From contig JAAYTD010000087.1 of NCBI GenBank assembly GCA_012518115.1, forward strand, positions 1-64,000: 64,000 bases of DNA, read 5' to 3'. Origin of the DNA: Ignavibacteria bacterium (GTDB lineage: Bacteria > Bacteroidota > Ignavibacteria > Kapaibacteriales > UBA2268). Positions within the stretch are counted from its first letter, which is position 1; each line of letters begins with the position of its first letter. The notes under the pieces are model-generated. The model was not told where the DNA came from and searched no databases. It saw only the letters and a program-made list of their open reading frames with translations. The translations under genes were made by a program, and so were the position numbers. Positions 1 through 64,000 of the stretch are shown here, piece by piece.

Positions 1-613
1 ATTCAATTCCTAAAATTTCGCCATTATTTAAACAGTTTTGAACTATACTAGTATCTTTTACAGAACCACAAATACCACCTATAAGTTTATTCCCTTTAAT
101 TGTTGCATTATTTATACAACTTTCAATCTCTCCTCCTTTCAAACAATAAGCACAAATTCCTGCAATAAATTCATTCCCAATAACTTTTCCATATATGGTA
201 ATATTTTTAATTACTCCATTGTTATAGCTAAACAATCCTTGACAATTCTTATCTGGCTCATTTATATATAAACCAGTAATTTTGAAATGACTACCGTCAA
301 AAACCCCTTTGAAATGGTTGTCAGTATTACCTATTGGTTTCCAACTGGTGCCTCCATTTAACTCAGCACCGCAAACAGTAGAAAGATCAATATCGTTCAT
401 AACTTTAAAATACATATTGTCATAGTCAACACCACTGTTTATATCGTGTGCAAGTTTTTGTAAATGTTCTGCATTACTTATTTGATATGGATCGTCATTA
501 GAACCTACTCCACCACCAAATTGTGCAAATACATTAATACTAAGTATAGAAGTATAGAAAATTATACTTATAAATAAAAAAAATAATCTAGAATATAATG
601 TTTTTCTTCTCAT
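1..613 (-). CDS. Secreted GLUG-motif protein, truncated by window edge
   Basis: The reading frame is open from the ATG at 613 to the window edge, so only about the first 204 residues are present. I translated it by hand. It begins MRRKTLYSRL, followed by a hydrophobic stretch and an export signal ending near FAQ (residue ~30). The mature part opens with GSNDDPYQISNAEHLQKLA, a signature that precedes GLUG repeats in many secreted Bacteroidota proteins. Later segments such as FKGVFDGSHFKITGLYI and further GxI/GGIC repeats fit the beta-helical GLUG type. These are usually large surface or adhesin-like proteins, often with a C-terminal sorting domain that is not visible here. An AAAGGGA ribosome binding site lies just upstream. 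Function beyond secretion is unknown. Confidence 0.75.
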   Translation of the reverse strand, partial: MRRKTLYSRLFFLFISIIFYTSILSINVFAQFGGGVGSNDDPYQISNAEHLQKLAHDINSGVDYDNMYFKVMNDIDLSTVCGAELNGGTSWKPIGNTDNHFKGVFDGSHFKITGLYINEPDKNCQGLFSYNNGVIKNITIYGKVIGNEFIAGICAYCLKGGEIESCINNATIKGNKLIGGICGSVKDTSIVQNCLNNGEILGIE

Positions 614-770
614 AATAATTTCCCTTTATTTTTTTAAAAATGATAAAAAATAAATAATATTTATAAAAAAACTAATAGTATAAATATAATTAAATATTTT
701 CATTTTAACAAAATATAAAAAAACAGTTCTTCAACTCTCAATTATTATACTATTTTGAATTATTAACTAT

Positions 771-820
771 CCCGTCAAACTTTGTTTGCCACCCCTTCGT
801 GCCAAAGGGGAATTTTAAAA
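771..820. repeat. Dispersed palindromic repeat, short copy
   Basis: This copy carries the module CCCGTCAAACTTTGTTTGCC followed by CACCCCTTCGTGCCAAAGGGG and AATTTTAAAA. The same module recurs near 26755, 39325, 46089 and 61515 (some inverted). It lies in the 323-base gap between the GLUG gene and tpl; the rest of that gap is AT-rich and I see nothing else in it except the tpl terminator. Confidence 0.7.
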
Positions 821-862
821 CATATTGAGCTAATATATTATTCATTTCTTCCCATTTCCATA

Positions 863-910
863 TAAAAAAAACTTGCTCTAAATCTATATTTCTATTGATT
901 AGAGCAAGTT
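863..910 (-). terminator. Intrinsic terminator of tpl
   Basis: A 12-bp inverted repeat (870-881 AACTTGCTCTAA and 899-910 TTAGAGCAAGTT) lies 27 bases past the tpl stop codon. Read on the minus strand, the stem is followed by a run of T. Confidence 0.85.
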
Positions 911-936
911 ATATTAAATTATTTTTAAACTCAAGA

Positions 937-2340
<1,404 letters not shown>

Positions 2341-2511
2341 TTATTATACATATAATAAAAAATTATAAAATAAAAAAATAGTTTAAAAAATATTTCCTAA
2401 TTTAAGACATATTTTTATAAAAAGCAAATATTATTTTTGAAAAAGTGTAAAAATATACATAATTTTCTCAACATATAAATAATTTATTTATCATTTTTCA
2501 TTTTTTTTCCA

Positions 2512-2519
2512 TATATTTG
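2512..2519 (+). promoter_or_regulatory. Bacteroidota-type -7 box upstream of acpS
   Basis: TATATTTG lies 20 bases before the acpS ATG. No TTG sits at the usual -33 distance, so support is only partial. If used, the leader would be about 14 nt. Confidence 0.45.
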
Positions 2520-2539
2520 CTTTTTTAATGTAAAATAAA

Positions 2540-2911
2540 ATGATTTTAGGAATTGGAGTAGACTTAACAAGTGTCATAAGAATACAAAAAATAATAGAAA
2601 AATATAATGACGCTTTTTTAAACAGAATTTATTCAAAAGAAGAAATTCAATACTGCGAACAATTCGGCAAAACAAAATTTGCTCATTATGCTGCAAGATT
2701 TGCAGCTAAAGAAGCTTTCATAAAAGCAGCAGGAGGACATTTAAAGTACTTTAAATTTAACGAAGTTAAAGTAATCAACGATAAAAATGGAAAACCTATT
2801 TTGGAACTTAGTAAAAATATAGCTGACAATTTTAAAAACTATCATTTCCATATTTCTTTAACACATACAGAAGATAATGCCATAGCTTTCGTTGTTGCAG
2901 AAAATTTGTAA
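2540..2911 (+). CDS. acpS: Holo-[acyl-carrier-protein] synthase
   Basis: This enzyme transfers the 4'-phosphopantetheine arm of CoA to a serine of acyl carrier protein, activating fatty acid synthesis. At 123 residues it has the normal AcpS length. The N-terminal GIGVDLTS holds the Mg-binding Asp (D8). The second signature FAAKEAFIKA carries the catalytic Glu (E58), and HISLTHTED forms the conserved C-terminal strand. It starts a plus-strand group with the CPBP protease (22 bases later) and the histidine kinase. Those two have no obvious functional link to fatty acid synthesis. Confidence 0.95.
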   Translation: MILGIGVDLTSVIRIQKIIEKYNDAFLNRIYSKEEIQYCEQFGKTKFAHYAARFAAKEAFIKAAGGHLKYFKFNEVKVINDKNGKPILELSKNIADNFKNYHFHISLTHTEDNAIAFVVAENL

Positions 2912-2932
2912 TAAAATTTAATCATATTGAAA

Positions 2933-3763
2933 ATGAAAAAGTTTTTTCTTTATATTTTTTTAGTACTTTTCTTCTCTGTTATTAATTTTATTTACTACGT
3001 ACCCTCAGGTGAATTTAGCTTAATTGAATTTTTTTATTATAGCAATTCATTGATTATTTTTATTTTGGCAACAATTCTAACAAGTTTACTTTTAAAAGAA
3101 AAATGGTATTTATCAGGAATAAATTTAGATATATATAGCTTACGCGATTTTTTTATTGGCTCGCTGTTAGGAATAGTTTCTATAGCTATAATCACCTTGT
3201 TTTCCTGTTTGTTAGGAGCTAATATATATTACAATGATAGTATTTTAACGAAAAATTTTTTTTCTGATTTATTAAGTATTCTAAATAATGTAGGAGTTGA
3301 AGAATTAATTTTTCGTGGAGTAATTTTTCAAGTTCTTTTTTACAAATGGAATAAAATAGGTGCTACTATAATTTCATCTTTATTGTTTTTAATTGCACAT
3401 ATTTTTACAGGAAGTACAAGCTTTTTATTACTGTTAAATACTTTTATTGCAGGTTTACTGTTTTGTTTTATGTATATACAAACTAAATCTTTATGGCTGC
3501 CATTTTCATTCCATAGTTTCTGGAATATAGGAATGTTTTTAGTTTTTGAACATACAGCCGAAAAGACTATATACAGCAATTCTATCTTCAATTTGGTATT
3601 TGAGCAAAATAATCAACTAGCTAGTATCTTTATAGGTTCAACTTATGGATTTGAAAATGGTTTACTTTGTACTTTAATATTATGCACTTGTTTCTACATA
3701 ACAACTAAATTAAAACCTTCATATAGAATTAATGCTGCAATTTATAAACAAGAATTCAACTAA
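2933..3763 (+). CDS. CPBP-family intramembrane metalloprotease
   Basis: Multi-pass membrane protein of the CAAX protease/bacteriocin-processing (CPBP, Abi) family, 276 residues from this start. The glutamate motif EELIFRGVIFQ (the EExxxR signature) is followed by an FLIAHIF helix and an FSFHSFWN helix that supply the catalytic histidines. Most of the rest is hydrophobic, consistent with about seven or eight membrane segments. A TTG at 2927 would add two residues, but the ATG at 2933 is preferred. Substrates of such bacterial proteases are mostly unknown. It sits between acpS and a sensor kinase gene on the same strand. Confidence 0.85.
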   Translation: MKKFFLYIFLVLFFSVINFIYYVPSGEFSLIEFFYYSNSLIIFILATILTSLLLKEKWYLSGINLDIYSLRDFFIGSLLGIVSIAIITLFSCLLGANIYYNDSILTKNFFSDLLSILNNVGVEELIFRGVIFQVLFYKWNKIGATIISSLLFLIAHIFTGSTSFLLLLNTFIAGLLFCFMYIQTKSLWLPFSFHSFWNIGMFLVFEHTAEKTIYSNSIFNLVFEQNNQLASIFIGSTYGFENGLLCTLILCTCFYITTKLKPSYRINAAIYKQEFN

Positions 3764-3792
3764 TTATTATAAATTAGTACAGGATAACAAAT

Positions 3793-4890
3793 ATGTCTAA
3801 AATTTTAATAACTAACAATAAAAAACATAAACAGCTGGTTGTCGTTGGCAATATGCTTAAACAACTAGGATTTAACATAGTATATTCTCAAACTGCCCAA
3901 GAAACTATAAACATTATAAAAGATAATAACCAAAAAATTGATTTACTTATCTGTAATATATTCTTAAAGGATATGTCAGGGTTTGAGCTATCTAAAAATA
4001 TCCGTTCAATAGAACAGAATTTACCTATTCTATTTGTTTCTCAACAGATTACTCCTGAACTCATAAATCAACTTTATTCATCAGGAGCTTCAGATTTTAT
4101 TGCTATTCCATGCTTAAAAGTAGAGCTAATGAATAGAGTTAATAATTTACTAAAAATTGCTTCTTATAAAGAACAAGTTGAAGAGTTTCAAAACAAAATT
4201 GACTCTCATTTACAAGTTTTACAAAGCAATGCCCACGATGCAAAGAATCCACTTTCATCTATTTTTTCATTATCAGGAATGCCTGCAACTGTTTTTACCT
4301 CAACAGAAGAAATGCAGCAAATGTTAGATATTGTTCATGACGCTTCAAAAATAGTTATTAATCTAATCAATGAAGCTTTAGACTATTTTAAATTGAGTAA
4401 CAATGAAATGCAATTTGAAATGCTTCCTTTAGACATTCTCTCAGTTTTAAATCAAGTTGTTGAAATTAACTCACCTCTTGCTAAAGTGAAAAAACAAACA
4501 ATTAATTTCTCATACGATAATAATGCAGAATATCTTGTTTTAGCTGATAATCTCAAAATTTTTAGAGCTATTAACAATATTGTTGGTAATGCTATAAAAT
4601 TTTCTCCATTAGGAAAAAATATTTGGATTAATATTTCAAGAAAGAATAGTGATATTATTATTCAAGTAAAAGATGAAGGGCCTGGATTTAAACAAGAAGA
4701 ATTAGCGAAAGTTTTCAAGGAAAACCAAAAGTTTTCTGCCAAACCTACAGGTGGCGAAATTTCTACTGGTTTAGGACTTATGATTGTAAAATTTATATTA
4801 GACAAACATAATGCTCAAATAATTGTTACATCTGAAGAAGGTAAAGGTAGTGTGTTTACAATGTATTTCAAACCATACAAAAAAAAATAG
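3793..4890 (+). CDS. Histidine kinase with degenerate N-terminal receiver domain
   Basis: 365-residue soluble protein. Residues 1-120 have a response-regulator receiver layout, but the chemistry is lost: the acidic pair is N8-N9 (ILITNNK), the phospho-acceptor position is N55 (DLLICNIF), and the invariant lysine before proline is I105 (AIPC). S83 keeps the Ser/Thr position. A helix near 125-145 leads into the H box AHDAKNPLSS with H148. The ATPase domain follows, with N box NNIVGNAIKFS, G1 DEGPGF and G2 GLGLMIVKFIL. There is no membrane segment, so it is cytoplasmic. No cognate response regulator lies nearby. The receiver may sense or bind rather than accept phosphate. AGGATAAC precedes the ATG. 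Confidence 0.9.
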   Translation: MSKILITNNKKHKQLVVVGNMLKQLGFNIVYSQTAQETINIIKDNNQKIDLLICNIFLKDMSGFELSKNIRSIEQNLPILFVSQQITPELINQLYSSGASDFIAIPCLKVELMNRVNNLLKIASYKEQVEEFQNKIDSHLQVLQSNAHDAKNPLSSIFSLSGMPATVFTSTEEMQQMLDIVHDASKIVINLINEALDYFKLSNNEMQFEMLPLDILSVLNQVVEINSPLAKVKKQTINFSYDNNAEYLVLADNLKIFRAINNIVGNAIKFSPLGKNIWINISRKNSDIIIQVKDEGPGFKQEELAKVFKENQKFSAKPTGGEISTGLGLMIVKFILDKHNAQIIVTSEEGKGSVFTMYFKPYKKK

Positions 4891-4915
4891 CAGATTATTA
4901 AATAACCTGCTATTT
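4880..4915 (-). terminator. Intrinsic terminator of the peroxiredoxin gene
   Basis: Stem AAATAGCAG (4885-4893) pairs with CTGCTATTT (4907-4915). Read on the minus strand it is followed by eight or more T. It overlaps the last codons of the convergent kinase gene. Confidence 0.75.
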
Positions 4916-4938
4916 CAAATAAACTATATATTTAAGTA

Positions 4939-5661
4939 TTATTTACCTAGTTTCTTTTCAACTTCTTCTTTAGAAATCTGTTTAGTACAGAAGAACCAAT
5001 CGTAACATTTCAAATCACCTGTTTTATCCTCTGTTCTTTCTTTTGCTAAGCCACAAGAACCCGGCGGTGGTACAATAACTTCATCACCCGGACGCCAATC
5101 TGCAGGAAGTGCAACTCCAAAGTTATCTACAGTTTGCAATCCAATTAAAATACGTTTTAGCTCGTCAAAATTTCTACCAAGCGATGAAGGATAATACATA
5201 ATTGCACGAATTATTCCTTTCGGATCTATATAAAAGACTGCACGAACAGCAGAAGTTGTACTTGCATTCGGTTGAATCATTCCATAAAGGTTAGCAACTT
5301 TCATTGATATATCATCAATTAAAGGAAATTTAATTTCAATATTTTTCATTCCCTTATAATCAATTTTTTCCTGAATTGTACGCAACCAAGCTATATGACT
5401 AAATAAACCATCAATAGATAAGCCTATAAGCTGACAATTTAAATCTTCAAATTCTTTTGCCATTTTTCCAAATGTCATAAATTCAGTAGTACAAACAGGT
5501 GTAAAATCTGCAGGATGGCTAAATAAAATTGTCCATTTTCCTTTGAAATCTTTAGGGAAATTAATATCGCCTTGAGTTGTTTTTGCTGTGAAAGCAGGAG
5601 CCACATCACCTATGCGTGGCATTACGTTGGTTTGTTCTAAGTTTACGTTTACGTTTTCCAT
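4939..5661 (-). CDS. Peroxiredoxin, Prx6/AhpC-TSA type
   Basis: Thiol peroxidase of 240 residues that reduces hydrogen peroxide and organic peroxides. The peroxidatic cysteine is C57 in FSHPADFTPVCTTEF. The long C-terminal arm has three more cysteines (C203, C219 and C225, in PGSCGLAKE and KCYDWFFCTK). This resembles archaeal-type Prx6 enzymes, in which C-terminal cysteines take part in disulfide exchange. No reductase gene adjoins it. A GGAG sequence precedes the ATG at 5661. It likely serves oxygen tolerance in an anaerobe, which is inference from the window's metabolism. Confidence 0.92.
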   Translation of the reverse strand: MENVNVNLEQTNVMPRIGDVAPAFTAKTTQGDINFPKDFKGKWTILFSHPADFTPVCTTEFMTFGKMAKEFEDLNCQLIGLSIDGLFSHIAWLRTIQEKIDYKGMKNIEIKFPLIDDISMKVANLYGMIQPNASTTSAVRAVFYIDPKGIIRAIMYYPSSLGRNFDELKRILIGLQTVDNFGVALPADWRPGDEVIVPPPGSCGLAKERTEDKTGDLKCYDWFFCTKQISKEEVEKKLGK

Positions 5662-5809
5662 TTCTTTTTCTCCGTTTTTTATATTGTTTAATTAAAAATG
5701 TTTCAATCAATAAAAATTGATTTCACGCTTTAGATTACGTAGATAATTTAATCAAAGTTACAAATTATTTTCTAAAAGAAATTATTTTTTATAAAAACAA
5801 TTGAAGACT

Positions 5810-6796
5810 TTATATAATATCGGAAATAGCATCAATAAATTTCACAGTATCAATTTTTTGTAAGTCTCCTAATCCAACAGAGTTAACATATGGAAAATTT
5901 ATAAATCCAGAAATATTTTTTTTATCAAAATAAATTTTTTCTATACAATTTTTAATTTCATATTTTTCAAAATCTTCGCTAAAAACTCGCAAATAATAAT
6001 CAATTTCACCAAAAGTTCTATTATCAATTAATCCAATTTTTTCGGCAATTTTACTTTCATAATACATTCCGCAAAGAACCGCTTCGCCGTGAGTAATATT
6101 GTATGTTGTTTCTAAAGCATGCCCTATCGTATGTCCAAAATTTAATATATTACGCTTCCCTTTATCAAACTTATCTTCATTAACTATCTGCATTTTTAGA
6201 GAAATACTGTCGCGTATAATCTCTTTCAATAGTTCTTTATTGTTCAAATTGCTTTTAATGTATTCAAAAGTTTTCAGTAGCAGTTTTTTATCTTTCAAAA
6301 GAGCGATTTTAATGATTTCAACAAAACCATTTTTCATTTCCTTCTGTGGTAATGTATCCAAAAAACTTGTACTTATATAGATATTCTTAGCATCATTTAT
6401 TAAACCTAAAATATTTTTTATCCCTGCAAAATTTATTGCATTTTTTCCTCCTATTGCTGCATCAACCATAGCTAGTAGTGTTGTAGGAACAAAATTAAAC
6501 TGAATACCGCGCATATAAATTGAGGCAATAAACCCTGTAAAATCAGTAACTTCACCGCCCCCTATTCCATAAAGAATCGTGTTTTTATAAGCCTGTCTTT
6601 TTACCAATTCTGTAATAGTTTTTTGAAAACTTTCAAAACTTTTATCAGAAATAATAATACATTTTTCAATAATATCAGAGAAAAAATCAGGATAAAATTT
6701 TACAATATTTTCATCAGTGATTATTATAATATCGTCTTTATTCAGTAATGATTTTATTGTGTGTAAGTTACAGAAAGAAATGTTGTCTTCGTTCAT
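5810..6796 (-). CDS. aroB: 3-dehydroquinate synthase
   Basis: Second enzyme of the shikimate pathway, converting DAHP to 3-dehydroquinate with NAD and a divalent metal. The 328 residues contain the NAD-binding GGGEVTDFTGFIASIYMRG, the VPTTLLAMVDAAIGGK block, and the metal-site NFGHTIGHALE. It is divergent to pth. A TATATTTG box on the minus strand (6828 down to 6821) lies about 25 bases before the ATG at 6796, so a short leader is likely. No other aro genes are adjacent. Confidence 0.95.
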   Translation of the reverse strand: MNEDNISFCNLHTIKSLLNKDDIIIITDENIVKFYPDFFSDIIEKCIIISDKSFESFQKTITELVKRQAYKNTILYGIGGGEVTDFTGFIASIYMRGIQFNFVPTTLLAMVDAAIGGKNAINFAGIKNILGLINDAKNIYISTSFLDTLPQKEMKNGFVEIIKIALLKDKKLLLKTFEYIKSNLNNKELLKEIIRDSISLKMQIVNEDKFDKGKRNILNFGHTIGHALETTYNITHGEAVLCGMYYESKIAEKIGLIDNRTFGEIDYYLRVFSEDFEKYEIKNCIEKIYFDKKNISGFINFPYVNSVGLGDLQKIDTVKFIDAISDII

Positions 6797-6859
6797 AATT
6801 ATATGATTTTTATTTAGTTACAAATATATGATTTTTCTTAAAAATATCATAATTAATTA

Positions 6860-6890
6860 TTGTAATAAAAAAAATAATTCATTATATTTG
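6860..6890 (+). promoter_or_regulatory. Bacteroidota-type promoter of pth
   Basis: TTG (6860-6862), then 20 bases, then TATATTTG (6883-6890). This matches the -33/-7 consensus. It places the transcript start near 6896, which rules out the upstream in-frame ATG at 6828. Confidence 0.75.
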
Positions 6891-6923
6891 CATCAATTTT
6901 CAAATATACTTATTACGTATTAT

Positions 6924-7583
6924 ATGTGCTTTACTTCTAAAAATATAAAAACAGGAAAAATAGATTATCTGATTTTAGGTTTAGGAAATCCGGGAAAGAA
7001 ATATGAAAAAACGCGACATAATATAGGTTGGTTATGTGTCGAGAGATTAGCACAAAAGTATTCCGCTCAATTTAGCAAAATTTCTCAAATTGCAAATTTT
7101 TCAAAAATAAAGATTTGCAATAAAAATATTGTTGTAGCTATGCCTTTAACTTATATGAATTTAAGTGGACTAGCTGCTAAAAAACTTTGCAATAAGTTTC
7201 TCCTCTCACCTGACAAGCTTTTAGTTGTAGTTGATGAATATAATTTTCCTATTGGAAAACTACATATGAAATTAAATAGTGGAGACGGCGGACACAACGG
7301 AATAGCCTCAATTATTTATGAACTAGCTACTAATGGATTTTATAAGTTACGCTGCGGAATTGATAGAAATTTTTCACAAGGCGAGCTAGTTGATTACGTG
7401 CTTTCAGAGTTTAAGAATGAAGAGTTAGACGAATTAGAGAAAATGATATTAAACTCCGTTCTTGCAATTGAATACTTTGTGGAATTTGGTGCAAATAAAG
7501 CAATGTCCGAAATAAACTCAGGAAAATTATTCGCAAAAGACCAAAACAATACTAATTTGAAAAAAGATGATAATCCTTTGTAA
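6924..7583 (+). CDS. pth: Peptidyl-tRNA hydrolase
   Basis: Releases peptides from peptidyl-tRNA that has dropped off the ribosome. From the chosen ATG the protein is 219 residues. It shows LILGLGNPGKKYEKTRHNIGW, with the catalytic histidine in RHN, then MPLTYMNLSG and the GGHNG(I) block. An in-frame ATG at 6828 would add 32 residues, but it lies upstream of the promoter at 6860-6890. The 3' end overlaps the convergent trmN gene by 32 bases. Confidence 0.95.
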   Translation: MCFTSKNIKTGKIDYLILGLGNPGKKYEKTRHNIGWLCVERLAQKYSAQFSKISQIANFSKIKICNKNIVVAMPLTYMNLSGLAAKKLCNKFLLSPDKLLVVVDEYNFPIGKLHMKLNSGDGGHNGIASIIYELATNGFYKLRCGIDRNFSQGELVDYVLSEFKNEELDELEKMILNSVLAIEYFVEFGANKAMSEINSGKLFAKDQNNTNLKKDDNPL

Positions 7584-8274
7584 GTTCTAAATATTCTTTA
7601 GTATAGCTATCGTCTTCATTTCTTATAACAAGCTCGTTAATTATCACTTCATTTGTTTTTTCGTTTTCAAAACACATTACACGGCGTTTTTCTTCTTTAT
7701 GGATATTTTGCATAATTTTAAGGACTTGCGTGCAAAACAATTTTTCTTCAGTAGCTATATTTACAAAAAGTTGCGATTCTTGACTTGGTAAAATTATATA
7801 AAATTTCCCTGTTTGCTCCAATAGTTTTTTAGTACAACTTATTAAATTATAGAATGGTAGTGTATCGGTATGGCGGCTTATATTACGATTAACTATTTTA
7901 GATTTAAAAGAGTTATTAAAAAACGGCGGATTGGAAATAATTAAATCAAATTTTGTATTATGGACTTGCACAAACTCTTGCAAAGAAATTTTTTGAAAAA
8001 CAACTCTATCTTTCCATCGCGTTTGACTTACATTTTCATTAGCTTCTACAACAGAATCTGCATCAATATCTATTCCTATAATACTTCCCATACTTTTTTG
8101 TGCTAACATCAAAGACAAAATTCCACAGCCTGAACCTATATCAAGAATAGTTTTAGCATTTTCCGCAGGCACAAAAGCACCAAGAATTAAACTATCCATA
8201 CAAACTTTCATCGTACTTTTAGAATGATTAAGAGAAAACTCTTTGAAACGAAAACTACTGTAGTGTTTTTTCAT
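7552..8274 (-). CDS. trmN: tRNA1(Val) (adenine37-N6)-methyltransferase, TrmN6/YfiC type
   Basis: SAM-dependent N6-adenine methyltransferase of 240 residues. The N-terminal FRFKEFSLNHSKSTMKVCMD is typical of the YfiC group. SAM motif I is ILDIGSGCGILSLMLA, and the catalytic motif is LIISNPPFF (NPPF/Y, used by N6-adenine enzymes). In E. coli this enzyme modifies A37 of tRNA-Val1; the same target here is inferred from the family. It converges on pth with a 32-base overlap, so the two transcripts would be complementary at their 3' ends. Confidence 0.88.
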   Translation of the reverse strand: MKKHYSSFRFKEFSLNHSKSTMKVCMDSLILGAFVPAENAKTILDIGSGCGILSLMLAQKSMGSIIGIDIDADSVVEANENVSQTRWKDRVVFQKISLQEFVQVHNTKFDLIISNPPFFNNSFKSKIVNRNISRHTDTLPFYNLISCTKKLLEQTGKFYIILPSQESQLFVNIATEEKLFCTQVLKIMQNIHKEEKRRVMCFENEKTNEVIINELVIRNEDDSYTKEYLELTKDYHLFSN

Positions 8275-8287
8275 AAGTACTAAATCT

Positions 8288-8366
8288 ATATTTTACAAAG
8301 TTTTCAAAAAAAACAGCGAACCATTCGTTTAATAAAATACCATTTTCTTGCGAAATTAAAATATCT
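8288..8366 (-). pseudogene. Displaced duplicate of the 3' part of pyrD
   Basis: 79 bases match 9154-9232 inside pyrD with only three differences and no gaps. The segment corresponds to codons near the C-terminus of PyrD (around NGILLNEWFAGFFENFAK). Here it lies between trmN and the next gene, with no pyrD sequence around it. It is on the same strand as pyrD and about 870 bases away. Confidence 0.9.
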
Positions 8367-8400
8367 GTTGAAAGTCCCTAACTTCGCCGTTAGTTACTAT

Positions 8401-8440
8401 AATAAAAGAAGTCTTACTATTTTTCTTTAGTAAGACTTCT
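8401..8440 (-). terminator. Intrinsic terminator of the 8462-8866 gene
   Basis: A perfect 13-bp stem (8407-8419 AGAAGTCTTACTA with 8428-8440 TAGTAAGACTTCT), followed on the minus strand by TTTATTATA. Confidence 0.8.
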
Positions 8441-8461
8441 ACTATTTGGTTTTTAAAAAGT

Positions 8462-8866
8462 CTAATTACTAATTATATTTTGTAATCTAGTTGATAATTT
8501 ATTAAAATCATTTTTACTCAAGTTCAACCTACTAAAAGTAATCTTCTTAGTTTTGCCATTACTATCTTTTATAGATAAAAGCATACTAGGAAAAAATAAA
8601 ATTTTATAATTAAAATCTACATCCAAGCTATTAACATCTACATCGTAAATCTTTGGAAAGCTTACAATTCTTATTCTATTGTTAGTTCTGTAAATCAATT
8701 TTTCTAAATTTTTTCTAACAAAAATTTGCATTATCCAACCCAAAAATAGGAAAAAAAGTAGTGAAATAAAAAATATATATTCCCAAGTTTGTGTTGATTG
8801 AACTATACCTAAAACAAATAGACCTAATGTTAATATAGATAGTATATCAGACACAAAATAACGCAT
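8462..8866 (-). CDS. Small membrane protein of unknown function
   Basis: 134 residues from the ATG at 8866, which follows a strong AAAGGAGAT ribosome binding site. An in-frame start at 8917 has no such site. There are two hydrophobic helices near residues 7-22 and 30-49, then a basic stretch and a soluble C-terminal domain of about 80 residues with alternating hydrophobic positions (FPSMLLSIKDSNGKTKKITF). That tail resembles a small beta-rich PH-like domain, which is only an impression. I do not recognise the family. It has its own promoter and terminator, so it is probably expressed alone. Confidence 0.65.
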   Translation of the reverse strand: MRYFVSDILSILTLGLFVLGIVQSTQTWEYIFFISLLFFLFLGWIMQIFVRKNLEKLIYRTNNRIRIVSFPKIYDVDVNSLDVDFNYKILFFPSMLLSIKDSNGKTKKITFSRLNLSKNDFNKLSTRLQNIISN

Positions 8867-8933
8867 AGTTATATCTCCTTTGAATTTAATAAATACTTTA
8901 TAAAAAATAATTTTCAACTTTACTTAATAATTA

Positions 8934-8962
8934 CAAAGATAACATTTTTTTTAAAAAAACAA
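8934..8962 (-). promoter_or_regulatory. Bacteroidota-type promoter for the 8462-8866 gene
   Basis: On the minus strand: TTG (8962-8960), an 18-base spacer, then TATCTTTG (8941-8934). It gives a leader of about 60 nt. Confidence 0.6.
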
Positions 8963-9120
8963 GCGATTTTTTAGAAAAATAAAAAAAATGCTCTACTAGC
9001 GCGTTTGGATGCAGAATAATAAAGTTATAAGTGGACTAATTCACATTAAAATACAAATATAGGATGATAAAAATAGAGTATAAGCATCAGTAAATATTTT
9101 CTTTTTAACTTTAGTTATGT

Positions 9121-10239
9121 TTAATTAAAAAATTCTTGATATATGTTAAAACCATATTTTGCAAAGTTTTCAAAAAAACCAGCGAACCATTCGTTTAATA
9201 AAATACCATTTTCTTGCGAAATCAAAATATCTTTTTTATCGTTTATTCCGCCTGTTCTTATACAATGAAATTCTTTATGTAACGTTTTTTTATTAATATA
9301 GTTAGTAGCTTCCTTACATAATTCTAAAGAATTTTCTTTGAGTAAATCTCCGCTTAAACCTCCACCAAAATTTTGTGTAAAATAGTTAAATAATTTTACA
9401 TCTTTTGGGTCAATTTTCTTCAAATAATGTTCGTAATTTATAGAAGTGTTGCCAAAATTCACGCCGTCAAAGTCAAGATCTATAAGAACATCGATAAGTG
9501 CTTCAATTTGAATAAGTTGCGTATCGTTTGAAAATTTTACAATAACAGGTATATGCTTTTTTTGTTTTTTTATAAAATTTTTAGAAATAATTTCTAACCT
9601 ATCTATAAGATTTTGAGGGACTTGATTACAATTACTTTCTATTTCAGAAGAATGATGAGGAACGTTAGGACAGCTTTCATTCAATTCAATAAAATCTACA
9701 CCCGCTTCTTCATACATACTTAAACCTGTTAGAATTCCATCTACAGCATTATCAGCTTCTGGATCAGCTGCAACACTAGCGCCTATATTGCAATACTTTA
9801 TTTTCTCTATTTGGCTAATTTTTTTTGCAACTAGCGCATGTGATAAATTAGGTAAGCCCATCCAATTTGAAGATGATAAGGAATTTGCATAAGGCATAAA
9901 TGGATGTTTTATACACTTCTTTTTATTGCCTAATCTCGCATTAAAAGTCGTAGTTCCAGCCAAAAAAGCACCCGCTCCCATCTTTGCACATAAGCTATAA
10001 CCTTCACCATCTTTGAACATTCCTGCTGCATTAAAAAGCGGACAGTTAAACTCTAAATCCCAGATTTTTATTCTATATTCTTCAGGCAAACTCTTCTTGT
10101 CAAAATTTGTACTAATTAGTTGACGAATAAAAAAGTTACGTGAATTAGAGTAAATAAATGAAACAAACCAAGGCGGTAATATATTTATATGTTTCCTAAG
10201 CTTTCCCTCATAGAAAGCAATAGCTTCAACTAATTTCAT
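9121..10239 (-). CDS. pyrD: Dihydroorotate dehydrogenase family protein
   Basis: FMN-dependent enzyme that oxidises dihydroorotate to orotate in pyrimidine synthesis; 372 residues. The N-terminal ~45-residue helix-like extension and overall length recall the quinone-linked class 2 enzymes. CPLFNAAGMFKDGEGY marks the start of the barrel, and later blocks are FIELNESCPNVPHHS, VIVKFSN, GVNFGNTS, GGLSGD and CIRTGGI. The active-site loop has Cys (SCPN), as in class 1, where class 2 usually has Ser. Class assignment is therefore uncertain. The match to DHODH is clear but divergent, so another FMN dehydrogenase of the same fold is possible. No other pyr genes adjoin. Confidence 0.75.
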   Translation of the reverse strand: MKLVEAIAFYEGKLRKHINILPPWFVSFIYSNSRNFFIRQLISTNFDKKSLPEEYRIKIWDLEFNCPLFNAAGMFKDGEGYSLCAKMGAGAFLAGTTTFNARLGNKKKCIKHPFMPYANSLSSSNWMGLPNLSHALVAKKISQIEKIKYCNIGASVAADPEADNAVDGILTGLSMYEEAGVDFIELNESCPNVPHHSSEIESNCNQVPQNLIDRLEIISKNFIKKQKKHIPVIVKFSNDTQLIQIEALIDVLIDLDFDGVNFGNTSINYEHYLKKIDPKDVKLFNYFTQNFGGGLSGDLLKENSLELCKEATNYINKKTLHKEFHCIRTGGINDKKDILISQENGILLNEWFAGFFENFAKYGFNIYQEFFN

Positions 10240-10271
10240 AATAGCTAGTATATTTTATAACATTTTGAATA

Positions 10272-10569
10272 AATTCTCCTCTTGAGAGGAGTACCTGCGT
10301 AGCAGGGGAGGTGTGGTTATGAATTACATATCCTTAAAAATCCCATAGGGATTAAATATCGGTAAAAACTTATACTTGCTTATGTTTCGTCCCGTAAGGG
10401 ACGAGATGAGTAAGATTACATTTCTTTTACCGAAATTTTGTGCCTACGGCACATGTGTCAATAATCCTGCTAATCCTTTAATCCTGTTAATCCCGGTTCA
10501 GACAATTATAGACTCTTCGTAGGGCGTATGCAATACGCCCCGACAGCTGCCCAAAGGGAAATTTTAAAA
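10272..10569. repeat. Composite hairpin-rich intergenic repeat, long copy A
   Basis: About 300 bases fill the gap between pyrD and cinA. Modules in order: CTCCTCTTGAGAGGAG; a GC-rich block ending GAGGTGTGGTT; AATCCCATAGGGATT; a hairpin CGGTAAAA...TTTTACCG enclosing CGTCCCGTAAGGGACG; GTGCCTACGGCAC; a TAATCCTGCTAATCC block; and GGGCGTATGCAATACGCCC. The same modules in the same order, inverted, occur at 39032-39318. No convincing gene is encoded. Confidence 0.9.
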
Positions 10570-10584
10570 ATCTCACTAATCATA

Positions 10585-11835
10585 TTACTTAGAATGCAAT
10601 AATTTTATCAACATTAAAATCGCATTTTGCACTGCACGCTCCCGAACTATTTCGCGAGAATTACTAAAAACTTTAACATCTGAATATGTTTTATTCTCAT
10701 CAGAAATTGCAAAATAAACCGTACCGACAGGTTTTTCGGGCGTTCCACCTTCTGGTCCTGCAATGCCTGTAATAGATATTCCAATATCAGCTTGAAGTTT
10801 TTCGCGAATACATTCACTCATAGCTTCCGCACATTCACGACTTACTGCACCATAAGAGTCAATTATTGCAGATGATACCCCTAAGTTATTTATTTTTACA
10901 TCGTTAGAGTAAGTTTGCATTCCACCTAAAAAATACTTAGATGAACCAGAAACAGAGGTAATTTCCGCTCCCAACATTCCGCCCGTACAAGATTCCGCAA
11001 CTGCAATAGTTTTGCCTAATCGTGTTAATAATTCGCCAAGAATTTGCGAATAAGATTTTTCATCTTCACTTATAATAAATTGTTTTGCCTTTGAAATAAT
11101 ATGCGATTTTATTCGCTCTAACTCATTTTTTGCTTCAAATTGATTGTTTCCAAAAGCTCCTATTCGTAATTTAACTCCCGCAAATGACGGCAAAAAGGCA
11201 AGTGTACTCTTCCCTAACAATTTTTCATCAACTTGCAGCAAATCAGCTAGCGTAGATTCTGCAATTCCTGCCGTTTGTATATTTTTATAAAGTATTGTAT
11301 CTTCTGAAGTTGCTCCTATAACATCGGAAATAAATTTTAACGCTTCATCTTGCATTATACAATAAACTTCTTGAGGAACACCGGGCAAAGAAATTACATA
11401 TTTTCCTTTATTTGCAAACAACATACCGGGCGCTGTACCAATTTCATTGTATAATAATTTAGCATTCTTAGGAATTAAAGCTTGTTCTTGATTTCGCTTG
11501 CTTAGCTGTATTCCACGACGTGAAAATTGTTTTCTTATTTTTTCCAACCATTCAGAATTTTCAACTAAATAATCATTGAAATAATCACATAAAACTTGCT
11601 TAGTTATATCATCATGAGTGGGACCTAATCCACCTGTAATAATAAGCAAATCAGATATGTTAAGTAAAGTATCTATTTCAGAAGTGATCTCATTATAATT
11701 ATCTCCTACCGAAGATATTTTTTTCACAGAACATCCGATTTGTGTTATTTTTTCAGCAATCCATTTTGAATTAGTATTTTGGATTTGACCGATTAAAATT
11801 TCATCGCCTATCGATAAAATGGAAGCATTAAGCAT
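10585..11835 (-). CDS. cinA: CinA-family nicotinamide-nucleotide amidase
   Basis: 416-residue two-domain protein. The N-terminal molybdopterin-binding-like (COG1058) domain has ILSIGDEILIGQIQNTNS and ITGGLGPTHDDITK. The C-terminal PncC amidase domain has AVAESCTGGMLGAEITSVSGSS, with the catalytic Ser region, and GISITGIAGPEGGTPEKPVG. The family recycles NMN by deamidation to NaMN and has ADP-ribose pyrophosphatase activity in some members. Its ATG overlaps the end of the upstream 144-codon gene by 8 bases, so the two are likely co-translated. The stop codon is followed directly by a hairpin-rich repeat that may help end transcription. Confidence 0.93.
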   Translation of the reverse strand: MLNASILSIGDEILIGQIQNTNSKWIAEKITQIGCSVKKISSVGDNYNEITSEIDTLLNISDLLIITGGLGPTHDDITKQVLCDYFNDYLVENSEWLEKIRKQFSRRGIQLSKRNQEQALIPKNAKLLYNEIGTAPGMLFANKGKYVISLPGVPQEVYCIMQDEALKFISDVIGATSEDTILYKNIQTAGIAESTLADLLQVDEKLLGKSTLAFLPSFAGVKLRIGAFGNNQFEAKNELERIKSHIISKAKQFIISEDEKSYSQILGELLTRLGKTIAVAESCTGGMLGAEITSVSGSSKYFLGGMQTYSNDVKINNLGVSSAIIDSYGAVSRECAEAMSECIREKLQADIGISITGIAGPEGGTPEKPVGTVYFAISDENKTYSDVKVFSNSREIVRERAVQNAILMLIKLLHSK

Positions 11836-12262
11836 TTAACTCCTCTTTGTTTTTATCTTCAAAATTAGAATCTAATATAATTTGCTCAAAAATTTCTTTC
11901 ATTATATTAGTTATTTGTTCATACTTAGCATTTTTTGGAACTTGCGATAATGTTGTTACAACAAGTGCTTGCGCCTCTTCTAATGAAGTAACTTGCTTTA
12001 ATTTTTCTTTTACTTGTTCAACTCGTCTCTTAGCTTCTTCCGCACACTTAAATAGCTCAGGTGCTTTTTCTGCAAGATATTGCAACTCTTCTTCCGTGAG
12101 AAATTTGCCGCTAGCTAGTTGTTTCGTTAGCGTCTCTGTTTTAGAACTCTCTAACGACATTTTAGAATTATCTTGCTCATATAGCATCTTAGGATTTTCC
12201 GCATTCGCTACTCGCACCTTGTCCTTAGGAGCTCTATAAAATTCATCTTTATTATAATTCAT
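11828..12262 (-). CDS. Conserved-looking coiled-coil protein upstream of cinA
   Basis: 144 residues, highly charged and predicted mostly helical. The centre (residues ~35-110) alternates Glu/Lys with Leu/Ala (for example EEAKRRVEQVKEKLKQVTS), suggesting a coiled coil. There is no signal peptide or membrane segment, and I do not recognise a family. The stop overlaps the cinA start by 8 bases, which indicates translational coupling and a shared transcript with cinA. A role with CinA is only an inference from that layout. Confidence 0.6.
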   Translation of the reverse strand: MNYNKDEFYRAPKDKVRVANAENPKMLYEQDNSKMSLESSKTETLTKQLASGKFLTEEELQYLAEKAPELFKCAEEAKRRVEQVKEKLKQVTSLEEAQALVVTTLSQVPKNAKYEQITNIMKEIFEQIILDSNFEDKNKEELNA

Positions 12263-12300
12263 CGTTTAGCACCATATTTTATAGTTATTAAAATCTCTAA

Positions 12301-12876
12301 TTATATTAAAGCCAATTTGTAAAACTCTGCTTTTTTTTCTAAAGAAAGCGGATAAGCACGCGATGAAGAAGGCATACGATAAAATTTCAAGTTCCGTTCA
12401 TCTAATCTCAAACTTACAAATTCACCTACTTTTGGCTTCTTGCATTGCATTTTTTGTGCAAAAAGTTCCGTTGATTTCTCACCTGTTGTAATCACAGTAT
12501 TGCAAAGTGGAATTTTAGACAATAGCTTCTCAATATCTGTAACTTCTATTACTTCCAAGAACTTATCAGACGCATTCCCTTTCAGTCGTTTAACTTTATA
12601 AGCCATATCAAAAAATGCGAAATTATGTTCTATGCAAAACTCAACAATACTTTCATAGTTGTATTTTTTCTCTTCTAAAATATCAAAGTATTGTTTGTTG
12701 TTATAAAAAATTTTTCCCATTATTCGCCACATATCATTTTGAAAATTAGGGTAAAAAAAGTTCATAGACCATCGTTCTTTAGGTGGCGGGAAGCTACCTA
12801 AAAATAAAACTTTTGTTTTTTCTGGCAAAAACGGCTGAAGTGGATGAACTTCTATCTTGCAATCATTATTAGACAT
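12301..12876 (-). CDS. Uracil-DNA glycosylase superfamily protein (MUG-like)
   Basis: 191 residues from the ATG at 12876 (a TTG two codons upstream is possible). VLFLGSFPPPKERWSMNFFYPN resembles motif 1 of the UDG/MUG fold (G-x-x-P), and the C-terminal FYRMPSSSRAYPLS resembles motif 2, with a Ser in place of the usual His/Asn region. Proteins of this shape are common in Bacteroidota and are annotated as uracil-DNA glycosylase family; the true substrate is unproven. It lies 39 bases upstream of the coiled-coil gene and cinA on the same strand, so it could head that transcript. Confidence 0.65.
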   Translation of the reverse strand: MSNNDCKIEVHPLQPFLPEKTKVLFLGSFPPPKERWSMNFFYPNFQNDMWRIMGKIFYNNKQYFDILEEKKYNYESIVEFCIEHNFAFFDMAYKVKRLKGNASDKFLEVIEVTDIEKLLSKIPLCNTVITTGEKSTELFAQKMQCKKPKVGEFVSLRLDERNLKFYRMPSSSRAYPLSLEKKAEFYKLALI

Positions 12877-12892
12877 ACACAAACAATATCAT

Positions 12893-12938
12893 CAAAAAAA
12901 ACAGGCAAACTTATAGCTGCTGCCACGCTTACCTGTTT
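12893..12938 (-). terminator. Likely intrinsic terminator of the beta-barrel gene
   Basis: Stem AAACAGG (12899-12905) pairs with CCTGTTT (12932-12938). A loop of about 26 bases has weak inner pairing, and a T run follows on the minus strand. Confidence 0.5.
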
Positions 12939-12964
12939 ATATTGAATTGTCAAAAATTTACTAA

Positions 12965-13555
12965 TTAAAAATAATATCCAACACCTAATAATAAAGTAAG
13001 ATTAGTAGTAGAATGATTGCCAATATCTTCTATGCTTGTCAAGCCATAATTAATTCTAATGTCCGCAGATATATTTTTTGTGAAAAAACGCTCATAACCA
13101 GCACTTATACCAAAATCTATAGTTGATATATTGGTAAGATCCCCAACTGCATCTATAAGATCATTTTTTCCTTTTGCTGATAAATTAACCCCTATATATG
13201 GACCAATATAAACATTGTTTTGTTCAAAAACATATTTGAATAGAATCGGAACCTCTAAATAATTAAGATGCGTAGAAATATGAATGTTTTTATTATTTGC
13301 ACCTTTAGCAGAAAATAGTAGCTCAGGTTGAATAGCAAATTCCGGAGAAAATAAATATGTTACACTACCACCTACTTTATAAGAAAAAATAGGCTCTACT
13401 TCTGCAGATTCTATATCATAAATAAGAGTTGAAAGCCCTGCACCTGCTTTAATTGCAAAAGTCATACTATTAGAAAAACTATCGTCAGAATCATATGCAA
13501 GTAAAGTTAATGAAGAACAAAATAAAATTAATGAAAGTATAAATTTGTTAAACAT
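12965..13555 (-). CDS. Outer membrane beta-barrel protein, porin/PorT-like family
   Basis: 196 residues with a clear signal peptide (basic start, hydrophobic core FILSLILFCSSLTLLA, cleavage before YDSDD). The mature protein shows alternating beta strands: FAIKAGAGLSTLIYD, FSYKVGGSVTYLFS, FAIQPELLFSAKGA, YIGPYIGVNL and FGISAGYERFF. It ends in GVGYYF, an aromatic C-terminus typical of outer membrane barrels. This is the generic Bacteroidota outer membrane beta-barrel domain of about eight strands, and the function is unknown. It is monocistronic with its own promoter. Confidence 0.8.
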   Translation of the reverse strand: MFNKFILSLILFCSSLTLLAYDSDDSFSNSMTFAIKAGAGLSTLIYDIESAEVEPIFSYKVGGSVTYLFSPEFAIQPELLFSAKGANNKNIHISTHLNYLEVPILFKYVFEQNNVYIGPYIGVNLSAKGKNDLIDAVGDLTNISTIDFGISAGYERFFTKNISADIRINYGLTSIEDIGNHSTTNLTLLLGVGYYF

Positions 13556-13605
13556 GAGAATTTATCTCCATATTAAAATTATTAAAAATATAAAGTGTAA
13601 AAATA

Positions 13606-13632
13606 CAAAAATACTTAACCATAACCAAACAA
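13606..13632 (-). promoter_or_regulatory. Possible promoter of the beta-barrel gene
   Basis: Minus strand: TTG (13632-13630), a 16-base spacer (slightly short), then TATTTTTG (13613-13606). It would give a leader of about 45 nt. Confidence 0.45.
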
Positions 13633-13780
13633 AATATTCTATTTTTACACTCTTTTTCAAATAAAGTGTACTCCCAATATAATTTATTATAAAAAATAAT
13701 TTATCATAGATAAGCATTTTCAGTTTTTTTTTGTTTATTTTTGTAAGACTTTAGATTATTAATCAAAATTATTTAGATAA

Positions 13781-15220
13781 ATGGAAAAACAAAGTAATTT
13801 TATTGTAACTGCTCGGAAGTGGCGTCCTCTTCGTTTTTCAGATGTTATCGGACAATCCCATATAACTAAGACTCTACAAAATGCCTTGTTAAACTCGCGA
13901 TTGCATCACGCATTTATGTTTTGCGGACCTCGTGGTGTTGGCAAAACTACAACTGCTCGTATTATAGGGCGCGCTGTTAATTGCCTGAATTTACAAGCTG
14001 ATGCTGAGCCTTGCAATGAATGTGAAAATTGCAAAAGTGTTATTGCGGGACGTTCGCTTGATATCATTGAAATTGACGGAGCTTCTAATACTGGTGTTGA
14101 TGATGTAAGACAACTACGCGAAAATGCAAAATATCCGCCTTCAATGGGGAAATATAAAATGTACATTATTGATGAGGTGCATATGCTTTCAAATAATGCT
14201 TTTAATGCACTTCTAAAAATATTAGAAGAGCCACCGCCGCATCTTATGTTCGTTTTTGCAACAACAGAATCTCATAAAGTTCCTGCTACTATTATCAGTC
14301 GTTGCCAAAGATTTGATTTTCGTAGAATGGAAATGGATAGTATTATAAACCAATTACGTAAAATTGCTGAAAAAGAAAATATAAAAATTGACGAAAAATC
14401 AATACTACAAATTGCTAAAAAAGCTGATGGCTCAATGCGAGACAGTCAAAGTATTTTTGACCAAGTTGTTGCATTCTGTGGAAATAATATAGAATTTTCT
14501 AAAATGAAAGAAGTTTTACATCTTATTGACGAAGATTTCTTCTTTCGCATTAGCAATTGCATATTAGATAATAAAACAACAGAAGCTTTTGATATTTCAA
14601 ACGAAATAGTTGCAAATGGTTACGAATTGCAAGAAGTATTGAGCGGACTTTTAGAACATTTTAGAAATATATTATCAGTTGTTGTTACGGGCAAAACAAA
14701 TCTTATAGAAACTTCCGATTTGTATCGTCAACAATATAAAGAAACAGCACAAAAAACTACAAAAGCCGATATTTTAAGATATGTGCAAATAATCAACCAA
14801 ACAGAAGCAAGTTTGAGATTTGCCGAACAACCCAGAATAAAATTTGAACTTGCATTAATACAAATGGCTTCACTTGATAAGGCTTTAGAAATTAAGCAAC
14901 TTATAGAAGAAATTCGTAATATAAACGAAATTCCAACAGAAAAAAAAAATGAACCAATTGAAATTGAAATAGAACAAGTAGCTGAAAAAAAAAATAGTAT
15001 AGTTGGAAAAGAAGATAAAAAGCCGATAGTTTTAGATGAAGACACTCAAAAAAACGAATTACAGCACAAAGAAAAAACGAAAATAGCAAAAGAAGACAAC
15101 ATACAAGTAAATAGTAATCTTGAGAATTTATCTTCTTTTGTATCACATCCAACAGACCAAAATCCGCCAAAACTTGAGAAATTATTAATAGAATTATTTG
15201 ATGTAAACAAGGAAAATTAA
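13781..15220 (+). CDS. dnaX: DNA polymerase III subunit gamma/tau
   Basis: Clamp-loader ATPase subunit that assembles the replicative polymerase; 479 residues. Walker A is GPRGVGKTT (residue ~49), the zinc module is CLNLQADAEPCNECENC, and Walker B is IIDEVHM. The SRC sensor motif appears as TIISRCQRFDF. The C-terminal ~120 residues are low-complexity and charged (KKNEPIEIEIEQ and similar), replacing the long tau tail of enterobacteria. The stop codon abuts the ATG of mnmA (TAA then ATG with no gap), so the two are co-transcribed. TATTTTTG at 13736-13743 could be the -7 box. Confidence 0.95.
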   Translation: MEKQSNFIVTARKWRPLRFSDVIGQSHITKTLQNALLNSRLHHAFMFCGPRGVGKTTTARIIGRAVNCLNLQADAEPCNECENCKSVIAGRSLDIIEIDGASNTGVDDVRQLRENAKYPPSMGKYKMYIIDEVHMLSNNAFNALLKILEEPPPHLMFVFATTESHKVPATIISRCQRFDFRRMEMDSIINQLRKIAEKENIKIDEKSILQIAKKADGSMRDSQSIFDQVVAFCGNNIEFSKMKEVLHLIDEDFFFRISNCILDNKTTEAFDISNEIVANGYELQEVLSGLLEHFRNILSVVVTGKTNLIETSDLYRQQYKETAQKTTKADILRYVQIINQTEASLRFAEQPRIKFELALIQMASLDKALEIKQLIEEIRNINEIPTEKKNEPIEIEIEQVAEKKNSIVGKEDKKPIVLDEDTQKNELQHKEKTKIAKEDNIQVNSNLENLSSFVSHPTDQNPPKLEKLLIELFDVNKEN

Positions 15221-16276
15221 ATGAAAGAAAAAGTTCTACTAGCGCTGTCTGGCGGTGTTGATTCTTCGGTTGCTGCAATTCTATTGCAAAATTCTGGCTA
15301 TGAAGTCGTTGCAGCTACAATTAAAATGCACGATTTTTCTGAAAGTTCTATAAATGACGCTAAGAAAATTTGTGACCAACTCAATATTCAGCATATAGTT
15401 ATTGATGCAAAACAAAAATTCTATGAAATTGTAATGCAAAATTTCTATGATGAGTATATGCTCGGTAAAACGCCTAACCCTTGTGTTCTTTGCAATTACA
15501 AACTCAAATGGCAGTCTATGATAGACAAAGCAAACGAACTAAAAATAGAAAAAATAGCAACAGGACATTATGCTTTTATAAAATATTATGAAAATTTAAA
15601 ACGTTTTTCTATCATAAAAAGCAAAGACGAAACGAAAGATCAAACTTACGTTCTTTGGAGACTTCCGCAAAATTTTCTAGTTAGAACTATCTTTCCACTT
15701 TCAGATATTGCAACAAAAGCAGAAATACGAAAAATCGCTTACGAAAATAATTTACCCTCGTTCGACAAAGACGATTCGCAAGATATTTGCTTTATTCCTG
15801 ACAATGATTATCGTAAATTTTTAAAAGAATTTAACGCAAAAAATGATTTGCCAACTATTGGAGATATTATTTTAGATAATAAGAAAGTAGGAGCTCATTC
15901 AGGTTACTACAACTATACTATTGGACAAAGACGAGGTTTAGGCGTTTCTCACGCTTGTCCGCTTTATGTAAAGGAAATTCTACCTGAAAAAAATCAAATT
16001 ATAGTAGCAGAAGAAAAAGATTTATACAACAAAGGACTTATTGCAAGTCATATTAATTTATTGAAATACACAAAAGAGACATTTCCCGAAAAAGAATTTT
16101 TAGTTAAAATCCGATATAAAGATAATGGCAAACTAGCAAAATGTAAAATTATTGATGAAAAACTTGAAATTATATTTGCCGAACCACGAAAATCTGTAAC
16201 TTTAGGACAATCCGCAGTTTTATATGATAATAATGAACTTATAGGTGGCGGAATTATAGAGCAAGTTATTGAATGA
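15221..16276 (+). CDS. mnmA: tRNA-specific 2-thiouridylase
   Basis: Thiolates U34 of tRNAs for Glu, Gln and Lys using ATP and relayed sulfur. The 351 residues contain the PP-loop LALSGGVDSS, the catalytic pair C88 (TPNPCVLCN) and C190 (DSQDICFIP), and GQRRGLG in the C-terminal part. It starts immediately after the dnaX stop codon. The end converges on the OmpA-family gene with only 7 bases between. Confidence 0.95.
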   Translation: MKEKVLLALSGGVDSSVAAILLQNSGYEVVAATIKMHDFSESSINDAKKICDQLNIQHIVIDAKQKFYEIVMQNFYDEYMLGKTPNPCVLCNYKLKWQSMIDKANELKIEKIATGHYAFIKYYENLKRFSIIKSKDETKDQTYVLWRLPQNFLVRTIFPLSDIATKAEIRKIAYENNLPSFDKDDSQDICFIPDNDYRKFLKEFNAKNDLPTIGDIILDNKKVGAHSGYYNYTIGQRRGLGVSHACPLYVKEILPEKNQIIVAEEKDLYNKGLIASHINLLKYTKETFPEKEFLVKIRYKDNGKLAKCKIIDEKLEIIFAEPRKSVTLGQSAVLYDNNELIGGGIIEQVIE

Positions 16277-16283
16277 TTTTTTA

Positions 16284-18188
16284 CTACTTCAAAACTCGTA
16301 TTATAGCTACACGGTTTTGAAATCTTGAATAAATAGAGTTACTATTGCTATATAAATTTTTATCAGTAGAAATAATTATATTTTCATTGTTTTTGAATAG
16401 CTTTTTACCCGCAAGAGCTCGTCTAAGTGCTAACGAAGCATTGTAGTCTTCAGTTCCAATATCATCTGTATAAGCTATGATTTCAAGTTTCTTACCATTT
16501 TGTAAATGTTCATTAATAATATTAGTGTCTATAGCTATTGAGGAAAATTCTGATTTATCAAAGTCAAAAAATCCTATAATATATTCTTCAGTAAAGGATT
16601 TTTGAGAATTAGAATTTACATACTTTATTGCCGATTTTGTTTGAGGAACAATAGAAAAAGATAAATTTTCCTTTCTTTCATTTCCTGCAACATCATTTAC
16701 AACAACATAGACATCTAAACTATTTTTATTAGGAATGCTATTTTTCCAATCCAAAGTATTTTCATCTAAAACAATTGTAAAATTTTCATCAGCAGAGGAA
16801 AATTCCATATCGTTAATTTTATAATTTGCACTTAAATTATAAGGTTGCCCATTAGTTTCAATTTCCGATTTAACCTGAATAGTCTGCGGAACAATGCAAT
16901 TTTCTTTTTCTATTGTCTTTTGATTGACTTGAGCAAAATTATATTCTTTATCATCTTTGTTAGTATAGAACTTAGCAAATGATTTTTCCTCTTCAATATC
17001 AGTATGTCTATGTTTTTCAGAAGATTTTGTAACACTAAACTCTATTTTTTCTGTTTTAATTGAATTTTTATGCAAAAATTCTTTTATTTTTGTTTTTCTT
17101 TCTTCAGTTATTTTGTCTGTTTCATCAACAGCTAGCCCAATTTCAACAACTATCTTCTCATCATATTTCATTTGTTCTATAAAATTAACATCGTATCCTT
17201 GCACAATTTCAGCAGATTGTTTTTTAAAAAACAGAATAGGAAGAGTTACTTCTTGTTCTATAGTTTCAGTAACGTTAATAGGAATTACAATGTTTGAATT
17301 GTTGGTAATCTCAGTATTTTTATCATCATAAACAATTGTTTCTAACTTTAATGTAACTACTTGCTTAGGTATATTTAATTTTGGCAAATCAGGAACAATT
17401 GGTGGTTCAACAACAGGAATATGTTTTTCTAATCTATATGCTACATTGACCCCTAAATTTAAGCTGTGTTGTTTCCAAGAAATATCTTGCACTAAGTTCG
17501 TTAATCCATAATTAAAAGAAAGTGTTGGCGAAAACATTAGATTATTTACATTAAACAATTCATACTTTACACCTCCTACTAAATAAAAAATAGGATTTGC
17601 CGTTTTTTCAATAGCGCCTTCTTGCTGATTTCTAACTTTCAAACCATTTTCAAAATATGCTTCTTCAGGACTAATGAGCTCTTCATGCATTTTGTATTCA
17701 GACGACAATATTACCCCAGCTCCAACACCAAGATTGAACATTAAAGGGTATTTTTCTTTGTCGAAAAGATAAAAACTAAAATTTGGCACTATAGATAAGT
17801 TTATAATTGCAGGTTCTAAGATTTGCTTTGAAACAATATCTTTAATATCATCGTTTTCTATCCAATTCCCTATCTTAGCTTGTTTATCATAATTTCCTGT
17901 AGCTCTATTGACATCTAAAGTTACAGCAAATTTAGATCCATTCCAAAAGTCATAATCTTTTTCTAAGCCTAAATAAATAGAAGTACTTAATCCCAAAGCC
18001 TTATCAAAATATATGTTGTCATATCCGCAACATGTTGTCGTATTAGGCAAAGCTAAAAAACTAGAATTATGAAAAGAGATGCCGCCCTTTATTCCACCAA
18101 TTATTGAATAATCTGTATATTTCTCTTCTGCTTTTGTGCAAACACTACTGAAGAGAATTAAACTAATCAAAATTATTTTATATAACAT
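16284..18188 (-). CDS. OmpA-family outer membrane protein with large middle domain
   Basis: 634 residues. A signal peptide (MLYKIILISLILFSSVCTKA) leads into an N-terminal beta barrel of about 230 residues, with strands such as GGIKGGISFHN, LGVGAGVILSS and LGVNVAYRL. A proline-rich linker follows (VVEPPIVPDLPKL). The middle, about 300 residues, is rich in Glu/Lys/Thr and beta-like, with possible Ig-like folds (FTIVLDENTLDWKNS). The C-terminus resembles an OmpA peptidoglycan-binding domain: FFDFDKSEF, then LEIIAYTDDIGTEDYNASLALRRALA. The usual NxxLSxxRA becomes NASLALRRA. It probably ties the outer membrane to the wall. Confidence 0.8.
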   Translation of the reverse strand: MLYKIILISLILFSSVCTKAEEKYTDYSIIGGIKGGISFHNSSFLALPNTTTCCGYDNIYFDKALGLSTSIYLGLEKDYDFWNGSKFAVTLDVNRATGNYDKQAKIGNWIENDDIKDIVSKQILEPAIINLSIVPNFSFYLFDKEKYPLMFNLGVGAGVILSSEYKMHEELISPEEAYFENGLKVRNQQEGAIEKTANPIFYLVGGVKYELFNVNNLMFSPTLSFNYGLTNLVQDISWKQHSLNLGVNVAYRLEKHIPVVEPPIVPDLPKLNIPKQVVTLKLETIVYDDKNTEITNNSNIVIPINVTETIEQEVTLPILFFKKQSAEIVQGYDVNFIEQMKYDEKIVVEIGLAVDETDKITEERKTKIKEFLHKNSIKTEKIEFSVTKSSEKHRHTDIEEEKSFAKFYTNKDDKEYNFAQVNQKTIEKENCIVPQTIQVKSEIETNGQPYNLSANYKINDMEFSSADENFTIVLDENTLDWKNSIPNKNSLDVYVVVNDVAGNERKENLSFSIVPQTKSAIKYVNSNSQKSFTEEYIIGFFDFDKSEFSSIAIDTNIINEHLQNGKKLEIIAYTDDIGTEDYNASLALRRALAGKKLFKNNENIIISTDKNLYSNSNSIYSRFQNRVAIIRVLK

Positions 18189-18235
18189 AAAAAATTAAAT
18201 AATTTTTTTATTGCAAAGTATGTTATAAGTTTTTA

Positions 18236-18274
18236 AAAGAAAAAACCTTACCAAATATAATTTAGAAAGGTTTT
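18236..18274 (-). terminator. Likely terminator of the 18313-18828 gene
   Basis: AAAACCTT (18242-18249) pairs with AAGGTTTT (18267-18274). On the minus strand it is followed by TTTTTCTTTT. Confidence 0.65.
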
Positions 18275-18312
18275 CTTGTTTATTTTTTTTATATTTATTA
18301 TTTCTTTTATAA

Positions 18313-18828
18313 TTAAGAAGCTTTAGCTACTTTCAAAAGATATTTTTCAACTAAATAAAATCCACCAAAAAGTATTATTGAATAAAACAAACTACTTGCA
18401 AGTGTATTTCTGAAAAATGGTATTGCCGCTTCAAAACAAGTAACAAGTCCAGCAAATGTATAACCATACCAACCTAAACACCACACAGCTAAATTTGTTA
18501 CAACAAAGAATAACACAGCTCCACCTATAGAGCTAAGCAATACATTCTTTTTATTAAGGGTCATTTTCATTCCAATTATCGCAATAAGAGCAAAACTTAA
18601 ATAAGTTGCAAACATTGTTGAATGGAATCCTATAAACATATCGCTAACAAACATTACTATGATAGGAATCAAAAAAGCAATTCTCTTATCAGCGAAAAAT
18701 ACACCGCTAAATAATGCTACCGATATAATCGGAGAAAAATTAGGTGCAACAAAAATAAACCTTGATAAGAGTCCTAATACTATAAATACTGCTGCAAGCA
18801 GTAAGCTACTATTAATTTTTTCTTTCAT
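18313..18828 (-). CDS. DUF6580-like ECF-transporter-type membrane protein
   Basis: 171 residues with about five or six membrane helices (LLLAAVFIVLGLLSRFIF, ISVALFSGVFF, IAFLIPIIVMFVSD, YLSFALIAIIGMKM, VLFFVVTNLAVWCLGWYG, SLFYSIILFGGFYLVE). The NFSPIISVALFSGVFFADK and FVVTNLAVWCLGWYGYT blocks match proteins I know as DUF6580, which resemble the substrate-binding S component of ECF vitamin transporters. The substrate is unknown and no ECF ATPase adjoins. It has its own promoter and terminator. Confidence 0.7.
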   Translation of the reverse strand: MKEKINSSLLLAAVFIVLGLLSRFIFVAPNFSPIISVALFSGVFFADKRIAFLIPIIVMFVSDMFIGFHSTMFATYLSFALIAIIGMKMTLNKKNVLLSSIGGAVLFFVVTNLAVWCLGWYGYTFAGLVTCFEAAIPFFRNTLASSLFYSIILFGGFYLVEKYLLKVAKAS

Positions 18829-18882
18829 AAAAATAATTTTTATAATTGATTAAATATATTTTATTTTCTTTCTATTGTTCTA

Positions 18883-18912
18883 CAAAAATAACGAAACTTT
18901 ACTTAATATCAA
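18883..18912 (-). promoter_or_regulatory. Bacteroidota-type promoter for the DUF6580-like gene
   Basis: Minus strand: TTG (18912-18910), a 19-base spacer, then TATTTTTG (18890-18883), about 55 bases before the ATG. Confidence 0.65.
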
Positions 18913-19004
18913 AATATTTTCTTAATTAAATTTAGTATATTAAATTTAAGAAACAAGTAAATTAATAAATTCTTACTTATAATTTTATTATAATACAATG
19001 AATA

Positions 19005-19799
19005 TTATCTTATAACACCACGTTCTGAATGTGTGATAAAATCTATACAATGTTGAACTTCAGGTGAAATTATGTTGTTCTTATCGGCAAGATATTTTTT
19101 TATACCATCAGCATTATTCAATCCGCTATGAAATACATATTTATAAAATGTACTTAATTCTTTTACTATTTCTTGCGAAAAGCCACGTCTGCTAAGCCCA
19201 ATACGGTTCAAACCACGAACTGCCGGTGTCCTATCTAAAAGCACATAAGGCGAAACATCTTTAACAACTGTTGCATCAGCCGAAATCATTGCATGGCAGC
19301 CAATTTCAACAAATTGATGTACCTTAGAGTAGCCACCAAAAACTACCCAATCTTCAACACGAACATGACCTCCAAGATGTACGAGATTAGACATAACAAT
19401 ATGATTACCTAAAATACAATCATGAGCTACATGACTATAAGCTAATAACATATTATTATTACCTACTATTGTTCCACCAGCTGCTTTTGTTCCATTATTT
19501 ATTGTAACAAATTCACGTATTATATTATTATCACCTATTTTTACAGGCGCTAGTTCCCCTTCAAATTTAGCATCTTGAGGTTCTGTTCCTATAATTGTTG
19601 AAGCATGAATAATGTTATTGTTCCCTATTTGAGCATGAGCTCCTATTATACAATGCGAACGAATTTCAACATTATCACCAATAACAACATCATCCTCAAT
19701 AATAGTATAAGCACCTATAGATACATTATTTCCTAATTGTGCCGTTTTTGCGACTATAGCAGTGCTATGAATAGATTGTCCCATTTTATTATAATCCAT
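19005..19799 (-). CDS. lpxA: UDP-N-acetylglucosamine O-acyltransferase
   Basis: First enzyme of lipid A synthesis, moving a 3-hydroxyacyl chain from ACP to UDP-GlcNAc. The 264 residues show the left-handed beta-helix hexapeptide repeats (for example VSIGAYTIIEDDVVIGDNVE), the catalytic histidine H126 in AYSHVAHDC, and the family C-terminal helical region (GLNRIGLSRRGFS). It is the last gene of the lpxC-fabZ, PAP2, xseB, lpxA run. A start at 19784 (MGQSIHS) is possible and would match family lengths closely. Confidence 0.96.
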   Translation of the reverse strand: MDYNKMGQSIHSTAIVAKTAQLGNNVSIGAYTIIEDDVVIGDNVEIRSHCIIGAHAQIGNNNIIHASTIIGTEPQDAKFEGELAPVKIGDNNIIREFVTINNGTKAAGGTIVGNNNMLLAYSHVAHDCILGNHIVMSNLVHLGGHVRVEDWVVFGGYSKVHQFVEIGCHAMISADATVVKDVSPYVLLDRTPAVRGLNRIGLSRRGFSQEIVKELSTFYKYVFHSGLNNADGIKKYLADKNNIISPEVQHCIDFITHSERGVIR

Positions 19800-19813
19800 T
19801 TATTTTTCTATAA

Positions 19814-20020
19814 TTAATTGTTTTTTTCAGAATATTTTTTTGTAATATCTATAATTTTATTTTCTGCCGTTTCAAGAAAAGTTCTACAATCACCTGCTAT
19901 TTTCATTCCTTCTTCGTAAGATTTAATTAGATCTTCTATAGGTTCTTCAGCAGAATCTAACTTTTCAACAATTTCTTGTAGTTTCTGTAGCTTATTTTCA
20001 AAAGTATCTTTATTTTTCAT
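19814..20020 (-). CDS. xseB: Exodeoxyribonuclease VII small subunit
   Basis: 68 residues, the normal size for XseB, with the family core FENKLQKLQEIVEKLDSAEE and LIKSYEEGMKIAGDCRTFLE (two amphipathic helices). It partners with XseA to degrade single-stranded DNA; xseA is not in this window. The start overlaps the stop of the PAP2 gene by 4 bases (ATGA), so translation is coupled. Its place inside a lipid A operon has no obvious functional meaning. Confidence 0.92.
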   Translation of the reverse strand: MKNKDTFENKLQKLQEIVEKLDSAEEPIEDLIKSYEEGMKIAGDCRTFLETAENKIIDITKKYSEKNN

Positions 20021-20592
20021 TTTATTTGTTTTTGTTTTAATTTTGGTTCAAAATATTTTTCAAATATAAAATTTACTAAGTAATAAATAACAAAACCTAT
20101 TAAGGCACCGAGAATTAAACCTGTCAGCACATCAAAAGGATAATGTACGCCAACAACAATTCTTGAAAATCCTATTAAGACTGCCAACCAAGGCAACCAA
20201 AATTTATGCTGCCTATAAAATAATGCAACAATTGTAACAAGCATCATACTGTTAGCCGCATGACTTGACGGGAATGATTTGCCAGCACCGCAAGAAACAA
20301 GCAAATTAATATCCGTTAAAACATGACAAGGTCTAGGTCTCATAACAAGATTTTTTATTAAATTACTACTTACTTGATCGCATACTGCTACACCAATTAT
20401 TAAAGTAATTATGCATAATTTCCCTTGAATACCACACTTAAAAAATTGATAAACTAAAAATATTGTTATAATAGGCAACCATGTCTTAGTATTTGTAATA
20501 ATCGGCATTATAGCGTCAAAAACAGAGTTCGATATTGTTTTATTAAAAAAATAGAATAATGATAAATCTACTTTTAAAATTTCTTCTAGCAT
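20017..20592 (-). CDS. PAP2-family membrane phosphatase
   Basis: 191 residues with about five or six membrane segments and the three PAP2 signatures: KNLVMRPRP, PSSHAANS and SRIVVGVHYPFD. Family members dephosphorylate undecaprenyl pyrophosphate, phosphatidic acid or lipid A phosphates. The location between lpxC-fabZ and lpxA suggests lipid A 1- or 4'-dephosphorylation or undecaprenyl-PP recycling, but the sequence does not decide. It lies 18 bases downstream of lpxC-fabZ and overlaps xseB by 4. Confidence 0.9.
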   Translation of the reverse strand: MLEEILKVDLSLFYFFNKTISNSVFDAIMPIITNTKTWLPIITIFLVYQFFKCGIQGKLCIITLIIGVAVCDQVSSNLIKNLVMRPRPCHVLTDINLLVSCGAGKSFPSSHAANSMMLVTIVALFYRQHKFWLPWLAVLIGFSRIVVGVHYPFDVLTGLILGALIGFVIYYLVNFIFEKYFEPKLKQKQIK

Positions 20593-20610
20593 ATTTTTAC
20601 GTATGTATTT

Positions 20611-22005
20611 TTATTTATCAACAAGCGCTGATGAAAATTCTGCCTCTGCTACAACCTCACCACCAACAAAAATAGTTCCTTTGTACATCACTATTCCGAA
20701 CTTCATAGATAAAACATTAACTTCTATGATTAATTGATCACCCGGAACAACAGGACGTTTGAAGCGTACATTTTTCATTCCAGAGAAATACATTAATTTC
20801 TTTTCAATATTTTCTATTGAGTTCCACAAATACAATCCACCAACTTGCCCCATAGCTTCACATAACAAAACGCCCGGCATAATTGGTTTTCCAGGAAAAT
20901 GTCCTTGAAAAAACGGTTCGTTAACAGTTACATTTTTTATTCCTATAATCTTTTTCTCTTCTGTATCGCAGTGAATAATTTTATCTACTAATAAAAATGG
21001 ATAGCGATGAGGAATAATATCCATAATTTGGAAAATATCAAGAACAGGCTTGCTGAGCAAAGGATTACGCTTATCTTCTTGAAGCTTTTCTAAATATTTC
21101 TGTCTTATTAGCTTAGCAAATTCAAAATTACTTGCATGACCGGGACGTGCCGCTAAAACTTGCATCTTTAAAGGAACACCTACTAAAGCTAGATCACCTA
21201 TTAAGTCTAGTAACTTATGACGTGCCGGTTCATTTTTAAATCGCAAAAGCCCTTCGTTTCCATTAAGAAATCCTGTCCCTGCATTAGGAATAGACGATAA
21301 GTTTAATCGTTTTTTCAATCTATTCTCTAACTCATCGTCAATCTCTTTATCTATTATAACTACCGCATTATCAAGACTTCCACCTTTTATCATTCCTGCT
21401 TCAATAAGCATTTCAACTTCAGAAAGAAAACAAAAAGTTCTTGCAGGAGCAAATTCAGTAACAAATTCTTTTCTTAAATCAAATAAACCTGAATGTTGAC
21501 TTCCTAAAACTTCATTGAAATAATCAACCATTACAGTTATACGATAATCATTTAAAGGCAAAGCTACCATATCTATTTGCTTTTCTTCATTCTTAAAGTA
21601 AACTTGCTCATGAAGTTCAAAATATACACGCTCTGCATCTTGCTCCACAATGCCTGCTGAAAGCAATGTTTCAACAAAAGGTTTCGCACTTCCATCAGTA
21701 ACCGGAGGTTCATTATTATCCAGTTCTATAATGCAATTGTCTATTTCTAAACCAACTAAAGCTGCTAAGACATGCTCTACTGTATGTATTTTTATATCTC
21801 CAATGCCTAATGTAGTCCCACGCGAAACATCAACAACATTATCAGTTATTGCAGGAATTTCTACTCTTTCTTGCAAATCTGTCCTTACAAAAACATAGCG
21901 AGTATTCGGAGGAGCAGGCTTAAACGTTATCTTCGTCATGTTACCTGTATGCAAACCTATGCCGGAAAGCGAAACTTCTTTTTCTATTGTCCTTTGTTTT
22001 TCCAT
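20611..22005 (-). CDS. lpxC: LpxC-FabZ fusion: lipid A deacetylase and hydroxyacyl-ACP dehydratase
   Basis: 464-residue bifunctional enzyme. Residues 1-~305 are LpxC, the zinc deacetylase that commits UDP-acyl-GlcNAc to lipid A: HTVEH (H78), the RHKLLDLIGD block (H263, D267), and FAPARTFCF. Residues ~320-464 are FabZ, the dehydratase of fatty acid elongation: IPHRYPFLLVD, FFQGHFPGKPIMPG (H369) and E383 in LLCEAMGQ. This fusion is known from Bacteroidota and related phyla, where both arms draw on the same 3-hydroxyacyl-ACP pool. It heads the four-gene operon ending with lpxA. Confidence 0.97.
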   Translation of the reverse strand: MEKQRTIEKEVSLSGIGLHTGNMTKITFKPAPPNTRYVFVRTDLQERVEIPAITDNVVDVSRGTTLGIGDIKIHTVEHVLAALVGLEIDNCIIELDNNEPPVTDGSAKPFVETLLSAGIVEQDAERVYFELHEQVYFKNEEKQIDMVALPLNDYRITVMVDYFNEVLGSQHSGLFDLRKEFVTEFAPARTFCFLSEVEMLIEAGMIKGGSLDNAVVIIDKEIDDELENRLKKRLNLSSIPNAGTGFLNGNEGLLRFKNEPARHKLLDLIGDLALVGVPLKMQVLAARPGHASNFEFAKLIRQKYLEKLQEDKRNPLLSKPVLDIFQIMDIIPHRYPFLLVDKIIHCDTEEKKIIGIKNVTVNEPFFQGHFPGKPIMPGVLLCEAMGQVGGLYLWNSIENIEKKLMYFSGMKNVRFKRPVVPGDQLIIEVNVLSMKFGIVMYKGTIFVGGEVVAEAEFSSALVDK

Positions 22006-22137
22006 TATAAAATATTTTATGATTTAATTTAATTTTGAAAAATTTTTAAAAAATAAATTTAAATTTACGAAAAATTTATGAAATAAAAGACATAAATTTA
22101 TATTTATATGAAAACTTTTGTTTTTTTGTGAAAAATT

Positions 22138-22168
22138 TTGATTTAACAACAAAAAATCGCTATTTTTG
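22138..22168 (+). promoter_or_regulatory. Bacteroidota-type promoter of clpP
   Basis: TTG (22138-22140), exactly 20 bases, then TATTTTTG (22161-22168). The start codon used by ClpP (22212) follows after about 35 nt of leader. Confidence 0.8.
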
Positions 22169-22211
22169 TAAAATAATTTTTTACTTTATTAACCCAAAGG
22201 ATAACCAAAAA

Positions 22212-22802
22212 ATGAGTTACTTAGTTCCTATGGTCGTAGAACAAACTTCACGCGGAGAACGTTCTTACGATATATATTCAAGATTACTTAAAGATAGAAT
22301 TATTTTTATCGGCAGTGCTATTGATGATGCTGTTGCAAGTTTAACAATAGCTCAAATGCTATTTCTTGCAAGCGAAGATAGCAAAAAAGATATAAATTTA
22401 TATATAAATTCACCCGGCGGAAGTGTTACGGCTGGTCTAGCTATTTATGATACAATGCAATATATAAAACCTCAAGTACAAACAATAGCTGTGGGGATGG
22501 CAGCTTCTATGGCACAAGTTCTGCTATGTGCTGGTAGCGAGGGAAAAAGATTTGCTCTACCAAATGCAAAAGTTTTATTGCATCAGCCTTCTGGAGGCAC
22601 ACAAGGACAATCTGCTGATATTGAAATCTATACAAAAAATATCTTGAGTACACGAGACAATTTATACAGAATTATATCAAAACATACTAAAAAAGATGTA
22701 GAAACTATAAAAAAAGATGCCGACAGAGATTATTATATGACCGCTCAAGAGGCAAAAGAATATGGCATTATAGATGAAATTTTAGAAAAAACAGAGAAGT
22801 AA
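22212..22802 (+). CDS. clpP: ATP-dependent Clp protease proteolytic subunit
   Basis: Serine protease that forms a two-ring barrel and degrades proteins fed by ClpX or ClpA/C. From the chosen ATG it has 196 residues. The catalytic serine is in [12 protein letters not shown] and the histidine in [28 protein letters not shown] forms the oxyanion region. An in-frame ATG at 22128 would add 28 residues unlike ClpP and lies upstream of the promoter at 22138-22168. AAAGGA precedes the chosen start. clpX is not adjacent. Confidence 0.97.
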
Positions 22803-22837
22803 GTATTGTATATATCAATTTATCTATTATCTATTGT

Positions 22838-23443
22838 ATGAAACTTTCTGAAAGTACTGCACGCGAAGACTATGAAATTTTAATAAGAAAGCGAGATGAA
22901 GATGACTTTGCAGCATATTCACCTCAACTTAACAAAATGATTAAAGGCAAATCTTTTGACGAAGTCTTTACTCTTATAGATAATGAAATAATAGCTCATA
23001 TAAAAAAAATATGCAACCATTCAATTGATATCCCTAAAACTATTATTCCAACACAATACAAAAAAGAAGTTTTAGATGAAATTAACAATAAAAGAAGAAA
23101 GAAAAAAATAGTTGCAAATAATTTCAATATAAATATAGAAAATGAAAAAATAAATCAAGAAATATATGCCGTTGAAATACAAGATGAGTTGAAACAAAAA
23201 GATGAGTTAATAAAAGAAAACAATGAATTAGACGCTATTAGCCAAACAGTAGATACTATTCCTATAGTAAACAATCAAGATAGCTATGTTGACATTGAAC
23301 ACCAAACAAATACTAACTTTAAGGATAGCACTACACAAAATATTTCGGAAAATAACGATAAAACAACAACTATACATGATATAGAAGAGTTAGAACAAAA
23401 AGAAACTCAGGTAAAATTAAAGAAAAGAAAAATATCTATGTGA
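22838..23443 (+). CDS. Unknown protein with HicB-like N-terminal domain
   Basis: 201 residues. The first ~55 residues (EDYEILIRKRDEDDFAAYSP and on through GKSFDEVFTLIDNEI) follow the pattern of the HicB antitoxin fold: a hydrophobic strand, an acidic turn, AYxPxL, then GxSxxE and a helix. No HicA toxin gene adjoins. The remaining ~145 residues are highly charged and of low complexity (Lys, Glu, Asn, Asp), probably disordered. The gene starts 35 bases after clpP and may be co-transcribed with it. No ribosome binding site is evident. Function unknown. Confidence 0.6.
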   Translation: MKLSESTAREDYEILIRKRDEDDFAAYSPQLNKMIKGKSFDEVFTLIDNEIIAHIKKICNHSIDIPKTIIPTQYKKEVLDEINNKRRKKKIVANNFNINIENEKINQEIYAVEIQDELKQKDELIKENNELDAISQTVDTIPIVNNQDSYVDIEHQTNTNFKDSTTQNISENNDKTTTIHDIEELEQKETQVKLKKRKISM

Positions 23444-23467
23444 TTTCTAATAATTTGAATCAATATT

Positions 23468-24490
23468 ATGAAAAAATTTATCATAAAATCTCTTCTTTTT
23501 ATTTTACCTTTGTCAATATTTTTTATTGAAGGATTTTTACCTTTAGATACTTTTACATATAGACCTTGGGAAACTTTACTTTACAAAACAAAAAGCAGTA
23601 CTGCTTTTCCTTTCTATCCCCACAAAAATATAGATATGGTTTCTGTTGGCGATTTATGCCACCACACAAACCATGCAATTCAGAAAAGAGAAAATTGGAT
23701 TACAGATAAGTTAGGATATAGAAATAATACGTTTATATATAATCCTGATGTTGTGATTATAGGCGACTCTTTTGTTGCAGGTTCTAGCTTAGAACAAGAT
23801 TCTACATTAACTAATTTATTGAAAAGCAATTTAGATATTAAAATATACAACATCGCTCCAGCCGAATTTAACGATTTTATTAGTTTGCTTAAAAACAAAG
23901 TAATTAAAAAACCGAAGCTAGTCATTTTCAGCATTGTTGAACGTGAAATACCAGCGCCTATTATAAATGAGCAATCTATATACGATGAAAAATACTCCAA
24001 TGAATTGTTAATCTTAAAAGATAAATTTCTACGTTTTTACCTTGTAAAATACTTGAAAGCAAGAATCTTAGAAGCAAGTGGTAATGGAATTCAAGGAGCT
24101 CCCGATACAACAATGTTTTTTTTAGAAGGAGCTCGTCAAAAATATCTATATGACCAAACAGATGAAGTTGTAAAAAACATAGCTTCATATAAAAAATATT
24201 GTGATTCTATTGGTGCTAAATTTATTTTCTTTCCAATGCCTAATAAAGAAACTGTATATTTTGAAAATGTACCTTTTGCAACGCAACCTGATTATTTATT
24301 CAAGTTATGTTCTCTTTTAGAATTAAATGGAATTTATTCTATTAATACATTATCGGTATTGAATGATTTTCGTAATGTAAATAAAAAAGATCTCCTTTAT
24401 CACTTAGATGATACGCATTGGAACGCTAATGGCGTAAATTTATTGGCAAATGAACTGACAAAACATATCAAACTAAGTCTTCGCAAATAG
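23468..24490 (+). CDS. SGNH-hydrolase-like membrane-anchored protein (AlgJ/AlgX type)
   Basis: 340 residues. An N-terminal signal anchor (IIKSLLFILPLSIFFIEGFL) precedes an extracytoplasmic domain. The block I SGNH motif is VVIIGDSFVAGSS, and the block V pair is DDTHWNANG near residue 320 (DxxHW form), typical of AlgJ/AlgX-like acyltransferases or esterases acting on polysaccharides. The GDSF serine and the DTHW Asp/His could form the catalytic triad. No polysaccharide gene cluster is nearby except the distant nucleotidyltransferase at 41 kb. It ends 8 bases from the convergent nadA. Confidence 0.72.
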   Translation: MKKFIIKSLLFILPLSIFFIEGFLPLDTFTYRPWETLLYKTKSSTAFPFYPHKNIDMVSVGDLCHHTNHAIQKRENWITDKLGYRNNTFIYNPDVVIIGDSFVAGSSLEQDSTLTNLLKSNLDIKIYNIAPAEFNDFISLLKNKVIKKPKLVIFSIVEREIPAPIINEQSIYDEKYSNELLILKDKFLRFYLVKYLKARILEASGNGIQGAPDTTMFFLEGARQKYLYDQTDEVVKNIASYKKYCDSIGAKFIFFPMPNKETVYFENVPFATQPDYLFKLCSLLELNGIYSINTLSVLNDFRNVNKKDLLYHLDDTHWNANGVNLLANELTKHIKLSLRK

Positions 24491-24498
24491 TTCTTTTT

Positions 24499-25425
24499 TT
24501 ACTCACTTAATTTCAACATCAGTTCTAAAGGTATCAATGCTTTTTTTCGTAAATCTTCATCAATAATAATTTGTGGACTTAAATTTTCTAAAGCTAATAT
24601 CATTCCTTCAATTGTGTTTTTCTTCATATCTTTACAGATATTACATTCCCCTTCAATATTATTAACCATTAGAAATTCTTTATGTGGCGATAGTTTTTGT
24701 AATTGATGTAAAATACCTAGTTCTGTAAGTACAATAAATTTATTAGAGCTATTTTCCTTTGTGTAATTAATAATTCCTGTAGTTGAACCTACAAAATCGG
24801 CATATTTCAATAAATTGTCTGAACATTCTGGATGAGCTACTACTTCTGCATCTGCATTATTTTCTATAAGCTTGAGCAAATGTTCTTCTGAAAAGTTTTG
24901 ATGCACTACACAATAATCTTTCCATACTTTCATTTCAATCCCAAGTTTCTCTTTTATATAACTTCCAAGATATCTATCTGTAGCAAATAAAATAGTTTTA
25001 TCTTTAGGAATTGATTTTAAAATTTTTTCTGCATTAGAAGAAGTACAGATAACATCTGAAATAGCTTTTACTTCCGCTGAACAATTAATATAAGAAACTA
25101 AAAATGGATTTTCAAAACTATTTTTCCACTCTTTAAGATCCGACGCAGGAGATAAATCTGCTAAAGAACAGCCTGTAGAAACATCTGGCATGAGCACTAT
25201 TTTTTGAGGATTAAGAATTTTTGCAGTTTCTGCCATAAATTTTACTCCACAAAACAGAATTACATCTGCATCAGTTTCCTTAGCTTGTTGAGCAAGTGCT
25301 AAAGAATCACCTAAAAAATCAGCGATTTCTTGTATCTCAGGTTCAACGTAATAATGCGCTAAAATTATCGCATTATTTTTTTCTTTGAGTTCCTTTAATC
25401 TTAGAATATTACTACTATTTGTCAT
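24499..25425 (-). CDS. nadA: Quinolinate synthase A
   Basis: [4Fe-4S] enzyme that condenses iminoaspartate with dihydroxyacetone phosphate to quinolinate for NAD synthesis. The 308 residues contain AHYYVEPEIQEIADFLGDSL, GVKFMAETAKIL and GCSLAD (cluster Cys), HPECSDN (second Cys) and GECNICKDM (third). It is monocistronic with a clear promoter at 25480-25510. nadB and nadC are not in the window. Confidence 0.96.
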   Translation of the reverse strand: MTNSSNILRLKELKEKNNAIILAHYYVEPEIQEIADFLGDSLALAQQAKETDADVILFCGVKFMAETAKILNPQKIVLMPDVSTGCSLADLSPASDLKEWKNSFENPFLVSYINCSAEVKAISDVICTSSNAEKILKSIPKDKTILFATDRYLGSYIKEKLGIEMKVWKDYCVVHQNFSEEHLLKLIENNADAEVVAHPECSDNLLKYADFVGSTTGIINYTKENSSNKFIVLTELGILHQLQKLSPHKEFLMVNNIEGECNICKDMKKNTIEGMILALENLSPQIIIDEDLRKKALIPLELMLKLSE

Positions 25426-25479
25426 AGCTCATCACAATAAAAAATACTTATCTATTATTTTAATAGCATAAAAATAATA

Positions 25480-25510
25480 CAAAGATACATATTTTTTTTG
25501 TTATTTTCAA
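25480..25510 (-). promoter_or_regulatory. Bacteroidota-type promoter of nadA
   Basis: Minus strand: TTG (25510-25508), exactly 20 bases, then TATCTTTG (25487-25480), about 55 bases before the ATG. Confidence 0.75.
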
Positions 25511-25588
25511 TAAAACTTTTTATATTAGTACTTTAAAGTGTGTTAATAAAAATATTTTTTAGAATTATTTAAAGGGAGGTTTTTTTAT

Positions 25589-26617
25589 ATGAAAAAATTA
25601 ACTATTTTTTCACTATTTACTTTATTATTAATCGGTTTATTTTTTACAGCTTGTGATAGTGGACCTAAGCCTGTAGAAATAACTAAATTAAAAACATATA
25701 CTGATGAATTATTAAAATTCAGTATTGACTATCCGGAAAATTGGGTAGATTCAAAAATGCCAGGCGAACGTTTTGTTGTTTTTTCATCAAACGATGCCAA
25801 ATCACGTTTTTCAAAATATGATCCGACAGGTTTTCCAGGTGCAATCATTGATGTTTACGCAACGAAGGTTACCGAAACAAAAACTGTTGATACGCTTATC
25901 CAAAAATCAAAATTATTCCCTGACGAATACTATAAAGAATCAACAATAACTGTTGATGGCGTACAAGCTAAACGTTTAGATTACGGTTTCGAACTTGAAG
26001 GTGGTGATTTTCAAGGTGTTTATATTATTGCATCAAAAGATAATTTAACTTATACTTCGTTAAAAATAGAAGCTTTTGATGACACTTGGGAAGTTTACAA
26101 AGATACCTTTGAAACTATTATTAAGAGCTTAAAATTAGCTGAAACTCAACAAAGAAGACAAGACACTATTACAAACATTGAAGAGCTACCATTCCCATCA
26201 GAAAATTTGGTTGCTAAAAAAGGAAATGGATTTACAATTTCAGTTCCTGATAATTTTTATCTTGGCAAAGCTGCAACTGAAGGCGTACTTTCATCTAATA
26301 ATTATGTAGGCGACCGTCGTGCAGATTGTAATATTATGGTTGACGTTTTAGATGGCTCAAAAACAAGTGATTTCAAAAAAGCTGCAACTGAAGTAGCAGC
26401 ACGCTATACAAACTCCTCAGCATTAAGCAACACAAAAGTTGGTGGAGTTGATGCTTACATGATGACTTGGAGACCTACTAAAGATGTTAAAGGAAGAGTT
26501 TACTTTGCTAAAAAAGGTGATAAAATTTTCCGTATATCAATAAATTGGTATTCTCCTGAAGAAAAAGAATACTTACCGATTTTTGAAAAATCTATTAACT
26601 CAATAAAGTTTGATTAA
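25589..26617 (+). CDS. Lipoprotein with two PsbP/DcrB-like domains
   Basis: 342 residues. The lipobox is LFFTAC (Cys 22), followed by DSGPKP. Two similar halves follow. Residues ~35-175 contain FSIDYPENWVDSK and end in FETIIKSLKLA; residues ~208-342 contain FTISVPDNFYLGK and end in FEKSINSIKFD. Both patterns resemble the PsbP/DcrB fold found in many exported proteins. An unusually strong AAAGGGAGG site precedes the ATG, and a strong terminator follows, so it is probably abundant and expressed alone. Function unknown. Confidence 0.75.
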   Translation: MKKLTIFSLFTLLLIGLFFTACDSGPKPVEITKLKTYTDELLKFSIDYPENWVDSKMPGERFVVFSSNDAKSRFSKYDPTGFPGAIIDVYATKVTETKTVDTLIQKSKLFPDEYYKESTITVDGVQAKRLDYGFELEGGDFQGVYIIASKDNLTYTSLKIEAFDDTWEVYKDTFETIIKSLKLAETQQRRQDTITNIEELPFPSENLVAKKGNGFTISVPDNFYLGKAATEGVLSSNNYVGDRRADCNIMVDVLDGSKTSDFKKAATEVAARYTNSSALSNTKVGGVDAYMMTWRPTKDVKGRVYFAKKGDKIFRISINWYSPEEKEYLPIFEKSINSIKFD

Positions 26618-26638
26618 TTTTAACTTTATATTTGTACA

Positions 26639-26673
26639 GAGGTTGTTTCATTTTTGGAACAACCTCTTTTTTT
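26639..26673 (+). terminator. Strong intrinsic terminator of the PsbP-like lipoprotein gene
   Basis: An 11-bp stem (GAGGTTGTTTC at 26639-26649 with GGAACAACCTC at 26656-26666), a 6-base loop and seven T. Confidence 0.93.
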
Positions 26674-26722
26674 ATAGTGTGTTCTACAAATTTGAACAAT
26701 AATAATAATATAATATGTTTTT

Positions 26723-26826
26723 AATTCCCTTTCGGGGTTTGTCGTTAATTTTAACCCCGTCAAGCTTCGCTTGCCATTCTGAAAAGGGGAATTTGCAGTC
26801 TAACTTTCAGGCAAGTTGAATTTTAA
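26723..26826. repeat. Dispersed palindromic repeat copy
   Basis: Contains CGGGGTT...AACCCCG (26734-26759), the CCCCGTCAAGCTTCGCTTGCC module, AAGGGGAATTTGCAG and GTTGAATTTTAAAAATCATA. It shares modules with the copies near 771, 46089 and 61515. It fills most of the 321-base gap between two lipoprotein genes. Confidence 0.75.
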
Positions 26827-26876
26827 AAATCATATAAATCACAAATGTCATAGTTCAGACAAATAGATCTTGCAGA

Positions 26877-26915
26877 AACAAAAAACTGCTTACTGAAAAA
26901 ATCAATAAGCAGTTT
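26877..26915 (-). terminator. Intrinsic terminator of the SUMF1-like gene
   Basis: A 10-bp stem (AAACTGCTTA at 26883-26892 with TAAGCAGTTT at 26906-26915), followed on the minus strand by TTTTTGTTT. Confidence 0.85.
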
Positions 26916-26938
26916 ATAAACAAGAGGATATTCCACTA

Positions 26939-27736
26939 CTATTTATCAGGCAAAACGATACGGAAACCCGTAAATTCGTTGCGTTCGTCTGGAGAAAGAT
27001 TGCGGCGATACGCACTGCGGCAGTTTTGCCCAATGTTAAACCAACTAGCGCCACGCATCACGCGGAAAGTACCTGCTTCCGGTCCCGTAGGATTAGTTTG
27101 GCTACCACTGCTATAATCTCCATACCAGTCACTACACCATTCCCAAACATTGCCATGCATATCGTACAAGCCCCAAGCATTAGGTGCAAAACTACCTACA
27201 GGCAGAGTCTTTTCTCTATATTCACCATATTCACCTCCAGTGTACGGATAATTGCCATTATAATTTGCCTGCGAGGTGGTAAGATGTTCGCCAGTATTAA
27301 AGGGTGTAGTTGTTCCAGCACGGCAGGCATATTCCCATTCAGCTTCAGTTGGCAAACGGCACCCCATCCATTCAGCAAAGGCGACAGCATCGTGCCAACT
27401 TACATTTATTACCGGTCGCTTGCCTCGTCCCCAATTCCAATCGTACGGTTTCTCGCGACCAGTGGCTTCACAAAACATATCATACTGCTCAAAGGTTACT
27501 TCGTATTTGCTCATCTTAAAAGCACTTAAAGTTACCTGACGCTGAATTTCTTTATTACTTCTGCCATCCTCGCTTTCCGGACTGCCCATAGTAAATGTGC
27601 CAGCGGGAATAGAAACCCATTCGATAGTGGGCTTAGTTGGATCATTAGTGGGATCAATAACTTCGTCTTCTTTACAAGCAATAAACAACATTAAAAACAT
27701 AGAAAAAATTACTGCTACTCTTAAAACTTTTTTCAT
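26939..27736 (-). CDS. Formylglycine-generating-enzyme (SUMF1) family lipoprotein
   Basis: 265 residues. A lipoprotein signal (MFLMLFIAC, Cys 21) is followed by a linker and a full SUMF1/FGE-sulfatase fold: FTMGSPESEDG, KYEVTFEQYDMFC, RPVINVSWHDAVAFAEWMG, RLPTEAEWEYACRAG, GLYDMHGNVWEWCSDWYGD, RVMRGASW and FRIV. The C-terminal region has GQNCRSAYRR, where copper-binding Cys pairs lie in true FGE; only one Cys is visible there, so sulfatase activation is doubtful. Many such lipoproteins are binding rather than catalytic. It is clearly richer in G+C than its neighbours (52% in 27061-27120). No sulfatase gene is present. Confidence 0.88.
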   Translation of the reverse strand: MKKVLRVAVIFSMFLMLFIACKEDEVIDPTNDPTKPTIEWVSIPAGTFTMGSPESEDGRSNKEIQRQVTLSAFKMSKYEVTFEQYDMFCEATGREKPYDWNWGRGKRPVINVSWHDAVAFAEWMGCRLPTEAEWEYACRAGTTTPFNTGEHLTTSQANYNGNYPYTGGEYGEYREKTLPVGSFAPNAWGLYDMHGNVWEWCSDWYGDYSSGSQTNPTGPEAGTFRVMRGASWFNIGQNCRSAYRRNLSPDERNEFTGFRIVLPDK

Positions 27737-27806
27737 TGCGTTATCCTAAATTTATTGAAAAAATATTATTTATAATTCCAAAAATACAAAAATAATATGA
27801 GATAAC

Positions 27807-27839
27807 AAAAAAGGCTGTATCCTAAAATGGAAACAGCCT
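27807..27839 (-). terminator. Intrinsic terminator of the 27910-28692 gene
   Basis: AGGCTGT (27812-27818) pairs with ACAGCCT (27833-27839), with inner CC/GG pairing, followed by a T run on the minus strand. Confidence 0.8.
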
Positions 27840-27909
27840 AATTCATGTATCATTAAAAGTTCAAGCTACTTTTCACTAGCTCTAGCTAGCTATAAAATTA
27901 TTTTTCATC

Positions 27910-28692
27910 TTAAAACGCCGGCAACTCTTGCTCATTTATAACTTGTTCATAAATCAAAGCGCTATCTTTCGCTGAAGGAGTAACCTTAAAGTATTGTTGA
28001 TACTTAATCAAGCCTACACCTTGTTTAAAATAAAATATATTTGTTCTAACTCCTGAACTATGAGAAGAACTTGAATTATTGTATGTAAATTTCTTACAGT
28101 CTTTATAACGTTTAAGATCATTTCCGTCAAGTTCAACATCTACAATATAGTATCCCGGACATTCGTATAAAAGACTTTCTTCACGTTTGATTTCAGGATC
28201 AAGTATATTAATACTTCTATCCAAGATGTAATAATTTGACGAAGTTTCAGTAAAAGTTGTAGGTAGTTCCCCTTCCCATGTTACTGACTCATTGCCATAA
28301 GCATCTACAATTAGATAGCTACCATATAGTAGTTTATTTTCCATATAAAAATAAGCTAGATCATTTGTTGTAAGATAACAAAGCGCTTTATATTTGTATT
28401 TCCCGTCGCCAACACCTTTGTCATATTCTCTAATAGGCAAAATTTTCTGGTCTATTATGACGTTATCAACTAATATGTTTTTTATGAACTTATCTGGTTT
28501 TTCTTCCTCACCTATATTTTTTTTAAATTTCCAACTTTTGTTAAGCATTAAAGGAATTATTGTTTCACTCGCATCATCACGAATATATAAAGTTAGATCA
28601 TCTGATGGTGAAACTGGTTTGTTATTATCGTTACAAGCTGAAAATATAAATGTTAATAACAATACAAGTAATAAATTATTTAGCTTCCTCAT
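27910..28692 (-). CDS. Lipoprotein of unknown function
   Basis: 260 residues with a lipobox FIFSAC (Cys 20) followed by NDNNKPVSPSDD. The mature part is beta-rich with many Tyr and Lys residues (for example KYKALCYLTTNDLAYFYMEN, NYYILDRSINIL, TNIFYFKQGVGLIKYQQY). The last block resembles proteins of Bacteroidota/Chlorobiota that report a flat solvent-exposed sheet after a 'GVGLIKY' strand. I do not recognise a named family. It has its own terminator and probably its own promoter. A CAAAGATA (minus TATCTTTG) lies at 28741-28748, without a clear -33. Confidence 0.6.
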   Translation of the reverse strand: MRKLNNLLLVLLLTFIFSACNDNNKPVSPSDDLTLYIRDDASETIIPLMLNKSWKFKKNIGEEEKPDKFIKNILVDNVIIDQKILPIREYDKGVGDGKYKYKALCYLTTNDLAYFYMENKLLYGSYLIVDAYGNESVTWEGELPTTFTETSSNYYILDRSINILDPEIKREESLLYECPGYYIVDVELDGNDLKRYKDCKKFTYNNSSSSHSSGVRTNIFYFKQGVGLIKYQQYFKVTPSAKDSALIYEQVINEQELPAF

Positions 28693-28893
28693 TTTTTATA
28701 TCCTAAAAATATTATTTTCCAAACTATAAGATAGATTTTACAAAGATAATAAAAAAAATATAAAAAATTATAATTAATAGCATTTATTTTTAATATGTGG
28801 AAAATTCTTTTACTTTTTACATCAAAAAACAACAAATTTGATTAAAATATTAGACATTTTGTGTATCTTTGATAATTTATATGGATAAAAAAA

Positions 28894-30618
28894 ATGCTTA
28901 ACAAGCTGCTCATAAACAATTTTATTATAATAGAAAAAGTTCTTATAGAGTTCCAAAAAGGTTTCAATATCATAATTGGCGAAACAGGAGCGGGCAAATC
29001 AATTGTTATTGATGCAATGATGTTGTTGTTTGGCGATAAAGCTTCTATTGATCTTATTCGTCAAGGTGCAAATAAAGCTATTATTGAAGCTAGTTTTACA
29101 TTTGAAAATGAAGCTAATATACTAGAAATACTAAAAGATGATCAATTTGACGTAGAAACTAATGAAATTATAATCAGACGTGAAATTCCTTTGAAAGGTA
29201 ATTCACGTTGTTTTATAAACGATACACCTGTAACATTATCTACAATAAAGAATTACAGCAAATATTTTGTTGATTTTTATGGACAAAACTCGCAACACAA
29301 ACTATTAGAAAAAGAGAATCAATTGTCTTTTTTAGATAACTTTATAGAAAACAAATCGTTAATAGATAATTATAACAGAATTTATAGCAAATTGAAGCAA
29401 ACAATTGATGAATTTAATACATTGAAACTCAAAAAGAAATCTGATATGCAGCAAACAGCACTTTTTGAAGCTCAATTAAATGAAATCAATGAAGTTAATC
29501 CACAGTTAGAAGAAGATATAAATTTAGAAAATGAACTAAAATTATTAGAAAACGCTGAACTTTTAGTTTCGCTATCTAATAATTTTTCAAGTTGCTTAAA
29601 TGATAATGACAACACTACTTCAGCATACACAAGATTATTAGATGCAAAAAAATATTTAACAGATTTATTAAATTTTGACAATAAATTTGAAACGTATTTA
29701 TCTGAATTTGAATCTGCTTTAATTGCAATAGATGAAACGGTAAAATTTGTTAATAACTATGCTGACAATATAGAATTTAATCCTGCAAGAATTGAAGAAA
29801 TTAGAATACGATTTTCAAAAATAAGAAAACTACAGAAAAAATACGGAGAAATTTCTGATATTATAAAACTTAAAGAAGAATTAGAACAAAAACTATCGCT
29901 TATTGAAAACTACGATATTATTTTAAGCGACATTCAAAAAGATATTGATAAACAAAAATTGGAGCTAGCAGATATAGCCTTAAAGCTACATAATGAGCGT
30001 TATAAGTATGCTAAAATTTTAGAAGTTAAATTGGTTGAGAAATTACAAGAGCTAGCTATTAAAGATGCAGTTTTTGAGATAAAATTTTCTACTGATGAAG
30101 TTACAAAAGAAGAATTTCTAAATAACGAAATAATCTCTATTTCTTATGAAAACAAGTATATTAAAGCAAATTTTTCAGGAATTGACAACATAGAATTTTA
30201 TATTTCTACCAATAAAGGTGAACCTACTGCCCCATTAGTAGATACAGTTTCGGGCGGTGAATTTTCACGAATAATGTTAGCTTTGAAATCTATAATTGCA
30301 GGTTTTGATAATATTCCTATTTTGATTTTTGATGAAATTGATACAGGTATTAGTGGTCGTATCGCTCAAAAAGTTGGTTTAAATATGCGAGAACTATCTA
30401 AGTATCATCAAATTATATCTGTTACGCATTTGCCTCAAATAGCTGCTCTTAGTGATAATTGTGTGGTAATTTCTAAGCGAGAAGAAAACAATAGAGTTAC
30501 CACTTCTGCAAAACAATTATCATATACAGATAAAGTTAATGAAATAGCAAAAATGTTAAGCGGCGAAAATATAACAGAAGCTGCAAGAAAAAGTGCTGAA
30601 GAATTGATAAAAATATAG
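28894..30618 (+). CDS. recN: DNA repair protein RecN
   Basis: SMC-like ATPase acting in double-strand break repair; 574 residues. Walker A is IIIGETGAGKSIVIDA (residue ~30), the ABC signature is VSGGEFSRIMLALK, and Walker B is PILIFDEIDTGISG. A long coiled coil lies between (residues ~150-370). HLPQIAALSD is the D-loop/H region. TATCTTTG at 28864-28871 may be the -7 box, with a TTG 23 bases upstream, slightly farther than usual. It ends 58 bases before panB on the same strand. Confidence 0.96.
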   Translation: MLNKLLINNFIIIEKVLIEFQKGFNIIIGETGAGKSIVIDAMMLLFGDKASIDLIRQGANKAIIEASFTFENEANILEILKDDQFDVETNEIIIRREIPLKGNSRCFINDTPVTLSTIKNYSKYFVDFYGQNSQHKLLEKENQLSFLDNFIENKSLIDNYNRIYSKLKQTIDEFNTLKLKKKSDMQQTALFEAQLNEINEVNPQLEEDINLENELKLLENAELLVSLSNNFSSCLNDNDNTTSAYTRLLDAKKYLTDLLNFDNKFETYLSEFESALIAIDETVKFVNNYADNIEFNPARIEEIRIRFSKIRKLQKKYGEISDIIKLKEELEQKLSLIENYDIILSDIQKDIDKQKLELADIALKLHNERYKYAKILEVKLVEKLQELAIKDAVFEIKFSTDEVTKEEFLNNEIISISYENKYIKANFSGIDNIEFYISTNKGEPTAPLVDTVSGGEFSRIMLALKSIIAGFDNIPILIFDEIDTGISGRIAQKVGLNMRELSKYHQIISVTHLPQIAALSDNCVVISKREENNRVTTSAKQLSYTDKVNEIAKMLSGENITEAARKSAEELIKI

Positions 30619-30676
30619 TTTTTTTGTTTAACTTTGAATATAATATTTTTTAATACTTCTATAAAACAATAATAAG

Positions 30677-31504
30677 ATGAATTATTTAAATGACAAATAT
30701 AATTTAGGAGCAATTACAACGGAACGTTTGCGTGAGATGAAAGCTGACGGAAGAAAAATATGTTGTATTACTGCTTACGATGCTCTTTTTGCAAAAATAT
30801 TTGAAGAAGCAGGAGTAGATTTAATTCTTGTTGGCGATTCGCTTGCCAATATTGTACAAGGCAAGGAAACTACTCTTTCCGTTACCTTAAAAGAGATGAT
30901 TTATCACACAAAAGCCGTTACTTCAGTAGCAAAACGACCTTTAGTTGTTGCTGATATGCCTTTTATGTCCTATCAAGTTAATATTGATGAAGCTGTTAAC
31001 AACGCAGGAAGATTGCTAAAAGAAGCGAATTGCGATGCTGTGAAACTTGAAGGTTGCACTGAAAAAATTCTAACTGCTGTAAAAACAATGACGGAAATTG
31101 GAATACCAGTTTTAGGACATTTAGGGCTAACGCCACAAAGTATAAATAAATTTGGGACATACAAAGCTCGTGGAACTGATAAAGCAGAAGCTGAAAAAAT
31201 TTTTTCAGATGCTATACAACTTGAAGATGCCGGCGCTTGTGCAGTAGTGTTAGAAAAAATTCCGGCTGATTTAGGCAAAAGTATTTCTGAAAATTTATCA
31301 ATACCAACAATAGGAATAGGAGCAGGAAAATACTGTGATGGTCAAGTTCTTGTTTATGCTGATATGCTTGGCATTAACATAGATTTTAAGCCACGCTTTG
31401 TAAGACGTTATGCAGAGCTCCATGAAGTTATAAAAAAAGCAGTAGAACAGTATGCCAGCGATGTCATTAATTCAAATTTTCCAACAGATAAAGAAAGTTA
31501 CTAA
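30677..31504 (+). CDS. panB: 3-methyl-2-oxobutanoate hydroxymethyltransferase
   Basis: First committed enzyme of pantothenate synthesis, using methylene-tetrahydrofolate. The 275 residues show CCITAYDALFAKIFEEAGVD, ILVGDSLANIVQGKETTL, VKLEGC, GHLGLTPQS and PTIGIGAGKYCDGQVLVYADMLG, all standard blocks. panC and panD are not in the window. It is followed 17 bases later by a small lipoprotein gene. Confidence 0.96.
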   Translation: MNYLNDKYNLGAITTERLREMKADGRKICCITAYDALFAKIFEEAGVDLILVGDSLANIVQGKETTLSVTLKEMIYHTKAVTSVAKRPLVVADMPFMSYQVNIDEAVNNAGRLLKEANCDAVKLEGCTEKILTAVKTMTEIGIPVLGHLGLTPQSINKFGTYKARGTDKAEAEKIFSDAIQLEDAGACAVVLEKIPADLGKSISENLSIPTIGIGAGKYCDGQVLVYADMLGINIDFKPRFVRRYAELHEVIKKAVEQYASDVINSNFPTDKESY

Positions 31505-31521
31505 CTATAAAATATAAAAAA

Positions 31522-31932
31522 ATGAAAAAAAATATTTTGATACGTAAAATTATACTATTATCTTCCATTAGTGTTTTTATCACTACTGTGCTAATATCGG
31601 CTTGTTCTTGGACAACCGGCGGTGAAGATATTGTTTTTCCACAAGAAAACATCAGCTATATGCACCATGTAAAACCATTTTTATCGCTAAATTGCTCATA
31701 CTCGCCTTGTCATAGCGATTACAATAGAGCTGGCGGCTATGCTTTTACAGAGTATTGGACTTTATTTGAAACAGGCGGTTTTGTTGTACCGGGCAACCCC
31801 GACGCTAGTAGATTAGTACAAATTTTAGAAGAAAAGCTACCTCACTTTACTTATTTCTATCGTGGCAATATAAATAATGATCATATAAGAGGTGTAAGAC
31901 GTTGGATTGAAGAAGGAGCAATTAACAATTAG
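31522..31932 (+). CDS. Small lipoprotein with cytochrome c-like CX4CH motif
   Basis: 136 residues. An N-terminal lipoprotein signal (TVLISAC, Cys ~28) precedes a domain resembling the PSCyt1/cytochrome c-like type: YMHHVKPFLSLNCSYSPCHSDYNRAGG, then SRLVQILEEKLPHF and HIRGVRRWIEEGAINN. The ending RxWIxxGAxxN is typical of that domain. The haem-type motif is CSYSPCH (two Cys spaced by four), not the usual CXXCH, so covalent haem is uncertain. It lies just after panB. An electron-transfer role is only inference. Confidence 0.65.
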   Translation: MKKNILIRKIILLSSISVFITTVLISACSWTTGGEDIVFPQENISYMHHVKPFLSLNCSYSPCHSDYNRAGGYAFTEYWTLFETGGFVVPGNPDASRLVQILEEKLPHFTYFYRGNINNDHIRGVRRWIEEGAINN

Positions 31933-31977
31933 AAGTGTGGATTTTTTTCAACAAATAACAATTTAAACAATAAATAG

Positions 31978-32008
31978 TTGTAGTTGATAAAAAAAATTGT
32001 TATTTTTG
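31978..32008 (+). promoter_or_regulatory. Bacteroidota-type promoter of gap
   Basis: TTG (31978-31980), exactly 20 bases, then TATTTTTG (32001-32008), 41 bases before the gap ATG. Confidence 0.8.
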
Positions 32009-32049
32009 TACTTATTTAATTTTCTTTCATTTTAAAAACAGGAGAAGAC

Positions 32050-33051
32050 ATGTCATTAAAACTTGCAATTAATGGCTTTGGCAGAATAGGTAGATTAGTT
32101 TTAAGAGAATTAATGTACCGCAATAGTGATGTAGAAATCGTAGGTATTAACGATTTAACAAGTGCTGAAACTTTAGCACATTTATTTAAATATGATTCTG
32201 TGCATGGAAAATTCGATGGAACTATTTCTGTAGATGGAAATGCAATAATTATAAATTCTAAAAGAATTCCTATTTCAGCAGAACGTTCAATAGAATCAAT
32301 TCCTTGGAAAAACGTTGATATTGTTCTTGAATCAACAGGAGCTTTTACAGATAAAGAAAGTTTAGAAAAACATTTAGCTTCCTCAGGAGCAAAAAAAGTT
32401 GTTCTTTCCGCTCCTGCTAAAGGTAACTTAGATGCAACAATCGTTTTAGGTGTAAATGACGATGTGCTTACTGGAAATGAAAAAACATTATCAAATGCAT
32501 CTTGTACCACTAACTGTTTAGCACCTATGGTAAAAGTTCTACACAAAAAATTTGGCGTAGAAAACGGTTTTATGTGTACTATTCATGCTTATACAAATGA
32601 CCAACGTATTTTGGATTTACCTCATAAAGATTTAAGACGTGCAAGAAGTGCAGCTATTAACTCTATTCCAACTTCTACAGGTGCAGCAAAAGCAGTAGGA
32701 CTTGTTATGCCTGAACTTCAAGGGAAATTACAAGGTTATTCTATTCGTGTACCTGTGCCAGATGGTTCAATCACAGATTTTACAGCTACTTTAAAAACAG
32801 AAGTTACTAAAGAAGAAATTAACAATGCTATGAAAGAAGCTTCTGAAACATACTTAAAAGGTATTATGGAATATTCCACTGAACCTCTTGTTTCAACAGA
32901 TGTTTTAGGAAATAAGCATTCATGTATTTTAGATTCTGCACTTACAGATGTTATAGGCGGAAAAGGTACATTAGTTAAGGTAGTTGGTTGGTACGACAAT
33001 GAATGTGGATATTCTAATAGAATAGCAGATTTAATTTTAAAGATTGGTTAA
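32050..33051 (+). CDS. gap: Glyceraldehyde-3-phosphate dehydrogenase, type I
   Basis: Glycolytic enzyme of 333 residues that oxidises glyceraldehyde 3-phosphate with NAD. Its features are [18 protein letters not shown] (Rossmann), the catalytic cysteine in [45 protein letters not shown] and [16 protein letters not shown] site sits 6 bases before the ATG. The promoter and terminator around it define a single-gene transcript. Confidence 0.98.
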
Positions 33052-33107
33052 TTAAGAAAAAGTATTATTAAAATTCTATATTTTTGATAATTACTTTATA
33101 CATTTCG

Positions 33108-33151
33108 CATCTTGTGTACTTTTCTAAAATAAAAGTGTGCAAGATGTTTTT
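33108..33151 (+). terminator. Long intrinsic terminator after gap
   Basis: A 16-bp uninterrupted stem (33108-33123 with 33131-33146, three G.U pairs), a 7-base loop and five T. It lies between gap and the SDR gene and rules out the in-frame start at 33084 for that gene. Confidence 0.9.
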
Positions 33152-33170
33152 ATTTATTATAAATCGTAGT

Positions 33171-33890
33171 ATGAAAAAAACAATTTTGATTACAGGAGCA
33201 GCTAAGCGTATAGGTGCTTCTTTAGTAAAAAAATTTCATCAAAAAGGTTGGAATATCATTCTTCATTACAATACTTCTGCACAAGAAGCAGAAGAACTCA
33301 AAAATAGTTTAACAAACGATGACAATAAAATTGTTGCTATTCGAGCTGATTTACAAAAAGAAGCCGATATAATTAATCTTTTCAAAGAAGCACAAACTCA
33401 CTTTGAAGAAATTGATGTTTTAATTAATAACGCAGCTGTTTTTCCACCTAAAAAAGAATTAAAAGATACAAGTGTAGATTTTTGGGACAATGTATTTGAT
33501 ATAAACTTAAGAGCACAATTTATAACAACACGTGAATTTGTAAAACACTCATCTAAGAACGCTAAAGTTATTAATTTTGCTTCATTAGGCGGACTTGAAA
33601 TATGGGAAAAACGTATATCTTATAATGTTTCAAAATCCGCTGTTATTCAATTAACAAAAGCACTTGCACGAGAACTAGCTCCTAATATCGCAGTTAATTG
33701 TATCTGTCCGGGCTTGGTAAAAATTGATGAAAATTATTTCTCTATACCTGAAGAAAATATTCCTATGAAACGTTATGCTACGATTGATGATGTTTTTGAA
33801 TTAGCTTATTTTTTATCTACTTGCACGAATTATATTACAGGACAGATTATAAGTGTGGACGGCGGGATGAGTTTGAAAAAGAATATTTAG
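33171..33890 (+). CDS. Short-chain dehydrogenase/reductase, pteridine-reductase-like
   Basis: 239 residues from the ATG at 33171. The cofactor motif is ILITGAAKRIGASLVKKF; the TGAxxRIG form (Arg instead of the middle Gly) is seen in pteridine reductase/FolM-type SDRs and implies NADPH. Later come LINNAAVFPP, the YNVSK catalytic pair with Ser in FASLGG, and the C-terminal YITGQIISVDGGMSL. Substrate is not determined; a 3-oxoacyl-ACP reductase is the alternative. Upstream in-frame start codons lie before the terminator of gap and are rejected. Confidence 0.82.
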   Translation: MKKTILITGAAKRIGASLVKKFHQKGWNIILHYNTSAQEAEELKNSLTNDDNKIVAIRADLQKEADIINLFKEAQTHFEEIDVLINNAAVFPPKKELKDTSVDFWDNVFDINLRAQFITTREFVKHSSKNAKVINFASLGGLEIWEKRISYNVSKSAVIQLTKALARELAPNIAVNCICPGLVKIDENYFSIPEENIPMKRYATIDDVFELAYFLSTCTNYITGQIISVDGGMSLKKNI

Positions 33891-33932
33891 CTGCTTTTTT
33901 ACAAACTTATTTTCTATTTTTTATATAAAAAG

Positions 33933-33963
33933 TTGCTAATTTCAAAAAAATGTTGTATATTTG
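33933..33963 (+). promoter_or_regulatory. Promoter of small RNA copy 1
   Basis: TTG (33933-33935), 20 bases, TATATTTG (33956-33963). The same spacing is kept in all three copies. Confidence 0.8.
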
Positions 33964-33974
33964 TAATTAAAAAT

Positions 33975-34074
33975 AGGTTTGTAGTGAACTGAGCTGCTTC
34001 CCTCATTCGTAAGAATGAGTTTCTTTGTAAAAAGAAATCGAAGGAAGCCGTGTGAAGCACTATGAACCTTTTTT
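33975..34074 (+). ncRNA. Tandem structured small RNA, copy 1
   Basis: About 100 nt, first of three. Closing helix P1 is AGGTTTGTAGTG (33975-33986) with CACTATGAACCT (34058-34069), followed by six T, so P1 doubles as an intrinsic terminator. Inside: P2 GCTTCC (33996-34001) with GGAAGC (34043-34048). P3 is CTCATTC-GTAA-GAATGAG (34002-34019) and P4 is TTTCTTT-GTAA-AAAGAAA (34020-34037). Both loops are GNRA tetraloops. P2, P3 and P4 form a three-way junction. No ORF is shared among copies and there is no ribosome binding site. I know no named RNA family with this layout; function unknown. Confidence 0.85.
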
Positions 34075-34082
34075 ATAAAAAA

Positions 34083-34113
34083 TTGATTGTTTCAAAAAAA
34101 TATTGTATATTTG
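34083..34113 (+). promoter_or_regulatory. Promoter of small RNA copy 2
   Basis: TTG (34083-34085), 20 bases, TATATTTG (34106-34113), 4 bases before the first base of helix P1. Confidence 0.8.
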
Positions 34114-34117
34114 TAAT

Positions 34118-34220
34118 AGGTTTATAGTGAACTGAGCAAGCTCCCCCGCTTGAAAGAGTGAGTTTCTTTGTAAAAAGAAATCGGTAGGGAGCCACGTGTG
34201 AAGCACTATAAACCTTTTTT
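34118..34220 (+). ncRNA. Tandem structured small RNA, copy 2
   Basis: About 103 nt. P1 is AGGTTTATAGTG (34118-34129) with CACTATAAACCT (34204-34215) plus a T tail. P2 is GCTCCC (34140-34145) with GGGAGC (34187-34192). P3 is CGCTT-GAAA-GAGTG (34147-34151 and 34156-34160). P4 is TTTCTTT-GTAA-AAAGAAA (34163-34180). Compared with copy 1, P1 exchanges two G.U pairs for A-U pairs, P2 exchanges U-A for C-G, and P3 changes most of its sequence yet still folds. The internal loop AACTGAG (5') and GTGTGAAG (3') is identical to copy 1, which makes it a candidate functional core. Confidence 0.85.
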
Positions 34221-34228
34221 ATAAAAAA

Positions 34229-34259
34229 TTGCTGATTTCAAAAAAATATTGTATATTTG
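34229..34259 (+). promoter_or_regulatory. Promoter of small RNA copy 3
   Basis: TTG (34229-34231), 20 bases, TATATTTG (34252-34259). Confidence 0.8.
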
Positions 34260-34263
34260 TAAT

Positions 34264-34359
34264 AGGTTTATGGTACAAAGCAGGCTCCCCGCTCGAAAGA
34301 GTGAGTTTTTGGAAACAAAAATGATAGGAGCAAATGCTGTTACTATAAACCTTTTTTTT
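34264..34359 (+). ncRNA. Tandem structured small RNA, copy 3 (most diverged)
   Basis: About 96 nt. P1 is AGGTTTATGGTA (34264-34275) with TACTATAAACCT (34341-34352) plus eight T. Its last pair is A-U where the other copies have G-C. P2 is GCTCC (34284-34288) with GGAGC (34327-34331). P3 is CGCTC-GAAA-GAGTG (34290-34303). P4 is GTTTTTG-GAAA-CAAAAAT (34305-34322), different in nearly every base from the other copies but the same length and again a GNRA loop. The internal loop differs (ACAAAGCAG against AAATGCTG), so this copy may have lost or changed the core function. Confidence 0.82.
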
Positions 34360-34385
34360 ATATAAAAAATTGCTGATTTTTTAGT
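34360..34385 (+). repeat. Vestigial start of a fourth small RNA unit
   Basis: ATATAAAAAATTGCTGATTT repeats the segment at 34221-34239 that leads into the copy 3 promoter. The -7 box and RNA are absent. It marks where the tandem repeat ends, 27 bases before the convergent TonB receptor gene. Confidence 0.7.
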
Positions 34386-34411
34386 GTATTTCTTATAATT
34401 ATCATTCAAAA

Positions 34412-36415
34412 TTAAATTTTAATGATAATTCCACACAAAAATTCACGTCCAGGGGCAGGAATACCTATTTTTATTCTTCTATATGTACTAAAAATATTGT
34501 TACATCTTGCATAAGCTTCAACAATAAAATTGCTGACAAAAATATCGTAAGATAATCTCAAATTAAGCAAACAAGTAGGATCTAATTCATCAAATTGATT
34601 TTCGCCTGCAAGTGCATATTGTTTTCCTATAAAATCTAATTCTACACTGCTTTTTACTCCTATTTCTGTTAATACATTAGTAGTTAGAGCTCCTGCAACA
34701 ACTGGTCTATAATCTAAATGTTCAATATTTACTTTATCATCTGTTCCTTCGGAATACATATAAGTAAAATTAGCATTTATATTTAGATGTTTAGTAATAT
34801 CATATTGCAATATAAATTCACTACCGAAAATTTTCGCGCTAGCTATATTTGCTCGCATCTCTAAACCACTTTCACTATCATAAGTTTTTACAATCATATC
34901 ATCATAAAAATTAGCAAATAAAGTAGCTTTGCAAAATAATCGCTCATTTGAAAACAAATATCCAATTTCAGCAAGTATATTTGTTTCTGGTGCTAAATCA
35001 GGATTAACTTTAAATTTTCCAAGTGCTGCAGAATAAGATTCACGTAAAGATGGAAATCTTATTTTACGACTAAAATTTCCAAACAAGGTATTTCTTTGAT
35101 TTAGCAAGTAATTAGCAGTAAATATAGCACCGAAATCAGAATTTTTAGTATTATTTGCCTCTATAAATTTTCCAGCTTTTGGCGTTATTACATAATCAAA
35201 CTCAGCGCCTATTTTTGTTTCCAATTTATCCCCAAATTTATGAGTATATTCACTACTTAAAGAAAATAGGTTTTGAGAAAATTGAGTATTTTCAGTTTTT
35301 CCCTCTTTCTCGCCTGCCTCATCATTTACGAAAGAAATAATATCTTCGTCGTGAGTTGTCAAAACAGCATTAGCTGCTAATGCTATATGGTTATTATCAG
35401 AAAAATTATATAAATTTATAAGCCGAAATCCGTTTGTTAAATCGCCATTACTTTCTCTTTCTTTTCGTTTTGAATAAGTAATATCTTCGTAACTATCTAT
35501 ATTTTGATGAGTTTTATCAAGCCAATAAGTAAATTTCATTTTATTATTGTCAAGAAACCAATTTGAATTTAGAGTGAACAGAAATCTGTCATTATCATCA
35601 TATTTCCAAAATCTTGCTTTGCTCGGCTTTTTATGTTCTTCGGGAATTACACCTTTATCGTACATAGAATAATTTATAGAAGTACCTATTGCGAATACTT
35701 CCCCAATTTTATATTCTGTTTTTCCATAAAAATTCTTTTGTTTGAAATAAGAATTAGTAATTAGTGCGGAATTATAATCATAATTTTGTAAGTCTTCAGG
35801 TGTGTTTTTTGAAGCTACTTTTCCAGCAACATCTAAAAAATTAGCTGCAAGAATATAATTAAAATTATTTATTCTGCCATCGTGAGTAAAAGATAAATTT
35901 TTCGCATTTCCGTCCCCTAACTGAACTTTCGCCGTTCCGCCAAATCCGTTGTATTTCCGTTCAAAAGTAGTCATAGAAACTATTCCCATCATATTATTAG
36001 GACCATAGAGAACAGAAACCGGCAGCAGCTCTATTCGTCCTATAATATTTGGATTAAATATTCCAAGATCTGCTCTTGCGTCCCAAGGAATTGACAATAG
36101 AGCTCCATCAGCAAAAAAATTTGTTTGTCTCTCTTGACTTCCACGATAGGTAAATATAGATTCACCTCGCGAATTTGTTTGCAAATTGAAGGAAGGTAGT
36201 AGCGTTTTTAAATCTTCAAATAAAAACACATCTTTAGATTGTATTTCACCATAATTTATTCTTGGATTAATTGAAAAGAAATTCATCTTGTCCAATACAA
36301 TATTTATCTCGCCTAATTTATAAACTTTTAGCGAATCTACAGCTTTACTATCAATGTTTAATAGTAGAGTTAAAATTATTAACAACACAATCTTATAATA
36401 AGCCATTGACTTCAT
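34412..36415 (-). CDS. TonB-dependent outer membrane receptor
   Basis: 667 residues with a signal peptide (YYKIVLLIILTLLLNIDSKA). The plug domain is residues ~50-165 (FLFEDLKTLLPSFNLQTNSRGE, TYRGSQERQTNFFADG, GRIELLPVSVLYGPNNMMGI). The C-terminal ~480 residues are a 22-strand-type barrel. RKIRFPSLRESYSAALGKFKVNPDLAPE is the family's conserved block, and the final strand is FLCGIIIKI. No carboxypeptidase-like N-terminal domain or SusD partner is present, so it is more like a metal, cobalamin or siderophore receptor than a glycan one. The B12-dependent glutamate mutase encoded downstream makes cobalamin a plausible cargo, which is inference only. Confidence 0.88.
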   Translation of the reverse strand: MKSMAYYKIVLLIILTLLLNIDSKAVDSLKVYKLGEINIVLDKMNFFSINPRINYGEIQSKDVFLFEDLKTLLPSFNLQTNSRGESIFTYRGSQERQTNFFADGALLSIPWDARADLGIFNPNIIGRIELLPVSVLYGPNNMMGIVSMTTFERKYNGFGGTAKVQLGDGNAKNLSFTHDGRINNFNYILAANFLDVAGKVASKNTPEDLQNYDYNSALITNSYFKQKNFYGKTEYKIGEVFAIGTSINYSMYDKGVIPEEHKKPSKARFWKYDDNDRFLFTLNSNWFLDNNKMKFTYWLDKTHQNIDSYEDITYSKRKERESNGDLTNGFRLINLYNFSDNNHIALAANAVLTTHDEDIISFVNDEAGEKEGKTENTQFSQNLFSLSSEYTHKFGDKLETKIGAEFDYVITPKAGKFIEANNTKNSDFGAIFTANYLLNQRNTLFGNFSRKIRFPSLRESYSAALGKFKVNPDLAPETNILAEIGYLFSNERLFCKATLFANFYDDMIVKTYDSESGLEMRANIASAKIFGSEFILQYDITKHLNINANFTYMYSEGTDDKVNIEHLDYRPVVAGALTTNVLTEIGVKSSVELDFIGKQYALAGENQFDELDPTCLLNLRLSYDIFVSNFIVEAYARCNNIFSTYRRIKIGIPAPGREFLCGIIIKI

Positions 36416-36510
36416 TTTCTTTATATTTTATAAAAAAAAACTAAAATAAATATAATATAATTATACCTATTTTAGCTTCATAAACAAAGTTGTAAAAAAA
36501 TGAAAGAAAG

Positions 36511-36583
36511 GGCGAAAGACGGGATTCGAACCCGCGACAACCAGTGCCACAAACTGACGCTCTACCACTGAACTACTTTCGCC
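36511..36583 (-). tRNA. tRNA-His (anticodon GUG)
   Basis: Cloverleaf by eye on the minus strand: acceptor GCGAAAG with CTTTCGC, D arm GTTC-AGTGGTA-GAGC, and anticodon arm TCAGT-TTGTGGC-ACTGG with GTG at the anticodon position. The T arm is GCGGG-TTCGAAT-CCCGT. The extra 5' G (G-1) is encoded at 36583 and faces C73, as expected for tRNA-His. CCA is not encoded. Confidence 0.95.
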
Positions 36584-36595
36584 ATATAACAACTA

Positions 36596-36625
36596 CAAAG
36601 ATACATCTTTTTTCTTTAAATACAA
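36596..36625 (-). promoter_or_regulatory. Promoter of tRNA-His
   Basis: Minus strand: TTG (36625-36623), 19 bases, TATCTTTG (36603-36596), 12 bases before the tRNA. Confidence 0.78.
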
Positions 36626-36833
36626 AATAAAAACATAAAAAAAGACAAACTTTTGGCAATAATTTTGTTGTTTTTATATAATTAAAACAGAATTAATAAT
36701 ACATATATCTTTATATTTCCTTTAAAAACAATAGAATTAAGAAAAAAAAGCAATAGATTTTAACAATATTTTTCAACTAAAATATTGTTTATTATTCTAC
36801 ATTTGTTGAATAAAATTTATTTTATATTTTTTT

Positions 36834-38957
36834 ATGGCTAAAAATCAGCAAACAGCAATCTTGGATTCACTTTCTAATAATCCAATAACAAAAAACTTTC
36901 TTCCTAAGGCTTTACGCAACAAGGACGTTTTTTTGGCTATTTGCATTATTTTTATAATAGGTTTTTTAATTATTCCACTCCCTGCTTTTTTACTTGATCT
37001 ATTTTTAGCTATAAATTTAAGTATTTCTGTTTTAATTATAATAGTTTCACTTTATATAAAAACTCCTTTAGATTTTTCTGCATTCCCTACTGTTTTACTT
37101 ATAACTACTTTATTTCGTTTAGGATTAAATGTTGCTTCTACACGTCTTATTTTAAGTTCTGCTTCGCCGGGTCAAATAATTCAAGCTTTTGGCAGTTTTG
37201 TCATCAAGGGAAACTATGTTGTAGGAATAATTATTTTTATAATTCTATTAATTATTAACTTTGTTGTAATCATCAAAGGTTCTACAAGAATTGCGGAAGT
37301 AAGTGCTCGTTTTACTTTAGATGCGATGCCGGGCAAGCAAATGAGTATTGATGCAGATTTAAATGCAGGCTTTATTGATGAAGCTACAGCCCGCCAACAG
37401 CGTGCTAATCTATCTAAAGAAGCAGATTTTTATGGCTCTATGGACGGTGCTGCTAAGTTTATAAAAGGTGATGCTATTGCAGGCTTAATTATCACCGGAA
37501 TTAATATTATCGGTGGATTTGCTGTCGGTGTTCTCCAAATGGATATGGAAGTTGCGGAGGCAGCTTCACACTTTATGATGCTTTCTATTGGTGATGGACT
37601 TGTTTCCCAAATTCCAGCGCTCTTAATTTCTGTTGCAAGTGGTTTAGTAGTTACTCGCTCTTCTTCTGACGGAAATTTAAGCGATCAATTAGCAAGTCAA
37701 TTTACAGCAAATCCTAAACCTCTTGCAATTACCTCAGTTATGCTTCTTGTGCTTGCTATGCTGCCGGGCTTCCCTACTCTTGTATTTATATTCTTAGCTG
37801 TAGTTATAGCTAGTATCGCTCTTTTACGTTATATGCAAATAAAAAAAGACGATGCACAGGCTTTAGCTGATGAAATGACAAAAGCAGAAGAAGCTGCTGC
37901 ACCAGAAGAACAAAGCGTTGAAAGTTTATTGAAAGTTGATCCTATAGAAATAGATCTCGGCTATAGTTTAATTGCTCTTGTTGATGAAAAACAAGGCGGC
38001 GATCTCTTCCAAAGAATTACAAATGTGCGAAGACAACTAGCTAGTGATCTAGGAATTATTTTACCTGCAGTAAGGGTTAAAGATAATTTACAATTAGAGG
38101 CTGAAGAGTATTTAATAAAAATCCGCAATAATGAAATCGCGAAAAATAAACTATATCCACATATGATACTTGCTATGAACTCTGGACTTGCTGAAGGTGA
38201 ATTAACAGGAGTGGAAGTAACCGAACCTGTATTCAATTTGCCCGCAACTTGGATAGCAGAATCAGGACGTGAAGACGCTGAAATTATGGGATATACCGTA
38301 GTTGAACCTACTACCGTGTTAATCACACACTTTACAGAAATTTTAAAACAAAATGCTCATAAGCTCTTGACAAGACAAGATGTTAAAAAACTTATTGATA
38401 ATCTGAAAAATGATTATCCTGTTCTATTAGAAGAAATTACAAATGAAAATCTGTCAATGTCAACAATTCAAAAGATTTTACAAAACTTACTAGCTGAAGG
38501 TATTCCTATTCGCGATCTTCCGCTAATTTTAGAAGCTATTTTAGAATACAGTAAAGTTACAACTAATATTGAAGTTCTTACTGAATATGTTCGCCATAAT
38601 TTGTCCGAATTAATAAAACAACTTTACGCTGATCATACGGGAGTAATACACGCAATATCCCTTTCACCCGCTATTGAAGAGCAAATGACAAACGCATTGC
38701 AAGGAAACAAATCTAATGCTTTAAGTTTAACTTTAGGCTTAGCGCCCGAAGCTATTCAAAAAATAAGTTCAAGTGTCGCAACAGCTATAGACGATATTAC
38801 CATAGCGGGACATTTGCCACTTATTATATGCTCGGCTCAAATACGTCCATATTTCTACAAAATGATTCGTACTAGCTATCCTATGGCAAGTGTGATTAGC
38901 TATACAGAATTACCTGCTGATACAGATATTGAAATTCACGCTAAAATAGAATTATAA
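36834..38957 (+). CDS. flhA: Flagellar export gate protein FlhA
   Basis: Major membrane component of the flagellar type III export gate; 707 residues. The first ~340 residues hold about eight membrane helices. The FHIPEP-family loop is present: ARFTLDAMPGKQMSIDADLN, then GFIDEATARQQR, FYGSMDGAAKFIKGDAIAG. The C-terminal cytoplasmic domain (residues ~370-707) binds export chaperones and includes GVEVTEPVFNLPATWI and RDLPLILEAILEYS. It stands apart from the flg cluster, on the other strand and 3.5 kb away. TACATTTG at 36798-36805 may be its -7 box, without a clear -33. No ribosome binding site is evident. Confidence 0.97.
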   Translation: MAKNQQTAILDSLSNNPITKNFLPKALRNKDVFLAICIIFIIGFLIIPLPAFLLDLFLAINLSISVLIIIVSLYIKTPLDFSAFPTVLLITTLFRLGLNVASTRLILSSASPGQIIQAFGSFVIKGNYVVGIIIFIILLIINFVVIIKGSTRIAEVSARFTLDAMPGKQMSIDADLNAGFIDEATARQQRANLSKEADFYGSMDGAAKFIKGDAIAGLIITGINIIGGFAVGVLQMDMEVAEAASHFMMLSIGDGLVSQIPALLISVASGLVVTRSSSDGNLSDQLASQFTANPKPLAITSVMLLVLAMLPGFPTLVFIFLAVVIASIALLRYMQIKKDDAQALADEMTKAEEAAAPEEQSVESLLKVDPIEIDLGYSLIALVDEKQGGDLFQRITNVRRQLASDLGIILPAVRVKDNLQLEAEEYLIKIRNNEIAKNKLYPHMILAMNSGLAEGELTGVEVTEPVFNLPATWIAESGREDAEIMGYTVVEPTTVLITHFTEILKQNAHKLLTRQDVKKLIDNLKNDYPVLLEEITNENLSMSTIQKILQNLLAEGIPIRDLPLILEAILEYSKVTTNIEVLTEYVRHNLSELIKQLYADHTGVIHAISLSPAIEEQMTNALQGNKSNALSLTLGLAPEAIQKISSSVATAIDDITIAGHLPLIICSAQIRPYFYKMIRTSYPMASVISYTELPADTDIEIHAKIEL

Positions 38958-38975
38958 GTCAAATAAATTCACTAG

Positions 38976-39385
38976 GTTCTGTCTGAACTGTGATTTTATG
39001 GGATTTTTATGATTTTTATGATTATGAATATTGTCGGGGCGTGTCGCGACACGCCCTACGCAGCTTGACGGAGTAATCTATAATTGTCTGAACCGGAATT
39101 AACAGGATTAAAGGATTAGCAGATTATTGAAACATGTGCCGTAGGCACAAAATTTCGGTAAAAGAAATGTAATCTTACTCATCTCGTCCCGTACGGGACG
39201 AAACATAAGGCAAGTATAGTTTTTTACCGATATTTAATCCCTACGGGATTTTTGAGGGTATATAGTTCATAGCCACACCTCCCCTGCTTCGCAGCTACTC
39301 CTCTCAAGAGGAGAATTTGCACGCTCAACGAAGTTAGAAAATTCCCCTTCGGAACGAAGTAGCAAACAAAGTTTGACTGGATAGT
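38976..39385. repeat. Composite hairpin-rich intergenic repeat, long copy B
   Basis: The core 39032-39318 is an inverted copy of 10272-10546, with all modules in reverse order: GGGCGTGTCGCGACACGCCC, a GGATTAAAGGATTAGCAG block, GTGCCGTAGGCAC, the hairpin CGGTAAAA...TTTTTACCG enclosing CGTCCCGTACGGGACG, AATCCCTACGGGATT, then CTCCTCTCAAGAGGAG. The flank 39325-39380 adds TTCCCCTTCGGAACGAAG and the AAACAAAGTTTGAC module. The 580-base gap between flhA and mlaE contains nothing else that I can identify. Confidence 0.9.
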
Positions 39386-39538
39386 TATTAAATTATTTCA
39401 TTAATATTGCAAAAAAACAGGGAGAAATAGGTAAAAAATTTTTATCTTTGTTATTAATGTAATGATAATTTTATATGAAAAATTATTGCATTTATTAATT
39501 ATTATAATAAAAATGCGAGTAGAACGAATACTATTTTT

Positions 39539-40315
39539 ATGGGTTTCTTCCAATTTTTAGGTCAAAAAGTCATCAATTTTTTTCGAGAATTCGGAAAAAT
39601 TTTTACTTTATTATACAGAATAATTTCATATTTTCCGCAGGCATTTCGTAATAAGCGTTTAGTTTTTGAGCAAATGGCTATAATAGGAGCGGACTCTTTG
39701 CCTTTAGTTTTGCTTATCGGTTCTTTTACTGGTGCTATAGCTGCTCTACAAGCTACATCGCTTTTTGATAAATTTAATATGATGGAAATAGCAAGACCTT
39801 TTCTTGGCGCTTCTATTTCTACTGTTGTTTTTCAAGAGCTCACTCCTGTTTTGACAGCTTTAGTTATTGCAGGTCGGATAGGTGCTTCTATGACGGCTCA
39901 AATTGGTTCAATGCAAGTTACAGAACAAATTGACGCATTAGAAATTATGGCAATTGATAAAAATCGTTATCTTGGAATGCCACGTGTTTTAGCAGCTCTT
40001 TTAATGATGCCAATTCTCGCTATTTTTTCCAGTATTATTGCATTATTAGGTGCATTTATTATGGTTGCATTGAAATTCAATATAAATGCTTCTCTTTATT
40101 TTGAGTCAATAAAGAATTTTTTTGTAATTAAAGAATTGATTGTTTGTTTAACTAAATCTGCACTTTTTGGTGGTATTACAGCACTGATAGGTGTATATGT
40201 CGGTTTTTCAACAACAGGTGGTGCTGAAGGTGTCGGTTATAGCGCGGTGAAATCATTTACTATTTCGGCAGCTTCTATTTTAATTTTAGATGCACTTTTA
40301 GGAACTATTTTATAG
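39539..40315 (+). CDS. mlaE: MlaE/YrbE-family ABC transporter permease
   Basis: Permease of the lipid-trafficking Mla-type transporter; 258 residues with about five membrane helices. Conserved blocks are LPLVLLIGSFTGAIAALQA, FQELTPVLTALVIAGRIGASM, QIGSMQVTEQIDALEIM and a C-terminal GGAEGVGYSAVKSFTISAASI. It probably moves phospholipids between membranes. The usual partners, ATPase MlaF and MCE protein MlaD, are not next to it; an AlkD-like gene follows after 15 bases. They may be encoded elsewhere. Confidence 0.92.
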   Translation: MGFFQFLGQKVINFFREFGKIFTLLYRIISYFPQAFRNKRLVFEQMAIIGADSLPLVLLIGSFTGAIAALQATSLFDKFNMMEIARPFLGASISTVVFQELTPVLTALVIAGRIGASMTAQIGSMQVTEQIDALEIMAIDKNRYLGMPRVLAALLMMPILAIFSSIIALLGAFIMVALKFNINASLYFESIKNFFVIKELIVCLTKSALFGGITALIGVYVGFSTTGGAEGVGYSAVKSFTISAASILILDALLGTIL

Positions 40316-40330
40316 AAAAATAATGACCTT

Positions 40331-41032
40331 ATGAATTATATTGAAATAAAAAAAGAACTTAAAAAACTTGCATCACCCGAAAAAGCTATTGGTTATGAGC
40401 GTTATTTTAAGGCTTATGAAAACATACATTTTTTAGGAGTACCCGTTCCGCTACAAAGACAAATTATAAAAACAATTCCGAAGTTAGAACTTGAAGAAAT
40501 TAGTAAACTTTTGAAAGATAAATGGCACGAATGTAACTTGATAGCTTTACTTATGCTTGTCAAAATGATGAAAAAAAGCAAAGAAGAAAAGGAAAGAGAA
40601 AAGTACTTTAATTTTTATTGCGATAATTTTCAATATATCAATTCTTGGGACTTAGTTGATAGTTCGGCTCCCGGAATTATAGGCGAGTATTTATTAAAAA
40701 AACAAGATAGAAGTATTTTAAAAGAATTTGCTAAAAGTAACAACATTTGGATACAAAGAAGCGCTATTGTTTCAACGCTAACATTTATAAGAAACAACGA
40801 GATAGATGATACATTTGAAATTGCAAAATTGCTTTTAGATAAAGAACACGATTTAATTCATAAAGCAGTCGGTTGGCTTTTACGTGAAGCTGGCAAAAAA
40901 AACTTTGAAGCGGAATACAATTTTTTAGTTGAAAACAATCGCTATAAAACTATGCCAAGAACTATGTTACGTTATGCTATTGAAAAATTTCCTGAAGATT
41001 TAAGACAAGATTTTTTGAAAAATAAAATTTAA
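40331..41032 (+). CDS. AlkD-like DNA alkylation repair protein
   Basis: 233 residues of HEAT-like helical repeats. Family blocks are FLGVPVPLQRQIIK, NSWDLVDSSAPGI (with the Trp and Asp of the AlkD active site), NNIWIQRSAIVSTL (Arg) and DLIHKAVGWLLREAGK. AlkD excises bulky or cationic alkylated bases without base flipping. It lies tightly between mlaE and a nucleotidyltransferase gene, so the three share a transcript with no shared pathway. Confidence 0.9.
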   Translation: MNYIEIKKELKKLASPEKAIGYERYFKAYENIHFLGVPVPLQRQIIKTIPKLELEEISKLLKDKWHECNLIALLMLVKMMKKSKEEKEREKYFNFYCDNFQYINSWDLVDSSAPGIIGEYLLKKQDRSILKEFAKSNNIWIQRSAIVSTLTFIRNNEIDDTFEIAKLLLDKEHDLIHKAVGWLLREAGKKNFEAEYNFLVENNRYKTMPRTMLRYAIEKFPEDLRQDFLKNKI

Positions 41033-41039
41033 TAAAAAT

Positions 41040-42128
41040 ATGAAAAGAATTGCATTTATTTTAGCCGGTGGCTCTGATTTGAAATTCTGGCCAAGATCAC
41101 TGAAAAATATACCTAAACAATTTGTTCATCTTTACGATAACACAACTTTATTTCAAAAAACTCTTACAGGAATTCGTAAGCAATTTGCTGACGAAGATAT
41201 TTGGATAATCGTGAACAAGGATTATAAAGATTTAGTTGTAGAACAAGCGCCGGATTTTGAAGAAAAACAAATTATTTGCGAACCGCTTAGCCGACATACT
41301 GCAGCAGCTATTGCTTTTACTTTATCTATTTTAAGCGATAAATATCCTGACGACACAGTAATTTCTATTTTTCCATCTGACCATTTTATTCGGAATTACG
41401 GAGAGTTTTATTCCGCTATTGAACAAGCTAGCTTCGCAGCTTTTGAATTAGAAGGAATTATTACTATAGGAATACAGCCTACAAGACCTGAAACTCAATA
41501 TGGCTATATCCAATATGATAACGAAAATTTAACTTTTCCAAATAGATTTTATGAATTAGGACTTAGAAAGTCTGTAAACTTCGCAGAAAAACCTGATAAA
41601 TTTACCGCACAACGATTTGTAAATTCGGGCGATTTTGCTTGGAATAGCGGTATCTTAATAGTTAGAATTGATGTTCTAAGAAAAGCTTTTGAAAGGTTTT
41701 TGAATTATCACTTTAAGCAATTTAATTCGCTTAAAAAATATAGAGATAAAAAGAATTTTGAAGAAAAAGCAACAAATATATATAAAACATTAAACAAAAT
41801 GTCCATTGATTATGGAATTTTAGAGAATGCAGATAATGTTTATGTACTCAAAGCTACGTTTGATTGGACAGATTTAAGTAATTGGGACGAAATTTTTAGA
41901 GTTCAACAAAAAGATGCAAGAAATAATGTTATCTTGGGAAATGTCATTACACTAAATACTAAAAACTCTATGCTGATCTCCGACGAAAAACCTATTGGAG
42001 CGGTTGGAATAGAAGATATAATTGTTATAAATACAGAAAAAGCATTACTAATTTGTAAACGCGGCGAATCCGATGACGTAGGCGAATTAGTAGAATATAT
42101 GAAAAAGTTAAATATACCAATTTATTAA
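41040..42128 (+). CDS. Mannose-1-phosphate guanylyltransferase-like protein
   Basis: 362 residues of the sugar-nucleotidyltransferase fold. The start is FILAGGSDLKFWPRSLKNIPKQ; later come ISIFPSDHFI, TIGIQPTRPETQYGYIQ, NFAEKPDKF, FAWNSGILI and FDWTDLSNWDEI. All are typical of GDP-mannose pyrophosphorylases (ManC N-terminal type, without the isomerase domain). The nucleotide-binding signature is altered: GGxGTRxWP becomes GGSDLKFWP, so the catalytic Arg is Lys. Activity should be treated as unproven. It is 7 bases after the AlkD gene and before a small lipoprotein gene. Confidence 0.82.
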   Translation: MKRIAFILAGGSDLKFWPRSLKNIPKQFVHLYDNTTLFQKTLTGIRKQFADEDIWIIVNKDYKDLVVEQAPDFEEKQIICEPLSRHTAAAIAFTLSILSDKYPDDTVISIFPSDHFIRNYGEFYSAIEQASFAAFELEGIITIGIQPTRPETQYGYIQYDNENLTFPNRFYELGLRKSVNFAEKPDKFTAQRFVNSGDFAWNSGILIVRIDVLRKAFERFLNYHFKQFNSLKKYRDKKNFEEKATNIYKTLNKMSIDYGILENADNVYVLKATFDWTDLSNWDEIFRVQQKDARNNVILGNVITLNTKNSMLISDEKPIGAVGIEDIIVINTEKALLICKRGESDDVGELVEYMKKLNIPIY

Positions 42129-42158
42129 TTTTAATAACATTAAACGATGGAGCTCGTT

Positions 42159-42398
42159 ATGAAAAAAACATTTAACATTAAAAAAACTGTTTTCACACTT
42201 ATTCTTTGTTTTATTTTACCAATTTTAGCTAGCTCTTGTGCAGATGATCAAGCACAAAATACAAATGAAGGAGTACCACAATTGGAAACCTCAATAAGAT
42301 GCGTTGCTATTACTGCACAAGGTGTAAGATGCAAAAATATGACGAAAAACGCTGACGGCTATTGTCATGTTCATCGTTCTCAAGCACCTAAGAAATAA
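42159..42398 (+). CDS. Small lipoprotein with Cys/His zinc-knuckle-like motif
   Basis: 79 residues from the ATG at 42159, placed 8 bases after a GGAG site; the ATG at 42147 is inside that site. The signal ends ILASSC (lipobox). The short mature part has RCVAITAQGVRCKNMTKNAD followed by GYCHVH, a Cys-x9-Cys-x9-Cys-x2-His arrangement similar to small zinc-binding domains seen in phage and bacterial proteins. An exported lipidated version is unusual. Function unknown. Confidence 0.65.
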   Translation: MKKTFNIKKTVFTLILCFILPILASSCADDQAQNTNEGVPQLETSIRCVAITAQGVRCKNMTKNADGYCHVHRSQAPKK

Positions 42399-42414
42399 AA
42401 CTAACTAGCACAAA

Positions 42415-42460
42415 AATAAAAAACAAGAATTTGTAAATAGATGCAAATTCTTGTTTTTTT
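42415..42460. terminator. Bidirectional intrinsic terminator between the small lipoprotein gene and motA
   Basis: A 13-bp stem (AAACAAGAATTTG at 42421-42433 with CAAATTCTTGTTT at 42444-42456) with A and T runs on both flanks. It can serve both convergent genes. Confidence 0.9.
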
Positions 42461-42472
42461 AAATATTACAAA

Positions 42473-43330
42473 TTAATTACTAATTACATCAGACTGTTGC
42501 TGCTGTTCTATATCTGCTATCATTTGGCGACTTTTAGCAACAACTTTTCTAGCCTCATTCTGAAAATCTCCCTGTTCTGACATAGGAAAAACACAAGACA
42601 ATTTCATATAAACAGTTGTCGGATTTTCACCGGAAACTATAGATTTAACACCTTCATAAATCAAATTCAATGTTGAAACTTCATCATTATGAACAACTTG
42701 CAATTTATCAGCAATAGGCAACCATACTAAGTTTGCCATAACTATACCCCAAAGCGTAGCTAAAAATGCAACACCTATATGGTGAATCAACTCATTTGGA
42801 TCACTACCGGCAGCTGCCATAGTAGAAATCAGTCCCATAACTGTTCCGATAATTCCCATAGTAGGTGAAAATCCTGCAAATTTATTAAACATATTGATGT
42901 TTTCAGTATGTCGTTCTGTCATCTGAGATATTTCTAATTCATAAAGTTCTATTAACTCTTCTTCCTTAATACCATCTATGCAAACTTGGAATAATTTTTT
43001 CATATAGGGATGGACAGCATTATATTTTTCCATATTGTCTTCGATAGAAAGCAAACCAAGCCTGCGAACAACAGTAGCTACTTGCACCATTTCTAATGCA
43101 ATATTTTTTTTATCGTATTTAGTTGGATTCATAGCTATAGAAATTAACTTAAAAAAACGTGAGAAAATTTTCCAAGTTACCCCTGCAAATCCAGCAGCTA
43201 ATGTTCCTACAATTACTATTAAAAGCGGAGAAATAAGAAATAATGACTTTACATCACCGCCTTCAAGAATAAAAGCTACAAATATAGCAGTTAAACCTAT
43301 AACTATTCCATAAAAAGTATTGTTTCTCAT
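42473..43330 (-). CDS. motA: Flagellar motor stator protein MotA
   Basis: Ion-channel subunit of the stator that drives flagellar rotation; 285 residues. There are two N-terminal helices, a cytoplasmic loop (residues ~55-150) that contacts the rotor, and two C-terminal helices with the conserved prolines (FSPTMGIIGTVMGLI and HHIGVAFLATLWGIVMANL). The length and loop fit MotA/PomA rather than ExbB/TolQ. motB is not adjacent, which is unusual. A TATATTTG box (minus, 43342-43335) lies only 5 bases before the ATG, so if it is used the mRNA would be nearly leaderless. Confidence 0.9.
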   Translation of the reverse strand: MRNNTFYGIVIGLTAIFVAFILEGGDVKSLFLISPLLIVIVGTLAAGFAGVTWKIFSRFFKLISIAMNPTKYDKKNIALEMVQVATVVRRLGLLSIEDNMEKYNAVHPYMKKLFQVCIDGIKEEELIELYELEISQMTERHTENINMFNKFAGFSPTMGIIGTVMGLISTMAAAGSDPNELIHHIGVAFLATLWGIVMANLVWLPIADKLQVVHNDEVSTLNLIYEGVKSIVSGENPTTVYMKLSCVFPMSEQGDFQNEARKVVAKSRQMIADIEQQQQSDVISN

Positions 43331-43449
43331 TATGCAAATATAACTATTTTTTTCTATTATCAGGAAATTATTTTCTATTTTTATTCACTATTTTTTATAC
43401 ACATAAAAAACCGAACTTTACTTCCCTGTATAACTAAAAACCATTTATT

Positions 43450-44448
43450 TTAAGATAAGAAATCGAACAATGTTAAGCGAGTTAATCTTGGAGCAGATTG
43501 CAAAACATATTGCAAAACAGTTTCTTCTTTTTTAAGGTCGGATAAGACTTTTACCACATCAGCATCTTCACGAAGTGATTGTACTTCTTTTAATCTCACA
43601 ACTTCCTCAGTCATTTGCTCTGTTACTGTTTCTAATCTTTCTCGCCTGCTTGCAAGTTTAGCATTGTTTTTTGTAATTTCTTCAAGATCATGCGCTACTT
43701 TTTGTTGCAATTCTGCAATTTTTATTTTTTCTTCTCTACTTAATGACTCTAGATTTTCCCGCTCAGTATTATCTGGTCCGAATAACAATATGTTATAAAT
43801 ATCAATTATAGCTTCAAATGTTTTTGTTCCATTCTCTCCGAACAATTCATCAGCAGTTAAGTTTATAATTTCTGTAGAATGTGTATCTTTATTAATTTTA
43901 CGTTGTTCCATATTTCCTTTAAAAACAACTTGAAATCCTGAGGGGTTATCTGCACTAGCTTCATTTTTAATCAACTCGAAAGGCATTTCATTCATTCCTG
44001 GATTATCTGCTTCTATAGAATTTGCGTTTGTTTTTGTTCCGCTAAATAGATATTTTCCATTAAAATCTGCATTAACATTTCGCAATATATCCGTTACTAT
44101 TCCTTTAATGTAATTTCCTATAGATTGTACTCCACTACCATCATAAATCATATTAGTTGAAGTAATAGATAAATCTCTAATTTTTTGCATTGCCGTGATA
44201 ACTGCTTCTGCTTGATCCTCAGCTGCACGCATTTCACTTGCAGCTAGATTGTTCAAATTAATATAATTACTTCTTTGTTCTTGTGCCGTTACAATTTTCT
44301 TTACATCCATTAAGCTCCCCGGTTTGTCAGCGATATTAATCATATCTTTTCCGGTAGATTGTCTCAACAAATTTTTATATCTACTTTCTTGCAATTTTTC
44401 TATATTAAATGCAAAAGAATCATAACTCATATTGCTTGATATTCGCAT
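43450..44448 (-). CDS. flgL: Flagellar hook-filament junction protein FlgL (HAP3)
   Basis: 332 residues joining hook to filament. N-terminal RISSNMSYDSFAFNIEKLQE and LLRQSTGKDMINIADKPG, and C-terminal helices (DLEEITKNNAKLASRRERLE), match the flagellin-like D0/D1 coiled coil. A central block GKYLFSGTKTNANSIE is typical of FlgL. The gene ends in LTLFDFLS. It follows flgK by 15 bases on the same strand. No flagellin gene is in the window. Confidence 0.93.
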   Translation of the reverse strand: MRISSNMSYDSFAFNIEKLQESRYKNLLRQSTGKDMINIADKPGSLMDVKKIVTAQEQRSNYINLNNLAASEMRAAEDQAEAVITAMQKIRDLSITSTNMIYDGSGVQSIGNYIKGIVTDILRNVNADFNGKYLFSGTKTNANSIEADNPGMNEMPFELIKNEASADNPSGFQVVFKGNMEQRKINKDTHSTEIINLTADELFGENGTKTFEAIIDIYNILLFGPDNTERENLESLSREEKIKIAELQQKVAHDLEEITKNNAKLASRRERLETVTEQMTEEVVRLKEVQSLREDADVVKVLSDLKKEETVLQYVLQSAPRLTRLTLFDFLS

Positions 44449-44463
44449 ATATTTTTCCCTTTA

Positions 44464-45906
44464 TTATCGTCCCAGATTAACTAAAGTTGATAAAATTTCA
44501 TTACTCATAGTAATAATTCTTGAAGCTGCTTCGAAATTTTTTTGGTATTTAATTAAGTTAATAGCTTCTTCGTCTTCGTTTACACTCATTATCGAATTAC
44601 GTTGTGAGTTTAACTGTTGCGAAACAAGCTTTATAGCTTTTTCACCATTTACCGCATCATTTGCTAAATTAGCAACTTTACCTATAAAATTAGAATAGAA
44701 CTCACTCGGAGTTTGTCCAGCAAGAAAAGTGCCATCTTGCGAAATCCGCGATATACTACGTGCAATATCGCTATTTCCCGGTGTTCCAGCAGTAGCAGAA
44801 AGCGGAATATCCGCAGGATCACTAACAGAAGACGAAACTTTTATATTTGAAGCTAGTATTTCGCCTGAATCTGATGTAAATAGTATGCGTCCTGGCGCTG
44901 CTGTAGTTCCATAATCATTTAGTCCATAAGCTCCAACTAAAAAACCATTAATTTTTTCTGCAAAAGCTGAAACATAGCTATCAAGTTCTTTTAAAATAGA
45001 AAACCCTAAAGAGCTATCTCTCCTGTCAAGTGTTACATTATAATGTTTTAGATTTGAATAGAAAGTTCCTGCTTTAGGATCAATATCAATATATAACTCT
45101 TTATTCTTATCATAAAGCATAATATTTAAGCTACTTTCACCTGTATTACCATCAACGTTTTCAAATTCTTTCAAATAATGTGCTTCTTCTTGATTAACAA
45201 GATTAATGCCATTCATAAATACGTTAGCTGTTCTATTATCATCATAAGTAACAGTTACGTTTCCAAGTTTAGCTAGCTCCTCTATAGCTACTTCGCGTTT
45301 ATCTACATAGGTTAAAGAATCTTGTCCATTCCTATCTTTCGTTAAACCAAGAACTTTATTATACCCTGCTATTTCCTCAATTAATTTATTAGCTTTTGTT
45401 ACATCTTGTTTTATATCTTCATAAGCTTGCACTCTTAAAGCTTCTAAATCGTTACTTGCAGAATTAAATCTCTCTACTAACGTTTGTGCTTTATGTAAAA
45501 GAACTTCACGTAATCCTATACTTTCTGGCTGTAACGCTAATTCTTCAAAAATATTCAACAAATTATTTACTACTTCACCTAAATTATTATCAGTCGGTTC
45601 TCTTAGTATTGTTTCAATAGCATTGAATATTTCTATATCATTTTCATAGCTAGTCTCTTTACCATTTATTTTTCTTACTTCACGATCGAGATATTCTTCG
45701 CGAAAAGAACGCAAAGATTGTCCATCAACACCTGTGCCAATGTAGTAACCTTGTGTTAAATAAGGAGCAGCCTCAGAAAATATAGCTTGCCTACGCGAAT
45801 AGCCTTCTGTATTAGTATTTGCTATATTGTTAGACGTTACATCAAGCCCAAAATTATGAGCTAATAATGCGCGTCGTCCAACTTCTAAAGAAGAAAATGT
45901 TGCCAT
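44464..45906 (-). CDS. flgK: Flagellar hook-associated protein FlgK (HAP1)
   Basis: 480 residues forming the first hook-filament junction layer. The start MATFSSLEVGRRALLAHNFGLDVTSNNIANTNT carries the rod/hook motif of the family, and FNSASNDLEALR is the usual helix. The C-terminal block LNSQRNSIMSVNEDEEAINLIKYQKNFEAASRII is diagnostic. It is the first gene of a flgK-flgL pair; a repeat at 45981-46130 separates it from flgN upstream, so it may have its own promoter or be read through. Confidence 0.95.
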   Translation of the reverse strand: MATFSSLEVGRRALLAHNFGLDVTSNNIANTNTEGYSRRQAIFSEAAPYLTQGYYIGTGVDGQSLRSFREEYLDREVRKINGKETSYENDIEIFNAIETILREPTDNNLGEVVNNLLNIFEELALQPESIGLREVLLHKAQTLVERFNSASNDLEALRVQAYEDIKQDVTKANKLIEEIAGYNKVLGLTKDRNGQDSLTYVDKREVAIEELAKLGNVTVTYDDNRTANVFMNGINLVNQEEAHYLKEFENVDGNTGESSLNIMLYDKNKELYIDIDPKAGTFYSNLKHYNVTLDRRDSSLGFSILKELDSYVSAFAEKINGFLVGAYGLNDYGTTAAPGRILFTSDSGEILASNIKVSSSVSDPADIPLSATAGTPGNSDIARSISRISQDGTFLAGQTPSEFYSNFIGKVANLANDAVNGEKAIKLVSQQLNSQRNSIMSVNEDEEAINLIKYQKNFEAASRIITMSNEILSTLVNLGR

Positions 45907-45980
45907 ATTGTTTTTATAATTAAAGTTTTTCTATATAACACCATTTTGAATAAATTCTGTGTTAATGACTACCTAGTTAC

Positions 45981-46130
45981 CGCCCCTTCCGTCCCGAAGG
46001 AAAATTTTAAAATTCTCCTCTTGAGAGGAGTACCCGCGCTAGCGGGGAGGTGTGGTTATTTGGTCGTTGAGCGTAGCCAAAGCGACTACCCCGTCAAACT
46101 TCGTTTGCCACCCCTTCTGAGAAGGGGAAT
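45981..46130. repeat. Dispersed palindromic repeat copy between flgN and flgK
   Basis: Modules: CTTCCGTCCCGAAGG, then ATTCTCCTCTTGAGAGGAGT, a CCCGCGCTAGCGGG palindrome ending GAGGTGTGGTT, a TGGTCGTTGAGCG...CGACTA stretch, CCCCGTCAAACTTCGTTTGCC and CCCCTTCTGAGAAGGGG. The order matches parts of the copies near 10272 and 771. The flank CATTTTGAATAAATTCT at 45942 also precedes the copy at 10272. Confidence 0.85.
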
Positions 46131-46192
46131 TATTGAAATAATATATAGAAAGAACTTATTTAAAATATACTTTAAAAAAATACTCTTTTAAC

Positions 46193-46639
46193 TTACACTG
46201 TAGCATTACAAACAGATTTTCCACCTGTTATTGCCGTTACTATTTCTTTTATGCCGGCATTTGCACGATTTATTAATAGATTATTTGTAATATTCAAATT
46301 TTGCAATTGTTCTAATAAATCGTTCATATTTTCTCTCATATTTTTTATATCATAAGATATATCTTCATTTTTTATATACTGTTCTAATGATGAGAGTCTT
46401 AAGTTAGCGGCATCTTTACGACTTATCCCAAACCACGCTGTGATTAAATTTATACGTTTTTCTTCTGCATTTCGTACATTTTTTATCAACTCATCTTGAA
46501 AAGCAGTTATCTCTTCAAGTTCTGTAACATTATAATTTACAAGTGCAGTTTGTTGTTTACGAGCAAGTCTTACTAACTCTTCCAATAACTGTTGCTCAAA
46601 TCGCAAATGTCCATAAAGTTGTTGTTCCATTGAGTTCAT
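46193..46639 (-). CDS. flgN: FlgN-like flagellar chaperone
   Basis: 148 residues, mostly helical, with the FlgN layout: an N-terminal helix pair (LYGHLRFEQQLLEELVRLARKQQ), a central acidic region and a C-terminal amphipathic helix (NITNNLLINRANAGIKEIVTAI). FlgN escorts FlgK and FlgL to the export gate, and here it lies just upstream of flgK-flgL. Sequence conservation in this family is low, so the call rests on pattern and position. Confidence 0.8.
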   Translation of the reverse strand: MNSMEQQLYGHLRFEQQLLEELVRLARKQQTALVNYNVTELEEITAFQDELIKNVRNAEEKRINLITAWFGISRKDAANLRLSSLEQYIKNEDISYDIKNMRENMNDLLEQLQNLNITNNLLINRANAGIKEIVTAITGGKSVCNATV

Positions 46640-46649
46640 AGTTCTTATC

Positions 46650-47597
46650 TCAAATTTTATTATTATTGTTATTTGTTACTAATTGATTTGTTCCATTTAC
46701 TGCAAAATGCTGGAAATAAGATTTTACTTTTTTTACATAATTTTGTGTTTCATTAAATGGTGGAATTCCATCATATTTTCTAACATTACCTGGTCCAGCA
46801 TTATAAGCAGCTAATGCAAAATCAAGTTTACCACCAAAATTATTCAACATTTGTCGAAGATATTTCGTTCCCCCCATTATATTTTGGTATGGATCATAAG
46901 AATTTTTTACTCCTAAACCCTTTGCTGTTCCGTCCATAAGTTGCATTAATCCTTTAGCTCCTACAGGTGATTTCGCATCATAACGTCCTGCAGATTCGGC
47001 GGTAATCACTGCTTTTATCAAAGGTTCAGGAATTTGATATTCTTTTGATGCATCAGAAATTATTTTACTATAATTACTAATTCTTTTTTCAACACGTCCA
47101 AGAAAGTTGCCGTTCGGATTAGAATTACTATTATTATTAGCCAAATTAAATTTAATTGGTGCGTTTTTTTCATCAGTTTTATTCTCAAATATTGGCAACA
47201 AACTTGTTAACTCTGTTGTTTTAATTTGTCTTATCGGCTTTAGATCTTCTCCTGTTATCTGCTTATACATCATACTTGCAATTCCAATACCTGTATCAGT
47301 GTTAGCCATTTGCTCAGCGAAAATCATATCCGTATAGCCGCCTAAAACATCGTTGCCAAAGGTCATATCAGGTGCAGAAGAATCAGACAATGTATCAAGC
47401 ATCGCTGATTTCATTCCCTTATACATCATATTGATGAATATAGCTTCAAAGCCTCGCGTAGTTTCCGCTAATTTAGATTTTTCTTCATCAGAATATTTTC
47501 GTTTAGAAGAAATTGTAGATGATTTAAGTTCATCTATTTTATTATCTAATAATGTTGAAACTGCTTTTGAATTTATATTTGATAGTTCTAAGTTCAT
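46650..47597 (-). CDS. flgJ: FlgJ-type rod protein fused to a lytic transglycosylase
   Basis: 315 residues. Residues ~40-115 are the rod-binding domain (ETTRGFEAIFINMMYKGMKS, FGNDVLGGYTDMIFAEQMA). After a Asn-rich linker (~145-165), residues ~175-300 form an SLT lytic transglycosylase: IPEPLIKAVITAESAGRYDA (catalytic Glu in AES), SPVGAKGLMQLM, YDPYQNIMGGTKYLRQML and AYNAGPGNVRKY. In the best-studied FlgJ the muramidase is of the glucosaminidase type, so this is a different enzyme on the same scaffold. It would cut peptidoglycan to let the rod pass. No signal peptide, consistent with export through the flagellar channel. Confidence 0.92.
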   Translation of the reverse strand: MNLELSNINSKAVSTLLDNKIDELKSSTISSKRKYSDEEKSKLAETTRGFEAIFINMMYKGMKSAMLDTLSDSSAPDMTFGNDVLGGYTDMIFAEQMANTDTGIGIASMMYKQITGEDLKPIRQIKTTELTSLLPIFENKTDEKNAPIKFNLANNNSNSNPNGNFLGRVEKRISNYSKIISDASKEYQIPEPLIKAVITAESAGRYDAKSPVGAKGLMQLMDGTAKGLGVKNSYDPYQNIMGGTKYLRQMLNNFGGKLDFALAAYNAGPGNVRKYDGIPPFNETQNYVKKVKSYFQHFAVNGTNQLVTNNNNNKI

Positions 47598-47615
47598 TTT
47601 CTATAACAAATTAAT

Positions 47616-48803
47616 TTATTGAATTACTAATTCTGCTTTCAAAGAGCCCGATTCTTTCAAAGCTTGAAAAATTGCAATTAAATCTCTAGGTTGGACAAAA
47701 AGTCCACGTAATCCTTCAACTAAATCTTGTATATTAGCTCCTTCACCGAATTCTAAAGCATGTGGTTGCTCGTAATTTTCAAGTACTTTAATATCATATT
47801 TCACTGTGGTATCCATATAATTCCATACTGGCTTAGGCATTCTCATTCCGCCCGCAAATGGATATGGACTATTTCTTGCGTAACCATAGGTGCCTGCATA
47901 GTATCCATAGTGATGATAATAAGGACGATTGTTGAAATAATATTTATCAATAATTATTTCAAGATTTCCATGTACAATCACAGACGGCAATATCTCAACA
48001 TTTCCATTTACAACAATAGCACCTGTTCTCTCATTTATTACAACTTTTGCTGCGGGCAAAGCTGCGGCAACTTGCTGCACTTCAATTTGTGCAATGTATT
48101 GAGGCGCTGGTGTTCCTTGCGGAACTTCAACTATGACAGTCCCCGCATCAGCTATTCTCGCATTGTTTCCTATTACAGTCGCTATATTATTTGCAGTTGT
48201 AAAATCGGGCTCGTTTAAGTTTATTTTAATTTGATTTCCGAACTCACTTGCTTCTGGATTTATATCGCGCTCTAATATCAGCCCGTTTTGTACTCGTCCT
48301 GTTGTTGTTTCATTTTTTCTAATTCTAGCGCCATAATTTTCATAACTATATCCGCCAACTGTTAACGGACCTTGTGCCATACCTATAATATTCCCATTTT
48401 GATCTGTAACAGGCGACATTATTAAAACTCCACCTTGCAAAGATTTTGCATCACCTATAGCTGAAACAATAACATCAACCTTAGCTCCACGCTTCAAATA
48501 ATTTGGAACTGTTGCAGTAATCATAACAGCAGCTACATTTCTTATTCTCAGATTTGTATTAGGCATCGTTATCCCGTAACGTTTCAACATATTTATCACT
48601 GATTGAGTTGTAAACGAGGTTTGCATATTGTCGCCCGAATTGTTCAAACCACTGACCAATCCATAACCCATAACTTGATTAACAATTTCACCTTCGCCCG
48701 GCAAAGAAATCGTTGCAATATCTTTTATCCTAGCTGCCTGAATTTGACTTGGCAAAAATAGAAAAATTAATGTGAGTATAAAATATATGTTTGTCCGTTT
48801 CAT
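47616..48803 (-). CDS. flgI: Flagellar P-ring protein FlgI
   Basis: 395 residues with a Sec signal peptide (IYFILTLIFLFLPSQIQA). Family blocks are RIKDIATI, NQVMGYGLVSGLNNSGD, NVAAVMITATVP, GGVLIMSP and VVINERTGAIVVNG, with the C-terminal LVEGLRGLFVQPRDLIAIFQALKESG. Between residues ~286 and ~335 it has a Tyr/His/Gly/Pro-rich insertion (for example YYHHYGYYAGTYGY) that I do not know from other FlgI proteins. It assembles in the periplasm around the rod. It lies 10 bases after flgH. Confidence 0.95.
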   Translation of the reverse strand: MKRTNIYFILTLIFLFLPSQIQAARIKDIATISLPGEGEIVNQVMGYGLVSGLNNSGDNMQTSFTTQSVINMLKRYGITMPNTNLRIRNVAAVMITATVPNYLKRGAKVDVIVSAIGDAKSLQGGVLIMSPVTDQNGNIIGMAQGPLTVGGYSYENYGARIRKNETTTGRVQNGLILERDINPEASEFGNQIKINLNEPDFTTANNIATVIGNNARIADAGTVIVEVPQGTPAPQYIAQIEVQQVAAALPAAKVVINERTGAIVVNGNVEILPSVIVHGNLEIIIDKYYFNNRPYYHHYGYYAGTYGYARNSPYPFAGGMRMPKPVWNYMDTTVKYDIKVLENYEQPHALEFGEGANIQDLVEGLRGLFVQPRDLIAIFQALKESGSLKAELVIQ

Positions 48804-48813
48804 TTATATTTTC

Positions 48814-49434
48814 TTAAAATAGTAATCTAAAAAATTTTGTAAAAAGTCCGGGTTGTCGCATCTTGCTAACATTCCCTTCACCTTCAATATATAGCTCTAA
48901 GTCCATAATATTATATGAGTAAATACTATTATCTGCTTTTATATCCGCAGGTCTAATAATACCTTTAAGCGTTATAAGTTGCTCCTCACCATCAACTTTA
49001 GTCTTGCGACTAGCTTCAATGACAAAGTTACCACGTGCATCTTCTTCAATAACACGAGCGCTTAACTTAGAACGGATACTTTCTTTTCGCGTGTTTGCAC
49101 CTGTGCCATCAAAATTATTTCCCGAATTTATTTTCACATCGCCAGAAACAACAGATGGATTGACACTAGCGCCTGCAAACAATTCGCTTTCTCTACGCTC
49201 TCTTGTGCCTGCTGAATTTCCCGCTTCCGTACTTTCAACTATTAGAACAGTTACAGCATCACCTACGCCCATAGCTTTATAATCAGAAAACAAAGAACGT
49301 TGTCGCACTTTGTCTAATCTTCTTAAACTACTTTTTTGCTGCTGCACTGCTTCTTCCTGCACTGCTTCTTCTGTCTGTGCAGGCAAATACATTGAACCCA
49401 CCAAAAACAACAAAATTGGAATGAATTTTTTCAT
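48814..49434 (-). CDS. flgH: Flagellar L-ring protein FlgH
   Basis: 206 residues from the ATG at 49434; a GTG at 49443 would overlap the flgA stop codon by one base. A signal peptide (FIPILLFLVGSMYLPAQ) is present. Unlike enterobacterial FlgH, no lipobox cysteine is seen. Core blocks are GDAVTVLIVESTEAGNSA, RESELFAGAS, LSARVIEEDARGNFVIEASRK and ITLKGIIRPADI, with DLELYIEGEGNVSK near the end. It forms the outer membrane ring. Confidence 0.93.
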   Translation of the reverse strand: MKKFIPILLFLVGSMYLPAQTEEAVQEEAVQQQKSSLRRLDKVRQRSLFSDYKAMGVGDAVTVLIVESTEAGNSAGTRERRESELFAGASVNPSVVSGDVKINSGNNFDGTGANTRKESIRSKLSARVIEEDARGNFVIEASRKTKVDGEEQLITLKGIIRPADIKADNSIYSYNIMDLELYIEGEGNVSKMRQPGLFTKFFRLLF

Positions 49435-49442
49435 ACTATCCA

Positions 49443-50180
49443 CTATTTTTTAACTTGTAAAAATTGTTCTAAATCTTCTTTCTTTTCAATGATAATATTT
49501 CCATCTTCCGCTATAAATCCATAAAGAGTATTAGCGTTATCTTTTTTGACTTTTATAATATCACCTGTAACACCATCTTGCAAAGCAGTTCCTTTTGATT
49601 TTATCAGAATTGCACCGGAATAATGTAATAAGTTTACTTTGGCTCCCCTTTTTATCGTAACTTCTTTTCCTGTCAATAAGTCGTTGAATTTTATCGGATC
49701 CCCTTTTACAATTCCTGTTTTAGCAACTTTTCCAACAGCTTCTTCTTTTTGAGTAATTATTGGCGCTGCTAAATGTGTAATATCAACTTTAGCAATTTCT
49801 ATATCTGTTGCTTTAATTGTTTCACCTTTTGGAATAAATTTTGTAGTTACAGGATATTTCGCATAACAAAATACATGCAAGCGAATTGTATTACTTCCTA
49901 CTACTTCGTTATTTTTCTTAAAATTCAATGTCAATTTTGTTTTTCCACGAAGTTCGTCAGTATGACTAAATTCCGCTTTAACATTATCTTGTGGAAAAGA
50001 GAAATCCCTAATAGCTTGCTCTATTTCCGTCCTCGTTTCACATTGCGAATTAGCTTGCACATAGCTTTCAATAGCTTTTATTATCCGCTCTTTAGAAAAT
50101 GTAGATTGAGAAAATAATTGCAACTGCCCGAAAATTATAACAAAAAATGAAAGTATCAGAATATCTTTTATTTTATTCAT
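49443..50180 (-). CDS. flgA: Flagellar P-ring assembly chaperone FlgA
   Basis: 245 residues with a signal peptide (ILILSFFVIIFGQLQLFSQ). The C-terminal SAF domain is clear: FIPKGETIKATDIEIAKVDI, GKVAKTGIVKGDPIKFNDL, KRGAKVNLLHYSGAILIKSKGTAL and GDIIKVKKDN. FlgA keeps FlgI soluble in the periplasm; both genes are here, separated by flgH. A short beta-rich region (residues ~60-110) precedes the SAF domain. Confidence 0.9.
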   Translation of the reverse strand: MNKIKDILILSFFVIIFGQLQLFSQSTFSKERIIKAIESYVQANSQCETRTEIEQAIRDFSFPQDNVKAEFSHTDELRGKTKLTLNFKKNNEVVGSNTIRLHVFCYAKYPVTTKFIPKGETIKATDIEIAKVDITHLAAPIITQKEEAVGKVAKTGIVKGDPIKFNDLLTGKEVTIKRGAKVNLLHYSGAILIKSKGTALQDGVTGDIIKVKKDNANTLYGFIAEDGNIIIEKKEDLEQFLQVKK

Positions 50181-50193
50181 ATTTCTTTATTGA

Positions 50194-50985
50194 TTATTGA
50201 CGTTTTAAATTAACAGCACTACCTAAAATATTATCTGCTGTTTGAATAGATTTTGAATTCAGTTCATAAGCGCGCTGAGCGGTTATCATATTCACCATTT
50301 CTTCAACAACGCTTACATTTGAAGTTTCAAGATATTTTTGTAAAACCTCACCTGTATTGTTAGTTCCCGGCTCTTCATAAATCGCTTTTCCGCTAGCTGG
50401 TGATTCTATATAAATATTTTCACCAAGATTTCGCAATCCTCCCGGATTAACGAACCTAGCTAGCTCTATTTGTCCAACCGTTTCAACATCAACAGAAAAT
50501 TCACGCAAGATGTTGATAGTACCATTTCTTGAAATTTGCACTTCAACTGTATCATCAGGAATTGTAACACCCGGCTGCAAGCGATAACCATGAGAAGTAA
50601 CGAGCTCCCCATTTCTATTCAATTGAAATGAGCCGTCACGCGTAAATGCAGTGTGGTGGTTAGGCAATTCAAGCACGAAAAAACCCTCACCATTGATAGC
50701 TATGTCTAAAGGACGCCCTGTTTGATTTACATCACCTTGTGAAAAATCTTTTGAAGTAGCAACAAGTTCAACTCCCGAACCGATTTGCACTTCGTTCAAA
50801 GGTTCAACACCATTGCGACTTATTGCACCTGCTGGACGCAATGTTTCATAAAACAAGTCTTGAAATTCAGGTCGTACAGTTTTGTAACCTGTTGTATTAA
50901 CGTTTGAAATATTGTTTGAAATTACTTCAATATATCTTTGCTGAGCATTCAACCCTGTTGCAGCCGTTCTTAATGTTTTATCCAT
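50194..50985 (-). CDS. flgG: Flagellar distal rod protein FlgG
   Basis: 263 residues. The N-terminal rod motif is TGLNAQQRYIEVISNNISNVNTTGYK, followed by EFQDLFYETLRPAG, typical of FlgG. The central block is RPLDIAINGEGFFVLELPN, and the C-terminus ends in VEEMVNMITAQRAYELNSKSIQTADNILG. The 263-residue length and the FQDLFYETLR block distinguish it from flgF next to it. Confidence 0.95.
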   Translation of the reverse strand: MDKTLRTAATGLNAQQRYIEVISNNISNVNTTGYKTVRPEFQDLFYETLRPAGAISRNGVEPLNEVQIGSGVELVATSKDFSQGDVNQTGRPLDIAINGEGFFVLELPNHHTAFTRDGSFQLNRNGELVTSHGYRLQPGVTIPDDTVEVQISRNGTINILREFSVDVETVGQIELARFVNPGGLRNLGENIYIESPASGKAIYEEPGTNNTGEVLQKYLETSNVSVVEEMVNMITAQRAYELNSKSIQTADNILGSAVNLKRQ

Positions 50986-51020
50986 TTTTTTATTCTCCTA
51001 TTTATTAAAAAAACTAGCTA

Positions 51021-51815
51021 TTAATAATAGCCAAATCTTGATGTACTAATTGATCTTTCTAACGTATTATCATTTGTTTGAATAACTTTACTACCTGCTT
51101 CAAAAGCACGCTGTAGCTCTATCATCGTAACCATTTCAGTAATTATATCAACATTTGAATTTTCCAACCAACCTTGTTTAATATTCACCATATCTTCCGC
51201 CACCTGTTTCACGCCCGCATCAACATCAGCTATAAATGATTGACGCTCTATTCTTGTAAGCTGTGAATAATTTTCACAATCAACAATTTGTACCGTGCCA
51301 ATAGCTACATCGTTTGCTAAAACATCACCTGTAGCAGAGACTACAATATTAACCGCAGTTTTTTTAGTTGTTCCATCGCTACCGTCAATATTCATATAGT
51401 CTGGAATGCGTATCGCATCGTCGTCTGTCCCCATTAAGTACTTGCCATCATAAGTGGCTATAAAGCCGTCGGGCGTTAATTTAAATGAGCCGTCACGTGT
51501 CAAAAATTTGTCTCCGCTAGCATTACGCGTAACAAAAAAACCGCTACCGTCAATAGCTAAGTCTAAAGGATTATCTGTATGATGATAACCTCCTCGCGTA
51601 CTCCAATCTATATAAGAACCAACAGGTGGATCATCTTGTTCCAACTTGCCCGGATGATTGAAAAGACTAGCTTTTGAATCTATCAAGTTGCGTTCAAAAA
51701 CACTAGCGCGCTTATAGCCCTTTGTATCAGCATTTGCTATATTATTTGCAGTAACTTCAAGGCGTGTTTGCGTATTAAGCATACCAAGAGAGGCAGTATG
51801 AAGTTCTTTCAACAT
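51021..51815 (-). CDS. flgF: Flagellar proximal rod protein FlgF
   Basis: 264 residues, paralogous to FlgG. It starts LKELHTASLGMLNTQTRLEVTANNIANADTKGYK and has NPLDLAIDGSGFFVTRN and GSFKLTPDGFIATYDG. It ends NVDIITEMVTMIELQRAFEAGSKVIQTND. The absence of the FQDLFYETLR stretch and its place before FlgG favour FlgF. It is the first gene of the flgF-G-A-H-I-J-N run on the minus strand. The gap upstream (51816-52180) holds a repeat and AT-rich DNA with no clear promoter that I can name. Confidence 0.88.
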   Translation of the reverse strand: MLKELHTASLGMLNTQTRLEVTANNIANADTKGYKRASVFERNLIDSKASLFNHPGKLEQDDPPVGSYIDWSTRGGYHHTDNPLDLAIDGSGFFVTRNASGDKFLTRDGSFKLTPDGFIATYDGKYLMGTDDDAIRIPDYMNIDGSDGTTKKTAVNIVVSATGDVLANDVAIGTVQIVDCENYSQLTRIERQSFIADVDAGVKQVAEDMVNIKQGWLENSNVDIITEMVTMIELQRAFEAGSKVIQTNDNTLERSISTSRFGYY

Positions 51816-52070
51816 AATTTTATATAAATTTTATTATCTAAAAAATATTTTTTTATCCTGTGCTTCAATGTTTATGCCACAGGAAATTTGAATAATTTAG
51901 AAAAAAGATATTTCAGGTAAGTTATAAGAAAAGAAAGAAGTTGTGTATGAAATGTAAAATTATATGGAATGTATTTTTTTGAATAATAATCACCAATGAC
52001 TAATATTCTTCAGCCATATTCCCCCGAAAAATAGAAAAACTTATAATGAATTGAATTGTATATTAGTACA

Positions 52071-52141
52071 AAAATTCCCCTTCGGCACGAAGGGGAATTT
52101 GCTAACTTTGCAGAAAGGAAAATTCTCCTCTCAATAGAAGA
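52071..52141. repeat. Short palindromic repeat copy with perfect hairpin
   Basis: AAATTCCCCTTCG (52072-52084) and CGAAGGGGAATTT (52088-52100) form a perfect 13-bp inverted repeat, followed by an AATTCTCCTCTCAATAGAAG module. It lies downstream of the methylaspartate operon and upstream of flgF. On the minus strand it could end the operon's transcript, although no long T run follows. Confidence 0.8.
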
Positions 52142-52180
52142 ATTAGCTATATTAAACGACTATAAGGAACTCCCCCTACT

Positions 52181-52744
52181 TTATAAACTTTTAACTTGAT
52201 AGCTGCTGATTGCTAGCTTGTACACATCGTTTCCCGCAGAATCCACTGCTACAACAACTGGCAACTCCTTAACTTGCAATTTGCGTATTGCCTCAGTTCC
52301 CAAGTCATCGAATGCGATAACCTCTGCACTTAGAACACATTTTGCCATTAGTGCGGCAGCTCCACCAATAGCAGCAAAATAAACTCCTGTATGGGTTTTC
52401 ATTGCTTCAATAACTTCTGCACTACGCGTACCTTTTCCAATCATAACTTTTAGCCCCTCGGCTATAAGTGTTGGCGAATATGCATCCATTCTTCCACCCG
52501 TTGTGGGACCAACAGAACCGATTGGTTTTCCCGGCTTTGCCGGTGCCGGACCTGCGTAATATACAACCTGTCCTGTAAAATCAAAAGGCATTTGTTCACC
52601 ACGCTGAATCATCTCGTACAGCCGTTTGTGTGCAGCATCACGAGCTGTATAAATTGTACCCGAAATATAAACCATATCGCCTGCACGAAGTGAGCGGATA
52701 GTCTCGTCAGAAAATGGTGCTTGTAGTATCTTTTTATTACTCAT
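52181..52744 (-). CDS. Fumarase-type hydro-lyase, beta subunit (probable mesaconase)
   Basis: 187 residues from the ATG at 52744 (a TTG at 52753 is less likely). It is the C-terminal catalytic domain of class I [4Fe-4S] fumarases as a separate subunit: RSLRAGDMVYISGTIYTARDAAHKR, YYAGPAPAKPGKPIGSVGPT, TTGGRMDAYSP, GTRSAEVIEAM and FAAIGGAAALM. With the alpha subunit upstream it would hydrate fumarate or, in this operon, mesaconate to citramalate. The context suggests mesaconase but sequence alone does not separate the two. It lies in the GC-rich segment (57% in 52501-52560). Confidence 0.85.
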   Translation of the reverse strand: MSNKKILQAPFSDETIRSLRAGDMVYISGTIYTARDAAHKRLYEMIQRGEQMPFDFTGQVVYYAGPAPAKPGKPIGSVGPTTGGRMDAYSPTLIAEGLKVMIGKGTRSAEVIEAMKTHTGVYFAAIGGAAALMAKCVLSAEVIAFDDLGTEAIRKLQVKELPVVVAVDSAGNDVYKLAISSYQVKSL

Positions 52745-52791
52745 AGTTTTCAATTTTGTTGCGTAAAATAAAAGGTTGTCGGCTTTCTGTT

Positions 52792-53634
52792 TTATAGTTC
52801 GCCCTCAGCATGTCGGGTTGCGTGGCAACCGATATTAACAGATACAGGTAGCCCTGCAATATGTGTAGCATACGTCATAATATGAACACCTAATGCAGTA
52901 GTTGTTCCGCCAAATCCAGCTGGACCGATACCGAGTTTATTTATTTCGTCAAGTAGCTCTGCCTCTAAGTTGGCAAGTACAGGATCGGGATTTTTTGTAT
53001 TTAATGGTCTAAGTAGTGCTTTTTTGCTCATTAGTGCAGCTTTCTCCATAGTTCCGCCGATGCCGACACCAACAATAATAGGCGGACATGGGTTTCCACC
53101 AGCTACCGAAACTGTATTTATAACAAAACGCTTTATACCCTCAACTCCCTCGCTTGGTGTAAGCATTTTCAACGCGCTCTTGTTTTCACTGCCAAATCCC
53201 TTAGGCGACACGGTAATATGAAAAATATCTTCGGGAACAATTTCGTAATGGATAACGGCAGGTGTATTATCACCGGTATTTACGCGATCTATCGGGCTAC
53301 GTACCACCGATTTACGCAAATAGCCTTTCTCGTATCCTTGACGAACACCTTGATTAATAGCATCTTCTATAAAACCGCCCTCAATTTTTACGTTTTGTCC
53401 CATTTTAACGAAAACGACTGTTACTCCTGTATCTTGACACATAGGACTGCACTCATCACGAGCGATTTTAGCGTTTTCGATAAGTGTACTAAGAACGTTC
53501 TTGCCAAGTGGCGATTTTTCAGTTTCCAAACAGCTTTTAAATTTGTTGTTTATATCGTCGCTGATAACGCAACAAGCGTCGATACAAAGTTTTTCAACCA
53601 AATTTGTAATATCTGAAACTTTTATTATCTTCAT
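52792..53634 (-). CDS. Fumarase-type hydro-lyase, alpha subunit (probable mesaconase)
   Basis: 280 residues of the [4Fe-4S]-binding alpha subunit. The cluster cysteines are in [13 protein letters not shown] (first), [22 protein letters not shown] (second) and [12 protein letters not shown] (third, C-terminal). It has a 4-base ATGA overlap with the P-loop gene upstream and 47 bases to the beta subunit. It belongs to the same transcript as Mal, whose product mesaconate is the likely substrate. Confidence 0.9.
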
Positions 53635-54575
53635 CTTAAACTTTTTCTGGTTAAGAAATAACGGGTATTTCGGTTTTCTAAATCTTCTGTGTAATTATCC
53701 ACAACACCTACCAGGCAATGTGTGTTAGTTGCGGAATCGTAAATAAAGCGTTTAACAAGTGCAAAGTTCTCAATCTCTGAAGTATTTTTCACATGAAAAC
53801 GCGATCCACTACAAGCTACAATTCTATCACCCAGCATAATATGATCTTCGTCATAGTACGAAATAGGCAAGTTACTTGCAAGTTTTTCGTCAATAAGGAG
53901 TTCCAGTTTTTCTAAATCTATATCTGGTTTCTTGTAGAATTTAATCACAAATCCGTTTCTAACATCGGAAAAGAAATATTCTCCTTCCTTGATATCAAAA
54001 GATTCATGAAGAACTTCTGTTGTAACTTCTTCGGCAGAATGTGCCATTTTTCGGTATTTAAGTGATTCATGCACAATCCTATAAACACTGTCTGGCTGAG
54101 GTCCGAAAAGACTTGGTCGAGTAACGATGATTTCTTCGCCGATACCTACAATAATATCTGCATTTCTGCCCAATGCTGGATACAAAAGATTGAAGTGTTC
54201 GATTACCACACGGCGATTTCGATCCAACAGAGAATTCACGTAGTCAACAATCTCGTACATTTGCGTAAACGCCATTTGAAAACGAATATCAATGTGAAAT
54301 GTGGTTGCCTCATCGACTTCCATCATTGAATTTCGCACTTGCAACATTTTACGCGGATTTACAATATCGTCATCATTAGATAGTTGCAAACCGGGAAACA
54401 TTCCTTTAATCAGTGACGACTTTCCTGCACCTGCATCGCCCACTATTGCTATAAGTTTATCGCTATAGTTTAGATGTCGATGTGAAATTTGTTCACCGAG
54501 AAACATAAGTCGCTCTTTTCCGCGTGGCGCGAAATATTGAGACGAAACCATATACTCTTGAATGAAGTTTCGCAT
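53631..54575 (-). CDS. P-loop protein with alanyl-tRNA-synthetase-like second domain
   Basis: 314 residues. Walker A is VGDAGAGKSSLIKGMFPG (residue ~46). Residues ~95-135 have an acidic VVIEHFNLLYPALGRN stretch like small kinases. The C-terminal half (residues ~190-300) resembles the additional AlaRS-related domain (VTTEVLHESFDIKEGEYFFS, ISYYDEDHIMLGDRIVACSGSR). I recall such proteins annotated as 'alanine-tRNA synthetase second additional domain' beside glutamate mutase genes. Its reaction is unknown. The stop overlaps the alpha hydratase start by 4 bases, so it is in the operon. Confidence 0.7.
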   Translation of the reverse strand: MRNFIQEYMVSSQYFAPRGKERLMFLGEQISHRHLNYSDKLIAIVGDAGAGKSSLIKGMFPGLQLSNDDDIVNPRKMLQVRNSMMEVDEATTFHIDIRFQMAFTQMYEIVDYVNSLLDRNRRVVIEHFNLLYPALGRNADIIVGIGEEIIVTRPSLFGPQPDSVYRIVHESLKYRKMAHSAEEVTTEVLHESFDIKEGEYFFSDVRNGFVIKFYKKPDIDLEKLELLIDEKLASNLPISYYDEDHIMLGDRIVACSGSRFHVKNTSEIENFALVKRFIYDSATNTHCLVGVVDNYTEDLENRNTRYFLTRKSLR

Positions 54576-54666
54576 AATTTTTATTTTAGTTTTTAGCCGT
54601 TAGCTGTTAGCTGATTAGCAAACACTTGGTTAATCAACTAATAGATAAAAGCCAATAGTTATTATT

Positions 54667-54984
54667 TTACATTTCAAACGTAAAGTTCATCAATGGAGCG
54701 TGCTGTTGTGCACCGTACACGTCAGTTTCGCCCAGTGCTCCCGAAGGAATAGGACGAACAATAGTAGTTTTTATCGCCTTTGCAGGGTCGAAATGTACCA
54801 CACCGATAATATCTGACTCGGACACATGATACAATGAAGCAAACATTTTTTCATTGAAAATTTTTGCTGCTTTTACACGTTCATACGTCTCAAAATCCTT
54901 AAAAATAACATCGAACGTCAACTCATAAGGACCTGAGTTTTTGCTTCTAATAACGGAAGCTATGTCTGTTAATTTATATTGCAT
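54667..54984 (-). CDS. DUF4387-family protein
   Basis: 105 residues from the ATG at 54984; a TTG at 55035 would add 17 residues and overlap the atuA-like stop. The family core starts at once: YKLTDIASVIRSKNSGPYEL, then TFDVIFKDFETYERVK, and HFDPAKAIKTTIVRPIPSGALGETDVYG. DUF4387 proteins usually sit next to, or are fused with, AtuA-like proteins, as here. Function is unknown. It is part of the methylaspartate operon. Confidence 0.82.
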   Translation of the reverse strand: MQYKLTDIASVIRSKNSGPYELTFDVIFKDFETYERVKAAKIFNEKMFASLYHVSESDIIGVVHFDPAKAIKTTIVRPIPSGALGETDVYGAQQHAPLMNFTFEM

Positions 54985-55031
54985 TTTTCTATTTTTTAAA
55001 GGTTGATATACAAAATTATTTAGAAAGACAC

Positions 55032-56390
55032 TCAAAACTTTATGTACTCTATCGGGAATAAGGTCTTAGGATCTTTTACTTTCATTAAGTGATAGACGTT
55101 AAACTCAAACACCTCTCCCATTTTCGCGTCAGATGGCGAGAACGGAAACGCCAAATTCCCTGCCGTAGCTATACGTCCCTCATATCCGAAATGAAGCATT
55201 GTACTGCGAGCAAATCCACAAATTGTATCGGCTTGCTCTTGCGTTGGTGCAACTGCTTCAATAATAATCAACAACTCATCACTTTTGCTATGCGGAGCAT
55301 CTGGAAACATTCCCATAACGCCGTTTCTTCCATAGACTTTAAAATCCAAGAAGAAATCTTTAATTCCGTATGTCTCAAAATTGTTTTTCACTCTATCTCT
55401 AACACTTTCAGTAATGCTATCGATTTTTGAAATCATAATCGGATCTTTTACTCCTGCACACGATATTGTTCTGTAACCCACGCGTTTAACTCCTTCTAAT
55501 TTCACAAAATACTCTTCGGTTGGCACAAAACGGCTTCCTGTAACGCGTACTTTGTTATCATCAATTTGTTCAAATTGCGATTCGTGCAGGTTAATTGCAC
55601 CACCGGGACCAGGTAAAACATATGGATTAGTTTTTTCATACAACGTATGTGCTGCAACCGAAAGCGTAGTACATTTACGCAAAGGCGATAGCGGTTCGAG
55701 TACAAAATCATTTTCGTGCAGATATCCAAACATACAATCGCTTCCGCTACCGGGCAACGCTGCAATAGCTGCACACTCCAAAATCTTACCTAAGTGAATA
55801 GCAAGTCCTTTGTTGAAACCGTTTTTAATAGCTAGTGCAGAAAATACAGATGGATCATAACTGCGTCCCGCAAGAATAACATCTGCTCCGTTTTCTAACG
55901 CTTCGATAAACGGTTCTTCTCCCATTTGTGCAACAATATGCACTGACTCGTCAATATCAGCTTCGGTAATTTGTGGAGCGGGTTTAAGAGGCGTTATATT
56001 TCCTTTTCGCAAGTTCTCTTTCACAAACTCCTTATCAAATTCCGATTGGATAACTGCCAATTTGAATGACAATTTTTTCTCACGCGCAATATCTTTTACA
56101 ATATTTAACGTAAGGTTTACGTGCGGACGCGCACCTGAGCCTCCCGCCGTACCAATGACTAGCGGAATTCCTGCTTCAATTGCGGCAGGAATCATAATTT
56201 CCAAATCGCGTTTAACTGAATTTGGGTCGGTAAACGATTTTCCTGCACCTAAATAATATGGTCCTGGGTCAGTTGAACCCGCATCTACCGCTATTACGTG
56301 CGGTTTACGTTTCATTCCCTCTACAAACGACTCCATCGGAAATCCGTATCCGAGAATGGCTGTGGGGGATAATATTCTTAATTCTTTCAT
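55032..56390 (-). CDS. AtuA-like protein (acyclic terpene utilisation family)
   Basis: 452 residues from the ATG at 56390 (a TTG at 56447 would add 19). It begins KELRILSPTAILGYGFPMES, the family's usual start, followed by VDAGSTDPGPYYLGAGKSFT, VIGTAGGSGARPHV and GADVILAGRSYDPSVFSALA. The family was named for terpene degradation in Pseudomonas, but most members lie beside DUF4387 in other operons with no assigned reaction. Between Mal and the hydratase it may act on, or chaperone a step of, mesaconate or citramalate handling, which is inference only. Confidence 0.85.
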   Translation of the reverse strand: MKELRILSPTAILGYGFPMESFVEGMKRKPHVIAVDAGSTDPGPYYLGAGKSFTDPNSVKRDLEIMIPAAIEAGIPLVIGTAGGSGARPHVNLTLNIVKDIAREKKLSFKLAVIQSEFDKEFVKENLRKGNITPLKPAPQITEADIDESVHIVAQMGEEPFIEALENGADVILAGRSYDPSVFSALAIKNGFNKGLAIHLGKILECAAIAALPGSGSDCMFGYLHENDFVLEPLSPLRKCTTLSVAAHTLYEKTNPYVLPGPGGAINLHESQFEQIDDNKVRVTGSRFVPTEEYFVKLEGVKRVGYRTISCAGVKDPIMISKIDSITESVRDRVKNNFETYGIKDFFLDFKVYGRNGVMGMFPDAPHSKSDELLIIIEAVAPTQEQADTICGFARSTMLHFGYEGRIATAGNLAFPFSPSDAKMGEVFEFNVYHLMKVKDPKTLFPIEYIKF

Positions 56391-56450
56391 CTTTAATGTT
56401 TTAGCTATATTCTTTTGAGATAAATATAATCTTGACTTCAACGCCAATAA

Positions 56451-57689
56451 TTAACGACAAAGTGCAAGAATTCTACTCATTTCGTTATATACAATCATAT
56501 ATCCTTCGTCAACGCCCATGCCGGGTTTAGCAAGATATTGAACTGGCGATGTTGCCATAGCAATATGTGCACAAACTTCAGCTGAGCGATTAGTTTCATT
56601 ACAAGTTCCACCAAGATAAGCACCCATTTCGTGTTCTTTGCAATATAGAACAGCTTCGATGGTGTTGTTAATACCTCCAAGGTCTGGTGTTTTAATTTGC
56701 GCCATGTGTCCAGCTTTGTGTGCCGAGAAATCAATCACATCTTGCAATGTGTTACACCACTCGTCAGCAACAATCTCTGCCTTAATTCCTTTTTCCTCCA
56801 TCTTTATGCGGATAGTGCGTAGCGCATCTATTTGAGCAGTTTTTTCGCCCATATCAACAGGACCTTCAACACGGAGACGGAACGGTTTAGCAAGTTGTTC
56901 AAGCTCTCCTATATAATTTGCAATAGCCTCGAAATCATTATTGAAAACAAGTCCTAACGTACCATAAACGTCAATGTGGATTGTTGGATTATAGCTTTCG
57001 AATGGTTTTAGTTTCAATATTCTGTCGTTCAACCATTTGATATAATCTTTGATTTTTTCACCTTTTAACCCAACTTTGGTTTCAACATGATTGAAGAGCG
57101 CGTGTGGCAATACATCAGCACCTTTCATAATCATTTTGTCGGCGTTAAGATAACGGTCATCTCCCGATTGCGAGAAAATAGGAATAATATTTTTTGATAT
57201 TTTAGTTCCGTACTCTTCTGCAATCACTTGTGCCATTATTTTGCCTTTGCTCTTTGCAACTGCATCTAAGCAAGCTTGCGATACACCGTAGCGAATGGCA
57301 GTGTGAAATACTTTCCCTGTGTCGGGATTAATTCCTTTATCCACTAAATCAGCCATTTGGCGGAACGTAGTAATCTCTTTCCCTACGTAAAGCGGTGCGA
57401 TATGTTTTTCAATGATAGGAATAAAATTCTCTGCAAGGAAAAGCGGATCGCGACCACCTGCTCCAGAATACTGAACAGCAGCACAATCGCCATGAGCTAG
57501 CGCTCCATTTTCAAGAACAAAAATAACCGAGATAGATTCTCCGGCTTGTCGCACCGATGTAAATCCAGGTGTTACTGGATCTCCTACATAAAATGCACCA
57601 TCGTTTTTAGCTCCTTGTTTAATGGCTTTTTGATCATCAAAGAAAAAGCCTGTTTTGCCGGGAGCACATATAAGTTTTGTAATCTTCAT
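56451..57689 (-). CDS. mal: Methylaspartate ammonia-lyase
   Basis: Enolase-superfamily enzyme that removes ammonia from (2S,3S)-3-methylaspartate to give mesaconate. It has 412 residues from the ATG at 57689; a TTG upstream is not needed. Blocks seen: ITKLICAPGKTGFFFDDQKAIKQGA, GDCAAVQYSGAGGRDPLF, HIDVYGTLGLVF, RVEGPVDMG, AEIVADEWCNT (metal ligands), the catalytic Lys in AQIKTPDLGGINNTIEA and GTCNETNRSAEV. It follows glmE after 95 bases. Confidence 0.96.
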   Translation of the reverse strand: MKITKLICAPGKTGFFFDDQKAIKQGAKNDGAFYVGDPVTPGFTSVRQAGESISVIFVLENGALAHGDCAAVQYSGAGGRDPLFLAENFIPIIEKHIAPLYVGKEITTFRQMADLVDKGINPDTGKVFHTAIRYGVSQACLDAVAKSKGKIMAQVIAEEYGTKISKNIIPIFSQSGDDRYLNADKMIMKGADVLPHALFNHVETKVGLKGEKIKDYIKWLNDRILKLKPFESYNPTIHIDVYGTLGLVFNNDFEAIANYIGELEQLAKPFRLRVEGPVDMGEKTAQIDALRTIRIKMEEKGIKAEIVADEWCNTLQDVIDFSAHKAGHMAQIKTPDLGGINNTIEAVLYCKEHEMGAYLGGTCNETNRSAEVCAHIAMATSPVQYLAKPGMGVDEGYMIVYNEMSRILALCR

Positions 57690-57784
57690 ATATTTATCAT
57701 TATTTAGTTTAAAGTAGGGGCATAATGCATTACACCCGTACAAAAAAATATAATTTTCAAAATATCAGTCAGTTCCTAGTTTGC

Positions 57785-59236
57785 TTACTTTGGACGTCCT
57801 ACAAGAAATCCTTTGCCTATAGCATACACATCATCAATAACCATTTGGAAACTAACTTGGCGTTTTTCGTATTTAGCACGTTCCTCTAATTTTTGACGAT
57901 GGAAATCAATAAGGTCTTGTGTGAAAGGCATATTTCCTATTTCTAAGAAACGAACAGCTCCAACATTATCACGGGCAGGCATAACTTTTCCTGCATTATA
58001 GCGACTTGGTGCAAACGGAATATCTAACACGCCTGCTTCAAAAGCTGCAACAGTTCCAATAGCATAATCGCCTTTACCTAACTCTTCTACTTTTTCCAAA
58101 ATGCAACGCATCTCTTTCATAATAACTTCACTTTCAGCGATTACCGCAGGAATAGAACGGAAATCCTGATCTTTCAGCATTGAAACCAATTGTTTTGTAG
58201 CGCGTAACCCTGCTGCATTGGCTTCTTTGGTGGGAACACCCATAGCTTCGTGTGGAGTTTTAACAATCACTTTAGTAGCTTTTGCAAGCACAGCAGCAGC
58301 AGCTCCCCATGAAATTACACCGAAAGCTTTAGCTTCATCTTGTGGAAAACCGCCCATCCATTGATGAAAAACGGTAGTAATACGCACATCTTTGAAACCA
58401 AATTTATCAAGATATTCACGAGCAAGCATACCTAACGAACGAATAGCGGCAACGTCTTGAATAAGGTTTCCGCATTGTCCGTAACCTACTGTAATATCTT
58501 TTACGCCTTGCGCGGCAGCCAACAATGCTTCGATGATAGCGACAGAGTTGGAAATACAAGGAGAAATAAGCGTTCCTGTTAGCGGACCAAACGGCTCGCG
58601 ATTAATAGAAACTCCTGCTTCTTCGTATAATCCAACCAATCGGTCGGTATATTGCCAGTACGCAATTGTTTTTTCAATGGAGTGAGCTTTTGAATATGGT
58701 ATATTATAGGAAATTCCGCCACCCTCGTATGATGTAAATCCTCCAGCAATGCTTATTTCTGTAAGCAAGCGGGCATCGGGTGTTCCGTGACGTACCTGAA
58801 CAGGATTTTTAAGTACCGAGGTTACTTGACGACAAATATCTACTCCATAGTTTACAATAGGAAAGCCGTTAAGCATGGAGCGTCCTGTCTCTTTACTTCT
58901 CTCAATCCCCGTTTCAGCCTCATTGTAGCGATTTAAACGAGTATAGCTGTCAACCGTTGTTGGAAGCAGGTCAGCCTCACCTTCTGTTTCGAGAAAGTTT
59001 AACAGTTTGATATGCTCGTCGAAAAGAGCAACACCTGCACGTGGCTGAATAAGTGTAATGCCATCGGCAACGGCTTTAGAAAGTTTTTCTCCAAAACGTT
59101 TTTCTGTTGGAATCGATTTTTGGTAGGCAACAGCTTCATCAAAATTAACACCTTTGCCGGTGTGCCAGTGCCCGAGAACTTCTTTGCGCTCAGCAAAGAA
59201 TGTATCGTCTGAAAGTTTTTGATTTTTTATTTGCAT
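57785..59236 (-). CDS. glmE: Glutamate mutase (methylaspartate mutase) epsilon subunit
   Basis: Large catalytic subunit of the B12-dependent mutase that turns L-glutamate into (2S,3S)-3-methylaspartate; 483 residues, the family length. N-terminal [48 protein letters not shown] and [12 protein letters not shown] are typical. Also [16 protein letters not shown] and [20 protein letters not shown]. It forms a complex with GlmS, encoded 1.5 kb upstream in the same operon. Confidence 0.97.
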
Positions 59237-59258
59237 TATTTTAAGTTATTTATTCTAC

Positions 59259-60644
59259 TTATATTAATTGCTTGACCTCTTTTTTCATCAATTCTAATGC
59301 CAATTCTGGATATGCCGAACTCAGCAAACCCATAGAGGCAAATATATACTTCTTATCAATTAAGTAATCAGGATTTTTTGGTTTTGCGTATACGAAATCG
59401 TCTGCTTGAAGTTTAGCTCCTTCCAAAATGTATTTTGGATTTTCAGCATTAATTATAGCTCCGCCAATTCCAATTACAAATGGCACAACCGATAAATCTT
59501 TCCCTGTAAGCGAAAACACCTGCCCGAAAGGCGTATATGCCGGCTGATAAACTCCCACGTGGCGTTCCACAGCAATTTTTACAGCTCCACGCGCTAGCGC
59601 CTCTTCTATTTTCTGTTCCGCAGACTGAGGGTTAGCCAACGTGCTGGGATTTGCGCTACACGTTTTTACCCAAGTTGAAATATCTGCTGGTTGTAAGCCA
59701 ATTTCTTCTGCAAGAAATTCTAAATCAAGCTCATCAGCGAGAGAAGATAAACTATAACGCATTCCCAAATCACCTTCAACAGTGCGTTTACTAAATGGTT
59801 CGGGCAATCCTTTAATAATTACGTTTTCTATTGTTGGCTTTCCGTCAGCAATGGAATATATGTCAGTAGTAGCTCCGCCTATATCCACGGCAAGCAAATC
59901 GCCTATCCCGCCTGTATGTTTTGTTCCTTTACTTAATAGTTCGCACCCGTTCAGCACAGCTAGTGGCGTTGGGATTATATCGGATTTACACATTTTTTGA
60001 ATGCGACTCAACCCTTTTGCCTCTATTATTCGGCTGATAAACAGTTCCTTGATTTTTTGCCTTGCTGGTTCAATGTTAAGTTTATTGAATTCGGGCATCA
60101 CGTTTTCTGTTATTTCAAACGATTTTCCCGATGCTTCATAAATCTCTCTAAGTTCGAACGATGCACTTTTGTTCCCTGCTACGATAGTTGTAAACGGACG
60201 GTCAACCTGACATAAACGGCAAGCATTGGCAAGTATAACCTCTTTGTTTCCGCCATCAGTTCCGCCACACAACAATACCAAATCGGGATTGATTTCGTTA
60301 ATTTCACTCTGTTCAGCTTCCGATATTTCAAAAGCATACGTTTTTACCACTTTCGCTCCGGCACTTGCAGCAGCAAGTTTTGCCGCTTTTGCAGTAAGTT
60401 CGGGAACAAGCCCCAAAGCCACCATTTTTAGTCCGCCAGCAGCACTGCTACAGCAAAGGAGCTCGTCATATTTGAACGGCCCAACTTTCTCCTCAAGTTT
60501 GGAAAATGCAGACATAAAGCCCTCCATCACATCGGTTTCGATGGTGGTAAATGCAGCTGACGTGGCAATAATTTTCTTTGCAACTGCGTCAATTGCCGTT
60601 AGCTTGGTGTATGTGCTTCCTATATCTGCTGTAAGGATATTCAT
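59259..60644 (-). CDS. glmL: Glutamate mutase reactivation/chaperone protein GlmL (MutL)
   Basis: 461-residue actin-fold ATPase encoded with glutamate mutases and thought to reactivate the enzyme after loss of cobalamin. It begins ILTADIGSTYTKLTAIDAVA (phosphate 1 motif), with VLLCGGTDGGNKE, LLAVDIGGATTDIYSIADG (phosphate 2) and FVIGIGGAI near the C-terminus. The usual gene order glmS-glmL-glmE is kept. A terminator-like hairpin lies between glmS and this gene. Confidence 0.95.
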   Translation of the reverse strand: MNILTADIGSTYTKLTAIDAVAKKIIATSAAFTTIETDVMEGFMSAFSKLEEKVGPFKYDELLCCSSAAGGLKMVALGLVPELTAKAAKLAAASAGAKVVKTYAFEISEAEQSEINEINPDLVLLCGGTDGGNKEVILANACRLCQVDRPFTTIVAGNKSASFELREIYEASGKSFEITENVMPEFNKLNIEPARQKIKELFISRIIEAKGLSRIQKMCKSDIIPTPLAVLNGCELLSKGTKHTGGIGDLLAVDIGGATTDIYSIADGKPTIENVIIKGLPEPFSKRTVEGDLGMRYSLSSLADELDLEFLAEEIGLQPADISTWVKTCSANPSTLANPQSAEQKIEEALARGAVKIAVERHVGVYQPAYTPFGQVFSLTGKDLSVVPFVIGIGGAIINAENPKYILEGAKLQADDFVYAKPKNPDYLIDKKYIFASMGLLSSAYPELALELMKKEVKQLI

Positions 60645-60690
60645 AATATCTACTTAAAATTATTCACTTCTCGCGCACTCTGGCTACGTC

Positions 60691-60728
60691 AAAAAAAGTT
60701 GTATAGCTAACATAGTCAGCAATACAAC
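60691..60728 (-). terminator. Terminator-like hairpin between glmS and glmL
   Basis: On the minus strand GTTGTAT (60728-60722) pairs with ATACAAC (60704-60698), with a further 3-bp GCT/AGC segment beyond a mismatch and a 9-base loop. Seven T follow (60697-60691). It lies inside the operon after the first gene, so it would reduce, not abolish, downstream transcription. Confidence 0.7.
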
Positions 60729-60765
60729 ATAATTATCTGTGAATTACAACTAACTTTCTATCTAG

Positions 60766-61176
60766 TTATAATCCAAGAATTTCATTTAAATCTGCAATAC
60801 TTGTTTCTACGGAAGTTCCAGGAGGATAAACACGTGTAAACCCCATATCGAGAAATCGTTTTTCGACATCTTCAAAATTCTGTTTCCCAACTACAAGATT
60901 TCCACCTGCCAAAAGCGGAATGTCTTTCAATCCGGCTTCATCACATTTTTGACGCAAACCATTACAGTCAATTTCACCGTGTCCGTATAGCGAAGAAACC
61001 AAAATAGCATCGGCGTTAGTTTCCAATGCTGCTTCGATGTACTCTTCTTGCGATACCATCACTCCTAAATTAATAACTTTAAATCCGGCTTGCTCTAAAG
61101 CATAAGCTAGAATTTTATTTCCTACAGCGTGAACATCTGCACCTATCACGCCAGTTACAATTGTCTTTCCGTTCAT
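60766..61176 (-). CDS. glmS: Glutamate mutase sigma subunit (cobalamin-binding)
   Basis: 136 residues, the normal size for the B12-binding small subunit. The cobalamin signature is [11 protein letters not shown], with the axial-ligand histidine H16, followed by [28 protein letters not shown] (the S-x-L motif) and [12 protein letters not shown] (GG motif). It pairs with GlmE. It is the first gene of the operon, with a promoter candidate about 140 bases upstream. Confidence 0.97.
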
Positions 61177-61314
61177 TGTGGTCTCATCATTAAAATTAAG
61201 TACAAATTTAGCTGTTTTTTATACAAAAAAAATTATAATATGACGAAAAAATACTTATTTTTCTAAATTAAAAATTAACAAAATATTTAAATATAACACA
61301 TATTTAAAGTGGTA

Positions 61315-61345
61315 CAAAAATAAACAAAAAAAGTGATATAACCAA
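61315..61345 (-). promoter_or_regulatory. Promoter candidate for the methylaspartate operon
   Basis: Minus strand: TTG (61345-61343), exactly 20 bases, TATTTTTG (61322-61315). The leader to glmS would be about 130 nt and shows no cobalamin riboswitch. It overlaps the terminator hairpin at 61324-61361. Confidence 0.5.
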
Positions 61346-61361
61346 AAGATAATATCACTTT
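61324..61361 (-). terminator. Terminator of the gatA-pdxJ-glycerophosphodiesterase run
   Basis: AAAGTGATAT (61330-61339) pairs with ATATCACTTT (61352-61361); on the minus strand TTTTTGTTT follows. It ends transcription arriving from 61620 upwards. Confidence 0.75.
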
Positions 61362-61432
61362 GTGAAAAACTAGACTAGAAAAGTAGGCGGAGTTAATACC
61401 AAGTTGAATAATATATTAGTTCGTTTTTATTG

Positions 61433-61592
61433 TCTGACCTGTGATTTTTGTGGTTTATATGATTGGTATGATGTCTAAAAATTCCACTTTCCTAAAGGTT
61501 AGATACAAATTCCCCTTCGGGACGAAGGGGTGGCAAACGAAGTTTGACGGGGTAGTCAATTAATAAAATTAACAACAAACCCCGTAGGGGTG
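61433..61592. repeat. Dispersed palindromic repeat copy
   Basis: Begins CTGACCTGTGATTTTTGTGG (like 38976), then CCCCTTCGGGACGAAGGGG, then GGCAAACGAAGTTTGACGGGG and AACCCCGTAGGGGT. Modules match the copies at 771, 26723, 38976 and 45981 in various orientations. Together with the two signals at 61315-61361 it fills the 443-base gap upstream of glmS; the rest is AT-rich. Confidence 0.85.
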
Positions 61593-61619
61593 ATATAATA
61601 CTACATTTAGTACAAATTG

Positions 61620-62384
61620 TTATTTCAATCTCTGAAGATATGAAATCATTTTATCAGGAATATTACTTCCAATCACTTTAACATCATATTTCAATGCTTT
61701 TTCTAATGCGTCTTCCGAATCTACGCCATAAAGTCCGATAAAAATATTGTTCTCTAAAGCATCAGTGTTTTTTTTCTCATCTAACTCTGTTATATTACAA
61801 ATAAATGCATCGCATTGAGTTTTTGCTGCATATTGACTTGGTAAAATTCCACTATTAGGAAAATATACAGCCGCTGTAAATAGCTCCGAATAATTTTTCT
61901 TAATAAAAATAAGATTATCTAAATCAAAAGAGATCAATATTACATATTTTTGTAAATCGTTTTCTAATATCAATTCACACAAATTTTTCAAATTATCTTT
62001 AGCTCTATCTTGTGTTAGAAACGGTTTGATCTCTATTACAATATAGACATTATCTTTAGATAGAGCTAATACTTCTTTAAAAGTCGGTATTTTTTCATTG
62101 AACTTTTTATCAGCAAAAGTACCTGTAATTTCATAATTAGCTATTTGCTTATATGAAAGTTCTGCTATTTTCACTGTTTTATTTTCAAATTCTATATCAT
62201 CATTATGATAAACTATAATTTCGCCATCTTTAGTAAATTGCACGTCAATTTCTATCATATCCACACCTATTTTTATAGCTTCTTTAAAAGCTGCAATTGT
62301 ATTTTCAGGTGCAGCCTTAGAAGCTCCGCGATGGGCAGCTATTAAAATAGAAGTATCTTTAGCTCTATCTTGCAAAGTTTTCAT
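61620..62384 (-). CDS. Glycerophosphodiester phosphodiesterase family protein
   Basis: 254 residues with the GDPD TIM-barrel motifs: IAAHRGASKAAPENTIAAF (catalytic His-Arg), MIEIDVQFTKDGEIIVYHND (metal Glu/Asp and second His) and YIVIEIKPF. It hydrolyses glycerophosphodiesters from lipid turnover. There is no signal peptide, so it is cytoplasmic like UgpQ. It follows pdxJ after 5 bases and is likely co-transcribed with it. Confidence 0.93.
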   Translation of the reverse strand: MKTLQDRAKDTSILIAAHRGASKAAPENTIAAFKEAIKIGVDMIEIDVQFTKDGEIIVYHNDDIEFENKTVKIAELSYKQIANYEITGTFADKKFNEKIPTFKEVLALSKDNVYIVIEIKPFLTQDRAKDNLKNLCELILENDLQKYVILISFDLDNLIFIKKNYSELFTAAVYFPNSGILPSQYAAKTQCDAFICNITELDEKKNTDALENNIFIGLYGVDSEDALEKALKYDVKVIGSNIPDKMISYLQRLK

Positions 62385-62389
62385 AATAT

Positions 62390-63157
62390 CTATACTAATT
62401 CACCACTTATACTGGCCATATAAAAAGTTTTATACTTAATGATTAAATCTATCATCTCTTTAACCGCAGCTTGCACTCCAACCATAGTAGATCTTGCAAC
62501 AACAGAATGTCCGATATTATATTCTTCAATATCAATAACTCGGCATATATCTTTGATATTTCTATAATTTAGACTATGTCCTGCAGATACAAACAATCCA
62601 TTTTCGGCTGCATATTGAGTAGCATTTGCAAATTTATCTATATGTTCTTCAATAGCTCTGCTATTGTCATTTTCCCACGCAATAGCATAATTTCCTGTAT
62701 GAAGTTCAACAATATCAGCATTTACTTCTTTTGCTGCTTCAAGTTGCTTTTGCTCAGGTTCTATAAATAAACTTACTTTCGTTCCAACATCGTGCATTTT
62801 TTTTACACATTCTTTAATATGTTTCAAATGTTTCACTACATCTAATCCACCTTCAGTTGTCAATTCTTCAGGTCGTTCAGGAACTAATGTAGCTACCGCT
62901 GGTTTTACTTCTTGAGCAATTTTTACTATTTCATCGTCAGTGGACATTTCTAAATTCAATTTAGTTGTAATTACTTGCTGTAATAAGCGAATATCCTCAT
63001 CTTTAACATGTCGTCTATCTACACGTAAATGAGCTACTATTCCTGTTGCACCTGCTATTTCTGCTTGTAAAGCTGCAGAAATAACATTAGGTTCGTTACT
63101 ATTTCTTGCATTTCTTAAAGTTGCAAAATGGTCAATATTTAAATTTAAGTTAAACAT
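62390..63157 (-). CDS. pdxJ: Pyridoxine 5'-phosphate synthase
   Basis: 255 residues; condenses 1-deoxyxylulose 5-phosphate with aminoacetone phosphate to make pyridoxine phosphate. NLNIDHFATLRNARNSNEPN is the family start; HLRVDRRHVKDEDI, VALTLVPERPEEL-like ATLVPERPEELTTEGGLDV, SLFIEPE, VELHTGNYA and SAGHSLNYRNI follow. PLP made by this route would serve tyrosine phenol-lyase in the same window. It lies 51 bases downstream of gatA. Confidence 0.96.
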   Translation of the reverse strand: MFNLNLNIDHFATLRNARNSNEPNVISAALQAEIAGATGIVAHLRVDRRHVKDEDIRLLQQVITTKLNLEMSTDDEIVKIAQEVKPAVATLVPERPEELTTEGGLDVVKHLKHIKECVKKMHDVGTKVSLFIEPEQKQLEAAKEVNADIVELHTGNYAIAWENDNSRAIEEHIDKFANATQYAAENGLFVSAGHSLNYRNIKDICRVIDIEEYNIGHSVVARSTMVGVQAAVKEMIDLIIKYKTFYMASISGELV

Positions 63158-63208
63158 AGTAATTTTCTTTATTAATTTTTTAGTTTTTAAGAATATATTT
63201 ATAAAATT

Positions 63209-64000
63209 TTATTTCATTAAAGCTTTAGCAAACCTTAATAATTTATTTTCTTCAAATCTTGCTGCTTGTAGTTGCATTCCTATTGGTAATCCTAAAGAAT
63301 TTTTACCACTTGGAATAGAAATCGCAGGTATTCCCGCTAAATTTGCAGATGTTGTAAAAAAGTCCGAAAGATACATTTTTACAGGATCATCTTGTTTTAC
63401 ATTTGCCTTAAAAGCAGCTGTTGCAGTTGTCGGCAAAAACATAAAATCTACTTTTGTAAATGTTTCGGCATAACTTTTTGTTATAAGTTGCCTAATTTGT
63501 TTAGCCTTATCGTAATAGTTATTTTGCGAATTTGAAGTTAAAAAATGCGTTCCTAACAAAATACGTCTTTTAACCTCATCACCAAAGCCTTCACCACGAT
63601 TGAGTGCAACATAATCAACATCATCAACAACTAAATCTGTATGATGCCCATAGCGAACCCCGTCTAATCTTGCCAAATTAGAAGAAGCTTCAACTGTAGT
63701 CAAAACAATATAAGTTGGCACCCAATATTCAGAATTTATAAGTTCAATTTTATGAAATTCAGCGCCCATAGCTTTCAATTGCTCAAGTTTACTTTCGTAA
63801 ACTTCCAATATATCTGCCGACAATTGCTTTAACATATCATCAGGCAATACGCCAACTTTAAACTTACTTGGCAAATCTTCATTCAGTTTTTCAAAAGTAT
63901 TTACCGCATCTAACTTAGCAGTCGTTTGGTCGTTTTCATCTTGTCCGTTTATCACATCAAAAATTAAAGAAGTATCTTCTATATTTGACGAAAAAATCCC
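63209..64000 (-). CDS. gatA: Asp-tRNA(Asn)/Glu-tRNA(Gln) amidotransferase subunit A, 3' part
   Basis: The frame is open to the window edge: bases 63956-64000 translate as GIFSSNIEDTSLIFD before VINGQDEND, matching the GPIARTVEDAALLLDVIAGHD region of GatA. About 263 C-terminal residues are present. Visible blocks are DGVRYGHH, NRGEGFGDEVKRRILLGTHFL, KVDFMFLPTTATAAF and the conserved end AGIPAISIPSGKNSLGLPIGMQLQ. The catalytic Ser-Ser-Lys region lies outside the window. A GTG at 63955 is not a true start. Confidence 0.94.
   Translation of the reverse strand, partial: GIFSSNIEDTSLIFDVINGQDENDQTTAKLDAVNTFEKLNEDLPSKFKVGVLPDDMLKQLSADILEVYESKLEQLKAMGAEFHKIELINSEYWVPTYIVLTTVEASSNLARLDGVRYGHHTDLVVDDVDYVALNRGEGFGDEVKRRILLGTHFLTSNSQNNYYDKAKQIRQLITKSYAETFTKVDFMFLPTTATAAFKANVKQDDPVKMYLSDFFTTSANLAGIPAISIPSGKNSLGLPIGMQLQAARFEENKLLRFAKALMK

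Follow-up and report, generated by a model that had tools for sequence, protein, structure and literature searches.

A multicopy family of predicted autonomous structured RNA genes in an Ignavibacteria genome

Three tandem units between a dehydrogenase and a receptor gene

The window analysed here is a stretch of 64,000 nucleotides from an Ignavibacteria bacterium (assembly GCA_012518115.1, contig JAAYTD010000087.1, positions 1 to 64,000, forward strand), which also carries an FHIPEP (FlhA-type) gene. Between a short-chain dehydrogenase gene (33084-33890, + strand) and a TonB-dependent receptor gene (34412-36415, - strand), three units lie in tandem at 33933-34364. The periods of about 150 and 146 bases given in the first-pass annotation proved exact, and the core of the promoter it had placed at each unit, TTG-N20-TATATTTG, is present three times on the + strand (33933..33963, 34083..34113 and 34229..34259). 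The predicted structured RNAs that follow on the same strand are W1 (33973..34074, 102 nt), W2 (34116..34220, 105 nt) and W3 (34262..34357, 96 nt), scoring 58.5, 66.4 and 65.8 bits with a covariance model.

The helices correspond to the layout previously described, with P1 as closing helix running into a T-tract and P2, P3 and P4 arranged around a three-way junction. P1 pairs 33975-33986 with 34058-34069 in W1, 34118-34129 with 34204-34215 in W2 and 34264-34275 with 34341-34352 in W3, and P2 pairs 33996-34001 with 34043-34048, 34140-34145 with 34187-34192 and 34284-34288 with 34327-34331, respectively. P3 and P4 occupy 34002-34019 and 34020-34037 in W1, 34147-34160 and 34162-34181 in W2, and 34290-34303 and 34305-34322 in W3, while the T-tract extends to 34074 in W1, to 34220 in W2 and from 34352 in W3. 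Folding energies range from -36 to -40 kcal/mol, with z-scores against shuffled sequences of -6.7 (W1), -5.2 (W2) and -6.4 (W3), and no shuffle equalled any of the three. All six hairpin loops of W1-W3 are GTAA or GAAA, as first reported, but GNRA loops are no family-wide rule; several other members carry a UUUU loop on P4 and a UCAA loop on P3.

The extended TTG-N20-TATATTTG pattern, composed from W1-W3 themselves, matched the three units with 0 mismatches, against 0.00 matches expected in 100 shuffles of the window. In a DNA search of the same genome, matches outside the arrays lie upstream of the tRNA-Phe gene (C22), a tRNA-Met/tRNA-Pro pair (C26) and the tmRNA gene (C6), where the layout is that of the unit 1 promoter; these tRNA and tmRNA promoters share the TTG...TTTCAAAAAAA...TATNTTTGTA arrangement in part with the RNA units. 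Judged by sequence, the promoters of most units thus resemble those of the tRNA and tmRNA genes of the same genome, and from this likeness high constitutive expression of the units is predicted.

Further copies in the genome and searches beyond it

A DNA search of the same genome revealed extra copies on contigs C71, C48 and C35, bringing the closed units to at least 19 in three chromosomal clusters: W1-W3, which form the smallest, five on C48 (v1-v5, C48:4212-5073) and 11 on C35 and C71 (x1-x7, C35:8858-10490; u1-u4, C71:120-733). Since the end of C35 and the start of C71 have 118 identical bases in common, these contigs are very probably neighbours and their units one 11-unit cluster. The idea of a self-contained structured RNA array in the window was borne out, but the array is not alone, with 16 more units in two clusters outside it. 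Members are mostly 96-130 nt long and uniformly oriented inside each cluster, and nearly all sit in the same frame of promoter, 1-10 nt ahead of P1, and T-tract.

Covariance models gave strong matches to 13 units and weak ones to some of the shorter or diverged variants. The shorter members v3 and x4 are entirely devoid of the P3/P4 element, and v5 and x7 (L018:4993-5073 and L019:5409-5491) form a type of their own, closed in the same way but with the interior GTTAGGGA-hairpin-GTCYCAC, and are poorly picked up by the main model. Directly upstream of v2, v4 and u1 lies a further module, termed B (AAGCTGTGGCTCTCTATA...; L018:4358-4489, L018:4715-4845 and L019:5552-5705), which has its own promoter, lacks a T-tract and continues straight into these units; a separate promoter was not seen in the three units themselves. 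By its fold (z -1.0 to -1.6), B does not stand out clearly from shuffled sequence.

The closest relatives of units are often found in another cluster. Identity is 92% between v4 (C48) and u4 (C71) and likewise between u2 and x1, which lie on either side of the C35/C71 join; for W3, v1 (80%) is a little closer than the adjoining W2 (77%). Subtypes are mixed between clusters and would thus be older than the present clusters or have been exchanged between them, which makes it likely that units have spread within the genome. No recombinase was found among the neighbours checked around the clusters, which included the FHIPEP gene in the window and, beside the other clusters, genes for a sigma-70 factor, an AI-2E family transporter and lumazine synthase. 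Two frames on the - strand sit among units x3-x6 of the C35 cluster, one of 90 aa just under the cut-off of the Pfam DnaJ model (L019:4319-4591) and one of 65 aa matching it (L019:4967-5164). No close copies of these J-domain frames were seen elsewhere in the family. As a lead to similar systems they were discarded: other matches in the family fall mostly within longer frames, probably DnaJ/CbpA, and phage or viral matches were weak.

Absence from the named RNA families, as supposed in the first-pass annotation, agrees with the Rfam covariance search, in which the W1-W3 array matched no model at gathering score and the other clusters none at E<=1; the weak matches, with E of 0.016 at best and scores well short of gathering, concerned animal, enterobacterial and plastid models. 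The family's own covariance models gave no match outside the genome of origin among 59 relatives, 53 family, 122 order and 395 phylum genomes, these sets overlapping and the filtered first look, which scores part of the candidates, being able to miss diverged copies. Pattern searches of GTDB contigs and IMG/VR and BLAST searches against phages and plasmids yielded nothing supported by the model: in 16 GTDB and five viral contigs with the core pattern, no match to the model reached significance (best E 0.2). A laxer model run on 35 relatives gave weak matches in three genomes (G010, G040 and G043; E 0.15-2.6) that do not hold up, the G010 and G040 loci having no comparable unit or array and the G043 match spanning only 33 bases. 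The only other genome of the genus (95% complete) has neither units nor a match to the neighbouring receptor gene, so that no empty site can be shown there.

In a DNA search of the relatives, 14 genomes were matched, including the genome of origin, and the foreign matches read closely were AT-rich promoter-like stretches rather than RNA, some of them preceding tRNA genes. One relative (G009; L029, L037, L039, L041, L043-L045) holds at least seven near-identical copies of a promoter-bearing sequence with differing upstream flanks, each near a contig end and perhaps a transposon end. Within the window, two weak matches at 39150-39350 were rejected as an unrelated region outside any promoter/P1 frame; the surrounding intergenic stretch (39020-39380), with its many short inverted repeats and motifs resembling 'CCCTACGGGA', is unrelated to the array.

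Fold, covariation and conservation

The structural alignment comprised the 13 members with a three-way junction, all paralogues of one genome, and was fitted to the structure; 95.3% of its paired cells can pair. Changes on both sides occurred in 15 of the 32 pairs (shuffled mean 6.3, slid controls 1-4), with a covariation score of 0.314 against 0.207 for shuffled and 0.043-0.111 for slid alignments; these counts lean upward because the alignment was fitted to structure and its rows are paralogues, yet the gap to the controls is still large. RNAalifold returned the same helices from this alignment, with 30 pairs. The earlier conclusion that compensatory changes reveal selection on structure, for which three copies are too few as proof, is therefore backed by 13 alignable genomic copies. 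G.U cells outnumber A.C cells (34 vs 8), an excess that points to selection acting on the + strand as RNA.

Wherever a promoter was matched, P1 (AGGTTTATAGT...ACTATAAACCT) begins close after the -7 box; with the T-tract directly on its 3' side, this helix closes the transcript and can act as terminator stem. The most conserved part comprises P3, the A adjoining it on the 3' side and the 5' base of P4, a nearly invariant element (CRCUC-NNAA-GAGYG-A-GUUU) with 1.7-2.0 bits per column. P2a and the junction strands are variable (0.7-1.0 bits per column), and P4 varies most in length, with long hairpins in u3, x1 and v2. Free stretches longer than 4-6 nt are absent from most members. The P1/P2 internal loop was also considered by eye as a kink-turn or ribozyme, but the motif is not conserved across members and this reading was dropped. 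W1-W3 each combine an own promoter, an own terminator and a conserved covarying fold, and are predicted on this basis to be autonomous structured RNA genes.

Possible roles of the RNA family

Taken together, the units are most probably autonomous structured RNA genes that form a multicopy family, limited to one genome within the searches made (probability about 0.85), and the family looks new and lineage-specific. A fuller reading, in which these lineage-specific RNAs bind a protein and titrate or scaffold it, is plausible and is proposed tentatively. The RNAs would be transcribed, abundant and stable, stability being expected since P1 locks the two ends together. The CRCUC-NNAA-GAGYG-A-GUUU element would serve as putative protein binding site, with P2 and outer P4 as variable arms diversifying the copies, and copy number would set the dose of the titrating or scaffolding RNA. 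The promoter and P1 sequence that the units have in common may allow copies to multiply by unequal recombination, and copies have probably spread between loci. Recent common descent or gene conversion could also account for the invariance of P3, and the protein-site model does not explain v3 and x4, which lack the element.

A close comparison within the phylum is FopS/GibS, a multicopy paralogous sRNA family of Bacteroides with 14 members in B. thetaiotaomicron, own sigma-ABfr promoters and the RRM protein RbpB as partner; FopS RNAs are about 65-70 nt long with a free 5' seed, and FopS/GibS share a conserved 41-nt R1-type motif (PMC11697453). The units described here are likewise multicopy, paralogous and transcribed from predicted promoters of their own in a member of the Bacteroidota, and their genome also encodes one RRM protein, so that paralogous sRNAs repressing mRNAs by antisense pairing come into question. 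We consider this unlikely. Whereas FopS is a short sRNA with an unstructured 5' seed, the units are mostly 96-130 nt (96-105 nt in the window), closed by P1, built around a three-way junction and set in tandem clusters of one genome; their 5' end lies inside P1, only runs of 4-6 nt are exposed in most members, and the free junction strands are those that differ most between members. Such a closed anatomy would be a poor antisense design and is usual for protein-binding or scaffold RNA. With few bases free for antisense pairing and P3-A-P4 nearly invariant, an RNA that is bound by a protein and has variable arms therefore seems the better reading.

It is similarly improbable that the units are selfish or near-neutral RNA gene cassettes, spread by recombination without service to the host and keeping their fold for termination and persistence. 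The mixing of subtypes between clusters, the variable arms, the varied modules in one frame and the absence from all relatives searched would suit such cassettes, but compensatory changes also occur in P2 and P4, beyond the terminator stem, which implies selection on the inner fold, and no recombinase lies among the neighbours checked. Palindromic repeats of the REP, MITE or attC-like kind, whose fold would matter as DNA and not as RNA, are very unlikely, even though P1 is an inverted repeat of conserved sequence and both strands fold well: the G.U excess speaks against them, the promoter closely preceding P1 and the T-tract directly after it would be needless for a DNA repeat, and the copies are clustered in one orientation per cluster. 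A known mobile palindrome, the counter-case raised in the first-pass annotation, finds no support as far as tested, given the promoter-terminator frame and the pairing bias towards the + strand. A more speculative view, also doubtful, is that of an RNA gene cassette array in which promoter and conserved closing stem are a standard frame. Such a frame would gather different structured RNA modules, namely three-way junctions, the short hairpin forms, the 130-150 nt B module and the v5/x7 type, next to small J-domain frames, and let them diversify and pass from one locus to another; if true, one lineage would gain a fast-evolving RNP repertoire.

For the preferred protein-bound RNA, CsrB/RsmZ-type RNAs offer a functional parallel, as they titrate a protein via a repeated short hairpin element with GGA in the loop. 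The same could hold here, where a short hairpin element also recurs, but this element occurs once per unit over separate RNA genes and has no GGA in the loop. Orphan stand-alone structured RNA candidates are already known from the Bacteroidota, namely 6S-Flavo (RF01685), Bacteroidales-1 (RF01693) and Flavo-1 (RF01705) (PMC2864571); the present units resemble them in phylum and stand-alone character but match no Rfam model at gathering score, and no precedent for tandem structured sRNA arrays in Bacteroidota was found in the literature. Conservation between species is the usual route to structured RNA families; this one is visible only via paralogy within one genome, and comparable families would therefore escape standard searches.

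Should expression of the RNAs reach levels like those of tRNAs, a genome of 2.5 Mb would be investing much in at least 19 orphan RNAs, and their partner would be a good target for direct biochemistry. A reasonable first candidate, by analogy with RbpB in Bacteroides, is the 100-aa RRM protein of RbpB-like size encoded on the - strand of contig C64 (L130:1411-1713), the only RRM_1 match found in the genome.
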